Source: Paratrimastix pyriformis
Lineage: Eukaryota > Preaxostyla > Paratrimastigidae
Length of the DNA stretch: 64,000 nucleotides
NCBI GenBank assembly: GCA_027972325.1
Contig: JAPMOS010000013.1
Span: forward strand, 578,501 to 642,500
Direction: 5' to 3'
Shown: positions 1-64,000 of the stretch, in pieces
Numbering within the stretch: position 1 is the stretch's first letter
Layout: every line of letters begins with the position of its first letter
Position numbers and translations under genes: made by a program
The notes under the pieces: generated by a model
Database searches by the model: none
Seen by the model: only the letters and a program-made list of their open reading frames with translations
What the model was told of the DNA's origin: nothing

Positions 1-2639
1 AGCGAGGGGGTCGGTGTCGTGGCCGCCAGGGAGGCCGTCGTCGGCGGGCTGCCCGTCGGGCTGGGTGTCGGGGCCCCGGTCGCCCCCACAAGCTCGCCCT
101 GCCCCGCCGCCGCCACCAGACAGAGGGGAGCGCCATTCGGTCAGGCCGGCATGCCCCGACACGTCCCACCAACACCAAGGCCTGAGCTGAGGCCACCCCG
201 AGCCGGCGCCCGGCCAGTCCGGCAGCACAGCCATCGAGGCCCCCCGGGGAGGCGGGATGTGGGAGGACGGGCGGGCGGGCGGGCGGGCGGGCGGACCTCG
301 TCGGCGAGGCTGAGCAGGGCCCACTCCTCGTCGGCCGGGGACTCGGCCTGCTCGGGGGCGGGGCTGGCGGGGCTCGGCGAGGCCGCGGCACGGCGGCGGC
401 GCGGGGGGGCCGCGGTGGCAGCCTCCAGAAGGGGCGCCGGCCCAGAGACGGGCCTCACCCTCGCCTGGACCGAACGAAACGGATGGACCCGCGGGCAAAA
501 ATAAGGGTGACGGAGGTCGGGGGGGGGGGGGGGGGGGACGGTATCGGGGTGGTGGTGGCCATGGGGACGGACCATCGTCGAGGGCGCGGGCTCGGGGCTG
601 GCGGGCCGGGGCGGCCCAGGCCCCGGGCAGGAGAGGCGGGCGGCGGGACCTCGTCGGGCTCGTCCTGCTCCTCGCCCTCGCCCTCGTCGCCGTCCCCCGC
701 GGGGCTGCCTCTCAGCCGCCGGGCGTGGCGGCGCTTGGCGGCGGGCGTCTCGCGGTCGTTGGCGCCCGTGGTGGGCGGCACGGCCAGCAGCTCCTCCAGC
801 AGGCCCGGGATGCTGCTCTCGGAGGCCGCGTCCTCCTCGGCCGGGCCGCCCCCCGGCGGCTGCAGCGGGATGAGGCCGCCCCCCCCGGCAGCCCCCTGGT
901 CACCCTCCTCGCCCATCCGCATCCCCGGGTGGGCGGGCGACATGAACCCGTATGCGTCCGGCGCCTCCTCGGGCTCGTCGGGGCGCACCTCCCAGCCCGT
1001 CGTGCAGCCTGCTGTCCGTCCCCAGGCCCCCCAGACGGCAGCCGACAGGGCCACAGGTCAGCACGGGCGGGCGAGGGCGAGAAGGGGGGCGATGCGGTGC
1101 ACATAGAGTCGGGTCGGAGTCGGAGTCAGAGTCGGGGCGCGGGCGCGAGGCGCGGACCGTTGGCCTTGCGCGACCGGGCGATGGCGGCCGGGCCGCGAGG
1201 CGAGGGGCCGCGCTGGCTGGGGCTGCGCCAGGGCGCGTCGGGGATGTCGCTCAGCTCGTGGAACTCGAAGGCCGCCCCGCCCTCGTCGGCCTCCAGCCCC
1301 GCCACCCGCTGCGTCCCGCGGGCGGCCATCTGGGGGGTCTTGGGGAGGGTCCTCTGGGTGGCCGCGGGGGGCAGGGCGGGGGCAGCGGGGGGCTGCTGGC
1401 GCCCCTCATCGGGGGCCGGCTGGGCTTCCTGCTGGCCGACGGCCTCCCAGCGGCGCCGGCCCAGCTCGATCAGGGTCCGCACCAGGCCGCCGCCCGCCCC
1501 GGGGTTGGCCGGGGCCGCCGGGGGCGAGGCAGGGGGCGAGATAGGGGTGGCCATGGGGGAGGCCGTCTTCGATACGGGAGTCGGGGGCGGCGGCGACGGC
1601 ACCCGGGGCGTCGAGCTGGGGCGCTCCTCCTCGGGGGGCGCCCCCAGGACCAGCCGGAGGGGCGCCCCGGGGGCTGCCTTGGCGGGGGCGGGGCGGGGGT
1701 GGCCCTTGCCCGGGGGCGAGCGGGCGGGGGCGGGGGGGGGCGGAGGGCGAGGGGGCGGTGGAGGTGGAGAAGGTCGAGGAGGCGTCGTCGTCGGTGGCGC
1801 TGGACGGGGCTGCCTCGGAGTCCTCCTCGTCGCCGTCCCCCGAGGGCGACCGCGGCTCGGTCTTGCGGCCGCGCCCCTTGGGCCGGGCAACCTCCTCCAT
1901 CGCGTCCGCCACGTGGGTCGCCCGGGCGTCCATGGCAAGCTGGCCCCCGCGAGCCCCCCGCCCCACAGGACGAACAACGGTGTCATGGGGGCCGTGTATG
2001 GGCATCGGGGCATCGGGGCATCGGGGCATCGGGGCATCGGGGCATCGGGGCATCGGGGCATCGGGGCATCGGGGCATCGGGGCATCGGGGCAGAGCGGAC
2101 CTGCCTCTCGGTTGGGGCCAGCTGGAGGCCGGCCGCGGGGAGCACCTCAGGCGAGTACGGCGAGGTCCGGTGGCGCCCACAGAGGGCCGAGGGGTGGGTG
2201 GGGGGCGTGGCCGGGGCTGGGGTGGGCTGCAGCAGGGGCGAGTGGTCCAGGGGGGTCGCGTGGGGCGACCGCGGCTCGCCCGGGTCGCTGCTGTCCGAGG
2301 GCACCTGCGCGGCCGGGCGGGCGGCCGTCAGAGGCATCATGCGGGAGGTGGCATGCACAGGGACATGGGGCATGGGGGTCTGTGCAGGGGAGGCGGGCAG
2401 GTGGGCAGGGCGTGCGGGGGGCGGACCATCATCCAGTCAGAGGTGGGGCAGGGCCCCCCGTTGGCGTCCTCGTCGTCCCCGTCGCCCACCAGGACGGGCT
2501 CGCCCTGCTGGGTGGCCTGCACCGTGGCCACGTCCTGGGCGCTGGGGGGCGAGGGCGCCGGGGGCGGGATGCCGGCCTCGGGCAGCTCGTCCGCCCCCAG
2601 GGCCGACGGCTCGGGAGATGCGCTCCGCCAGCCGCACAT
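1..2639 (-). CDS. Disordered Pro/Ala/Ser-rich protein, 3' end beyond left edge
   Basis: Unrecognised gene. The chosen ATG (2637-2639) opens a 71-codon exon (2427-2639). Introns at 2380-2426 and 1940-2100 begin GTCCGC and end CAG and keep frame. The third exon (about 1158-1939) is acidic and Ser/Thr-rich (a DGDEEDSEA stretch). It reads in two frames that meet near a G-run at 1727-1740. Its length, 782 nt, is off by one from what the flanking phases need, so either the assembly has a homopolymer indel or a tiny intron was missed. Further exons read through AGCTTGWEVRPDEPEEAP (about 1000) and a KRRHARRLRG basic patch (about 720), then an Ala/Pro-rich segment to about 300. The last exon continues past base 1. 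No domain is visible, and composition suggests a disordered, possibly nuclear protein. It may be a continuation of the next gene, but that one has a clean stop at 2986-2988. Confidence 0.45.
2001..2090. repeat. GGGGCATC octamer array
   Basis: About eleven direct copies of GGGGCATC. They lie inside the predicted intron 1940-2100 of the left-edge gene, so the MPRCPDA-type open frames across it are not expected to be translated. Confidence 0.9.
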
Positions 2640-2985
2640 GGCCTCGTCCTCGGCCCCGGGCCCGTCCCTGGGGGGGCGGCTGTTGGCCTTGTTGGCCCGG
2701 GTCGGATGGGTCCGGGCAGCGACCTGCGCCCACCGGCCGGGGCAGCCGCCACCCCACCCCCCAGAAGGGACAAGGGAGGAGCGGGCTATGAGCACGGCCT
2801 CGGGTGCCGCCCGTGACCCCGCCCCGGCCCCCCGGCCTCCCCGCCCGAGATTCTCCTGCCCTCCCCCCGCGGAGCGGTCCGTGCGAAGGGCAGGGGAATC
2901 TCTTGGCGGGGGCACTTTAATACAAAGAGGGCGGCGGGGGACGAGGGGAGGGGGGGGGGGGGGGGGGGGCGGTGTCGGAGCGGTG

Positions 2986-5900
2986 TTATGAAGACCCGGT
3001 GGGGGAGGGCGGCTGGAGACTAACCCGCACGATCCGGGGCTCCTCCTCGGGCTGGGCGGCCAGCTCCTCGTCCCCCCCATCGGCCTCGGCCTCGGCCTCA
3101 GCCTCAGCCTCGTCGGCCTGGGCCCGGGCCTTGCGGGCGGGGGAGGCCTCCTTGGGGGTGGGCTGGGCCTCCGAGCTTGCCACCGACTCGGCCTCGTCGT
3201 AGGGCCCGGTCCGGAGGGCCTCCTTGGCCGGTGCCTGCCGGCTGGGCGAGCCCTGAGCGGGCGGGGCCGGGGCCGGGGTGGGGTGGCCCATCAGGCGGCC
3301 CGTGTATGAGGACAACGAGGACGGGGTGGTGGCCGTGCTGGGGGGCAGGGCGCTCTGGGTGAGGGGGCTCGAGGGAGCCTGGGCGCTCTGGGTGGCCGCC
3401 AGCGAGGGGCTGCTCGGCACCGCGGGGACGGCCGCCCCCAAGGGGGTCGCGGCCGGGGGGCCTGTGAGGGCGATGGGGCGCAGCTTCTGGGTGGGGGGAC
3501 TGGGCCGGGTCACCTGGGGGGTCGAGGTGGCCGGGATGAGGGTCGGCGAGCCCAGCAGGGCCATCAGCGAGGCCGCGAAAGAGGGCGACGCGTTGGCGGC
3601 GGCTCCTGTCCATGGGCCCCACCCACCCACCGGCCCACCCACCGGCCCACCCACCGGCCCACCAAGCGAAAAAACGGCTCCATCAGCGGTGCTCGGCCCT
3701 CCATGTGTGCGGATGTGCGGATATGGGTGCGGCGAGGGTGTGGTGCGGGTGGGGGGAGCGGGATGGGGAGGGGCTGACCTCGGACGACGGTGGGCGGGTT
3801 GCTCGGAGGGGCAGGGCGCGAGGGGGTCTGGATGCCGACCTGCGCGGAGGGCGGAATGTAAGCCGCGGCCAGGCCAGCCACGGACCCGGGAAGAGAAGGC
3901 AGGGGTGCAGGGCAGAAGGCAGGGGTGCAGGGCAGAAGGCGAGGGCCGACCTGGGTGGCGGCGTTGGGGGAGCGGTAGGTCATGCTCTTGACGAAGGGGT
4001 GCTCCTCGCTGCCCGGCTGCTGCTGGGAGACCTCGGCTGCGGCAAGGTTGGCCTCGAGGCGCCGCAGAGCCTCCGCCGGGTGGGCGGGGCTGCTCCCCGC
4101 GGGGGCCGCCGTGGACGGGGACTGCTGCTGTTTGGCGGGGGATGGGCCAGCGGCTGGGGCGGCCTTCTCCTTGGGGGCGGGGCGCTCGTCGTCGCTGCTG
4201 CTGTCCTCGGTGGCCGAGTCGACGGCCGAGCGGGCCGGGTAGGCCAGGGTCGACCCGGGGTGGGCGGGGCTCCGCTTGGGGGCCGCCCCGCCCGAGGGGG
4301 GCGTCATGTGGCGCCGCCGGATGGCGCTGGAGCTGGCACGCTCGGGGGTGGGCCGGGGCGCCGACGAAGGGGGCGTGCTGGGGGTGGCGCCCTTATCGGC
4401 GGCCGCTGGCGAGCCCCCAGAGGCCGAATGAGCAGCAGCGCGGGCCGGGGTGGCGGCGGGGGGCGTGCTCAGGGCCGACTCGCTGGCCGAGGGGGCCGGG
4501 GGCGCCTCCCGAGCAGCAGCGCCGGGGGTGGCGGAGACAGGGGTCAGGGTCACCACAACCCCCGCCGTGGCCCCGCGGGGCGAGGTGGGCGAGGGGGGCT
4601 GGCGGATGAGCTCGTGGAGCCGCTGCACCCGGCTGGTGACGGCGGCGTGGTCCCGATTGACGGCCTCCATCTGGGCCCGCAGGGCCTGCCGCTCCCGGTG
4701 CAGGGCCAGCTGGCCGGGCGAGAGGGCCCCCTCCGAGGTCGAGGCGGCCGGGCCCGATGGGGCGGGCAGGGCCAGCTGGGGGCAGGGGGCCGTCTGGTAG
4801 GCATGCAGGTCGGCCTCGATCTGGCGCATGAGGGCCTCCTTCTGAGCCCCCGTCAGCTGTTGCGTCGCGGCCGCGGACCGGGGGGTCAGGGCAGCAGCGG
4901 GCGGGGCTGGCGCCGTGGCAGGTGCCGGGGCCGGGACAACAACAACGGCGGCGGCGGCGGCAGGGGACTGGGGCTTGGTCAAGCCAGCCTCGATGTCGTC
5001 CTCGTCGTCCGCCTCGGGCAGGCCGCCTTCGCGGGGTCGCCGGGGCCGCCGGGCAGCGGCCGCCAGGGCAAGTGGAGTCTGCTCGGGGGCCTCCCGACCG
5101 GCGGGGCCCTCCTCCTCGCTGGCCTGCTCGCTTCCATCCTCCTCGGATTCCTCCCCGGCCGAGGCGGGGGAGGCCTCGTCCCGGGTGCGCTTAGACCGCT
5201 GCTGGGCGGCCGCCTCGGGCGAAGGGGCAAAGGCCGCAGGAGCCAGCGGGGCCGGGGGCAGCAGCGGGGCCTTCAGGGGCGACGATGCCGGGGCAGCGGC
5301 GGCTGTGGCGGCAGCGGGGGCGGGGGCGGGCTCCCTGCTGTCGGGGACGTCGCCCCGGCGCGGCGACTTGGGATGATGCCGGGAATGGGCCTGCGGAGGC
5401 GACGAGGCGGCACCCTCAGTGAAGACGGCCGGCAAGGGGCGCCGCTGCTGCGGCTGCTGCTGGGCGGGCGACTGGGGCCGCTGCTGGGTGTGGGCCTGCT
5501 CGGAGGTGGCGGCGGCCATGTCGAGCTGGCTCAGGTAGATCGCGTCCGACTCGGAGTGCACGCTGGAGGCCGTCGAGACGGGCGCGGGGGGGATGCCATC
5601 GGTGGTGGCCGGCGAGCGGGGCCTGGCCTGGTCGGCGGGGGCCGGCCCAAGGTGGGTCAGCTCGCCCGTGCGGGGGTTCAGCCGGTAGGCGGCCGTGGGC
5701 ACGTCCCGGCCCGCGCTGCTGCCGACCGAAGCGGAGGCGGTCGAGGCGAGGCTCTGCTGGGTGAGGCTCTCGGTCGTGGCCAGGCCCCGGCGCGAGGTGA
5801 CCGAGGGCTGGTCCTCGAGGGCGCCCTCGTCGCCCTCCTCCCCGTCGGCCCCCCTGGAGGCCTCGTCCACACCCCCATCCTCGCCCTCGGGGGCCTGCGA

Positions 5901-8900
5901 CTGGCCGAGAGCCTCCTCCTCCGCCTCCCCCGCCTCCTCCGCCTCCCCCGCCTCCTCCGCCTCCTCGCCTTCCTCGCCCTCGAGGCTATCCTCGGCCGCC
6001 GCGACCAGGTCGGGGCACACATGGTGGGAGTGCGGGGCCAGCGAGCTGCTGGCCACGCTGGCGAGGTCGCCGGGGGCGTGGCGGAAGCGCTCCAGGAAGT
6101 GCTCCAGGAAGGCGGCCCGGCGGAAGGCCGTCGGCAGCTGGGTGGTGAAGAGCAGCGCCAGATGGACGTCGCGGGCCTCGAGCTGCACCCCGCCCCCACG
6201 ACCAGAGACCCGCAATGCCGACCACCGGAGGGAAGCTGAGATCGCTGCCACCGGCCCCCCCCCCCCCCCCCCCCCCCCCCCAGGCCCCCCAGGCCCCCAG
6301 GCCCCCAGGCCCCCAGGCCCCCAGGCCCCCAGGCCCCCAGGCCCCCAGGCCCCCCAGGCCCCCCAGGCCCCCCAGGCAGCCGAGAGGGCCAAAGGTCAGC
6401 ACAGGCGGGCGAGGGCGGACCGAGTTCTGCTCGGCGAGGCCGTAGAGGAGGTCGGCCATCCAGGCCACCTCGGCGGGGCTCTGCTGGTCCTCATCGGGCG
6501 GGGCGGCCAGGGCCCGGGAGCGGGCCTGGGAGATGATGTCCCGCACGGAGCGGGTGGTGCTCATCGAGAGCCCGTCCGGCTCGGGCTGGCCGGCACCCTC
6601 GTCGCCATCCTCCTCGTACTCCTCCTCCCCGACCTCGACCTCGGCCTCGGCGGGGCTCTCGTCAGGGCCGTCGTCCTCGACTGAGCGGGCCGAGCGGGCC
6701 GAGCGGGCCGCGGGGGCGCCGTACGAGCGGAGGGCCTCCTCGCGGGTGCGGCGGAGCTCCTCGCGGGCGTCGTCGGCCTCGAGGAGCAGGTGGTTGAGCT
6801 CCTCCTCGAGGCGCTCCTCGGCCATGCGGGCCCCCAGCCGGTGGGCCATCCGCTCGAGGCGCCGGTTCTGGCGGAGCAGCCCCTCCAGCTGCTTGTCCAG
6901 GGCCGACTCGCCCCCCGGGCCGCCCGCCCGCCGGGAGGTGGCCGAGGCGGTGGTGGTGGCGGTGGTGGTGGAGAGGGCCGCCGAGGTGGCGGCCGAGGAG
7001 GCCGATCGGGAGCGGGGCGTCCGAGCGAGCGAGGACGAGGCCGCGCTGGACCGGGAGGCTACCGAATAGGCCTCGTCATACGGCTCGCGCTCGTAGCGGG
7101 TCCCGAGGTGGCGCGCTCGCTCGGGGCGGCCTGTCCGGTCGGTCATGACGGGGGCCAGCAGGGGCTGCGAGGTCCGGTGACGCCGGCCGCGGTGCTGCCG
7201 GGCGGGGGGCAGCTCGTGCCGGGGCAGGGGCGGCGGCTCGTCGGGGGCGCCCTCGGCCGACAGGCGTGAAAGCTCCATCAGGGGCACAGCCTCCTCCTCC
7301 TCCTCCTTGGCTGGGGCCGGAGCCGCAGGTTTGGCGGGAGCGGGGACAGGGGCAGGGGCGGGCGCAGCGGCAGACACCTTGGCGGCCGTGGGGTGAGGGA
7401 CGGCTGCCGGGGCCGGGGCGGGGGCGCGACCGGCATGCTGCGGGCTCGGCCTGCGGGCAGAGAGCCTGGACAGAAGGTGTCAGCCACGGGGGTCGGAGGA
7501 ACATCAGTGAGGCGGACCGAGTGGGGGGCCGCGCGCCCGGCAGGCCGGCGGCACGGAGCTGCTGGCGCAGTTGGCGCTCACGATCGAGGGCGGCGATGTC
7601 GATCTCGTCCCAGTTCCCGTCGAGGCCCTGCTGGTCGAAATCCTGCAGGGCCGCCTCGCTGCTGACGGCCCGGGGCCCATCAGGGGCCTCGAGGACGTTC
7701 TCGTAGTTGGGGCCCAGCAGGTCGGCCAGCGAGCGGCCCCCCAGGGACCCCGTGCCCGAGCCCCGGCTGATCCCGCTCAGCCCGCTGGCGCCCGAGGTGG
7801 GGCGGCCCAGCTCGGGTTCGGGGGCAGTGTGCAGGGCGGCCCGCGACAGGCCGGGCGCCGAGTGGAGCGAGGCCCGGACCCGCTGGGTGGCCGTGAGCAG
7901 GGCCGGCTCGAGGCCGTACTTGTCGTAGGGCAGCTGCTCCATCGCGTAGCTGCCCTCGAAAAGCGGATCGTAGCGCCCGTGCGACTCGTACGTCGTGCCC
8001 GCCTCGGCCTCGGCCCCGACCCCGGCGGCCCGACCAGAGTCGCCGTCATCCACATCCCAGGCCACCGGCACCGGGCTCCCCGAGCCGTGGGCGGAGGCAG
8101 CCAGCACCGCTGCGGCCAGATCGAGGGGCGGGCGCGAGGCCCGGATGGCATGGTCGGCCGAAAGGGGTCGCGTCCCGGTCGAGGGGCGCCGGGGCGGCTG
8201 GGCGAACTCCTCCTCGCGGGGCGAGAAGAGGTCCCCGGGGAGCGGGGCGGCCGTGAGGCGCTGCATCTTGGCCAGGATCTCCTCCCAGGCCGTGGGGGTG
8301 CTGGGCGGCCGGGCCGAGGGGGCTTCCGCGTTCCGCTCGACCATCCCCTCCGCCCCACCCCGCCGAGTGACCCCGATGCTGTGCAAGTCCCCGGGCACGG
8401 CGGTCAGAGGGCGCGCGGCGGGGAGCGCAGACGAGGTCGCCTGAGTCCCTGCGGCCTGGGTGGCCGCTGTCGGAGCGGCACCCGAAGCAGTGGAGGCGGG
8501 GGCCGTGCTTGGGGCAGCATCTGTAGTACCAGAGGTGGTGCTGGCCGCGGGCGCTGCGGTTGAAGCAGCCGAGGCCGGGGCAGTGGTGGCAGCGGCTGTG
8601 GTTGTGGTTGTGGTTGTGGCGGGCACGGTGTTTGGGACGGTGGAGGCAGTGGGCGTCCCCGCTGCGGTTGAGGCGCTGGTCGGGCGGGAGGTGGCTGCGG
8701 CTGGAGGGGCGGCCACGCTCTGGACCGGGGCCCGGGTCAGGGGAGGGCTGGTCTGCAGGCGAGGTCCCGGAGCGGCCGGGGGGGCCGATGTCACGGCTGG
8801 CGAGAGGGGCGACGGACTCAGCTTCACGGCCAGGGCGGGGGAGCCGACAGGCGCTGGGGCCTTGCTGGTGGCAGCCGCGGCAGAAGCCGGGGCCGCGGCG

Positions 8901-9488
8901 GTTGAGCGGGGGGACCTGAGAGCGGACTTGGGGGGGGAGCACATCAGATGGGCACGTTGCTCGGCCTCCATCAGTTGCCGCAACACCAGCTCAGAGGCAG
9001 CCGCGGCGGATGGCTGCTGTTCCTGCTGCTGTTCCTGCTGCTGCTGCTGCTGCTGTGCTTGGTGCTGCTGCTGTGCTTGGTGCTGCTGCTGCTGTGCTTG
9101 GTGCTGCTGCTGTGCTTGGTGCTGCTGTGCTTGGTGCTGAGGACTGTCCTCAGTCGGAGTGGGGTCGTGAAATGCCTGCTCGCACATGGCGAAAGCCCGC
9201 AGGACGTGGCGGAAGGGATCCGCAGGGTTGCTCTGCGGGGAAGAGCAGGAGGCCGCTTTGCCATCCTGCTCGCGGAGGCGGTCGGCGAAGGTCACAGGGG
9301 GAGGAGACGACTCGGCAGGGCTACGGAACCGCGAGGTCGCATGCTACAGAGCCGAAGCGGTGAGAACTGACTTGCCTTCTGGGACAGACCGGTGACCGCC
9401 CCAACCGAAAGCGGCGGCGCTGGTCGGCGCTCAGATTGGAAAACCCGACTTCATGCTCCGCTTCGAAGCCAGGGAAGGCAGGGTCCAT
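2986..9488 (-). CDS. 1,960-residue low-complexity coiled-coil protein, unidentified
   Basis: Six exons: 9390-9488, 7518-9343, 6421-7465, 3951-6182, 3779-3839 and 2986-3605. They total 5,883 nt, which is 1,960 codons plus a TAA stop, so the model is internally consistent. Introns are 46, 52, 238, 111 and 173 nt, with donors GTCTGTC, GTCCGCC, GTCCGCC, GTCGGCC and GTCAGCC. The N-terminus (starting MDPAFPGFEAEH) has a basic DQRRRFRL patch, then TFADRLREQ. A Gln/His/Ala tract follows (8998-9140), then long Ser/Thr/Ala/Pro regions. A coiled coil lies around 6750-6910 (LRQNRRLERMAHRLGARMAE and a following Glu/Arg-rich helix). Exon 4 opens with an ordered-looking segment (LEARDVHLALLFTTQLPTAF) and contains short helices around ALMRQIEADLHAYQ and LRRLEANLAAAEV. 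The motif PYDEA(Y/E)SVAS occurs twice, near the middle and near the C-terminus. A scaffold or centrosome-type role would fit the composition but is not shown. Confidence 0.72.
6255..6374. repeat. Homopolymer plus AGGCCCCC minisatellite in an intron
   Basis: A 27-base C run on the plus strand is followed by about eleven AGGCCCCC-type units. All of it is inside the 238-nt third intron (6183-6420) of the 1,960-residue gene, where the sense strand is G-rich. Confidence 0.85.
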
Positions 9489-10066
9489 GTTGTCTAAAGA
9501 CGCAAAAAAAAAACATCGAGAATATGATGGGATCCACCCACAGACCATCCTCGTTTTCGCCTATCATCGGAAACAGGAGTCGAAAAATGAAAACAATCAC
9601 ATGTGATGACCAAAAACGAAACAGCAGACATTCGCCTGTTTCTTCTGAGTAGAAAGATTGGGGAATAGGATCTTTTCCGGTGGCAGAAATATCCCGCGTT
9701 CCCAGGCTACACAACAGAGAGATCGGAAGGGACGAGATGAAACCAGAGAGAGCCGGCACCGGAAAAGCCCGATGAAAGAACCGATAAAAATGAAGTTGAA
9801 AGAAACGGCGCAAACCTTTCGCCAAGGGAGCGGTTGCGTTGGCTATCCTCGCCGACAGGCAAGGACTGCGACATCTGTGTATTGTTGGATCACGAAATCG
9901 CCCCCAAAAGGAAAACAACAAAACCCCGAAGGGATGAGAATTCGTTTCCCAAATTCAGCAAAGACAGGAAAACAAGAAAAGAAAGAAAAGATGAGAGCGG
10001 ACCATGCACACCGGGGCGTTCCTAACTATTCCAATCAAGTTCAAACGCAGCGGGACAGAACTTGAA
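9489..10066. promoter_or_regulatory. Divergent intergenic region
   Basis: This 578-bp gap separates the divergent starts at 9488 (minus) and 10067 (plus). It is clearly richer in A and T than the flanking exons and contains A-runs near 9505 and 9960. No gene or named promoter element is recognised. It is the widest divergent gap in the window. Confidence 0.4.
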
Positions 10067-10826
10067 ATGGAACCAGAACATGCTTTATTCTCTACACAAC
10101 TACCAGCGGGGACTATTATTCAAGCAGACGCAAAGCGTGCAATCACTGAAGGTTCATCGTCCCGTGCCTTTTTGCTGTGCTCATGTTCTTTTCAGCCTTC
10201 GAAAGGTTTATCCTCGAAATTGTCCAAAAGTCTCTGGATGAAAAGGATAACGGATGTATCACCAGTGCCGATGTCACTTCTTCTTTCCCCGAATCTGCGT
10301 ATCCCTTCCTGGGAGATTTGAATGTACTTCAAGTCCGTCGTCACGCTTCGGTTTTCTGGCCCTATGACTGTCCTTTTAGGGCGAAATATCCAGGCATCTG
10401 GCCCGCATGAAGCAGGAGAAAGCATCATCGGAGAAGACCGAGAAGCCTGCCCCCACAAAGGCCGCCAGTGCCAAAACCCCCGCCAAGCCCGCTGCCAAAC
10501 CCGCTGCCAAGCCCGCCGCCAAGCCCGCCGCCAAGCCCGCCGCCAAGCCCGCCGCCAAGCCCGCCGCCAAGCCCGCCGCCAAGCCCGCCGCCAGGGCATC
10601 CGTCAACCCCGGATTGGTAGCCAAACCACAGCCAAAGCCCACCAGCAAAGTACCCGCTGCCCCAGCCAGGGGGGACGGGGAGCCGATAGTCCTGGTGAAC
10701 GACGAGGACAGCAAGCTCCCACACATCCCACTCCTCCCTTCCAAGAAGCCCATTCGCGAGGACGACGATGACGACGATGACGACGGTGGTCAGGTTGTGG
10801 TGGAGGTCTCCTCTCCCGAGCACTAA
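10067..10826 (+). CDS. POLE3: POLE3/CHRAC-17-like histone-fold protein with Lys-Pro-Ala and acidic tail
   Basis: Three exons, 10067-10151, 10196-10332 and 10380-10826, encode 222 residues. Introns are 44 and 47 nt (donors GTTCATC and GTCCGTC). The first third resembles a histone fold of the POLE3/Dpb4 type. It has a short LPAGTI start, a long helix (ADAKRAITEAFERFILEIVQ), a loop and ITSADV strand, and a final helix GEISRHLARMKQEK. In the family this protein pairs with POLE4 or CHRAC15 in DNA polymerase epsilon and chromatin remodelling complexes. The usual stretch of about ten residues between LP and the long helix is missing, so the first helix is shortened. The tail carries about ten KPAA units, resembling linker-histone tails, and then eight Asp residues. 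An acidic tail is also usual in POLE3. Family placement is by remembered pattern, not by search. Confidence 0.62.
10479..10592 (+). repeat. In-frame Lys-Pro-Ala-Ala coding repeat
   Basis: Tandem 12-base units (AAGCCCGCCGCC with third-base variation, TGCC in early units) inside exon 3 of the POLE3-like gene. They encode a Lys/Pro/Ala repeat resembling linker-histone tails. Confidence 0.9.
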
Positions 10827-10980
10827 CCCACTCGACACACCGGACCCCACCACTTTCCACACCCCTCTTCCTTTTTCCTGTTTTTCCAGCTCCTTTTCCC
10901 ATCGTTTTCTTGCGTCTCGGTGCCATCCCAAAAAGCAGCCTCGATCTTCGGTCGGGGTTTGTCGCTTAAACCTGGCATCT

Positions 10981-13055
10981 TCATGCGCACAGCATCAGAC
11001 AGGCATCCAACTTTCTGGAGAGGCTCGCTTGCCCCATCCTGTGGGCTGTCTGGCAGTTCCGTTGGACAGCGTCGTTGCCTTGGGCCTCGCGGCTCATGCA
11101 GATCAGCAGCACCTCGTCGTTGTCCACGGAACCTTGCCGGTTCAGCTCCTGCACCCCGAACCAGTGATTGACGATTGACGACCTCGGGATGGTTCGATGG
11201 GTCGGCGGCTGGGACAGACCGCGCAGCGATTCCTACATGCCTCGAGGCGAGCAAGATCCTCGGCCAATCGGAGGCCACGGTACTCGGCCTCGCAATCTTC
11301 GTGCGTCAGCAGGGACCCCTCTCGGTGGACTTGGTCGAAGCAGAGCGACAGCTGGGCCTGATGGCGGGGAAGATCACTTTTTCTTAGCCGGCGTCGCCTT
11401 GTGCAGACCATGGATTCAGGACCCTGCACAGTGCTCGCGAGAGACTGACAGGTCTGTGAGCAATTAAACGAGCTGGACCGGCACGATTCGAGATCCCTCC
11501 GACGGAGGCGCATGTGCTCCGCTTCCTGTTGTGTCCGACATTCGACGAGACTCTGGGCGATTCCGAAGGCGACCCGGACGATCTCAAGAACTGCCGCGTG
11601 CATAATCCTGAGTGGTGATGGCAGCGAAGCAGGGACAGACGGATTTGGCAATCACGGTCGACGTAGTGCAGGTTGGTGTCGTACTTTTGTTCGGCGCCCT
11701 GGGCGCAATCCTCGGCCTGTCGCTGAGGGGACGGCCGGCACACAGGAGATGCCAGAAATGGAAGAGCGAGACAAACCCCGCACGTGCTCTCGCATGCCTC
11801 CACCTCCCCTTGGATGCAGTCGTTTCGGCAGGGAGGCTCGGCATTCTGGCACGACTCGACACAGCGTCGAATGTCAGGAGTCGTCGCCTGCGATGATGGC
11901 GCGAATTCCAGGGGATGACGCGACAAGGGAGGCAAATGGGGATCAGGGAGGAGAGCTTGAAGGAGGGTAGAGGAGACCGTGCCATTTCCCAGCAACTCGC
12001 AATCGTTCAGGCAGCGATTTGTCTGGTCCTAACAGAAAGGTGAGCGACGGAAAAGATGGGAGTGAAGACAGACGGCACACAGGGACAAGCACTTGGGATA
12101 TCCCATCCGAGCGGCTTCGCGGCACCTGGAAAAAGCCTCGGTCATCGCATGGAGGGAAATGACGAACCGTGTGACGTTGCCCCTGCAATCGAGGGCGCAG
12201 TTGCGCTCCATCCAGCTGCAGTCCCGCTTGCAGGTGGCGCTGGGGGTTTGAGTCAGTGCCTCCGCCAAGGCCGACCCGCCTGCACTAACAGCGGTGCTGC
12301 TTTCGTTGCACGCTCTCAGGCAATCATCAGAGAAAATCGAGCAGCCGAATTCGCACCCGCGACCGGCCTCCTAACCAGAGGATCAGAGGATGCAAGTGGA
12401 AGTACGCCAGCAAATACCTCGCATTCTGCCAGAATTTTGCCGCGTTCAATCTCGCGGCAATCCTGCGAGCAATGATCGTACTGGTTTCGGCACTGGACGG
12501 GAGGGCCCTGACAGTCCTGAAAACAGGAAATGGAAAGACTTCTCGCCAACATCACGAACCGTCAGGGCATCCACGCAATCGTTCCAACAGGACTGAGTGT
12601 GCGCACTGCATGCTTGTTTTTTGCAAGAAGCCTTCCAGTCGTAGGCTTTCATCATGCATGCCCGATAACTTGACGGAGAATTTTCTGTGGGTCTTGATCT
12701 TGATGGAGGACTGGAGAAGAAACAAACACACCTTCACAGGCAGTCATTAGAACATTGCAGGCTCCGTCGCACCCAGCGCGGCAAATTGTCTCAAATTGGT
12801 CTCGGCAAAGACCTAACCGGAGATGCGCATCAGGGGCCGCCTGATCGATTTCGCTCTGGCCGTCACATCGTCAAAAAAATTCAATAGATAGTTGCGCCAA
12901 ACCGTACAAGATACAAATCCTCGATCTGCTAATGACATGGCACTCCGATAAATTTGAAGAAATCGACTCTCTGTTGTGCTTTCCACAAGAATTCCGAGAA
13001 GAAAAGATGCAAAAATGGTTCCAATCGAAAGGATTGGCAACCGAATTCGGGGCAT
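10981..13055 (-). CDS. Secreted or membrane-anchored Cys-rich modular protein
   Basis: Starts at the ATG 13053-13055, with a basic N-terminus and a hydrophobic stretch (LPILSIGTIFASFLLGILV) that reads as a signal peptide or anchor. Downstream, at least eight short exon-sized open segments on the minus strand carry repeated Cys spacing. Examples are CRAGCDGACNVLMTACE (about 12760), CKKQACSAHTQSCWNDC (about 12620), CRNQYDHCSQDC (about 12490), CKRDCSWMERNCALDC (about 12210), CRNDCIQGEVEACESTCGVC (about 11780) and a C-terminal CLMLCA before TGA 10981-10983. Each segment reads in a different frame, so introns separate the modules, and not every junction was resolved. The pattern suggests disulfide-bonded extracellular repeats. 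No named family is recognised. The start is 110 bp from the divergent kinase gene. Confidence 0.6.
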
Positions 13056-13165
13056 TCTCGGGCGCAGCTCCCAAAAAACTTACCCGGCATCTACAAAGGA
13101 TATTTCCACGGGGTTCGTCCGGCCACAAATTCCTTCTTCCTTTCTTCCGGGCCTCCGCAGCCGCA

Positions 13166-16100
13166 ATGCCGAGGCTTTCCGGATATCGTATCCTCCGCTT
13201 TGTGGCAGAGGGTTTGACAGGGAAAGTTTTCCTTGCGGAGAGGAAGGCGGATGGACTCGTCGGTTTGTGTTCATACCATTTTTTCTGTCACAATAAGCTG
13301 ACCGTCTCTTTTCGCGGGCATCATGCGCAGTGGCCATTAAGAGACTTAAGCTTGATTCTTTCGATGACTCTCTTCGAAATGAGGTTCAAATCATGCATCA
13401 GCTGGGCGCACACCCAAATACGATCCAGCTCTACGATACCATCGAATCGAATCAACGTCTTTACATTGTTATGGTCTGTTGTATGAGGCACTCGATCCTT
13501 TCTCACTGGATCGGACAGGAATACGCCGACCACGGCGAGCTCTTCTCCTACCTTGCTGGAGGGCTCCGGCAAGATCTTGCGGCTGCTCTCTTCAGGCAGA
13601 TTGTGGAGGGTCTCTTTCACCTCCACAAGAAAGGCATTGCGCACCGGGATTTGGTCTGGCGGACATGTGGTCCCTCCTCCTCTGACTCCTTCTTCGCCCA
13701 GAAACCCGAAAATATCCTTCTCTCTGGCGCATCTTTCCAAGTGAAGATCACCGACTTTGGGTTCTCCACGGACAGTCCCGGAGCCCGGCGCTCGATTCGC
13801 GGTCTGTCACTCGCACCGTGACGGAGCATTGCTGATCTCCTTTGTGCCAGGCTCTCCGCTCTATGCGGCCCCGGAGATCTTCCTCTCGAGCGGGTACGAT
13901 GCCCGGAAGGCGGACCTCTGGTCGCTGGGCATCATCTTGACCCTGATGCTCACCGGTACGCCCGTCTTGGAGACGGCGACGCCCGACGACCCCTTCTTCC
14001 AGAAGATCTGCGCCCGTCAGCTCACCTACGAGCCCTGGACTACGGTTTTGGCACGGCCCGAGTATCAGTCGGCGCGCGACCTCTGTCTCAAGCTCCTGGT
14101 CGCCGACCCCAGCGCTCGCCTCACCATCGATGAGGTCAGGAGGCATCCCTGGGTCGAGGGAGCTCCCCTCGATACACCCTTGTCCCCGGACCCCCTGGCC
14201 GCCTACATGCGGGAGCAATTGCAGTTGATGGAATCGGGTCTGCTGCCATGAGATCGGGTTGATGGACGTCGGAGGGGGAGGGGTGGGGGTGGGTGTGGGG
14301 GTGGGGGTGGGGGTGGGGGTGGGGTGGTGGGGGTGGGGGTGGGGGTGGGGTGGTTGTTCGCGATCTCACTGCCGCGTCGCCCGTGTTCTTCGCTGCTTCC
14401 ATCCGCCCCCCATCCGCCCCCCATCCGCCTCCAGACGAGATGAAGGCCTGCTCGAGCTGGTCTGTGGCCGGCTCCGAGGCGCCATCCTCATCCGCAGGGG
14501 CCTTCGTCATGGCCACAACAAGTCCGACGCTCTCGATCGAGACGACCCTCTCCCCCCCACCCAGCGCCAGCCCCTTCCCCGTGCTCTCGCCCATCGCTCT
14601 CTATCCGACGGCTCCCATCGCCTCTCCGCCCCCCACGATCGCCAGCCCCGCCACCCCGGGGGGGCGCAACCAGCCCACCCCGCTGCTCCAGTCGGGGGCC
14701 AACCAGGGCGAGGGCATCGACGACTCGCTCTCCGACCTGGACTCGCTGGCCGAGGGGGACTCAGCAGACGACGACGACGACGCGCTGTCCACCGTGCAGC
14801 CCCCTCAACCCTCACACCCACCTCCGCCCCCGCCCCCTCCGCCAACGTCCAACGAGCGAAAGGCCCTGCCCGCTCGGCTGCTGGGCTCGGTCCAGGTCCT
14901 CTCGCCGGCCCTCAGCCTCAACAGCAGCCACGGCCCCGCTCGCCAGCCCGCCCCTGCCGCGGCCCGGCGCCCGAGGACGCCCCCCGTCCCGTCGCGAGCT
15001 GCGCCGCTCAGCCCCACGGGCACCACGGTCCCAACGATCCACTCCAAGCTGGTCTCCCTCGAAGCGTCCGCCCTCCGGAACCGCACCCTCGCCACCCAGA
15101 CCCTGCCCGTCTTCGGCGCCCCCGACCCCTCCTCCTCTTCCTCCTTCCCGAGCGGCCTCGCGGGTCCCAGCGCCGAGTTGGCCCAGGCTGCCGCGGCCCC
15201 GGCCCTGGCGGACGATGGGGCGGCGACAAGCCTCGGGGCCGCCGTGACGACGGCCAGCCTGGAGGAGGAGAGCGAGGCCGACATCCAGCCCTGCGACGGG
15301 GCCGAGGTCGACGAATGGCTCGACGCCAGCCGCGACAGCGGCACGGCCCCCTCGTCCACTGAGGGGCCCCTGGGGCGGGGCGACTGCTCGATGCCCATCC
15401 TGTGGGGCGACGCCGCCACGGCCGCTGAGGTGCCCCAATCCCCGCCCGCCGCCGCCCCCGGTCTTCCGCTGGTCCGCCCGCCGCCCAGGCCCCTCTGCAT
15501 GTGTCGGGGGGGGGGGGGGGGGGGGGGGCGAGGCAGTACGCAGGCATGCAGGGAAGAAGGTGGCCCTCTGGCTGCGACCCCATCACCCTGACTCGTGCCG
15601 CTGCGTGCAGCTTCCCCCGTCGGTGCTCCGCTTCGCCCGGTCGTCCTCCATCCTGCTTTCGCTGGCCAACCTGGTCGGCTCGCCGGCTGTCTGGCTGCAC
15701 GCCCTTGCCGAGGCCCTGTCGCCAACCTTCATGGTGACCCTCCGCGCTGCCGGGCCGCGCCCTTCGCTCCTCGTTCGGACATGCGCCACGCCCAGGGCAG
15801 CTCGCAAGCCCCGCTGCTCCCGCCTGCATATGCCCTCGCCCCTCAGCTTGGCCCGCAGCCACACCTGCGGCGGGGGCGGCCTGCGGCTGGAGCTCTTCCG
15901 GCACCCTGTCACCGGGCAGCCCGTCGGGCTGGCATCCCGGGTGGGCGAGGCCCGGCTCCACTTCGCCCGGGTCCTGGCCCACCTCCAGGCCGCCCTGAAG
16001 GCCCTCCACATCGCTGGGCCCACGGCCACCGCTGGCCAAACGCAGCAGCAGGAGCCGTTCCCGCCCGGGGCTGGGGAGGCGATGGAGCTGTCCGATGTGG

Positions 16101-16415
16101 GGGTGCAGGTGCGCACGCGGACCCTCCTCCACGAGACGGCCGCCTCGGCCTCCACCCCTGCCCTGCCCCGCCTGGCCTCGGGCCATCTGCTCCTCTCGCC
16201 GCCCACCACCCCCACCGCCCCCTCGCCGCCCCCCTTCCTCAGCTTCCCCTCGCCGGCACGAGCCACTCCTCCCCCGCGGGCACGGTCAGCACCACGGGCA
16301 GCGCCTCCCCGCCACTACGGCCACCTCGCCCTCGGGGCGCATCAGCCCCCCGTTCCTGGCCCGGCCCCCCCTCGCCCCCTCGCGCCCCTTCGGCTTCCTC
16401 CGCCCCGACGACTGA
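13166..16415 (+). CDS. CAMK/SNF1-like Ser/Thr protein kinase with long disordered tail
   Basis: The kinase domain is spliced from 13166-13262, 13331-13473, 13519-13653, 13702-13801 and 13851-14237. Donors are GTTTGTG, GTCTGTT, GTCTGGC, GTCTGTC and GTCTGCT. Seen in order: a glycine-loop region (AEGLTGKV), VAIK lysine, EVQIMHQLG helix, HRDLKPEN catalytic loop, DFGFS, GSPLYAAPE and DLWSLG. All key catalytic residues are present, so activity is expected. The frame can stop at 14249-14251, but a consensus donor at 14238 joined to the acceptor ending at 14434 keeps phase. It adds a long Ser/Pro-rich tail with an Asp run (about 14775). A further intron (15472-15610) joins to a segment around 15640-16030 with LRLELFRHP and HFARVLAHLQAALK. 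This could be a divergent KA1-type regulatory domain; that is inference. Frame near 16200-16415 is uncertain, and the TGA at 16413-16415 is the likeliest stop. Confidence 0.75.
14276..14352. repeat. GGGGTG array in kinase intron
   Basis: Tandem GGGGTG-type units inside the intron 14238-14434, which joins the kinase domain exon to its tail exon. Confidence 0.85.
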
Positions 16416-17143
16416 GCCCCTTGTGTGTTGTGCGGAGGGGCCCCCGCCGCGGGGTCGGCTTCTCTCCGGCCGCTCCCGCCACCCGGAAAACCGGGTCCCT
16501 CCGGGGCGGGGGGGAGAGGGGGGGGGGGGCAGGTTTGCTCGGTTTTGGCAACGGTTTGGGTTTTGAGGACGCGGCAAACACGGTTTTCATGCGCGGGTGG
16601 CGGATGGTGGTGGGTGCGGATTCTTTTGGGGCACGTTTGGCATCCCTTTCCCTCCCCTCCCCTCCCCAGTTTTTCTCTTTTCGGCGGCATGATGGACGGG
16701 CTCTCCCCGCCTTCCCCTCTCGGCTCTCTCGCCCTTTGTGGTCTCGAGCCCTTCATCCCGCCGATTCTCGGCCCCTCCCCCTCCCCCTCCCCGGCCTCCC
16801 TCCCCGGCCTCCTTCCTGGGCCTTCCCTTTTTGTTTCTCTCGTGGCCACGGCCGCGCTGTACAGGCGGCTTGGCGGACGATTGGCGCTCTGCGGATGTTC
16901 ATCCGCCCCGTCGTCGTCGCCCCGTCACGTCACGTCACGTCACCGGGCGCTCTTTTGGGACCGTCGAGCTCCCTCCATCCATCCCTCCATCCCTCCATCC
17001 CTCCATCCCCTCTTTGCTCTTTGTGGCTGCTCTCCCCGTGTGCAGAAGATTCTTCGAACATTTTTCTTCGGACATTTTTCCGATCCGGTGTGCCGTGCGC
17101 CGTCTGGCTGGGCGACACGGCTGCAAGTTCGGGGTGCCGAGGC
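16416..17143. other. Convergent intergenic region
   Basis: About 730 bp between the 3' ends of the kinase (plus) and the E1-like gene (minus). It contains CCCTCC-rich stretches and four CATCCCTC units near 16978-17005. The open frames here are G/C-driven and no gene is supported. Confidence 0.5.
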
Positions 17144-18730
17144 TCAGCCTGCCGGGGGTGGGTTGGGGTGCTGGGCCTGCGGCGGCTGCGGGTGGCCGCA
17201 GCAGGGGCAGCCGGGGACCCGCGGCCGGAGCGGCACCACCCGGAAGGTCAGCGCCCGCCCCTGGAAGAGCAGCAGCTGCAGCCGCCCCGCCCAGACACCA
17301 CCCGCCCATCCCATCCCACGTCCCCACGCAAGTCGGTGACGGTGACGGGCCGCCCATCCGAGCCGCCCAGCGGGGCGTGGGGGTGGGTGGCGCGGGTGGG
17401 TGGCGGGCCTTCTGTGCGAGGACGGGCAGCCCGCCCACGAGGATCTTGAGCGCCTCGCCCGCCTGCAGGGTCCCGATGGTGCTCACCACGGGCGGGAACT
17501 GCCCCGCCGCACGCCCAGGACCACAGCAAAAGAGCGCAGGGAGGGGAGGGGAGGAGGGAGGAGGAGGAGGGAGGGAGGGAGGAGGGAGGAGGGAGGGAGG
17601 GAGATGGGTTGGGGAGGGGTAGACAAACAGAAACGAATAGAAGCAGCAACAGCAACAGCAACAGCATGCAGCACCGTTGGCCAGTGCGAATGGTGGACCT
17701 GGGGCGGGGGCGGGGGGCGAGGGCGGGGGCAGCGGGGGACCGACCACGCCCACCTGTGTGCACTTTTTGACGAAGCGCGGCTCGGGCATCACCGGGTGGA
17801 CGCACCGCAGGCAGGGGCCCCCTGTCCGCCACGGCGGTACCGATGGAGGGGTAAGTGGGAGGAGGGGGCGAGTCGATTTCAGGCGGACCGGCGTAGTTGT
17901 AGACGGTCAGCTGGCCCTCCCAGCCCAGGGCGTCCCCGGCCACGTACGGCTTGCCCTGCCGGACGCAGGCATCCCCGAGGACATACCGCGCCCTGCAGGG
18001 AGCCAGGCACAACAGGTGGTCAGGGCAGGGCAGGGCAGGGCAGGGCAGGGCAGGGCAGGGCAGGGCAGGGCAGGGCAGGGCAGGGCAGGGCAGGGCAGGG
18101 CAGGGCAGGGCAGGGCAGGTCCAGGGCAGGTCCAGGGCAGGTCCAGGGCAGGGCAGGAGGGCGGATCTCCTGGCCTCCCCGGGTCCCACGGGGGAGCCAC
18201 TCGGAGTGTTTCCGCTAAGGGGCAGTTGCGGTGCGGAACTGGAGGCTGTCTGTGCAGTCGAGGACCACGTCGTAGCGTGCCACGGTCCCGTCCAGCTCGG
18301 GCCCCTCGGCCGCCATGCGCGGGTAGGTCTCCAGCCCAACGGTCGCGTTATGCCGCCGCAACTCTTGAAGGGCAGATTCCACCTAAAGAAAGGCAAAGAT
18401 CGCGGTCGCGGCCACGGCAATCAAGCCACGGGCCTTTTTCATCCCGACCGACTCTTCGGGATGGATGATCTGCCGGTGTAAATTAGGAATTTCGACAATA
18501 TCTCCGTCCATTAAGCCTATTCTTCCCACTCCTGCTGTACAGAGATGAAGAGAAGCCGATGATCCGAGGCCCCCCAAGCCAACGACCAGCACAGAGCCAG
18601 CTGCTAATCTGCGCTGTCCTGCAAAATCTTCGAAGTAAGTGTCGCATTCTAAGTCGCTCAAACCTTCGATGCCGAATCCCGGCAAGGCAATCTGGCGAGC
18701 GTACCGCTCCTCGTCCAAAGTTCCCTGCAT
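17144..18730 (-). CDS. UBA4: ThiF/MoeB/UBA4-type E1-like adenylyltransferase, no rhodanese domain
   Basis: Start at ATG 18728-18730. The N-terminus (RYARQIALPGFGIEG) and the ATP-binding segment VLVVGLGGLGSSASLHL, then GLMDGDIVEIPNLHRQ, are hallmark ThiF/MoeB/MOCS3 features. Later exons give YDVVLDCTDS, then after a 5'-GTTCCGC intron RYVLGDACVRQGKPYVAGDA and GWEGQLTVYNY. Then come GPCLRC and, near the end, GCPCCG, the two halves of the zinc site. STIGTLQAGEALKILVGG matches the dimer helix. The protein ends about twenty residues after CPCC (TGA 17144-17146). It therefore lacks the C-terminal rhodanese domain of MOCS3/Uba4 and is closer to MoeB/ThiF in length. The family activates a small sulfur carrier's C-terminal glycine with ATP, for tRNA thiolation or cofactor synthesis. 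The usual active-site Cys between the two zinc halves was not seen in the exons I could join; the splice model there is incomplete. Confidence 0.72.
18020..18119. repeat. GGGCA pentamer array
   Basis: About twenty GGGCA units, followed by three longer GGGCAGGTCCA variants. They lie in the intron between the CTDS and RYVLGDAC exons of the E1-like gene. Confidence 0.92.
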
Positions 18731-18790
18731 CGGAGTGAGTGTGCCCCTGTTTCTCTCGGCTCGCTTTTAATTTGTATCGGTGGGCGAGAG
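18731..18790. promoter_or_regulatory. 60-bp divergent promoter region
   Basis: Only 60 bp separate the start codons of the E1-like gene (minus) and the TFIIIC90-like gene (plus). Both promoters and both 5' leaders must fit in or overlap this space. No TATA-like element is evident. Confidence 0.35.
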
Positions 18791-21629
18791 ATGGATTGCA
18801 AACTATTTGGACACCCCGAAACGCCTGACGCTGTTCAATGGTCACAGGATAGCAATTTTTTATGCTGCATCGTTGGGGAACACATCTATATCTATGTCCG
18901 ACCTTCTTCTTCACCACCCTTTTCCGGAGCTGTGACTCTTTTTCCAGTACCCTCCGTACCTCGACATACTACGTGGCACAGTGACATGTCTCTCCCGTCC
19001 CGATCCGATCCCGAAGCCAATCCGTCATGGTCTGGTATCGACTCTTTCCGCGCCCCGCAACATTATTCCCCAGCTGCTGGGCCACTGGACCTCCTATCGC
19101 ACACCAAGTCTAGCACTGAAACTGCGATTCGTGCGGCGACGTGGTCGCCGGCCTCATGCGGCCCCAACGGAACGTCTGTCTTCCCGCCCTCTGGGGGGGC
19201 TGGCGACCCGAGTCGGCTCATCGCGGGGTGTTCCTCTTGGCCCTCGTGGGGCCGATCCGTCGGGACGGTGTCGGGCAGGCCGCTGTTGTTTGTGGTGGGG
19301 CCCAACCTGCACGGGCACATCTTCCGGTGCCCCACCGAGCCCGGCCAGCAGCAGTGGGTCGAGGTCCGCACCGCCCCCGCCGGCCCCGTCCCGCCCCGCC
19401 CCGCACCCTGGCGACCCTGCGCACTCACTGCTCCCCGGCGACCCCCGTCACGGATGGCGCTGTCGGTGGGCAGATGTGCGAGGTGACCACCGCCTGGCAT
19501 GCCCACCTGGACAGGACCGAGTGGAAGGGATCCTCCGCCAAGGCCTGCCCTGCCCCGCCTGCCCTGCCCCGCCTGCTCCAGTCCTTGGTGGCCTCAATGG
19601 GCCTCGCCCGAGCGGGGCTGATGGCGCTGCTGTTGGGGTGGGGTGGGGGTTGTGGGGACGGCCTGGGGCGCCGCAGTCGATGAGCTCCGAGGAGCACCGG
19701 ACCCGCCTCGACCGGCTGTCCTTCTCGGGTCCGCCCCCACGCCCCGGGCTGCCCCCTGCCCCCGTCGGTGGGGGTGTGGTTGGGAGAGGTGTCGCCTGAC
19801 CGGCGCTGGGGTCTCGGGGACGCTGCGCAGCGGGCTGCTGGTCGGCCGACTGCCCGGCCCGACTGGCGGTGGGCACGCGGGCAGGATCGGTGGTCCTCTG
19901 GGACCTCGCCCTCCGGCCCGACCGCTCGTCCGCCCCGCGCCCCGCGCCCCCGCCTACAGCCCCATCCACGCCAGCCCCACCCAATCTCCATCATCGTCAC
20001 CACCCTGGTCGACCCTGGGGCGGGCGGGCGGGTGGGGCGGCAGCGGGCTGGAGCTGCGGGTGCGGGCCGAGTGCTGGCCGCAGGGGCCCCCGGGGGACCA
20101 GCGGCGCCCTTCCATCACGGCCCTCCAGTGGGGTCCGCCCCGGCCCCTTGCCCGGTGCCCGGTGCCCACCCCCCACCCACCACCCCCTAGGGGGTGGCTC
20201 CTTGGCTGACGGGGGCCACGCCGGCCGGGTGTGGGTGCAGGCGAGGCCGGGCTGGCAGTGGGGGCGGACGACGGCTCGGTGTGCCTGCTGCCCAGCGGGG
20301 GCGGCCCCTCGGTCTGGGTGCAGGTCCGCGGCGCCCTCGGCTTCCCGCCGGCCCTCAGCCTCCGCGCCCCCACCCCGCCCGACCCTGCCCCGGCCCCCCC
20401 GAACCTCCTGCTCACCTCCTGCCCCTGCCCCTGCCCCTGCCCCTGCCCCTGCCCCTGCCCCTGCCCCTGCCCCTGCCCCTGCCCCTGCCCCTGCCCCTGC
20501 CCGGTGGCCTCGTTGGTGCGGCTGGCGGGTGCGGGGCGGCAGCCTGCCGACATGCGGGGCTGCGTAGCCCTGGCCTGGCGGCCCGGCGACCAGGTTGGGC
20601 TGGCCGAGGGCGAGGAGGTGGCCCCCCCGGCGGCGGCCCCGGATGGGGACCGCTGCTTCTACCTCGCCGCCGGCCGGGGCTGGCCGTCGCCGTCTTCGCC
20701 CTGCAGGCTGCCCCCCCACCGGCCGGCCCGGGGCTGGCTGTCGTGGGCCGGTGGGACAACCGGGACGCACACCCCGCATCGGTCACCGGTCCGCCGCCCC
20801 ACCCCGCGGCCGCCCCTGCGCCACACCGCCCACCTGTCCACCCCAACCATGGGACCACCACCACCACCACCCACCACCACCACCACAACCACAACCACCA
20901 CATCCACAACCATCACCACAACCATCACCACCACCACCACAACCACCACAATCACAACCACGACACAACCACCACAATCACAACCACGACACAACCACCA
21001 CCACAACCACCACCCCACCCACAACCACCACCACCACCACCACCACCACCACCACCACCACCACCACCACCACCACCACCACCACCACCACCACCACCAC
21101 CACCACCACCACCCACTTCCCCTCTGGGGCCGGCGGGGGCGCAGGGCTGAGCTGGAGCTGCCGCGGGCTGCACTCGGCCTCGACCGACGGCACGAGCGCC
21201 CTCTGGGCCCTGCCCCCAGCCCCCGGCCGACCCGGCCCCGGGGCGCCCCCATGCAGCCCGGCCGGGGGACTGGGTGTGGGGGCGCTGCGGCTTGTGCGCT
21301 GTGTGGCAGGCAGCGGGCGGCTCGGCTCGACGGGCTCCATCGCCTTGGGGCCCGCCACCCCTGCCCGGCCGCCCCAGGCCCCCGCGGCGGCACAGTGGGA
21401 CCCCTTCGCGGCCCCGGGGGCGCCCTCGGCCGCCCTGCCCGCTGGCACCCTGCCGGCCGCCCCCGGAGGCCCCCAGGCCACAGCCCAGTGGGGCGGGCCC
21501 GCCCCGGGGGCCACCCAGCTGCCCGTCTGGGGCATGGCCACAGGGGCACGGGGCACCGTCATGGCCGTCCTGCGCGAGTCTGCGCCCCGCCCCACCCGCA
21601 CACCCGCACCACCGCACCCCGGCTTGCCC

Positions 21630-21669
<40 letters not shown>

Positions 21670-23309
21670 CCGCTGGCTCTGGTGCGTGATGCCATTGGGC
21701 GGGTGTGCGTGGCCGGGTGTGGGGCAGGCACCCGCACCCCAACCCGGCCCGGCCGGCCATCGGGCGGCTGCACATGGCGGCCATCCTGCAGACCGTCCCC
21801 GAGCACCGCCAGGCCCTCGCCCAGATGGCCGCCCGTCCGCTCCCGCCCGCCGCCTCCACGCCCCGCCCCGCCCCGCCCCGCCCCGCCCCGCCCCGCCACG
21901 GGCCCCCGCTCCCCTCCTGTTCCCCGCCTCGGCACCACTGGCTCAGCACCGACTGACTGGGCGGGCATCGGCTGGGGTGCGCAGGGGGCCCGCTGCCCTC
22001 GGGGCTGACGGCCTACGGGCGGCTGGCCGTGTCTGCCCTGCCGCGGCTGGGGCTGCTGCGCCTCTGCGGCGACCTCGAGGCCCACGCGGCCCGATGCGCG
22101 GCCCAGGCGGCCCCACCCGTCGCGCCCCTGGGGGGCACCGCCGGCCCCGCCCAATCCCAAGGCAGCCGCGGCCCCGAGGGCGATGCGGCCCGGGCGGGGG
22201 CTGGGGGGGCCGAGAGTGCCCCCGGTGGTGCCGAGGGTGCAGGCGCGGGTGCCGTGGGTGCCGAGGGTGCCCCGCCGCAGGATGATCCCCGGCCGCTGGC
22301 CCTCGAGGTTGGCCCCGCCACGGCCGTCCGGGCCCTCCAGCTGGCCAACTGCCTCCGCAGGTGCGAGGCCTCGGGCGTCCGTCATGCCCCCCCGATGGCC
22401 CGGGGGGGCGCCGGGCGGAGGGATGGGGATGGGGAGGGGGGAGGGGGGGAGGGGTAGGGGTAGATCGATGACGCTGACGATCTGGGCTGGGGGGCCATGC
22501 GGGGCGGGGTGGGGTGGGGTGGGTGGGGCAGCGGGGCGCGGTCCTCGACCGACTTGCCGACAACGAGGCGGCCCTGGGGTGGCACTTCCTGGGCTGCCTC
22601 AGGGCCGCCCTCGCCGCCACGCCGCCCGCCGAGGCCGCGGGGGCGCCCCCCTGCCCGGGATGGAGGAGGCCGAGGCGGCCCGGGACGTCCAGGCGGGCCT
22701 CAGCTGGCTGGGCGCCCACCCGCACCCCGAGGGCCTCGGCCGCCCCGACCAGCAGCTGGGCCCGGAGCCCCCGGCCGCCTGCCCCTCTGCCGCGACCGTC
22801 CGCCGCCCCTGCCCCCTCCCTCCCCAGCGCCCCATCTGGATCCCATCTCATCTGTGTCCCATCTCACCTGTGCCTCCTCTCATCTGTGTCCATGCCGGGG
22901 CCGTGGGGACAGCGGTGCCCTTTGGGCGGCTGGACGAGACCACATGCGCCCGCGGCCACCGCCTCCGTCCGTCGCCTCGCCCTGTGCGAACCACCCACGT
23001 CCCCTCCCTCCCCTCTCTCACTCTCTCCCACCTCTCCCTCCCCCCTCCATCATCAAATCGTCTGCGGCCCTCGCCATGCCCCCAGGGCGCTGCGTGCACA
23101 CGTGTCGCCTGGTGGGGACGGCCCTGGTGTGGAGCTGCCCCCAGTGCGGCCGCAAGTCGAGCCTGCGGCCCTACGGGTCCCCCTGGCGGGGCCTCCTGGC
23201 CCGGGCGGGCCCCCAGTGGGAGGAGGACCCCCTGGACGAGGGCCCGCTGGGGGGCCCCGCCAGGCCCCGATGCCCCTGCTGCGGCCTGCGGATGGTGTGG
23301 CGCTGGTGA
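18791..23309 (+). CDS. GTF3C4: TFIIIC90 (GTF3C4)-like protein, beta-propeller plus C-terminal zinc ribbon
   Basis: Starts MDCKLFGHPETPDAVQWS at 18791, followed by a propeller-like strand pair ending GEHIYIY. Later exons contain AATWSPASCG and WD-like pieces (GLAVGADDGSVCLLP near 20260, LSWSCRGLHSASTDGTSALW near 21150, VAGSGRLGSTGS). These are consistent with the N-terminal TFIIIC-delta propeller that binds RNA polymerase III assembly partners. The last two exons join across a GTCCGTC intron (about 22972-23085). They give TTCARGHRLRRC, then WSCPQCGR and CPCCG before the TGA at 23307-23309. This is the Cys/His pattern of the zf-TFIIIC domain. Introns hold large repeats. The intron starting GTCCGCC near 20790 and ending near 21146 contains the CCA array, so histidine-rich frames there are not protein. 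Exon joins in the middle were not all resolved. The assignment rests on the two ends. Confidence 0.55.
20421..20501. repeat. CCCTGC hexamer array
   Basis: About thirteen CCCTGC units in a probable intron of the TFIIIC90-like gene. Confidence 0.9.
20850..21111. repeat. CCA/ACAACC trinucleotide array
   Basis: Degenerate ACCACC/ACAACC units that become a pure CCA run from about 21025. They sit within the intron whose predicted ends are near 20790 and 21146. Confidence 0.92.
21628..21671. repeat. CCCATG hexamer array
   Basis: Seven CCCATG units in the TFIIIC90-like gene, probably intronic, since the flanking exon frames do not match across it. Confidence 0.8.
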
Positions 23310-23554
23310 GCGCGCAGCCCGGCACCCCCTTCCCGCCCCTTTCCGGTCTTCAGTCGCGGCGGTGTGCGCAAACGGAAACGCTCGCTATTGGGCGTGTCGA
23401 AGGGACCGCGAGCAGGAAACTATTGGGCGTGCTGAAGAGACCGCGAGCAGGGCAGGAGAGGAAACGGAAACTATTGGGCGTGGGGGGGAAGCGGGGGCGC
23501 TGGGGGCGCTCGGGACGTGGGACGAGGGCCATCGTGCGGTCGGGGCAGGCTGGC
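23310..23554. other. Convergent intergenic spacer with CTATTGGGCGTG repeats
   Basis: This 245-bp spacer lies between the TFIIIC90-like stop and the SelW-like stop. CTATTGGGCGTG occurs three times (about 23384, 23428 and 23479). Two copies share a longer flank ending GACCGCGAGCAG. No gene is seen. Confidence 0.55.
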
Positions 23555-24222
23555 TCACTGGTGCTCGTGGCCTCCACAGCCGCAGCCGCCTCCACAGCCG
23601 CCCTGCTGACGGCCCCCACAGCAGCCGCCTCCACTGGCCTGCTGACGGCCCCCACAGCAGCCGCCCTGCTGGCGCCCCCCACAGCAGCCGCCTCCAAAGT
23701 TCATGCCCATGCCGCCAGGGAAGGGCATTCGGGGCATGGCGCCGCCGCAGCAGCCCCCTTGAGGGGCGAAGGGGAAGGGGAAGCTCTGGCTGGGGTTGGG
23801 GAACCCGCAGCCCGAAGGGCCACATGCCCCGGCCGGGCAGCCGCACCCGCCACCCTGGCAGCCACTTGAGCATCCCCCGCACCCCGCATGGCAGGGCCCG
23901 GAGGCCGCCTCGTCGGTGTCCTCCTCGCTCGGGGTGCGGATCATGGGGGCAAGCAGGTCCCCGAGCTCTTGAGCTGTGGGAAAGTGGCCTGCTTGCTGCT
24001 TGCTAAAGATCTTCAGGTCATCAGCGGTCACGAGAAACTCGCCTGTGACGCCATCCGGATCGGCAACCATAGTAATTTGCTGGTTGGCACCACGCAGCAC
24101 TGCTGGCAATTCTTGGGTCAGACGAATCTATGTGTTATGTACGTCGCATCAGCGCGCCATCGATTCGAGCCGCAGACAAATTTGGCCTCGTAATCGCTGC
24201 AAAACCGAACGACCAACTTCAT
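23555..24222 (-). CDS. SelW/Rdx-fold protein fused to Cys/Gly-rich tail
   Basis: Two exons, 24178-24222 and 23555-24127, encode 205 residues. The 50-nt intron starts GTCTGCG. The first 85 residues follow the selenoprotein W/Rdx pattern: MKLVVRFCSDYEAKF, LTQELPAVL, a GVTGEFLVTADDLKIFSK block and a final helix (TAQELGDLLAPM). Rdx proteins are small thioredoxin-like redox proteins using CxxC or CxxU in the first loop. Here the loop reads FCSDYE, so the second redox residue is missing. The second half is a Gly/Cys-rich tail with repeated CCGG units separated by RQQ, plus CGGCSSGC and a terminal CGGHEHQ. This could bind metal or supply the thiols. The tail's double-Cys units are near-identical at the DNA level, suggesting recent expansion. 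Fold assignment is by pattern only. Confidence 0.6.
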
Positions 24223-24392
24223 CCTGATTTCACGGTGAGAAGAACCCGGTCGATAAAGACTACCGGCAAAATCTTATCGGAAAATTAAATTTATCGAGGC
24301 GTAGTCCCGTCCAAGTTCCCGTCCAAGCCAGTCAGGGCGACCCGGCGAGAGGAGGCAGCGTGCGGACAAGCGGATCGATTGTTGGTGACACT

Positions 24393-27300
24393 CTATTTCT
24401 GAGAATTCGCCGGTGGTGTCGGTGTGGGAACTTCGCTCCTGATTGGATCAACAAGTTGGTGCAGCTGCTGTAGGGTCAAGGACTCATACAGGAGCATTGT
24501 CTATCGGATGGAAGTGTTAGGCGATCGAACAATATCAACATCAAACAGACAGAGTCGATGGGGACGGCGTGGTTGGGGCCGAGTTCCATGTTGGGGCTGT
24601 AGACTGCTCCCGTCGAAAAATAGGCCTCCACACGTGGTTGCTGGTTTTGCGGCTTTTCAAACACCTCTGGCGAGCGGGGAAGAGAAGAAGAATGAGAGGT
24701 TGCGCAGCCTGAGGGCTCCGACGGACTGAAGATGAAGTGGGTCATGTAATCGATCTCGCTGATGCTGTCCCTGTCGATGATCGCCTTGGGCCCGGACAGG
24801 AGCAGGACGTTGAGCATGCTGTGCATGTGGGCCTCCGAGGTGAAGTAGAGGGACAGGGACCGAGACGGGGAGAGGCCGGCCTTGTCGATGTCGTCGAGCA
24901 CCGAGCCCAGCAGGGGCCCGGCAATGAGGCTCCCGATCTTGATCTTCTCCTCGTGCGTGATCCCGAACTCTTGGGACCCCACAAGGTCGGCGAAGGGCTG
25001 AAGGGGTGCGAGGCAGGCCGACGCCACGCAGCAGCCATCAACCAGACGACGGGTGGGTGAGTGGGTGCCGATGGCGGCGCGGGAGGGGCCGGACCTTGGC
25101 GAGGAGGCGCAGGGTGTCCAGGGTGCCCAGGGCCGCGGTGCCCTTGGGGACGATGTTGCACTCGATCGCGAACTTGGTGGCGATCTCGTTGGGCGGGGAA
25201 AGTGCGCTGGCCAGTGACAGTGACAGTGACAGTGACAGTGACAGTGACAGTGACAGTGACAGTGACAGTGACAGTGACAGTGACAGCGACAATGACATGA
25301 CAGTGGACAGTGGACGGCGACAGTGACAGCGCGACAGTGACAGGGCGTGCGTGAGTCGAGGCGAGGAGGCGCTGGCGGCGACGGACTGGTGGTGGATGCA
25401 ATCGTAGACGATTCCGTCCCAGAGGTCGGGGATCTTGCTCGTGTCCCATTGGCCTGCCCAACGAGACCGGGAGGAGGGTCAGCCAGGTGCGCCAAGAGGA
25501 GGGGGCGCGGGGCGGACCGGTCTTGGGGTTGTACAGATCGGCCGCCACCTTGGCCCACCGGTGGCGCATCAGGCTCAGGGTCTCCTGCTCGCACATGGCC
25601 ACCTGGTTCTCCCGCTTGGAGTCCAGCTCCTTGATCCAGATCTGCCGCCAGGGGGCCAGGGGGGCATCGAGACGAGAACGTGAGCCGCTGATGCTGGCGC
25701 CGCGTCTGCCCCTTCCCTGCCTTCCCGTCACAGGGCTGCAGACCAGGGTGAGCTCGTAGAGCTTGGTGAGCCGCTGGCCACAGCTGGGCGAGACCTCGGC
25801 GACGTACTGCATGAGCTGGTGCATGTCCCGCTCTGCCAGCGGGCGGCCAGACAAGAGCAGAGGGGACGAGTGTGGAAGAGGGAAAAAGATCCATCGTTTT
25901 TTCTGATTCCGTTCCTGTTCTTTTTCCCCATCCAATTTCATCCCCTTTTCTGAGTGCGTTTGATCAAACATGAGGTCCCACCCGTGTCGAAAAAAAAAAA
26001 AAAAAAGGGGGGGGGGGGGGGGGGGGGGGGGGATCTCGGAGGCGTGACCCCATCCGAGGTCGGGACGGAGCGGGAGGGGGGAGGGGCGGAGGGACCAGAC
26101 CCAGCTCGGTGCGCTGGCTGGCCGGCTTGGTCAGGACGGGGTTGGCGGGTGGCATGGGCAGGAGGGCCTTGGCGCGGGGGTCGCCGGGCGGGAGGGAGGA
26201 GGCCAGGTCGCGGAGGGAGGTGTTCCACGAGGACGAGGGGCTGCTCTGGAGGAGCACGTTGCTCAGGCGGCGCTTCATGTCCTGCAGCAGCACTTGGGCT
26301 GCCGCTGCGCCGCCCCACCATCACGCAGCACGCGAGCCAAAGGACCCGGAGATGGGCAGGGCGGAGATGGGCAGGGACGGAGATGGGCAGGGGCGGAGAT
26401 GGGCAGGGGCGGAGATGGGCAGGGGCGGAGATGGGCAGGGGCGGAGATGGGCAGGGGCGGAGATGGGCAGGGGCGCGGGACACGACAGGCAGCATCGCTG
26501 GCGCGGGACGGACCAGGGGTGTCATTGAGGAGCTCGTGGTCGCGGATGATGAAGTTCTCCGGGAGAGCCGGCACGTTGAACAGGGCCTGCCCAGAGAGAC
26601 GCGGAGTGGGGATGGGGATGGGATGGGGATGGGGATGGGGATGGGGATGGGGATGGGGATGGGGATGGGGATGGGGATGGGGATGGGGATGGGGATGGGG
26701 ATGGGGATGGGGATGGGGATGGGGATGGGGATGGGGATGGGGATGGGGATGGGGATGGGGATGGGGATGGGGATGGGGATGGGGATGGGGATGGGGATGG
26801 GGATGGGGATGGGGATGGGGATGGGGATGGGGATGGGGATGGGGATGGGGATGGGATGGGGATGGGGATGGGGATGGGATGGGGATGGGGATGGGGATGG
26901 GGATGGGGATGGGGATGGGGATGGGGATGGGGATGGGGATGGGGATGGGGATGGGGATGGGGATGGGGATGGGGATGGGGATGGGGATGGGGATGGGGAT
27001 GGGGATGGGGATGGGGATGGGGATGGGGATGGGGATGGGGATGGGGATGGGGATGGGGATGGGGATGGGGATGGGGATGGGGATGGGGATGGGGATGGGG
27101 ATGGGGATGGGGGTGGGGATGGGGATGGGGATGGGGATGGGGATGGGGTGGGGATGGGGATGGGGGTGGGGATGGGGATGGGGATGGGGATGGGGATGGG
27201 GATGGGGATGGGGATGGGGGTGGGGATGGGGATGGGGATGGGGATGGGGATGGGGATGGGGATGGGGGGTGGGGATGGGGATGGGGTGGGGATGGGGATG

Positions 27301-27752
27301 GGGGATGGGGATGGGGATGGGGGTGGGGATGGGGATGGGGGTGGGGATGGGGATGGGGTGGGGCTGCACGCAGATCGCCAGAGCCCAGGGCAGACCTCGG
27401 CGAATGCGGCGGCGCTCCGCTGGACGCGGCGTTCGTTGTTGCTGAAGACCCTTGACATCGGAGAGGAAGGCATTCCGTTCGCTGGGGTGGCGGGGCGGTG
27501 GGACGGTGAGCCCAGGGGCCCGAGCGAGGGGGCAGGGCAGACCTCTTGTCCTTGTTGGGCATGATCAGCTGCCGGAAGAGGCTCCCCATCCGCTTGGCCT
27601 GCTGCACACCGGCGTGGGTCAGGACGCCGCCCTAAGCATACCCCCAACCAGGACAAGCATCATCATCAACGAGGGGCTGCCGGGGCCAGGGGCGGCAGAC
27701 CCATTTGCAGATGACCAACACCGCGCAGCTGCTCCTCGTAAACCTGGCGACA

Positions 27753-27792
<40 letters not shown>

Positions 27793-28326
27793 AGGGAAGG
27801 GAAGGGAAGGGAGGGGAGGGGAGGGGAGGGTGGAGGGAGGGGGGCGTCGTCAGATGATGCGGGCCGAGGGGCACAGATGGCGGACCTCTTCCATGTCGGG
27901 TTCGCCGGCCGTGTCCGGGGCGGCGCCGCCCGAGCCGGCCCCAGACCCGGACCCCGAGACGGAGCCGATGTCGCGGCTCTCCTCGTCCAGCGGCGATGGT
28001 TGGGCATCCTGGGCAGCCCGCTCGTGGCCGGCCCCCTCAGCCGCCACGGGAATGGGCCGCACGACGACCGAGGAGGGCCGCCGCTCGTGGGCGAGGCGTC
28101 CCGCGGGTCGGCCGGGTGCGAAGGGAGCGGCACGGCGGGGCTCGAGGGAGCCGACTGGGCGGAGGCTGCAGGCGTCGCGGCACCGTCGCTATCGGCCATG
28201 GGGCTGGGCTCGGGCGGCGGCTCGGCGAGCTGGGTGGGGGTTTGCCGGGGCCGGCAGACAAGCACCTGGACGGGAGGCGGAGGGAGGTCGAAAGCGATGG
28301 GAAGCGGGCGGGCGGGCGGGCGGGCG

Positions 28327-28370
<44 letters not shown>

Positions 28371-31300
28371 GCGGGCGGGTGGGTGGCGGGCGGCGGGCGG
28401 CGCGTGGCGGGCGGCGCGTGGCGGGCGGCGCGTGGCGGGCGGCGGGTGGCGGGTGGCGGGTGGCGGGTGGCGGGTGGCGGGTGGCGGGTGGAGGGTGGCG
28501 GGTGGCGGGTGGCGGGTGGCGGGTGGCGGGTGGCGGGTGGCGGGCGGCGGGTGGCGGTGGGGGCGGACCTTCTCGGTGCGGAGGACCTTGACCTGGAGCT
28601 TGGTCCCCTGCAACGAGAGCCGCAGCGCGTCGCGGAGGTTGAGCAGGCCCTGGATGCTCTGCTGCTGGCGCTGCTGCATCTTGTCGGCCATCTGGTCCTC
28701 GGCTGCCCCCACGTGATGAGCCCCAACAAAACGGTCTCAGGGCCTGCAAGAAGGCAAGGCAGGTACGGCGCAGGGCTGTGCGTGGGCGATCCACCAGGGC
28801 GTGGCGTGGCGTGACGTGTGCGTGACGTGTGCGTGGCGGACTTTCGGCGGAGTCCTTGGTGGTGGCGCGGAGCTCAGCGATCATGTTGTTGAGCAGCTGG
28901 CCCAGGGCCTCGAACTCGGCGGGGGCGTACTCCTGCTTGAGGGTCAGGTTGCGGGTGCCCTTGAGCAGGTCCCCGAAGAAGGCGATCAGCCGCGGGTCCG
29001 TGACGGCCATCTGGGGTGCCAGGGTGGGTGGGTGGGTGGGTCCACCACGGCAAACAAAGAGCGTCAAGGTCAGGCCCACCCAACCCGATGGGCCCAGCAA
29101 CGATGGGGGACGGTGTGGGACGGTGTGAGACGGGGTGGGGGGACGGGTGGGACCTTCATCTTCTGCTTGGGGGTCCGATCCCCGTGGCGGTACACGGCCA
29201 CGATGCCCTTGAGGACCTCGCCTGCCCACCAGCAGCAGATCCCCGAAACGCACGGAGCGCAGCGTGACCGCCCGCCCGCCCACCAGGGCACAGTGCAGAC
29301 CGGTGCGGGTGGCCAAGGGGTTGACCTTGGTGAAGAGCAGCTTGGGCATCTGCGGGCCCCACAACCCAACACAACCCAACACAACCCAACCCAACCCAAC
29401 CCAAATCAAACCAACCCCGGCGCGAGACGTGATCAGCACGAAGCGGAGCGGTGGGCCGGGAGTCCGAGGGACAGACGAGGGAGTAGCTGATGGCGTCGGC
29501 GATGAGGATGGGTGTGTTGATGGGCAGCGTGTGCATGGGGACCCGCTGGGAGGGGTTGTCCGAGGCGCCGGACGAGACTTGGATGTCGGCGTAGACCTGG
29601 GGAGTGTGTGAGGGATGCCAGGTGGGGTGAGCCGGGTGGGGGGCCTGGCAGCGGACCTCGCCGTACTTGTTCTGGTAGACGTTGATCTGCACGTAGGCCA
29701 TGTAGTTGATCTCGCCCAGGGTGTTGCGCTGGCTGCCCCGGGGGAGCTCGTTCGAGAGGAGCAGGTTGTTGATCAGCCCGTGCAGGATGTTGCCGTCCGC
29801 GAAGTACAGCAGCCTAGGGGCAAACGGACGGGAGGGGCTCATCCAGGAGGGGAGGGGGCACGGGACAGACATGCTGTGGGGAGGGTAGAGGGGCTTGGTG
29901 TCGGCGGGGCACCCTTTGAACGGCGGGGGCCCAACCGAAACAGCCGCAGTCTGAGCCACTGCCGATAAACCAGCAGCAGCAGCAGTGGCGGGAGCGACGG
30001 CGGCGGCAACGGGAGCGGCGGCAACGGGAGCGACGGCGGCGGCAACGGGAGCGGCGGCAACGGGAGCGGCGGCGGCAGCAACGGGAGCGGTAGCGGGTGC
30101 GGGAGAAAGGGCTGCGGTGGTCACGGGCGATGGGGGGGCCACGATCCCCGGGGCGAGAGCCGATTCGGTGATGGCGGCCAGCAGCATGGACTCGGAGGCC
30201 AGGGCCGAGGCGGAGGTCGATGTGGGGCCCGCACACTGGGCCTCCGTGGCGGGGCTCGGGCTTTGGGCGGCCTCGGCCTCGGGCCGGCAGCGGACGGGCA
30301 TCGGGGTCGGGGTGGAGAGCGGGGACGGGGACAGCGGAAGGGGCGTGGGGGTGCACACGGAAATCGAGTTGGGGGTGGCCACCGAGCTGGGGGGCGGGGG
30401 GAAGATGGCCGGTTCGCCGATCTTGAGGGCCGCGCCCGGCTGGGGCGCTTGCTCAGGGAGGGGCGTCTCGCGGGAGACCTCGGGCGAGTCCGAGCGGAAC
30501 TCCTCGCGCATGTGGGTGAAGCAAGCTACGAGGGGCGGGCCATGGGGAGAGAGGAGCATGATGGTTGACAGGCTATGCGTGGCCACGGGGAGAGACAGAC
30601 GGGGCTGCTTGGTGGCCATGGCGGTGATGTCGTCGATGATCTGGCGGAGCAGGGGCCCCGAGAGCAGGTCGCTGATGTGCAGCTTCTCGTGGGGCATGAT
30701 GCCGTACTCCTGGGGGACCGCCAGGTCGGCCAGCGGCTGCAGGGTGGAGAACATCTGGTCGAGGATCTCCCGCAGCTCGGCCGAGAAGGCGTACCGGTTG
30801 TGGACTATGTCGAACTTGAGCGCCTCGTAGATGTCGGGGATCCACGTCTGCACGCACGTGCGGAGGGCAACGAGGTGATGTGCGGCCGGCTGGGGGGCCG
30901 AGTGGGGGACGGACGGTGTCGTAGTTTGAGGTCTGCTCGTCGTAGAAGTCGGTGAGGAACTTCTGCCAGCGCATCTGCACCAGGGGCAGGTTCTCGCCGC
31001 AGCAGAAGGGCTCCGAGCCGCCGCAACGGGCGAAGGGCCGCTCGACGTCCTTCTGGTAGCTGGCCTCCAGGGGGGCGCTCTCGACCCGCCCGGGGGTGGA
31101 GACCTCCCGCTCGAGGGCACCCGGCCCGGTGGGCGGCGTGGCCGAGGCCGGGGCGACCGCGGCCGGGGAGGGGCCGCTCTCCGAGGAGGTGGGCCTGGGC
31201 ATCGCCTGCCGGCTGGCGGCGGCGGCGGCAACGCGGGCGGTGGGCGGGAGGGTTGGAGGGGACCCAGGCCGTGAATCTGCGCGCCCCGAGGCGCCGGGAA

Positions 31301-34300
31301 GCCGGGAAGAGCTCCTGTTGGCAGCCTCGGCGCTCCCCAAAATGGTCTCTGCGCAGCGCCGTGAGGAGGGAGCAGGCAGCGCGTGAGCCGGTCGAGGCAA
31401 TGGGTGGCCACCCGGGGGGCGAGAGCAAGGGCGCGCGATTGGATTGGGGTGAGGGGATGGGCGGACCGGCCAAGGGACCCGGGGCAGTGACGTCGGTCGT
31501 CAGGGTCAGCGGAGAGGCCCGCCGACCCGCCCCTCCGGCCACCGAATAGGGGGACGGGGCCCGCGGCGCCGAGGAGGCTGTCAGGACCGCCGTGGTGGCG
31601 ATGGGCACGGAGGTGGGCAGGGCCAGAGATGGAGGGGGAATGGGCGGCGCAGAGGCGACGAGGGCGGGGCTGATGTACTCGTGCGACGAGGGGCGCGGGA
31701 TCGGGGGCAGGGGTGCGCGGGGGTCCTCGAGGCCGGCGCCCACGTCGACGTAGCTGCTGCTGACGTCGTGGGGCGAGCCGGAGGAGGAGCTGGAGCTGTG
31801 CCGGTGGGTGAGATGGATGTGCAGGTGGGGGGGCAGCGCCGAGACGGGGATGTGCGTGGGCGGGGCCAGCGAGCTCGGGAGGCTGGTCGCGAGGGGCGCC
31901 TCCGAGTCATCCCGTTCGGCGGGCGGCGCCTGCAGCAACATCGCGCGATCACAGAGACGTTCGCCAGAACGGGCGAGCAGGACGCCGGGTACATCAGCGA
32001 CGATGGGGTGTGTGGAGGGGAGGGAGGGAGGGAGGGAGGAAGGGAAGGAGGGAGGAGGATGGGACGGACGCCCAATGGACTCCCGTCGTCCGCGGCGGTG
32101 GCCGGCAGATCAGGGGGCGGCTGGGCCAGCGGGAGGGCCGAGGACATGGAGGGGCTCTGGGTGGCGAGGTCGCAGAAGGGGACCTCCTTGTCGGGGATGG
32201 CCATCCCGGGGCCCAGCATCGTGGGCAGCGAGGAGACCGCCACAAAGAGCGGGTCACTGTTCGACTCGAACAGGCCGCCCGCCTTGGCCCCGTCGGTTGC
32301 CCCCGGGGTGGGGATGGAGTCCGCCGGGACGGCGCTGACCGGTCCGACGGGCGGGGAGGGCGGCAGGGCCGAGGCGGACGATGAGCTGGGGCGCGGGCTT
32401 TGGCTTTCGTCGCCAGGCGGTTTGGTCGGGGCGGCGCTCGACGGCGCCAGGGCGGGTCCCGCTCCGGGCGGCGGTGGGGCTCCCTCCTGGCGGGGAGGAG
32501 GGGCCATGCTGGCCATGGTCATGGCGGCCAGGGCCCCAGTGGGCAGGGTGCTCGAGCGGTGGTGGAGGAAGAGGCCGTGGCCGTGGTGGTGGTGGGCCTG
32601 GGGCTGCTGCAGGGTCCCGGGCTCGTACTGGTGCTGCGGGGACTCGGGGGTGGCGGACGAGGCGAGGTTCTTGGGCTTGCGGATCTTGGTCGTGGTGGCG
32701 GTCGGGTGGAGCTCCTTGTAGCGGGCCTTGTGGTACCCGTGGGCGTGGATCCAGTGGAGCCGCTGCCGGCCCGGGTCGGAGTCGTCCTGCTCGTGGGGCT
32801 GCCCGGCCGCCGTGCCCTCCATGGGATCGCCCTCGTCGGAGAGGTTGTTCCAGGGGGCCTCGTGGCCCTCGCTTTCCTCGTTGCTGGGCGGCTGCTGCTG
32901 CCCGCCGGTGGACGGTTGCCGCGTGGGGGGCGAGGCGGCCTGGTGGGGCATCTGGGACCCCGAGCTCGGGCCCGGCAGAGGGCGGGGGGGAAGGACGCCG
33001 TCCTCGGGCATGTGGCGCACGTTGCTGCCCGACCGGCGGCGGCTCTTGATGGCGTTGGCGAGGGCGCCGATGTGCGGGGTCCCCGCGATGGACAGCTCGG
33101 TGGCCTGGCGGAGGGTGGCCTGGGCCTTGTTCAGGGTGTGCATGAACTTCTCGTAGGTGTTCCCGGGCATGGCGGCCGAGCCCGTGTAGAAGGGGTTGCC
33201 GAAGATCCCGTTGGGGGTGGGCGTGATCAGGGGCAGCCGAAGCGGGTCCATCAGGGGCAGCGTCGGGGCGGGCGACGGCACGGCGGGCGCATCGCCGTCG
33301 CCCAGGGTGGCCGCGACGGCCCGTGCGGGCGAGGTCCACCCGCGGCCCAGGCGGTGGAAGGTGACCGGCGTGACCTGGATGACGGCGGCCGTGGGGGGTG
33401 TCGGCACGCGCCGCGCGGCCTCGGCCAAGAAGTCGGGCTCTTCCTCGGTGTCATGGGCGGGGGCGGGGGAGGGCGCCCCCACAATCCGCACGGAGGTCTG
33501 CGGGGACGGGGACCGGGACGGGCCGCCCGAATGGGTCTCGTCGTGGGTCACGGGGGCCCGGACCACCGTGGCGGCAGCGTAGGCGATGGCCAGGGCACTG
33601 GCGACCGCTGCGGCTGCGGCCTGGCTCTGCTGCAAGGGAGAGTTGGACGGGGCCGAGGAGGCGATCGGGACGGCTGGCTGTTTGAGGGGGCTCACCGGCG
33701 CGGCGGGGTGGCCGAATGGGACCGCGCCCGTCGGACCCGTCCCGAGGGCCAAGGACGGCTCGGAGGTCGATGCCGAGACGACGCTGATCGGGGAGATCTC
33801 CTCGGTGAGGGCCGCCTGGCGGGCCTTGAGGTTCTGCTCCTCGACCTGGTGCTCGTAGTGGATCTGCATCTCCTTGGTGAACCGGTCCATGAGCCCCTTG
33901 AACTTCTTGACGATCAGCGAGGCGTTGCCCAGCCGGCGGAGGCCCAGCGACTGCAGGACGGAGATGTGCGGGGCCACGAAGACCTCCCCGTTGAAGGACC
34001 GGTTGGCCAGGATGACGTTCTCGAGGCGCCGCTGGCACATGACCATCCGCGAGCGGATCGACTCCCAGGTGGGCGTCATGAGCAGCTCGGTCTCGGGGTG
34101 CCACCCCAAGGCGGGCATGGGCCCCGCCCCCAGGGAGGGCGGAAGGCGGTCATCGCCGGTCGGGGGCGCGTCCAGCAGGCCCTCAATGAAGGCGATCGCT
34201 GAGCGCTGGACGGAGCGCTCGTGGTTGGTGTAGACGTGAAGGTGGCTCAGGAAACTTTGCCGGGTCCTGTACACGGGGGGTGGGGGTGGGGGTGGGGTGG

Positions 34301-37300
34301 GGGGGGGGGGGGGGGGGGGGGGGGGGGGCGGATGGAGAGGATCGGTTGACCATGGACAAGACCCAGAGCGTGGCGCCAAGAGATGGGAGGGAGCGCGGGG
34401 GGACAGACTCTTCGTCCTTGGGGAGGACATTGAGGCGGAAGTGCTTGCCCAGGGTGTGCGACTGGGAGAGGCCCGCGTGCGTCAGAACCCCTAGGGGACG
34501 TCATGCCAACGTCAAAAAAAATCGGTCAGACGACCGGGAGCTGGGAGAGGCCCGACGGACCGCCCCACTTGCATTGGAGCAGAGCGGCGATCACGCGGCC
34601 GTCGGCGTTGCGCTTGAGGGGCCTGATCTGGAGCTTGGTCCCGTGGAGGTGCAGCTCGAGCACCGAGCGGAGCAGCATCAGGTTCTGGATGTACTTCGGG
34701 TCGAAGAACAGCGGGAGCGGCGACCCCGGGGCCAGCCCGTCGGTCGCGGGGGGCATCTGGAGGCCCGACCCGACCCAAGGGGGAGCGTTTCGGTTGGTGG
34801 GAGGGCCGAAGGGGGCAGCCACTCAGACCTCCGACAAGACCCGGCGCAGAGCCGCATTATCGGCGAGCCCCGCGGCCACGGGAAAGGAGCCCACGGAGGC
34901 GCTGGTGCCGAGGTTTGGGGGCGATTGGTGATCGGACACCGAGCTGTCCGACGAGTCGCCGGACGTGGCCGGGATCGGCGGGATGGGGATGGGCGGGGTG
35001 ATGGTCGAGGCAGCGGTGGAGGGTTTGCCGTCCCGTGACTTGGGCCCACCGGCCGGGCCCGGGGCCTCTGCCGAACGGGGGGTCAGCGCGCCTCCAAACG
35101 GGAACGCACGGACCGGCGACGCCCACCGTGGACGTGGAGGGTTTCTTGTCGAGCGAGGCGGCCGACGAGGAGACCGGCATGCAGAGCGGCGGGAGGGAGG
35201 AGGAGCCCGAGATGGAGCGGAGCACGTCGACCCGCTCCTGGATGATCCGGCAGAGCAGGTCCGAGAGCGCCATGAACCGCTCGGGGCAGTTGTGCCGCAC
35301 GATGAAGAGCGGCTCGTCGTCGTAGTGGTTCTGGGTCCCGGGGAAGCGGATGGGTTTGGCGGTGAGCGGGGCGGGGGCGGGGTTAAGGCAGGGCGGGGCA
35401 GACCTTCCTGTAGTCGGACTGGTTGAGCTCCTCGAAGAAGTCCAGCAGGGGCATGTCGTCGTGGATGTGGATGCGGATCTTCTGCTTGGGGGTGATGTCC
35501 CCATGCCGGAAGATCCCCATCACCTGTCGGAGCACCTCTCCTTCGCGCGAGATGGCCGGGACCGGCGGGGCGGCCTTGCGGCAGGCGGCCTGCAGCATGA
35601 TGTTCCTGAGCAGGCGGCTGCAGTGGGTGTAGTACTGCGTGTCCCCCTTGACGAAGCTCCACCCGTTGACGTCACACACCATGGTCTGGCCCATGTGCCG
35701 CAGGAGATCCAGCCCGCACACGCGCTGGCGGAAGACCCGGCCAACGATGGAGCAGTAGTTGCGCTCGTCTTCGGTGAGGGTGGTCACTTCGCGCATCTGG
35801 GGAGGGAGGGGGAGTGAAGGCCACGATCACGATCGGGGTGCGAGCAAACCTCCTTCCCGTTCGCGTCGCGCTCGACGACGCCGTCGACCGTGGGGCTCTT
35901 CCGAAGCTCGGCGTAGACGTAATCGGGCAGCACTGTGTAGACTTTGACATCCTTGCGGTCGTCCACACTGTCCCGTCGCGCGCCCAGAGCCCCAGGAATT
36001 GGCGAAGAAGGGAAGAGGGCAAGGGGACGAGGCGAATTGGCGGCCTACCAACGGACGGGATGAACTCCTCGTAGATGTACGACTTGGTGCTGTTGGCCGG
36101 ATCGGCCCCGCGGGTCCGAATGATCCCTGGCACAAACTCGCTGCTCCGGTTCTCAACCTGTGTCCAGGTCAGGGATCGTGTGGCAGGGGGTGATGAGGCA
36201 GGCGGGTCGCAGGATGGTGTGCGCGTCGGAAGAAAGAAGGGTCGGTGAAAGGGACGACCTTACGGAAGAGCCGCCGCACGCCAAAGCCTTGGGCTTGGCT
36301 GTAGTAGACGTAGATGTTATGGTCCTCGCTGTAGACGGGCTTCTCCACTGGAATCGAACAAGTCGAGGGTGAGTCGAGGGTGAGGGTGAGTCGAGGGTGA
36401 GGTGAGTCGAGGGTGAGCCGAGGGTGAGTCGAGGGTGAGGGTGAGCCGAGGGTGAGCCGAGGGTGAGATGGTGAGTCGAGAGTGAGTCGAGGGTGAGTCG
36501 AGTGAGTCGAGGGTGAGGGCTCACTGACCGAACGGCTTCTCGAGACGCTTCCCATCGATAACGATGTAGTCATCGCCTTCTTCCACTCGAGAAACCGGGC
36601 CTGCTCTCGGGTCGCTGCCGAGACCGAGGAAGATGTTGGAGAACGGCTCGAGAGGAGCCAGACCGGTTCAGGTAGATGTACCGCGGGATGGGCACTCCGT
36701 TTTGCTGCAACGTTTGGTAGATCCGATGTCGGTTGAAGAGCGTTTCCTAGGGAACGGGCGCGTCGCGTCGGGGATGCACAGGGGCCACAAACCTGCTCGG
36801 TCAGCTCGTTGATACAAAAGATCTTGTTCAGCTTCACATATTCAAGCGCTTTCTTGAACGGAAAGCCTTTGCTGCGGGGACCATCGTGCAGAGTGACAGG
36901 AAGATGTGGATGTGGAGTGGGTGCGGGCGGGGGATGCATGGAGTGGAGGGATTGCGTGCTGGAAGGATAAAGACCTGTAGAACGTGATCAAGACGTCAAC
37001 GACTGGCCAATCTTGGATGGACTTGTTCAGAATCATATCGTCAGAAAAGCATTTGACAGTAACATCTCCATGCTCCTTGATGCGATTTAGAATTTCCTGG
37101 TGGGACAACGAGCGGTGGATGAACATCCGATGCGGGCGCCCCAAACCTGCATGGGTTTGCTGTTGGCTTTGCTCTCCATCACACAAACACCGAGGACGAC
37201 CCCGTCCGTCACAAGATTCTTGTGAAAAAGTGCCACGGTCTTAAAACTGAGGAATCTAACAGACAGGTCTTTTCAATGGAGGGTGAGGTGGTGGCGGGAG

Positions 37301-37336
37301 TGGCCCACCTGGCTGGTGCGATAACTTTGCCCCCAT
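24393..37336 (-). CDS. PPIP5K: Giant PPIP5K (Vip1) inositol pyrophosphate kinase with two phosphatase modules
   Basis: PPIP5K makes and breaks inositol pyrophosphates (InsP7/InsP8). The first ATG, 37334-37336, is a best guess that keeps phase through a GTTATCG intron; 37179 is the next ATG. The kinase half is intact: [85 protein letters not shown] and [12 protein letters not shown]. Phosphatase module 1 starts [10 protein letters not shown] (about 35480-35509) and has [36 protein letters not shown] and [15 protein letters not shown]. It also has a long disordered insert (about 31400-33850), and ends [13 protein letters not shown]. Module 2 starts [12 protein letters not shown] (29161-29190) and has [39 protein letters not shown] and [13 protein letters not shown]. 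It ends [16 protein letters not shown] before TAG 24393-24395. A GTCTGTC intron joins the modules in phase (...AISYSL to MPKLLFTKV), so this is one gene of roughly 2,800 residues. More than twenty introns fit family alignment. Confidence 0.9.
25197..25290. repeat. CAGTGA hexamer array in PPIP5K intron
   Basis: About fourteen CAGTGA units between the VYDCIHH and PPNEIATKF exons of PPIP5K module 2. Confidence 0.88.
26340..26480. repeat. GGAGATGGGCAGGGGC 16-mer array
   Basis: About eight copies of a 16-base unit inside the PPIP5K intron between the ELLNDTP and VLLQDMKR exons. Confidence 0.85.
26607..27361. repeat. GGGGAT hexamer satellite, about 750 bp, in a PPIP5K intron
   Basis: More than one hundred GGGGAT units with occasional GGGGTGGGGAT variants. 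They lie inside one intron (sense donor GTCTGCC near 27397, acceptor near 26594) between the [12 protein letters not shown] and [12 protein letters not shown] exons. The sense transcript would contain an ATCCCC repeat. The long Ser-Pro, Ile-Pro and His-Pro open frames here are artefacts. Confidence 0.93.
27757..27831. repeat. Poly-G run followed by GGGAA/GGGGA units
   Basis: An uninterrupted G run of about 35 bases, then GGGAA-type pentamers. They sit in the PPIP5K intron just upstream (sense) of the VLVICKW exon, giving a C/T-rich tract near the acceptor. Confidence 0.85.
28308..28560. repeat. GGGTGGC/GGGCGG degenerate array
   Basis: Degenerate 7-10-bp G-rich units in the PPIP5K intron with donor GTCCGCC (near 28566) and acceptor before VLVCRPRQ. 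Confidence 0.85.
34301..34328. repeat. Poly-G run in PPIP5K intron
   Basis: A G run of about 28 bases in the intron between [12 protein letters not shown] and [13 protein letters not shown]. Its donor GTCTGTC and acceptor CAG keep frame. Confidence 0.85.
36358..36515. repeat. GTCGAGGGTGA minisatellite in PPIP5K intron
   Basis: Imperfect 11-bp units (about a dozen) within the intron splitting LEKPF from [10 protein letters not shown] in the kinase half. Confidence 0.88.
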
Positions 37337-37442
37337 TGAAGTGGGGGGAAACTTTAATTATTTCCGGCGTTTGACCCAAAGGTTCTTGTTGCAGTTATCA
37401 CAAACAATCGACCCGACTCCGGTCTCCGTTTGAGCACACGGA
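37337..37442. promoter_or_regulatory. Divergent promoter region, PPIP5K and TMEM33
   Basis: About 106 bp between the proposed PPIP5K start and the TMEM33 start. It is moderately A/T-rich (TTTAATTATTT near 37350). The PPIP5K start is not certain, so the left limit could move to 37180. Confidence 0.3.
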
Positions 37443-38735
37443 ATGTCTCAGGCCCTTCAGGATTTTCTTCACCATGATTTTACGCATGTCTGTTTTGCAT
37501 TTCTCGGGCTCCGACGCACATGCGCTCCCCTGTAGGATTCGAAGTGGAACGCCTATTTCGCCAATATTTATATTGCAGCAGATGCAAATCAAAAAACCGC
37601 TCTCGACCGAATTCAACGGCGCTGGTACAAGGCGAACGTAAATCCGGCATTCGATGTGAACGAAACACTCCCTGCCCCTGCGTCCAGTATCCCGTCGGCC
37701 GCCCCGCGTGCCGCTCCGTCTACACCGGCTGCAACTTCGGCGCCCCCCCCTCCCCGTCAACAGAATCCGCCGGAAACTCCCCGCGATTATGCTCACCCCT
37801 ACACCGCAGGATCACCCCGCGAGCAGGCCATGCAATTGGTCCACTTCATTCTGAATTTCCTGACAGTCGTATTTGCCTTGGTATTCCTGTTCACCAACAA
37901 CGCCAAAGGCTATCGGTTCTGCCTCCTCTCAGCCGCGGTCCTCTTCTCGATGCTCCTGTTTGATGCCATTGGGGTCTGTCTCGATGTGCAAGAGCCCATT
38001 CGTATGTTCCGTCTCTGTGTTCCGCTTCGCTCACTTTGCATTGGGGTCGGGCCGCCGCAGTTGCCCCGGTTGAAGCTGGACTACCTCCAGCGGGTGCTGA
38101 CCAACACCAACGGGCAGTACCTGGTGCACACGCTGATCTTCCTGCCGGGCGCCCCGCTCATCTGTCTGTGTCGTCCATCGCACCGTCCCCCATGACGCCC
38201 ACCCGCAGTCGCCCTTCTGCCGGTTGTCATGTGCGCCGCCGTCAACGTGGCCGGGCCGGCCTTCATCTACATCGCCTCGGTCGTGCCTGCCGTGGATCGG
38301 TCCGCGCCCGGCCCTTACACGGTCGGGCCTCAACGATGGCGGCCATTCCTGTTTCCTGTAGGCACGCGGAGGCCTTCCACCGGACGATGGCCCGGATGCA
38401 GATGGGCATCCTGAAGATGAACGCCCAGCTGGAGATCGTCACCATCCTCGCCCTCGGGGCCCGGTCCGCGGGCCCGGCAGACCCACGGACACATCGCGCT
38501 CACCCCTCTCCTTCCTTGCCCTCGCAGCCGCTCGATCGTGGTCGCCGTCGCCTACGCCCAGCTGACCATGATCAAGTATCACGTCAACCCCCACACCCGG
38601 GCCCTCTGGAATTCGGTGGGCCTTTGGGTGGACCGGCTGGCGGCCCGGTGCCCGCGCCCCATCGAGATGGTCATCCGCAAGGCACGCGGCTTCTTCACCC
38701 GCCTGGTTGCCCCCGCCCCCAGGCCGGCCGCCTGA
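37443..38735 (+). CDS. TMEM33: TMEM33/Pom33-family multipass ER membrane protein
   Basis: Exon 1 (37443-37487) encodes MSQALQDFLHHDFTH. It joins in phase across a 48-nt GTCTGTT intron to DSKWNAYFANIYIAAD and IQRRWYKANVNPAF. This matches the N-terminal pattern of plant-type TMEM33 proteins. A Pro/Ala-rich linker is followed by hydrophobic helices (LVHFILNFLTVVFALVFLF, FCLLSAAVLFSMLLFDAIG). A GTCTGTC intron (about 37976-38060) leads to LDYLQRVLTNTNGQYLVHTL. Later exons give ALLPVVMCAAVNVAGPAFIY, FHRTMARMQMGILKMNAQLE and SIVVAVAYAQLTMIKYHVNP, ending at TGA 38733-38735. The HTRALWNSVGLWVD and FFTRLVAP C-terminal segments also fit the family. Members shape ER tubules and help nuclear pore insertion. 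Four or so membrane segments are visible. Confidence 0.82.
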
Positions 38736-38852
38736 CCAGTGTCGTAACCTCCCCCTCTCCTCCCCTCCCCCTTCCTCCCTTCCTCCCCCTTCCTCCCTTC
38801 CTCCTCCTCCTCCTCAATTCTTTGATGTTCGGGGAGAAAAAGTCCCTTGACA

Positions 38853-41800
38853 ATGTCAGAAGGAGTTTCTCCCCTTCGGGGTTGGAGTTCCAGGCCTTTT
38901 TTTCATTTCGCCACGCAACAGCAACCCTTTTTGGAGACGCTTCTTCTTCGGTGTCTTGCCGAAGATGATGTGTTACTCCCGATTGATCTGTCCGCCTTGA
39001 AAGCCCGTGTGGCTCCTCTGCAGCCCGATGATGCATTGCTCACTGTCCTCGAAGTTTTGAAAAAGAGAGGCGTTGTCCAACTCGAGACCATTGCGCTCGG
39101 AAATGGTGAAAATCGTACGGTCATTCTTGATTGTGATCGTTCGCGGCTTCTTCGGTCGATCTCACCATCCCACCTCACGAAGCGGCCCCGGTTGGAGAGG
39201 CCCTCGCCCGAGACTGGTCTGCTATTGGGCTTGCCCGTTCCATCGGACTGTATTTCGGGGCAGGACTTGCTCCCTCCGAGGAGCGCGACCTGCAGGCCCG
39301 CCTGGCCCAGCCCAGCGCCCGGACGGCCCAGGTCCTGGCCCAGGTCCGCTCCCTCCCCCCGGCCCCGGCCCATGTCCCACGCCTTCGCACTCAACCCCAC
39401 CCTGGATGGTAGTTCCGCTCGGCTCGGGCCCGATTTCGGCCCTTCTGCGATGCCGGCACCTGGGAGGAGTGCCGCAAGACCCGCCGCCCGGGGGCCCCGC
39501 CCTGCCAGAAGGTCGGCCTCCCCCTCCCCCCCTCCCCTCCCCTCCCCTCCCCCGCTTCGCGGCTCTCGGGACCCCGCATCCATGGCCTGACATCACCGTT
39601 GGGGGCCTCCGGCTGTGTGCGTGTGGGCGTGTCTGTGGGGCCGGTGCAGCTGCACTTCCGTGGGCTGGTCTTCGGGCACACGGACCCCTCGATGGGCGAC
39701 TGCAGCTTCCTGGACACGTGCCGCCACATGAGCAGCTGCAAGTTCGTCCACTACGCCATCGACGAGGCCGCCCCGGCCCCCGCACGGCCCCTGCCCCCGC
39801 CCGCCCTCGTCGAGCCGCCCCCCACGGTCGGCCCGCGCACCCTTCTGCCCCTGCCCCTGCCACGGCCACGGTGGCCCCCATGATGTGACCCGTGCGTCGG
39901 TGACGGTTGGGCTGTGCAGCTGGGCCCTGCGCAGTGGATCAACTGCGACATCCGCACCTTCGACATGTCCGTCCTGGGCAAGTTCGCCGTCATCATGGCC
40001 GACCCGCCCTGGGACATCCACATGGACGTCCGCACGCCCCGACCCACGCCATCCTCGCATTCCTCCCGGCCTGCCCCGGCCCCTTCCCATGCCCTTGGGG
40101 CCTGCCCGTTCCTTCCCCCATGCCCACGGGCCTGGGCTGGCGGCCAGTGCGGTGGGGCCGGGGCCGATCGGCTGACCGGGGCATGCGGCGCGGGTGGATG
40201 TTTCCTGGCGCTGGGGGGGGGGGGGGGGGGGGGGGGCAGCTGCCCTACGGGACGATGACCGACGAGGCGATGCTGGGGCTGGCCGTGGGCCGGCTGCAGG
40301 ACGAGGGGCTGCTCTTCCTCTGGGTCACCGGCAGGGCCATGGAGCTTGGCCGCAGGTGCCTCGTCCAGTGGGGGTCCGCGCCCCTCGCCCGCCACGCCGC
40401 CAGGCCCCACTCGGTTCACCCCTTCCCTCCATCACTGCCTCACGGGTTGCTGCCCCTTGCAGGTACCGGCGGGTGGACGAGATCGTGTGGGTCAAGACCA
40501 ACCAGCTCCAGCGCATCATCCGCACCGGTCAGCAACCCCGCCCCACCCCGCGCCGCCTCCCGCCTCCCCGCGCACACACCGCGCATCCGTCGCGGTTTCT
40601 GTCTGTCTGTCTGGGCGGCTGTCTGTCTGGGCGGCTGTCTGTCTGGGTGTCTGCCTCTCTGTTTCTGCGCCCATCCGTCTGGGTGTCTCTCTGCCCCTCC
40701 CTCCGGCTCGGGCTCGGGCTCTCCTCTGGGCCCGCGGTGGCCCTGGGCGTCTCTCCGGCGCGGCTGCAGGGCGGACGGGGCACTGGCTGAACCACAGCAA
40801 GGAGCACTGCCTGGTGGGGGTCAAGGGCAGCCCGGCCGGCTTCCGCGGCATCGACTGCGACCTGATCGTTTCCGAGGTCCCGCCCCCCGCACCGCCGTCC
40901 CCCGCCCTCCGTCCCTCGGCCTCGGCCTCGGCCGGCCTCCAGACCGCCCGGCTGCCGGCCTCCTGACCGCCCGTCCCCACGCCCCCTCTGCCCGCCACCC
41001 GTGCCGTGGCGGCCTTGGTGGGGGGCGCACGCAGGTGCGGGAGACGAGCCGCAAGCCGGACGAGATCTACGACATGATCGACCGCCTCTGCCCTGGCACC
41101 CGCAGGCTCGGTCCGGTGCCCCGCCCGCCCGCCCCGCCCGCCCGCCCGCCCCGCCCCGCCCCGCCCCGCCCGCCCGCCCGCCCCGCCCCGCCCCGCCCCG
41201 CCCCGCCCCGCCCCGCCCCGCCCCGCCCGCCCCGCCCCGCCCCGCCCCACCTATCTCTCCCTCCCGCGCCCACCCAGCTGCCGCCCTGCTCACCCGCCTG
41301 ACCGACTGAACGCCTGCTGGCGCGTGGTTTGGGGCGGGGGCCGCAGAGCTCTTCGGGCGGCGGCACAACGTGCACCCGGGCTGGGTGACCCTGGGCAACC
41401 AGCTCGAGTGCACCGCCATCCAGGAGGCGCCCCTGCTGGAGGCTTACCGGCGCCGCTACCCCGCCGGGGCGGGGGTCCCTCCGGCCGGCCCACACGAGCC
41501 CACCGACGACGGGCCCGCCCCGGCCGCCCCGGCGGCGACCGTTCTGGTGCCCCTCGGCCCAGCCGCACCGGAGGCGCCCCCCCCGGCAGCCACCTCATCC
41601 GCATCCCCGGGGGCATCCCCAGGGGCACCCCCGGCGACACCCGCATCCACAGGGGCACCCGACGCCCAGCCCCCCGTGGCAACTCAGGCCTTCGAGTGCC
41701 AGCCCGGAGCCGATGCCCACCTCACGGGGGCCGGGGACGATCCAGGGCCCTCCGACATGGCCACCGACATGGCCACCGACATGGCCACCGACATGGCCAC

Positions 41801-41972
41801 CGACATGGCCACCGACATGGCCACCGGCTCCGGCTTGGCCACGGGAAGCCGCGACGACGGCGCCAGCGGGGACGGGGATGACCCTGAGGACGGTGAGGGT
41901 GCCCCTGATCAGGGCGGCGGTGGGGGGCAGGAGCCCCTGAGCAGTAGCGCGGGCCCGCGGCAGCACCTGTGA
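38853..41972 (+). CDS. METTL3: METTL3-type mRNA m6A methyltransferase with extended C-terminus
   Basis: The catalytic subunit of the m6A writer transfers methyl from S-adenosylmethionine to adenosine N6 in mRNA, usually with METTL14. The N-terminal region ([20 protein letters not shown]) is not conserved enough to align. Then come two CCCH zinc fingers: [13 protein letters not shown], then [20 protein letters not shown]. The MT-A70 fold follows: [124 protein letters not shown]. The DPPW catalytic motif, the SAM loops and the [13 protein letters not shown] block are all intact. Introns interrupt these blocks, including one with a poly-G run (40210-40236). After the conserved end, about 170 residues of Pro/Ala and DMAT repeats follow, to TGA 41970-41972. 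The exact start and the first intron are less certain. Confidence 0.92.
41130..41250. repeat. CCCCG-rich array in METTL3 intron
   Basis: CCCCG and CCCG units between the PGTR and ELFGRRHNV exons of METTL3. Confidence 0.85.
41755..41824 (+). repeat. In-frame GACATGGCCACC coding repeat
   Basis: Six 12-base units encode DMAT repeats in the METTL3 C-terminal extension. The near-perfect DNA identity suggests recent slippage. Confidence 0.9.
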
Positions 41973-42115
41973 CCGACCGACCACCCCTGTCATCCCTCAT
42001 CCCGCTGCCCCATGTCGCCCTTTCTGTTTCGGCTTCGGGGACCCAACAGCGCCATCGGCTTCACTTCACACCGCATTCTTTGCTGGGGCCGATCCGACGG
42101 GGCGACACGCGAACA

Positions 42116-43966
42116 TCAGAGCAGCGCCCCCCACACATCGGAACAGCGCCCCCACACATCAGAGCAGCGCCCCCACACATCAGAGCAGCGCCCCCACATC
42201 GGACAGGGGCCGAGCGGGCAGGGGCCCAGAGCCCAGGGCGAGCAGAGCAGCCCGAGCGCCGCCCCAGGGCAGGCGAGCCACAAGCGAGCTTCCGCTCGAC
42301 CAGTGGCCCACGTCCCGGGTGGGCCTTTGGGCTGCGGGGTGGGCCGCCAGCCGGGGTCCCGGGGGAAGCCGAGCCTGTGCTCAGGCCGAGGGCCCTGCGG
42401 CTGCGGCTGGGGGAGCCGCCGAGGTCGCAGTCGCGCTGCTTGCGTGCCCGGGGGCAGAAAGGTCCGGTAGAGCATCTCCCCACCGCCGAGCACCCGTCCA
42501 GCCCGAGGGCCAGCGCCTGCACACACCCCACGCGGCGCCAAGCACAAGCGAGCGGATGTCAGGGCGGGCGTGAGGTCCGTCTGCGGCCCCAGTCGTCGTA
42601 CGGGTCGTGGGGGTGGGGGTCGTGGGGGCCGCCGTGGGGGCCGCCGTGGGGGGCCGTGGAGGGGGCCGTGGGGGCCGTGGGGGGGGGCCGTGGGGGCCGT
42701 GGGGGGCCGTGGGGGCCGTGGGGGGGGCCGTGGGGGCCGTGGGGGGCCGTGGGGGCCGTGGGGGCCGTGGGGGCCGTGGGGGCCGTGGGGGCCGTGGGGG
42801 TCGTGGGGGTCGTGGGGGCCGTGGGGTGGGAGTGCAGGTCGGCCGACCTGCGTGAGCGGGGCCGGGGCCCCGGCGGGCGCGGGCGGGAAGGCGCCCGTGA
42901 CCTCGAAGCTGGTCACGTTGGTGGCCCGGTAGGGCTGGCCGGGGCCGTACCCGCCGGGGGCGCTGGTGGCTGCGCAGAGGAGCAGCCCCTCCAGCAGCGG
43001 CTGCTCGTCGCCCGCCGGGTCCACGAAGAGCTCCCCCTCCGCGTAGCCCTGCACCCGGGCGGCAGGCCCCAGACACCAGACCCGGGCCGCCATGCACGAG
43101 TGGGTTCAGGCACGGGGGAGGGGGTCGGGCTGGAGGGGAGGGGGCCAGGCAGGGAGGTCGGGCAGACCACGTGGACGGCCGAGACGAGGCCGGTCATCTC
43201 GATGCCCGCGTCGACCAGGGCCAGCGAGGCCGCGTTGATGGAGGCCGGAAGGACCCCTGCCAGTGGGCGAGGGGGTGCGATGCCGACACCGCGGGTGATC
43301 GCAGTGCGGACAAGCCAGTCAACAACCCGATTGGATGGGGCAGGGCAGGGCGGGGCGGGGCGGGGGCGGGGACGGGGACAGGCAGACCGCCGTCATCCTG
43401 CAAGACGACAACGAAGAGGTCGATCTCGGATTTGGGATAGCGCTCCATGCGAACGCAGCCCCTGATAGCGTGAGCCACCTGTTGCGCCAGCATCCGCTCG
43501 GCGGGTGCCGTCCCCACCCGCTAATCGGCAGGCCGGCAGGCCAGAACTTCTGAGGCGGAGAGAAAACGGGGGGAAAACAGACATCTTTGTGCGACGCGTT
43601 CATCTCGGCATCGACACCTCGGTAACCTGAGAAAGGTGCGATCGTGACAGTGCACTTGAGCTGCCCTTGGTCCGTCTGGAGTTTGCTCTGATGAGGGCCA
43701 TAACTGAGAGCGACCGATGGTATCGAGCGAACGTGCGAACTTAAAAGCAGACATTCCAGCAATCACTTTGGTCTGACCAATCTGAAAGAAGGCCGACCCT
43801 GCAGCCCGAGAGACCGTCTTCAGATCAAGAGAGATTGCCCGTAAAACCGCCCCGCGCCCCTATTGAGGAAGAGAATCGATCATCATGGTTCGAGCGGCTC
43901 CGCGCAAGAACGAACCTTCCTGAAGCTGAGAATTGAGGTCTTTTTACTTGGCGCTGCCTCAGGCAT
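42116..43966 (-). CDS. EXOSC6: EXOSC6/MTR3-type exosome ring subunit (RNase PH fold)
   Basis: Exon 1 (43916-43966) is MPEAAPSKKTSILSFRK. A GTTCGTT intron (43860-43915) leads to GRGAVLRAISLDLKTVSRAA and GSAFFQIGQTKVIAG. A GTCTGCT intron then gives IYGPHQ, QLKCTVTIAPFSGYRG, MLAQQVAHAIRGCVRMERYP, SEIDLFVVVLQDDGG, LPASINAASLALVDAGIEM and GYAEGELFVDPAGDEQPLLE. The order matches RNase PH-fold exosome subunits. APF.GYRG, LQDDGG and DAGIEM favour the MTR3/EXOSC6 branch over RRP41. These subunits form the ring of the RNA exosome and are normally non-catalytic in eukaryotes. The 3' part is less clear: after a repeat-filled intron (about 42610-42848) comes TDLTPALTSARLCLA. The frame then stays open to 42116 with Cys-rich repeat units that may not be translated. 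The start lies 53 bp from the divergent SPRY gene. Confidence 0.8.
42605..42830. repeat. GGGGGCCGT array in EXOSC6 intron
   Basis: Imperfect 9-bp GGGGGCCGT units over about 225 bp within the EXOSC6 intron whose sense donor is GTCGGCC. Confidence 0.88.
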
Positions 43967-44019
43967 AGTGTGTGTGGAGCCGGTGATCCTGGCTAACTTC
44001 GGGTTGGTGCGCCTCACAA
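43967..44019. promoter_or_regulatory. 53-bp divergent promoter region
   Basis: Only 53 bp separate the EXOSC6 start (minus) and the SPRY gene start (plus). This is the tightest divergent pair in the window. No recognised element. Confidence 0.35.
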
Positions 44020-44795
44020 ATGCCGTGGATCTCTGATCTCCCGGATATCAGATATTCTTCCAATTTGAAATCACCTGCTATCGCTGTGACTGAATGCGGG
44101 CGTGTGGCAACTGTGATCCCAGATACAAATGATACATATCACCTCATTTTGATGTGTGACGAGCCCATCACACACGGGATCGTCGATGTTACGGTTAATA
44201 TTGGTCGGTACGAATATTTTCGTCCTTGTCTCATCGACCAATTATCATTCGTCAGGCGGACGCACGACCGGCTGCTGCTACAGTCTGGGCTGCGTACCCG
44301 GCCCGAGGCACCCAGTCCAATGGGAATATCCATTTGGGTACGGGAGCACATCCAACAGAATTAATGGATGGTCAGTTTTTGATTAGTTGTCCGACAGAAT
44401 TGGAAACTCTCTGTAGGGGACTTCACGATAATTCGGGACGGGCAGACGACAGTGCTGGGATTTACTCACGCGGCCAAAAGCTGGCCCCCAGCACAAAAGG
44501 GTACACCAGTGGTGATCGGGTGCGCATGCGAATTGACATTGACAGGTCCGGACACCCACGATTGTCGCTCCACGCCTTTGGGTCCGCCGTGCATAGGGGC
44601 GATATGCAATTTTGGGTAAACGACGTGCCCTGCGCCGAACTGCGGGGCGTGGAGGAGATCCGGGCCAATGGGATCTTCCTTGCCTCGACCATCTTCAACA
44701 AGTCTGCAGCCTCTCCCCCCACGGGACGACTCACCCTTTCGGGCTCCTCTTGCAGGGGCGCCACCTGGTCCATCGTCGAGCAGAGCGCGGAGTAA
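44020..44795 (+). CDS. Small SPRY/B30.2-domain protein
   Basis: Four exons, 44020-44203, 44256-44370, 44417-44545 and 44597-44795, give 208 residues. Introns are 52, 46 and 51 nt, with donors GTCGGTA, GTCAGTT and GTCCGGA. The SPRY pattern is visible: an N-terminal strand pair (LKSPAIAVTECGRVATVI), HGIVDVTVNIG, a GGRTTGCCYSLG loop, NRINGWGLHDNSG, SAGIYSRGQKL, SGDRVRMRIDIDRGDMQFWV and then NDV. SPRY domains are protein-binding modules in ubiquitin ligases and histone methyltransferase complexes. No second domain is present, so the partner is unknown. The third intron is a multiple of three and has no stop, so a longer readthrough form is possible. Confidence 0.78.
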
Positions 44796-45930
44796 GCAGC
44801 CCCCCTTTGTACAGAAGTCGGTCCGAGCCGACAGGTCAACGTCAAGAAGCAGCCGCAATCTGCCCGCGCTCTTCCCCGGGGCCATCGTGAGGAGCGCATT
44901 CGTTGCCCGAGGGGCCCCAAAGGGAAAGGGGGCAACGGAAAGGGCAACGGATCAAGGAGCATGGGATCGGCAAGTTCCACCGGAGGTACGCGAAGGCGAG
45001 GTGGAGGGATGGAGGGGATGGAGCCCGGATGGGAAGGAGAGTGGCACGAAAGAAAGAAAGTCGTCAAAAAAGGCGGAAGAAGGGGAGCGAGAAAAACCGC
45101 CGACGTCGTCTTTTTGTCGTTGAGTTCGTGCACGAGGAGCGGCCTGAGCGGCCTTTCTTGGACGGAGGAGGAGGAGGAGGAGAAAGCGGAACGAAAAAAG
45201 CAGAAGAAAACTTGGGTCGTGCAACCCTCCTGGGAACTCGGACTCAGGGCCAGCAGAACAGCGGAGCCAGAAAGAAACCTCGACGCGCCATGAGCACGAC
45301 AGGAACACGAACACGAACACGCCACGACAGGAACACGACAGGAACACGACAGGAACACGACAGGAACACGACACGACAACGCCGAGAGAAAAGGGAAGGC
45401 GAAAGGAAGGCGAAAGGAAGGCGAAAGGAAGGCGAAAGGAAGGCGAAAGGAAGGCGAAAGGCGAAAGGCGAAAGGCGAAAGGCGAAAGGCGAAAGGCGAA
45501 AGGAGAAAGGAACGAAACGAGCGAAACGAAAGCGAAGGGGCGGCAAAGAGAGAACCGGGTGGGAGGGACCGGGGGGAGAGGGTGGGAGACCGGGGTGGGA
45601 GTGGGGGACCGGGGGTGGGAGACCGGGGGTGGGAGACCGGGGGGGTGGGAGACCGGGGGGTGGGAGACCGGGGGTGGGAGACCGGGGGTGGGGAGACCGG
45701 GGGGTGGGGAGACCGGGGGAGTGGGGAGACCGGTGAGGGTGGCATGAGAAATTGATGGGCCGAGTGAGGGCCGATGGGCCAGCAGCCAGCCACCGAGCTG
45801 AGCTGAGCTGAGCTGAGCTGAGCTGGAGGAGGCGATCGGCCCGGGCGGCATGAAGCCATGAAGGCATGAAGGCGTGAAGACATCAAGGCATGAAGACATC
45901 AAAACATGAAGACATCAAGACATGAAGACA
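44796..45930. other. Intergenic low-complexity region
   Basis: Between convergent genes. It holds a GAACACGACAG array (about 45300-45380), a GGCGAAA/GGAAGGCGAAA array (about 45395-45510), a GGGTGGGAGACCGG array (about 45575-45735), six AGCTG pentamers (about 45795) and CATGAAGACATCAAG repeats (about 45860-45930). The long minus-strand open frames here have repeat-driven composition, and no gene is supported. Confidence 0.65.
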
Positions 45931-48900
45931 TCAAGGGGCGGGCATGCCAGGCCAGTAGTACACGGGGGTCGCGGCCCAGCAGAAGAACAACGACCGCGGG
46001 TTGAGCAGCTTCTTGATCAGGTACGTGCCCACCTACACGCCACACCGCCGCCCCCGCCCCAGCCGCCGCCGCGCCGCCGCCCAGGATGGGGAATGGGATC
46101 AGGGAGAGAAGTATCGCCAGCCGGACAGCCGTGAGGATCCGGGCCCAGGCGCGGGTGCAAGAAGGAATGCCGGGTGGGGATAGGGGCGGACCCAGTTGGA
46201 CATGAAGAAGAACAGGCCCGCCAGCAGCAGGAAGCGGCCCGTCTTCATGTCGAAGAACCGGTCGGCCATGGTCACCGCCTCGGGGCCGCAGTACTCCTCG
46301 CGGGGCCGCCAGGGGCCTTCCTCCGACCGGCCGAGGGCCCACCGGCGCGGCCGCGCTTGAACCAGGGCGCCCCCGGTCAACTGGTCACCCCCGGTCAACT
46401 GGTCACCCACGCCGGTCGGCCCCTCGTCACGGCCCGGTGGAGCCGGCGGGGAGTCGGGTGGACTGACGGCCAGCGGCAGGCTCGAGGCGGGCCAAGGTGC
46501 GGGTTCGGGCTGCTGCTGCGGGGCCAGCGCCTCGGGGCCCAGCTCGGGGCCGTCGCAGTCCGGGGCCTCGCCGACCGGAGGGGCGGGTATCGAGAGGGCC
46601 CGGGTCATACCCGCCAACGCCAAGGACTGGCTGCCCCGGTGGCGGGCCGAGAGCAGCGGGATGGGCGAGCTCATGGCCGAGGGGCACGAGAGGGCCGAGG
46701 TCGAGGCGGGGTCGGGGCATGCCGGCCCGGCGAGGGCCCCCAGGTCGAGCACAGAGGGCCGGTCCGCCCCCGTCCCCTGGGCGCACCAAGGGTCGGAAGG
46801 GGCCGACGACAGACTGCTGGTGTGGCTGGGCGACCCGAAGGGGTCCGGCGAGGGCAACGCCGTCAGTGGGCTGTTGTCCCCGAGCCTGAGGAAGGCCCCC
46901 GGGGGGCCGCCGATGGGCGGGGGCGGCGGCGACATGCCCACCAGCAGCCGCACCGAGGACGGGGAGCGGGCCGAGCGGTCCTCCTCGGCGGGCGGCCCCA
47001 GAGCGGGCGGGGAGAGCAGCGAGGGCCTCACGACGAAGGTGCCCGGCGCAAAGGGCGACACCGGAGGGTCCCCCAGAGGGGCGGGGCCGGCGAGGGCCAG
47101 GGGCGGGATGGTGCCGATGGCCCGGGGGATGGGGAGGGTCAGGCCGTGCAGCTCTGGCGGCTGACCGTGCGGGGAGTAGGAGGAGGAAGAGGAGGAAGAG
47201 GAGCCCAGAACGGGGGCGGGCCGAGGGGCTGGAGGAGGCGGATCCCGGGTGTCGGCTTCGCTGGGCCGGCTCTGGGTCGGCGTGGCCTTCCCCGTGGCCT
47301 TCCCCGTGGCCTGCTTGCCCTTTCTGCCCTTTCTGCCCTTCTTGCCCGTGTCTGCACCCTTGCCCTTGCCCTTGCTCTTGGCGGCTGTGGCCTTGGTCTT
47401 GTCTTTGGCCTTCTTCCCCTTGGGGTCCTTCGGTCGCTTGCGGGACGGCGCGGCGAGGCCGGCGGCCCCGTCGATCGTCTGTCGGGCCGCCGCGTCCCGC
47501 TCCCGCTCACGAATGGGGAGCCGCCCGGCCCCGGGGCTGGCGGGGCTGGCGGGGCTGGCGCGGTGGTGGCCGCTGGTGTGGCGGCCCGTGCCCAGCGGGA
47601 TGCCCCAGAAGGTGCGCGGGTGGCCCTCGAACCAGAGCACCACGCAGAGGTCCCCCACCAGGGCCACGGCCACCTGGAGCAGCGACCGGGCCAGCATGTC
47701 GGGCTTCCACCACCACGAGCGGTCCCACATCTTGCTGCCGTCGTCCGGGTCGACCAGCCCGAAGAAGACCATCAGGCAGGACGTGATCACGATCGACGAG
47801 AAGTCTGCACACCACCCACACCCGACCACCCACGCCCACCCACGCCCACCCACACCCACACCCACACCCAGCCACAAACCGCCGGTGGAGCAGCGTGAAC
47901 GGGCCGAGGGGCCGAGGGGCCGAGGGGCCGAGTGGGTCGGGATGGGCACGATCAGAGGCCGGGTGCGGACCGTAGCACAGGTCCATGAGGAGCACGTCGT
48001 ACTTGATCTTGGCCATCCGGCTCAGCATCCGCTCCTCCCGGGGGACCGTGTCCCCCCCGGGGGGCAGCCGGTCCGTCACCCGGGCTACCCACACCCCAGC
48101 CACCCCATGCGCGCAGCAGGGCCGCGTGAAGGAGACGCCCCCGCGGACGGGACGGGACGGGGACGGGGACGGGACGGGACGGGACGGGACGGGGACGGGG
48201 ACGGGACGGGACGGGACGGGACGGGACGGGACGGGACGGGGACGGGACGGGGACGGGGACGGGGACGGGGACGGGGACGGGGACGGGGACGGGGACGGGG
48301 ACGGGGACGGGGACGGGGACGGGGACGGGACGGGGACGGGACGGGGACGGGGACGGGACGGGACGGGACGGGACGGGACGGGACGGGACGGGACGGGACG
48401 GGACGGGGACGGGGACGGGGACGGGGACGGGACGGGACGGGGGGGGGGGGGCGGACTGGGAAGATGCGGCGCCTCCACTGGGTCCATTGGCGCCGCACGA
48501 AGCAGAGGGACCAGTCGCTCAGGGCGGTGCTGGCCACGTCGAGGGCCGTCGTCAGCACACAGGCCAGCAGCAGGTACCAGATCGAGTCCAGCCGCGAGTA
48601 GAAGGCCCGCCCCGTGGTGGTCTCCAGGGCGGCCAGGGGCGCGATCAGAACCTGCCCCACCGCCATCACCACCACCATCACCACCGCCATCCCCACCGCC
48701 ATCCCCACCACCAACCGCGATCCAGTCGCCGGATTGAGTCGATGAGAGGCGGTTCGAAAGGCCACGGGCTGGAGAAGCCAGACCCAGACGCCGTTGGGGT
48801 CCATGGTGAGCTCGGGGGGCTGGCAGCTCTGATCGGGAGGCGGCTCCTTGCGGGCCGTGGATGACGGAGAAGAGGCCAGCGTCGAGCTCTCGTCCGCCCA

Positions 48901-50451
48901 GCAGCGGCCCCCCGGTCCGCTTGGGCCCGTGAGGGCAGGTGAGGGCGATGCGGAGGGCTGCTGCAGGTCGGCGCCGAGGGTCGGGTCGAAGGGGTCGGCG
49001 GGAGTGTCGAGGGTGGTGGTGGCGGCGGCGGCGGGGGCGGTGTTCTCGAGGCCCCCGTCGACCGGGACGACCACCTCCGAGGCCACGGCGAGGTGGACCC
49101 GCACAGGGGCGGCCGCCTCCGATTGGGCGGGGGCCTGGGGGCTGCCCGGACGGGGGGCATCCCGGTGGGCGAGGAGGCGCCGGCGGTGGGTCAGCATGGC
49201 CGGGGTCGAGGAGGGCGTCGAGGTGGCCGAGGGGAGTGGCGACGATGGCGACGAGGCCACCGGGTCGGTCTCCGATGCGGCGGTCGAGCCCTCGGTCACT
49301 AGGCAGGTGGCGGTGGCCTCCGACGGGGCGCCGGTGGTGGCGAGCGGGAGCACGTCCGCGGTGGCCCGGTCGGCCTGGTCGAGGACCGAAAAAAGCGCCG
49401 CCGAGGGCTGGCCGGCCAGCTGGGCCTCGGGTGTGGGGGTGGCCTCGCTCATCTGCGGGGTGGGGGCATCGGTGGAGACGGTGCGTGCCCCCTTGAAGGT
49501 CTGGGTCAGGTCGGGGTGGGCCCGGGAGAGGCAGTAGTACGAGGCGCGCCGAGAGAGCAGCCGGGCCACGCTGAAGATGAGCGGGTGCCCGAACATCCGG
49601 AACAATGTGGGCAGGATGGTGCTGGTGGTGGTCGCGTGCCTAGACGCCGCCGGAAACTACATCGAGGTGGTAAGGGGATGGGCTGTACAAACCAGGGTAC
49701 CACGAAGCTGTCGTAGAGATAGAGGATGATCACGAGAAGCAGCAAAGGGGTCTGAAAGATCACTCCGAAGAGAAAACCGCGGTGCACCTTCGTTGAAAGA
49801 TGCAGAGCAAGGGTGAGGGAGGAGATCACACAGGGCAGGTAGGTGCCGGCCAAGGCCAAAGGGTTACTCAGACGCGCCGCAAAGTATTGCGCACACGAGA
49901 CATGCCATAACGGGAGAATGGTGAAGAGGAAGACAATGAGTGAAAGGGCAACACGATGCATGCCCTGTGATAGAGAGCGTGGAGGGTGATTCAAGAACGA
50001 CGACTTTTTCGACCTTCCAACCGAAACACACGACAGCTTGGTAAATTGCCGAAAGGGAAACAGTTGGCGAATACAACGAGATGTTCACTTCAGCGAAGAT
50101 GATATCAGCGAGGGACGTGGGCATGGCTAAAGGAATGGTCGTGAAGGCGCCAGTCCCGAGAAGCGCCAGACTTTCCCTCGCAATATAAAAGCGATATGGT
50201 CCGAGAGCGAGAACATAAGTGAAAATGGTCAGGACAATTGAAAAGACTGATATACAAAAGAGTGCCTTGCGGAAGAAGAGCAGGACCCTCCGGAGCCTTC
50301 CCTGGACTCTCTCTGGTTGGACCGCGGCGGACTGTCGAGGCAGGAGCGTCCCCGTGTAAGATTTGGCACGAGAAAAGATGTCACGGGGTGTTTGCGGTGT
50401 GGGCCGGCAGTTCCTGGTACAGGAGCGCGTCTTTTGCCGAGTGGGGGCCAT
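45931..50451 (-). CDS. Multipass membrane protein with long disordered loops, unidentified
   Basis: Starts at ATG 50449-50451 with a basic cytosolic-looking N-terminus ([15 protein letters not shown]). Hydrophobic segments follow: [137 protein letters not shown] and [11 protein letters not shown]. The last exon ends [25 protein letters not shown] and TGA 45931-45933. There are thus about nine or ten candidate membrane helices. Two long loops are disordered: a Ser/Pro/Ala loop (about 48750-49480) and a loop with a Lys-rich block ([19 protein letters not shown] near 47380). The intron between RRIFP and the next helix (donor GTCCGCC) holds the GGGAC repeat. No family was recognised. Several exon joins are inferred only from hydrophobic continuity. 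Confidence 0.6.
48147..48440. repeat. GGGAC/GGGGAC array in intron
   Basis: About 290 bp of mixed GGGAC and GGGGAC units in an intron of the multipass membrane protein gene. Confidence 0.92.
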
Positions 50452-50742
50452 CGTGCGTCAAATATAACATGTTCAAAAGAAAACGTACAATCACAGGTGA
50501 AATGAAACTAAAACGGAATCGAGTCAGATCATCAGATCGGAACAAAAAAGAAAGGCGTGCTCTCCACCAGCTGCGTTCTGATGGTTCTTGTACATCCAGC
50601 CTTGCCTTGCCCCTTGCCTCCAGGGGCTTTTCCCTGGCCAGTCCTTGTCGGCACATGAGACTCTGGGGTTGGTCGCACCGCTGGCCCTGTTGTGCCATTC
50701 GATGGGAGCAGGTCACAAAAGAAGGTCAATGCAGGCCACCCC

Positions 50743-52227
50743 TCAGAGGAATGGCCGCAATCGGACTGGATCGAGGACAGGCACCTGCACGGATTTGATG
50801 AAGGTTTGGGCCTCGCCCAGCTGGCGGTGGGCGGGGTGGGCCAGGCTGCAGAACCGGGTCGGAGGATGCCAAAGAAGAAAGAAGGTCAGCCGGCGGTGGC
50901 GGCAGATGGTGGGCGGGGATGGGCGGGGGTGGGTGGGGGTTGGTCGACCAGACCAGTGCTTCTCGAGGAGCCTGGCGTTTCCGCCCCAGCCCAGGTCGGC
51001 GTGGTGCCGCAGATGGGGCCGTTCTGTTCCGAAAGAACCCGCGGGGGGGGGGGGGGGGGGGGGGGGGACGAACACAGGCAGGGAGGAGATGACCACCTCG
51101 GGCATTTGCGCCCCGCGCGTGCCATCGTGTGTGTGTCATCGCGTGTCCGTGTGAGCCTGCGCCGCGCGTGCCGATGCGCTGGCGTTTGCAAGGGGTTTGA
51201 GGCAGGATACACAGGGGTGGCGTGGAGGCACCCTCCAAGGGTCGTGGTCAAGCGGCACCACCGGCAAACAGTCGCATGCAAACGGTGAACAAGAGTCGCC
51301 TCGGGCGGCAAACATCCCATCCCTGCGGGACCTCCGGATGGCCGAGCCCCCATCCCTCGGGCGGCGGCCCGTACGGACCCTCAGGGCCGAAGAGCGTGAC
51401 CTCCCTGCTGGGCCGGGTTGGGGAGGGGTGGCTCGCCTTGGGCGGGCTGTGCAGGAACTCGGGGACCGAGCTCCGCAGATGCGACGGGACCGGCTTGGGC
51501 GGGGCGTCGCAGTGCGGGACGAGCGGCGGCGGAAGAGGGGCGAGGAGGCGCGGAAGGACCGACGCCGAGCGCACCGTGGAGGCAGACGGTGCGGAGTGGT
51601 GCATGTGGGGCGTCATCGCGGGCCGGGCTGCCAGGGGAAGGCCGCCGACGGAGGGGAACAAACAAAGGGCATATGGGAACAAACAAATGGCGATGGGCTG
51701 GAGGGCTGAGAACCGCCCCAGAGATCGGCTCCTGTGGCGGGGGGCTCGACGCAGACCAAGCCCTCTGGCCTGGGCTTCCCGCTGGACCTCGCTCACGGCC
51801 TCCCGCATGAAGAGCGTGTCCGTCTCGGCCAGCTGGTCCCGCAGGTAGGCGCTCCCCATGAAGAAACTGGCGCACCCAGGGTCGAGCAGTGCGTTGTACA
51901 CGGGGATTGGTGAAGGAGATGTGTCGAAGGCCGGCTTGGAGCGCGGGGGAGGAGAGGATGTCCGGAGCAGCGGGAAACGAGAACGATGAGCCATCACGGG
52001 GGGAGAGAAGGAGCGCAGGCTTCGAGTTCCGGGAGTCATGGCCACCAGGTGGCGCCGTCCTGAAAGCTTGGGAGATGGAAGCACACCCTCAATAGGAAAG
52101 GAGCTGGGGGGCCGCTGCTGCGTATGCATGATGAGGGGAACTGGGCATGCAGCCCTTGGGTTGTTGAGGGCTCTCGCAAAAATTGATCATCAAACGAAAG
52201 CGCGCCCGAGCGGGCGTTGTGCTCCAT
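50743..52227 (-). CDS. Unidentified protein with helical C-terminal half
   Basis: Proposed start ATG 52225-52227 (MEHNARSGALSFDDQFLRE), 72 bp from the divergent gene to the right. Later open segments on the same strand read PSPIPVYNALLDPG, MGSAYLRDQLAETDTLFMRE and AVSEVQREAQARG, which look like genuine helical protein. A last exon reads FCSLAHPAHRQLGEAQTFIK and VQVPVLDPVRLRPFL before TGA 50743-50745. The middle (about 51040-51700) has a poly-G run (51041-51067), and reading frames there compete. The splice model is not resolved. No domain recognised. Confidence 0.4.
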
Positions 52228-52298
52228 TAAAGCCTCTCGATGTGCAGCAAACCCACCAACTAGATCTTTTCGCGCTCTCTCAGCGCCTCTCCTTGTTG

Positions 52299-53915
52299 AT
52301 GATGCATGCGGAGAGCCACATCTTTCACGAGACCTCCATTTCCGAAGACGAGTGCTCAGATGTCTTCTCACATACCCACCCCACACGTGAGAGCGACATT
52401 ATTGAATCGGTTCGTTTTTGAATGTTTTCCCCCCTCATTTTATTGTTGGGCTCGCTCAGGACCTCGTTGTGACGTCCCTCACGCCTCGTGCGAGCCTCCC
52501 GCCCGCCCCTCCTTGTTCCCCCATGGCAGTCCAGGGCGGTGGCAGTGGGTGGGGAGACAGTGAGCCCGCTGGACCGTGGGGGGACGAGGCGGCGCTGGTC
52601 ATCCCGGGGCTGGCCGACATGCCCACCTCGGCCTCGCCGCCTCTGAGCCAGTCGCCCTCGGACTGCTCACTGGTGGATGCTGCCGCCCTCCACAGCCCGC
52701 CTCCGGTCCTGGCGCCGATGCGCCGGTCCCACTCGACCAACGCCATCGCCCAGCAGCAGCGCAGCAGCGCGGGCTCGCCGACGGCCTGCTTGGGGCGGTC
52801 CCCGTCGGCTGGGCGGTGCCTCTCGCCCTCGGCGGCTTTTTATACGACCAGCCCCCGCGGAGGGCCCGAGCACCCCGAACCCCGGTCGCCTCTGCTGGCC
52901 CTCCGGCACTCGCCCCTCGCGGTGGGCGGCCCGCTGCCGGCATCGGCCCTCCCCACCCCGGCCGTGCCGACGAGCCTGCCCCTGCCCCTGCCCCTGCCCG
53001 CGTTCCCAATGGCCTGCCTGCTGCCTCCGCCTGCGGAGATGCCCATCCGAATTGCCCCGGGACCGGCCACGAGCCCACCCCTTCCCGGCCTGCGGGTGCC
53101 CCCACCGGCCCCGCCGTCGCCCACCCCCTCGCACCGGTCCTCGTCCTCGGCCCCGCCGGCCCAGTCCCCCTGCGGGGCTCGCTCGGCCCTCCCGTCGCTC
53201 CTCGTGGCGGCCGCCCCGCCCCGGCTGGTCCCGGTGCGGATGGGGGGCTCCGTCCAGCTGCCGCCCCTCGGGACGCCGCCCCCCGACCCCGAGCGGGGCC
53301 CGGCCCCTCGCGGCACGCCCCCCTGCATCCGCCGGGCTCCGTCCCTCCCCGAGACTCATTCCAAGGTCGGTGGCCTGCCCCCCCTGCCGCTGACGCTGCT
53401 CTGTGGCCGGCACCCGGGGCGAGGCTTTGGTTCAATCGGGCTGGTCGGGTCGGCTGGGTGGCTTGCAGTCGTTCTCCTCGGCCCCTCCGGGCGGCGCGGT
53501 CCCCATCTGCGGCCCGGCCCGGGCCAGAGGCGGGGGGGCAGGGGGCAGCAGCCCGTGCTCGCCCGGGTCGCCCCTCTCGGGCCGCCTGCTGTCCCCCGTC
53601 CGCCACCTGGCCGGCCTCACGCCTGTCCGCCCCACGGCCATCGCCCAGCCCGCCTCGTCCGCCGCCTCGCCCCCGCGGCTGCGGCCGCCTCGCAGCTGCA
53701 GCGACGAGCCGGCCGGGGCGGACATGAGCCCGCTGGCGGCCTGGCTGCTGGGCAGGGCGGCTCCGTTGCCCCCCGAGGCGCCGCCCCCGGGGCCCCCGAG
53801 CCGGATCGAGGCGCCGCCCCCCGAGGCCGAGGCGGCCCAGTGGCAGGCGGGCATCCCGGAGGACATTCAGGAGGAGCTGCTCTTCTTCGGCTCGCCCACC
53901 CCCTCCCACCGCTGA
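52299..53915 (+). CDS. Disordered Ser/Pro/Ala-rich protein
   Basis: Exon 1 (from 52299) encodes MMHAESHIFHETSISEDECSD. A donor GTCTTCT and acceptor CAG near 52459 join in phase to DLVVTSLTPRASLPP. The body is low-complexity, with Ser/Pro clusters such as MRRSHSTNAIAQQQRSSAGS that resemble phosphorylation or 14-3-3-type sites. A second intron or frame change near 53365-53470 leads to the final exon, ending PEDIQEELLFFGSPTPSHR and TGA 53913-53915. No domain recognised. Composition suggests a regulatory, intrinsically disordered protein. Confidence 0.5.
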
Positions 53916-56253
<2,338 letters not shown>

Positions 56254-56479
56254 CCTTGCTACTGCTGCTGCTATTGTTGCTGCGGCTGCTCCGGCTCGAA
56301 CCCGTGCCTGTGTCCGCTTCGTGAAAGCTGCTGCTGCTGTGGCCGCAGCCAAAGCCCCTGCCCCGGTCCCTGCTCCTGCTCCTGTTCCTGCCCCAGCTGC
56401 TCCAGCTGTCCCGCTCCCGCCCCTTGCGCCCATGTCCCTGTCCCCGCCCCTGCTGCCGTCCCTGCTGCCGCTGCTGCCG

Positions 56480-61391
<4,912 letters not shown>

Positions 61392-61413
61392 TGTGTGTGT
61401 GTGTGTGTGTGTG

Positions 61414-61740
61414 GGGACTTTCCGGAATATGAGAGAAAGTTCCTATGTGACCGGCTTAGGCAGGGCCTTGCCCAACAGTGTACTGGTCGCCCAGCTTGGC
61501 CCCAAGGCCGAGAAGTTCTTCCACCTGGTGGGCGAGGCGCACCGCAAGGCCGAGCGGACCTTCAACCGCTCCTTCTGGCTGGCTCGCATTGACGCCACGC
61601 TGGCGCGCTGGGGTGCGGCGCTCGAGGAGACCTGGGCCAGGACGCCACCGCCCACCACAAGAGCACGGGCCTGGCATGCTTCAACGTGGCTCTCGACCAG
61701 CACAAGATGGCGAGCGACCCCAACGCCAAGATGGGCTAAA
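61414..61740 (+). pseudogene. Coding-like fragment of unknown origin
   Basis: Protein-like text is spread over more than one frame. DFPEYERKFLCDRLRQGLA is followed in another frame by LGPKAEKFFHLVGEAHRKAE and WLARIDATLARWGAALEE, then in a third by HHKSTGLACFNVALDQHKMA, ending in TAA 61737-61739. The codon use resembles local exons. The frame changes and position beside the retroelement suggest a broken gene piece, or exons whose introns I could not place. Confidence 0.3.
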
Positions 61741-62019
61741 ACGGTGAGTGGGGTAAAACCTTCTTTTGTCCCTTTTCTTGAAATGAATCCTCTTCTTTTC
61801 CTTTGTATCGTTCTCCTCTTCTCTTTCTCTCTCACTCTCTTTCTTTCTTCCCCCCCCCCCCCCCCCCCCCCCCTCGTTCTTCTCCGGCAATTGCCCCATT
61901 GTCCCCGGGCCAACACGTTTTTCCCCCTTTCCCCCGTTCCAAAAAGCAGACTTTGACAGACAGAAATAGCCACTACAACCCCCCGGTTAACCATTATTCA
62001 GTTAAGAGGTTTTGCGAAA
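61741..62019. other. Intergenic region with poly-C run
   Basis: T/C-rich sequence with a C run (61851-61873) upstream of the four-helix membrane protein. It probably includes that gene's promoter and leader; no element recognised. Confidence 0.4.
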
Positions 62020-63283
62020 ATGCCTGCTTTGGTCGACGACAAGAAATCAAAGATTGTTGCAGCTTTGTTGTGGTGCATCATTTTCCCGGGATCTCTGATT
62101 GTGATCCTCTACTTTGTCTGGAATTCTTGTTTGTTTGTTTGGAGTTCACACCTGTTTCTTGTTTGGGCCCTAGGTTCAAATGCTCGTTGGCTCTGCCGCT
62201 GCGGGTAAAGTGGGTGCGATTTCTGATAAAATTGTCACCAACGATACAGCTTCCGATCTCGGGGTGCAGAAGGGGAGAAGTCTGCGCGCATCCAATGACA
62301 CTTACGACCGTTTTGGTTTGTATTTAGTGGCCGAAATTGCTCATGTCTCGAGCGCTGTCGCTGTTTTCGCTCTCCTGATCGATTTGACCCTCCTCTTCAT
62401 CTTCCTGCCGTACATCAAGGTCCTAGAATGCCTTGTATTTGCTCCCCTCTGTTTTGCGCTTGCCGTTTTCTGTTTGATGGCATTATGTTGGTGGACTTTC
62501 CCGACCGCTACATGAGCTACTTTCCTGACTGACAAACTAGCTCATCATTTCCCTTCTTTCTTTCCCTCTCCAGAACTTCTGGTCCCGTTGCCCCACCGTG
62601 AAGAAGTGGTGCCACTGGATTTGTCTCGGCTTGATCGGTCTGTGTCTTCTTTCGGGTTGGCTCACCCTTTCTTTCTTCACGCAGCGATTTTCGGTGTCGG
62701 TTATTTGGTGTGCAACATTTATCAAATGGCCGTTGTTTTCGCGAAGAATATCAGCACTTGGAGCCAGGTCAGTTGCTCTTGTTTCCATCACCATTGGCTC
62801 ATTTTTTGGTTTTGTAGTGGTCCACCGATCTCTCGGCGTATCCGACTGCTTGCGCCGTTGCCAACCTCTTCATCACGTTGCTCATCTTCATCTTCATTCT
62901 CACCCCTGGCTTCTTCTTCCTCTACTTCAAGGTGTGCCCTCCCCCTTACCTCCGCCTTAGTCAACCACCCTTCTTCAGGTGCACTTCTTCTATGCTCTGA
63001 TGAAACGCTGGACTGACAAGAGCGCCGTTCTGGGGAAGGTCGGTTCTTTACTTCTTCTTCGAGCGCTCATTTCTTCTTGATTTAGGTCGCCACTGCGGCC
63101 TCGAACGCCCCGTACCTCTCTGGTTCTGCTGCCCTCGGTGCTCCGATCTCCGCAAATCCCGCGGCTGCCCCCCCTGCGTCAACTGGTTTGTCCCTCTCCT
63201 CCTTGATGTCGGCTCATCCCATTCCTAACCCCGACACAGGCAACCCCTTCAGCGAGCCCAGTGCTGCCGGCTCTGCAGTGTAA
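62020..63283 (+). CDS. Four-helix membrane protein with C-terminal NPF motif
   Basis: Eight exons: 62020-62115, 62174-62419, 62574-62637, 62685-62767, 62818-62931, 62979-63038, 63086-63185 and 63240-63283. They give 807 nt, 268 residues. Seven introns of 47-154 nt have donors GTCTGGA, GTCCTAG, GTCTGTG, GTCAGTT, GTGTGCC, GTCGGTT and GTTTGTC. Membrane segments: IVAALLWCIIFPGSLIVILY, AVFALLIDLTLLFIFLPYI, WICLGLIAIFGVGYLVCNIY and LFITLLIFIFILTPGFFFLY. The soluble loop after helix 1 has GKVGAISDKIV and a possible N-glycosylation site (NDT). The tail is Ala/Ser/Pro-rich with GNPFSEPS near the end. An NPF tripeptide is a common endocytic EH-domain ligand, as in SCAMP proteins, but the helices do not clearly match SCAMP. 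Family unassigned. Confidence 0.75.
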
Positions 63284-63506
63284 GCGTAGGCGTGTTCGAT
63301 GGCGTCGCCACCACAATAACTTGCGACGCCCTTCTGTTTTCTTTTGGGAGCCGGCCTTTTTTTTGGGGGGGTGGGTGGTTGATTTTGCGCACCAAGAAAA
63401 GTTTGGACCGCTTTCTTTCTCCGAACCGAGAACCGGGCCGGGTCACTGGGCTCACTGCCCGCGGTTGATCAGCCCGAAGACACCCTTTTTCCCCCCTTGC
63501 CTCTCA
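63284..63506. other. Short tandem intergenic gap
   Basis: 223 bp between two plus-strand genes, with a T-run and G-run near 63357-63367. Nothing else identified. Confidence 0.4.
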
Positions 63507-64000
63507 ATGCTCGCTGTGGAAGTTCTTCGCGCTGTCGATCTTGTGAACGTCGATACCGATGGCACTGTCTCAGATCCCTTTGCCACGGTCACCTTTGGTG
63601 CCAAGACCGAGAACACGCTTGTTGTTGAAGATTCCCTCGTCTGCCAGCTCTCCTTTATTTAACTTGATGAACATTTTTTTTGTTGCAGTGCCCAGAGTGG
63701 AACGAAACGTTCTATTTTCCGATCGCACTTCCTCCATCTGGAGAGATTCAAGTTGCGGTCGTGGATGACTCACGGCACTCCCTTGGCCAGGCGGTTGTTC
63801 CGATCTCCGCCCTTCAAATTGGCGCCCGCACCGAGATCGAGTGCCCCCTCCAGGGTGTGAGGAGTGGCCGCATCACTCTGGGCCTGAGGGTACTCGAGAA
63901 ACTGACCGAGGAAGCCGAGGGTTTGCTCCGCGCTCGATTTCCCTCTTGGTTGGATTATGGATGGCTTTGTAGTGGTCGAGCGGGACGTCGCCGAGGAAGG
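63507..64000 (+). CDS. C2-domain protein, 3' part beyond right edge
   Basis: Starts MLAVEVLRAVDLVNVDTDG at 63507, the first strands of a C2 domain, with SDPFATVTFG next. A 50-nt intron (63639-63688, donor GTCTGCC) joins to CPEWNETFYFPIALPPSGEI and VAVVDDSRHSLGQAVVPISA. The Asp residues typical of calcium sites are seen (D in NVDTDG and SDPF, then VVDD). This suggests calcium-dependent lipid binding is possible, although the final loop needs the rest of the gene. A second intron (63921-63972, donor GTTTGCT) leads to VVERDVAEE at the edge. The full domain set cannot be judged. Confidence 0.78.

What the first reader, a model, noticed from the sequence alone, without database searches (positions are those of the whole stretch)
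24393..37336. PPIP5K with tandem phosphatase modules, the first apparently catalytically dead
One open splice chain runs from the ATP-grasp kinase through two histidine-acid-phosphatase-like modules. The junction [14 protein letters not shown] is joined in phase by a GTCTGTC intron. Module 1 has [10 protein letters not shown] (catalytic second Arg replaced by Ile, about 35480-35509) and ADGNILHG where the family has a SE.HVH-type motif. Module 2 keeps [12 protein letters not shown] (29161-29190) and TSEAHMHS. Known PPIP5Ks have a single phosphatase domain. A pseudo-phosphatase between kinase and active phosphatase could act as a regulator or scaffold.
Basis: partly seen in the sequence, partly recalled or inferred. 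Interest (0 to 1): 0.85.

Follow-up and report, generated by a model that had tools for sequence, protein, structure and literature searches.

The report
Enzyme with a dead twin domain
A free-living anaerobic protist has a phosphate-signalling enzyme that carries two copies of its phosphatase part, the first with a broken active site, and distant relatives share the same layout, so the dead copy probably does a regulatory or structural job.

Summary
On the minus strand (37212 to 24393) one gene codes for a PPIP5K kinase followed by two PPIP5K-type phosphatase modules. Module 1 reads RHGDI instead of RHxxR; module 2 keeps RHGDR. The contig is from Paratrimastix pyriformis, whose deposited protein P0122 also spans both modules. 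One flaw: the frame slips by one nucleotide near 27450 in module 2.

New here: the layout is shared. Carpediemonas membranifera (two paralogues), Blattamonas nauphoetae and one metagenomic protein have it, and a cut protein, P0124, fits; their kinases form one clade with the window's (96/95). First modules lack an intact RHxxR in 6 of 6 cases; second modules keep it in 5 of 5, single-phosphatase homologues in 221 of 221 aligned. Five of six first modules keep the hinge and the zinc ligands their sequence covers. I read module 1 as an old pseudophosphatase kept for regulation or structure. Against certainty: one shared duplication is favoured but not proven, and nothing was assayed. New variant of a known kind; only the best-ranked database matches were examined.

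The parts
35560..37212 (-). Kinase part (PPIP5K2_N plus ATP-grasp), exons 1-9 of the model; start codon upstream of 37212 not located
   Evidence: PF18086 at 2e-12 on one raw ORF; no other PF18086 locus matched in the genome; PDB 3t7a at 1.1e-88 (first model); exon chain
29323..35541 (-). Phosphatase module 1 (pseudophosphatase), exons 9-21, with long low-complexity stretches (about 35204-34715, 33806-31068 and 30496-29879, introns included)
   Evidence: Own HMM 114 and 132 bits; 9grn at 1.1e-20; coordinates
35494..35508 (-). RHGDI: altered RHxxR motif of module 1 (Ile codon ATC at 35496-35494)
34206..34226 (-). NHERSVQ: Ser where the 191 canonical rows and all five module 2 copies have Arg
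29777..29800 (-). ADGNILHG, counterpart of the SExH segment; its histidine position is not catalytic in yeast Vip1
   Evidence: PMC11836120
29350..29476 (-). Junction intron between module 1 and module 2 (127 nt, GTCTGT...GCAG)
   Evidence: residues across the junction align with homologues
24393..29221 (-). Phosphatase module 2 (intact RHxxR), exons 22-38, stop codon at the end
   Evidence: Own HMM 344 bits; His_Phos_2; 9grn at 4.8e-34
29154..29189 (-). [12 protein letters not shown], intact catalytic motif of module 2
27420..27465 (-). Segment [15 protein letters not shown] across which the reading frame slips by one nucleotide
   Evidence: homologues read this segment without a break

Best explanation
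This is one PPIP5K gene of Paratrimastix pyriformis coding for kinase, pseudophosphatase and active phosphatase in one chain. The kinase should make 1,5-InsP8 from 5-InsP7 and module 2 should remove the 1-beta-phosphate again (both from the family, not tested here). Module 1 is an old duplicate of the phosphatase that lost its catalytic loop but probably keeps its fold. It most likely acts without catalysis: as a structural spacer and regulator between the two opposed activities, and in P. pyriformis possibly as a ligand-holding site, because several basic residues that capture InsP8 in yeast Vip1 are still there. Shown: gene anatomy, architecture, broken and intact motifs, shared occurrence in Metamonada. 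Inferred: inactivity, ligand binding, regulation.
Against: No activity, binding or transcript data. The window's module 1 keeps His548 and Arg547, so low activity is possible. Ligand residues 623, 625 and 627 are not kept in Carpediemonas, P0124 or Blattamonas first modules, so ligand binding cannot be the common function. Zn ligands are a poor yardstick: the active second modules of Carpediemonas and P0209 lack most of them. Module 1 diverges faster than module 2 (70.0 against 92.2% between the Carpediemonas paralogues), and the window's module 1 is by raw identity nearer to its own module 2 (34.1%) than to the first modules of Blattamonas (29.9%) or Carpediemonas (30.7%). Both modules of P0209 fall outside the module groups, on long branches. 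Without P0209 the support is weak for one module 1 clade (71/48) and one module 2 clade (49/62), the long branches of the window's and Blattamonas module 1 meet, and AU tests do not reject separate duplications (p 0.322, 0.127, 0.114).
Confidence: 0.7

Rival explanations
1. Two neighbouring genes: kinase plus module 1, and a separate phosphatase starting at MPKLLF.
For: Module 2 is preceded by an ATG at 29349; no cDNA was seen.
Against: The reading frame of module 1 runs on without a stop to 29156, into module 2. The deposited protein spans both. Carpediemonas and Blattamonas proteins carry both in one chain, and their residues across the junction align with the spliced product.
Confidence: 0.04
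2. Module 1 is still a phosphatase, weak or with another substrate.
For: His548, Arg547, Asp550 and most basic residues checked are kept in the window's module 1; E991A raised activity in yeast Vip1 (PMC11836120), so loss of Glu there need not hurt.
Against: R551A greatly lowers ScVip1 activity (PMC11836120); here Arg551 is Ile and the ERRV Arg is Ser. In the five other first modules the nucleophile itself is Tyr (3), Ser (1) or Pro (1).
Confidence: 0.12
3. Module 1 is a decaying relic or passive linker without selected function.
For: Faster divergence than module 2, long low-complexity inserts, very divergent copy in P0209.
Against: Kept in frame in Fornicata, Preaxostyla and a metagenomic lineage; hinge kept in 6 of 6 and covered Zn ligands in 5 of 6 first modules; predicted fold kept in P0124. 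No substitution-rate test was made.
Confidence: 0.15
4. Module 2 is itself broken in this organism by the frame slip near 27450, so neither module works.
For: One-nucleotide slip inside a conserved strand.
Against: The exons on both sides read in frame with consensus splice sites to the stop codon, and the only PPIP5K locus that matched in the genome would be lost; an assembly error or unusual splice is more likely.
Confidence: 0.06

Closest known systems
PPIP5K / Vip1 / Asp1 / VIH (kinase plus one phosphatase)
   Same: PPIP5K2_N and ATP-grasp kinase, phosphatase with RHxxR of the Vip1 type; a GAF-type insert is expected between RHxxR and KWGG but was not tested in the window's own modules
   Different: A second, catalytically altered phosphatase module lies between kinase and active phosphatase
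Receptor tyrosine phosphatases with active D1 and inactive D2 domain
   Same: Tandem phosphatase domains of one family, one of them a pseudophosphatase; in PTPRK it recruits a substrate (titles and starts of abstracts of PMC9640194 and PMC7320164 seen)
   Different: Other enzyme family and chemistry (recalled); here the dead copy comes first and a kinase is in the same chain
[quoted passage not shown]
   Same: Opposed kinase and histidine phosphatase in one chain; compared with PPIP5K in PMC11836120 (section 15 read)
   Different: One phosphatase domain (recalled)

Membership tests
PPIP5K family | N-terminal PPIP5K2_N (PF18086) and ATP-grasp kinase | tested here: met
   PF18086 2e-12; 3t7a 1.1e-88 over residues 5-309 of the query
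PPIP5K family | C-terminal phosphatase of the Vip1 type with RHxxR | tested here: met
   Module 2: RHGDR, 9grn 4.8e-34
PPIP5K family | Makes and removes 1,5-InsP8 | not testable with these tools
Usual PPIP5K layout (one kinase, one phosphatase) | Exactly one phosphatase module | tested here: not met
   Two modules. Customary rather than defining: PMC8024741 writes 'usually possesses' a dual-domain structure (passage seen)
Catalytic histidine acid phosphatases (module 1) | RHxxR loop | tested here: not met
   RHGDI in the window
Vip1-type phosphatase fold (module 1) | Same fold as ScVip1 phosphatase domain | tested here: inconclusive
   Sequence match for the window; a model only for the relative P0124, whose first module lacks its C-terminal part and whose alignment held single-phosphatase relatives too
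Tandem PPIP5K of Metamonada (proposed here) | Kinase, module 1 with broken RHxxR, module 2 with intact RHxxR, kinases one clade | tested here: met
   P0124 is cut before module 2; the hosts of P0124 and P0209 are unnamed

The most novel reading that the evidence does not exclude
Module 1 is a built-in receptor: it binds 1,5-InsP8 or phosphate without hydrolysing it and sets the balance between kinase and active phosphatase from inside the enzyme. It arose once, in a common ancestor of Preaxostyla and Fornicata, near the base of Metamonada, and would be, as far as the searches listed here show, the first pseudophosphatase in the inositol pyrophosphate pathway.
Probability: 0.27. Interest if true: 0.78.

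Novelty: new variant of a known kind. Interest (0 to 1): 0.6.

Why it matters
How PPIP5Ks balance making and destroying 1,5-InsP8 is not settled. A lineage that carries a dead copy of the phosphatase between the two activities is a natural experiment: module 1 separates binding and regulating roles of this fold from its catalysis, and the compact Carpediemonas proteins (1456 and 1508 aa) make it testable. It may also mark a shared character of Metamonada, and it corrects a deposited P. pyriformis protein that lacks most of its kinase. No paper describing it was found in these full-text searches: 'inositol pyrophosphate' with 'metamonad' (0 papers); PPIP5K with pseudophosphatase (0); histidine acid phosphatase with pseudoenzyme (0); PPIP5K with phosphatase domain, tandem and duplicat (6, titles and abstract starts seen); PPIP5K structure terms (41, of which 20 listed); 'inositol pyrophosphate' with Giardia (6, listing seen, passages of PMC8024741 read); metamonad names in combination (20 of 1605 listed). 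The library holds open-licence PMC papers only.

Tried and rejected
Two-gene reading: rejected for the reasons under the rivals. First gene model: four introns had odd acceptors (ccgag, gcaag, gcgag, acgag). Other consensus sites, two of them as in the deposited protein P0122, removed all four; only the slip near 27450 remained. Start codon: candidate first exons enumerated, none convincing. Pollicipes P0123 as a further tandem PPIP5K: set aside, because its kinase segment is repeated too and the second phosphatase part lacks RHxxR, which looks like a gene-model or assembly duplication. Bacterial promoter scan of the junction: not informative for a eukaryote. Second protein search with module 1 of P0002: only the two Carpediemonas proteins. 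Rfam and tRNA scans of the window: nothing. The window's own modules were not folded: by its description the tool takes sequences that the DNA gives letter for letter, which I took to leave out a spliced protein, and I did not try it. Other His_Phos_2 matches in the genome were not identified.

Full report
What was checked. The region is read on the minus strand. Exons were joined by hand, guided by homologues and by splice consensus, and revised once. The revised model has 36 introns: donors GTCT 15, GTCC 15, GTTT 3, GTCG 2, GTCA 1; acceptors CAG 30, TAG 6. Since sites were picked partly by this rule, the regularity is supportive but not independent. The product is 2711 residues from 37212 to 24393 and lacks its first codons. 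In one place, near 27450 in module 2, the frame slips by one nucleotide. Homologues read the same segment without a break, so it is probably coding; an assembly error, an unusual splice and a true frame break cannot be told apart here.

Which organism. A profile search found P0122, named Paratrimastix pyriformis, 2521 aa, on a contig of 769527 bases. The window's contig G000:C35 has the same length, and P0122 aligns to the model at 96.9% over 2531 columns with one mismatch, the rest being gaps. P0122 starts at MREVTT, so it lacks most of the kinase; it keeps part of the junction intron and differs at the frame slip. It is one protein across both modules, though a gene prediction and not a transcript.

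What the parts are. The kinase matches human PPIP5K2 (3t7a, 1.1e-88). A PPIP5K2_N search of the genome gave two matches, both exons of this gene. Module 2 matches the yeast Vip1 phosphatase crystals at 4.8e-34. Module 1, with its linkers left out, matches the same three chains and no others at E up to 1, best 1.1e-20. Both are relatives of the same domain over its length.

Relatives. Three protein searches reported 929, 2 and 2479 matches. I saw the best 120, 2 and 120, which are 230 different proteins. Of these 230, six show the phosphatase profile twice: P0001 Blattamonas nauphoetae, P0002 and P0121 Carpediemonas membranifera, P0122 the window's own, P0209 from a metagenome, and P0123 Pollicipes. 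P0123 looks like an artefact because its kinase is repeated as well. P0124, listed under NCBI without a name, has kinase and a Carpediemonas-like first module and ends there. Matches below rank 120 were not examined.

Active sites. Leaving seven proteins aside (those six and P0124), 223 remain; 221 align at the site and all 221 have RHxxR; P0107 and P0116 do not align there. First modules: window RHxxI, Carpediemonas RYxxR twice, P0124 RYxxR, P0209 RSxxR, Blattamonas SPxxR, which only the MAFFT alignment covers. Second modules: five of five RHxxR. So the six first modules show four different states of a broken loop. In yeast Vip1, alanine for Arg547, His548 or Arg551 greatly reduces hydrolysis, and the histidine of the SExH segment is not in the active site (PMC11836120, sections 8, 11 and 15 read; other passages seen). 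The broken loop is therefore the sound argument for inactivity and ADGNILHG is not. The Arg of ERRV, Ser in the window's module 1, is taken here as the counterpart of EcAppA Arg92; that equation is mine.

What module 1 keeps. Positions named in PMC11836120 were mapped by alignment. The window's module 1 has all four zinc ligands (H, C, H, H), the hinge (P553, G646, G647), and K554, K556, R558, K623, Q625, R627, K644. Several of these serve InsP8 capture in yeast; the paper writes Lys557 where my count gives 556, and its Glu576, Lys605, Lys732 and Lys817 were not mapped. The hinge is kept in 6 of 6 first modules. The zinc ligands are kept in 5 of 6 where the sequence covers them; P0209 has one of four. 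Against weight on this: the second modules of Carpediemonas keep only one of the four zinc ligands and that of P0209 none, and P0209 also has Asp for G646. Positions 623, 625 and 627 are not kept in the Carpediemonas, P0124 and Blattamonas first modules. The canonical counts come from 191 of 223 rows picked by a motif, so its RHxDR columns are conserved by construction; the count free of that choice is that.

When it arose. In the kinase tree of 32 rows the five tandem proteins and P0124 form one side of a branch (96/95). In the phosphatase tree of 35 rows (three more were skipped for lack of the motif), first modules group and second modules group, each with the window beside Blattamonas and Carpediemonas apart (84/70 for five first modules, 90/79 for four second modules, 91/91 for both together), but the two modules of P0209 fall outside on long branches. 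Without P0209 and with five single rows fewer (28 rows) the support is 71/48 and 49/62, while metamonad modules against single ones reach 99/99. The program warns that the long branches of the window's and Blattamonas first modules meet. Holding the modules of one lineage together is not rejected (p 0.322 Preaxostyla, 0.127 Fornicata with P0124, 0.114 window alone). By raw identity the window's module 1 is nearer to its own module 2 (34.1%) than to the first modules of Blattamonas (29.9%) and Carpediemonas (30.7%). One duplication before the split is the simplest reading and is not proven.

One gene or two. The frame of module 1 is open down to 29156, inside module 2. In the spliced product, [16 protein letters not shown] runs alongside DCIKLPVLRNLFNRL of Carpediemonas and DCIRPDDIIEKFINRN of Blattamonas. 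This homology across the junction is the best evidence for the splice.

How it likely works. The genome has SPX matches on four contigs and IPK family matches on two (not examined further), so makers and readers of inositol pyrophosphates are likely present. The kinase should raise and module 2 lower 1,5-InsP8. Module 1 sits between them, cannot be a normal phosphatase, and probably keeps its fold. Regulation or structural support is the best guess; ligand holding is possible for P. pyriformis and less so for the others. A parallel for a dead copy beside an active phosphatase is the D2 domain of receptor tyrosine phosphatases (PMC9640194 and PMC7320164, titles and starts of abstracts seen).

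Verdict. Observation confirmed with three corrections; interpretation partly supported and extended. New variant of a known kind.

Noticed in passing
window 37536-38735, + strand: TMEM33/Pom33-like gene, divergent from the PPIP5K gene (one of two ORFs over the Pfam cut-off); it bounds the space for the missing start codon.
   Followed up: partly
window 23555-24127, - strand: Rdx family match just downstream (23.0 bits, cut-off 22.6), with a Cys/Gly-rich tail.
   Followed up: partly
window 39413-40258, + strand: ORFs with DPPW recall the MT-A70/METTL3 methyltransferase motif; label recalled, one ORF scanned in Pfam without a match.
   Followed up: partly
window 26587-27395: 809-nt intron inside module 2 made mostly of CCCCAT repeats; other introns hold long poly-C, CACTGT and CGCCACC repeats.
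   Followed up: no
window 24393-37212: Intron starts are strongly biased: 30 of 36 begin GTCC or GTCT.
   Followed up: partly
window 54001-64000: Strong negative AT skew (to -0.85) in the last 10 kb, pointing to T-rich tracts on the + strand.
   Followed up: no
G000 contigs C452, C2, C175, C234, C112: Other His_Phos_2 matches in the genome, one with an internal TAG; not identified.
   Followed up: no
P0001 (Blattamonas nauphoetae, 3258 aa): A phospholipase B domain follows module 2, after a hydrophobic stretch like a signal peptide; perhaps two genes merged in annotation.
   Followed up: no
P0002 and P0121 (Carpediemonas membranifera): Two tandem paralogues: module 1 70.0% and module 2 92.2% identical, with identical stretches from the end of module 1 on; gene conversion is possible.
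   Followed up: partly
P0002, P0121 and P0209 second modules: The active-looking second modules lack most zinc ligands that the first modules of Carpediemonas keep.
   Followed up: no
P0122 (deposited P. pyriformis protein): The deposited model lacks most of the kinase and carries intron sequence at the module junction.
   Followed up: yes
P0209 (metagenome, 1897 aa): Very divergent tandem PPIP5K with RSGDR in module 1; its host is unknown.
   Followed up: partly
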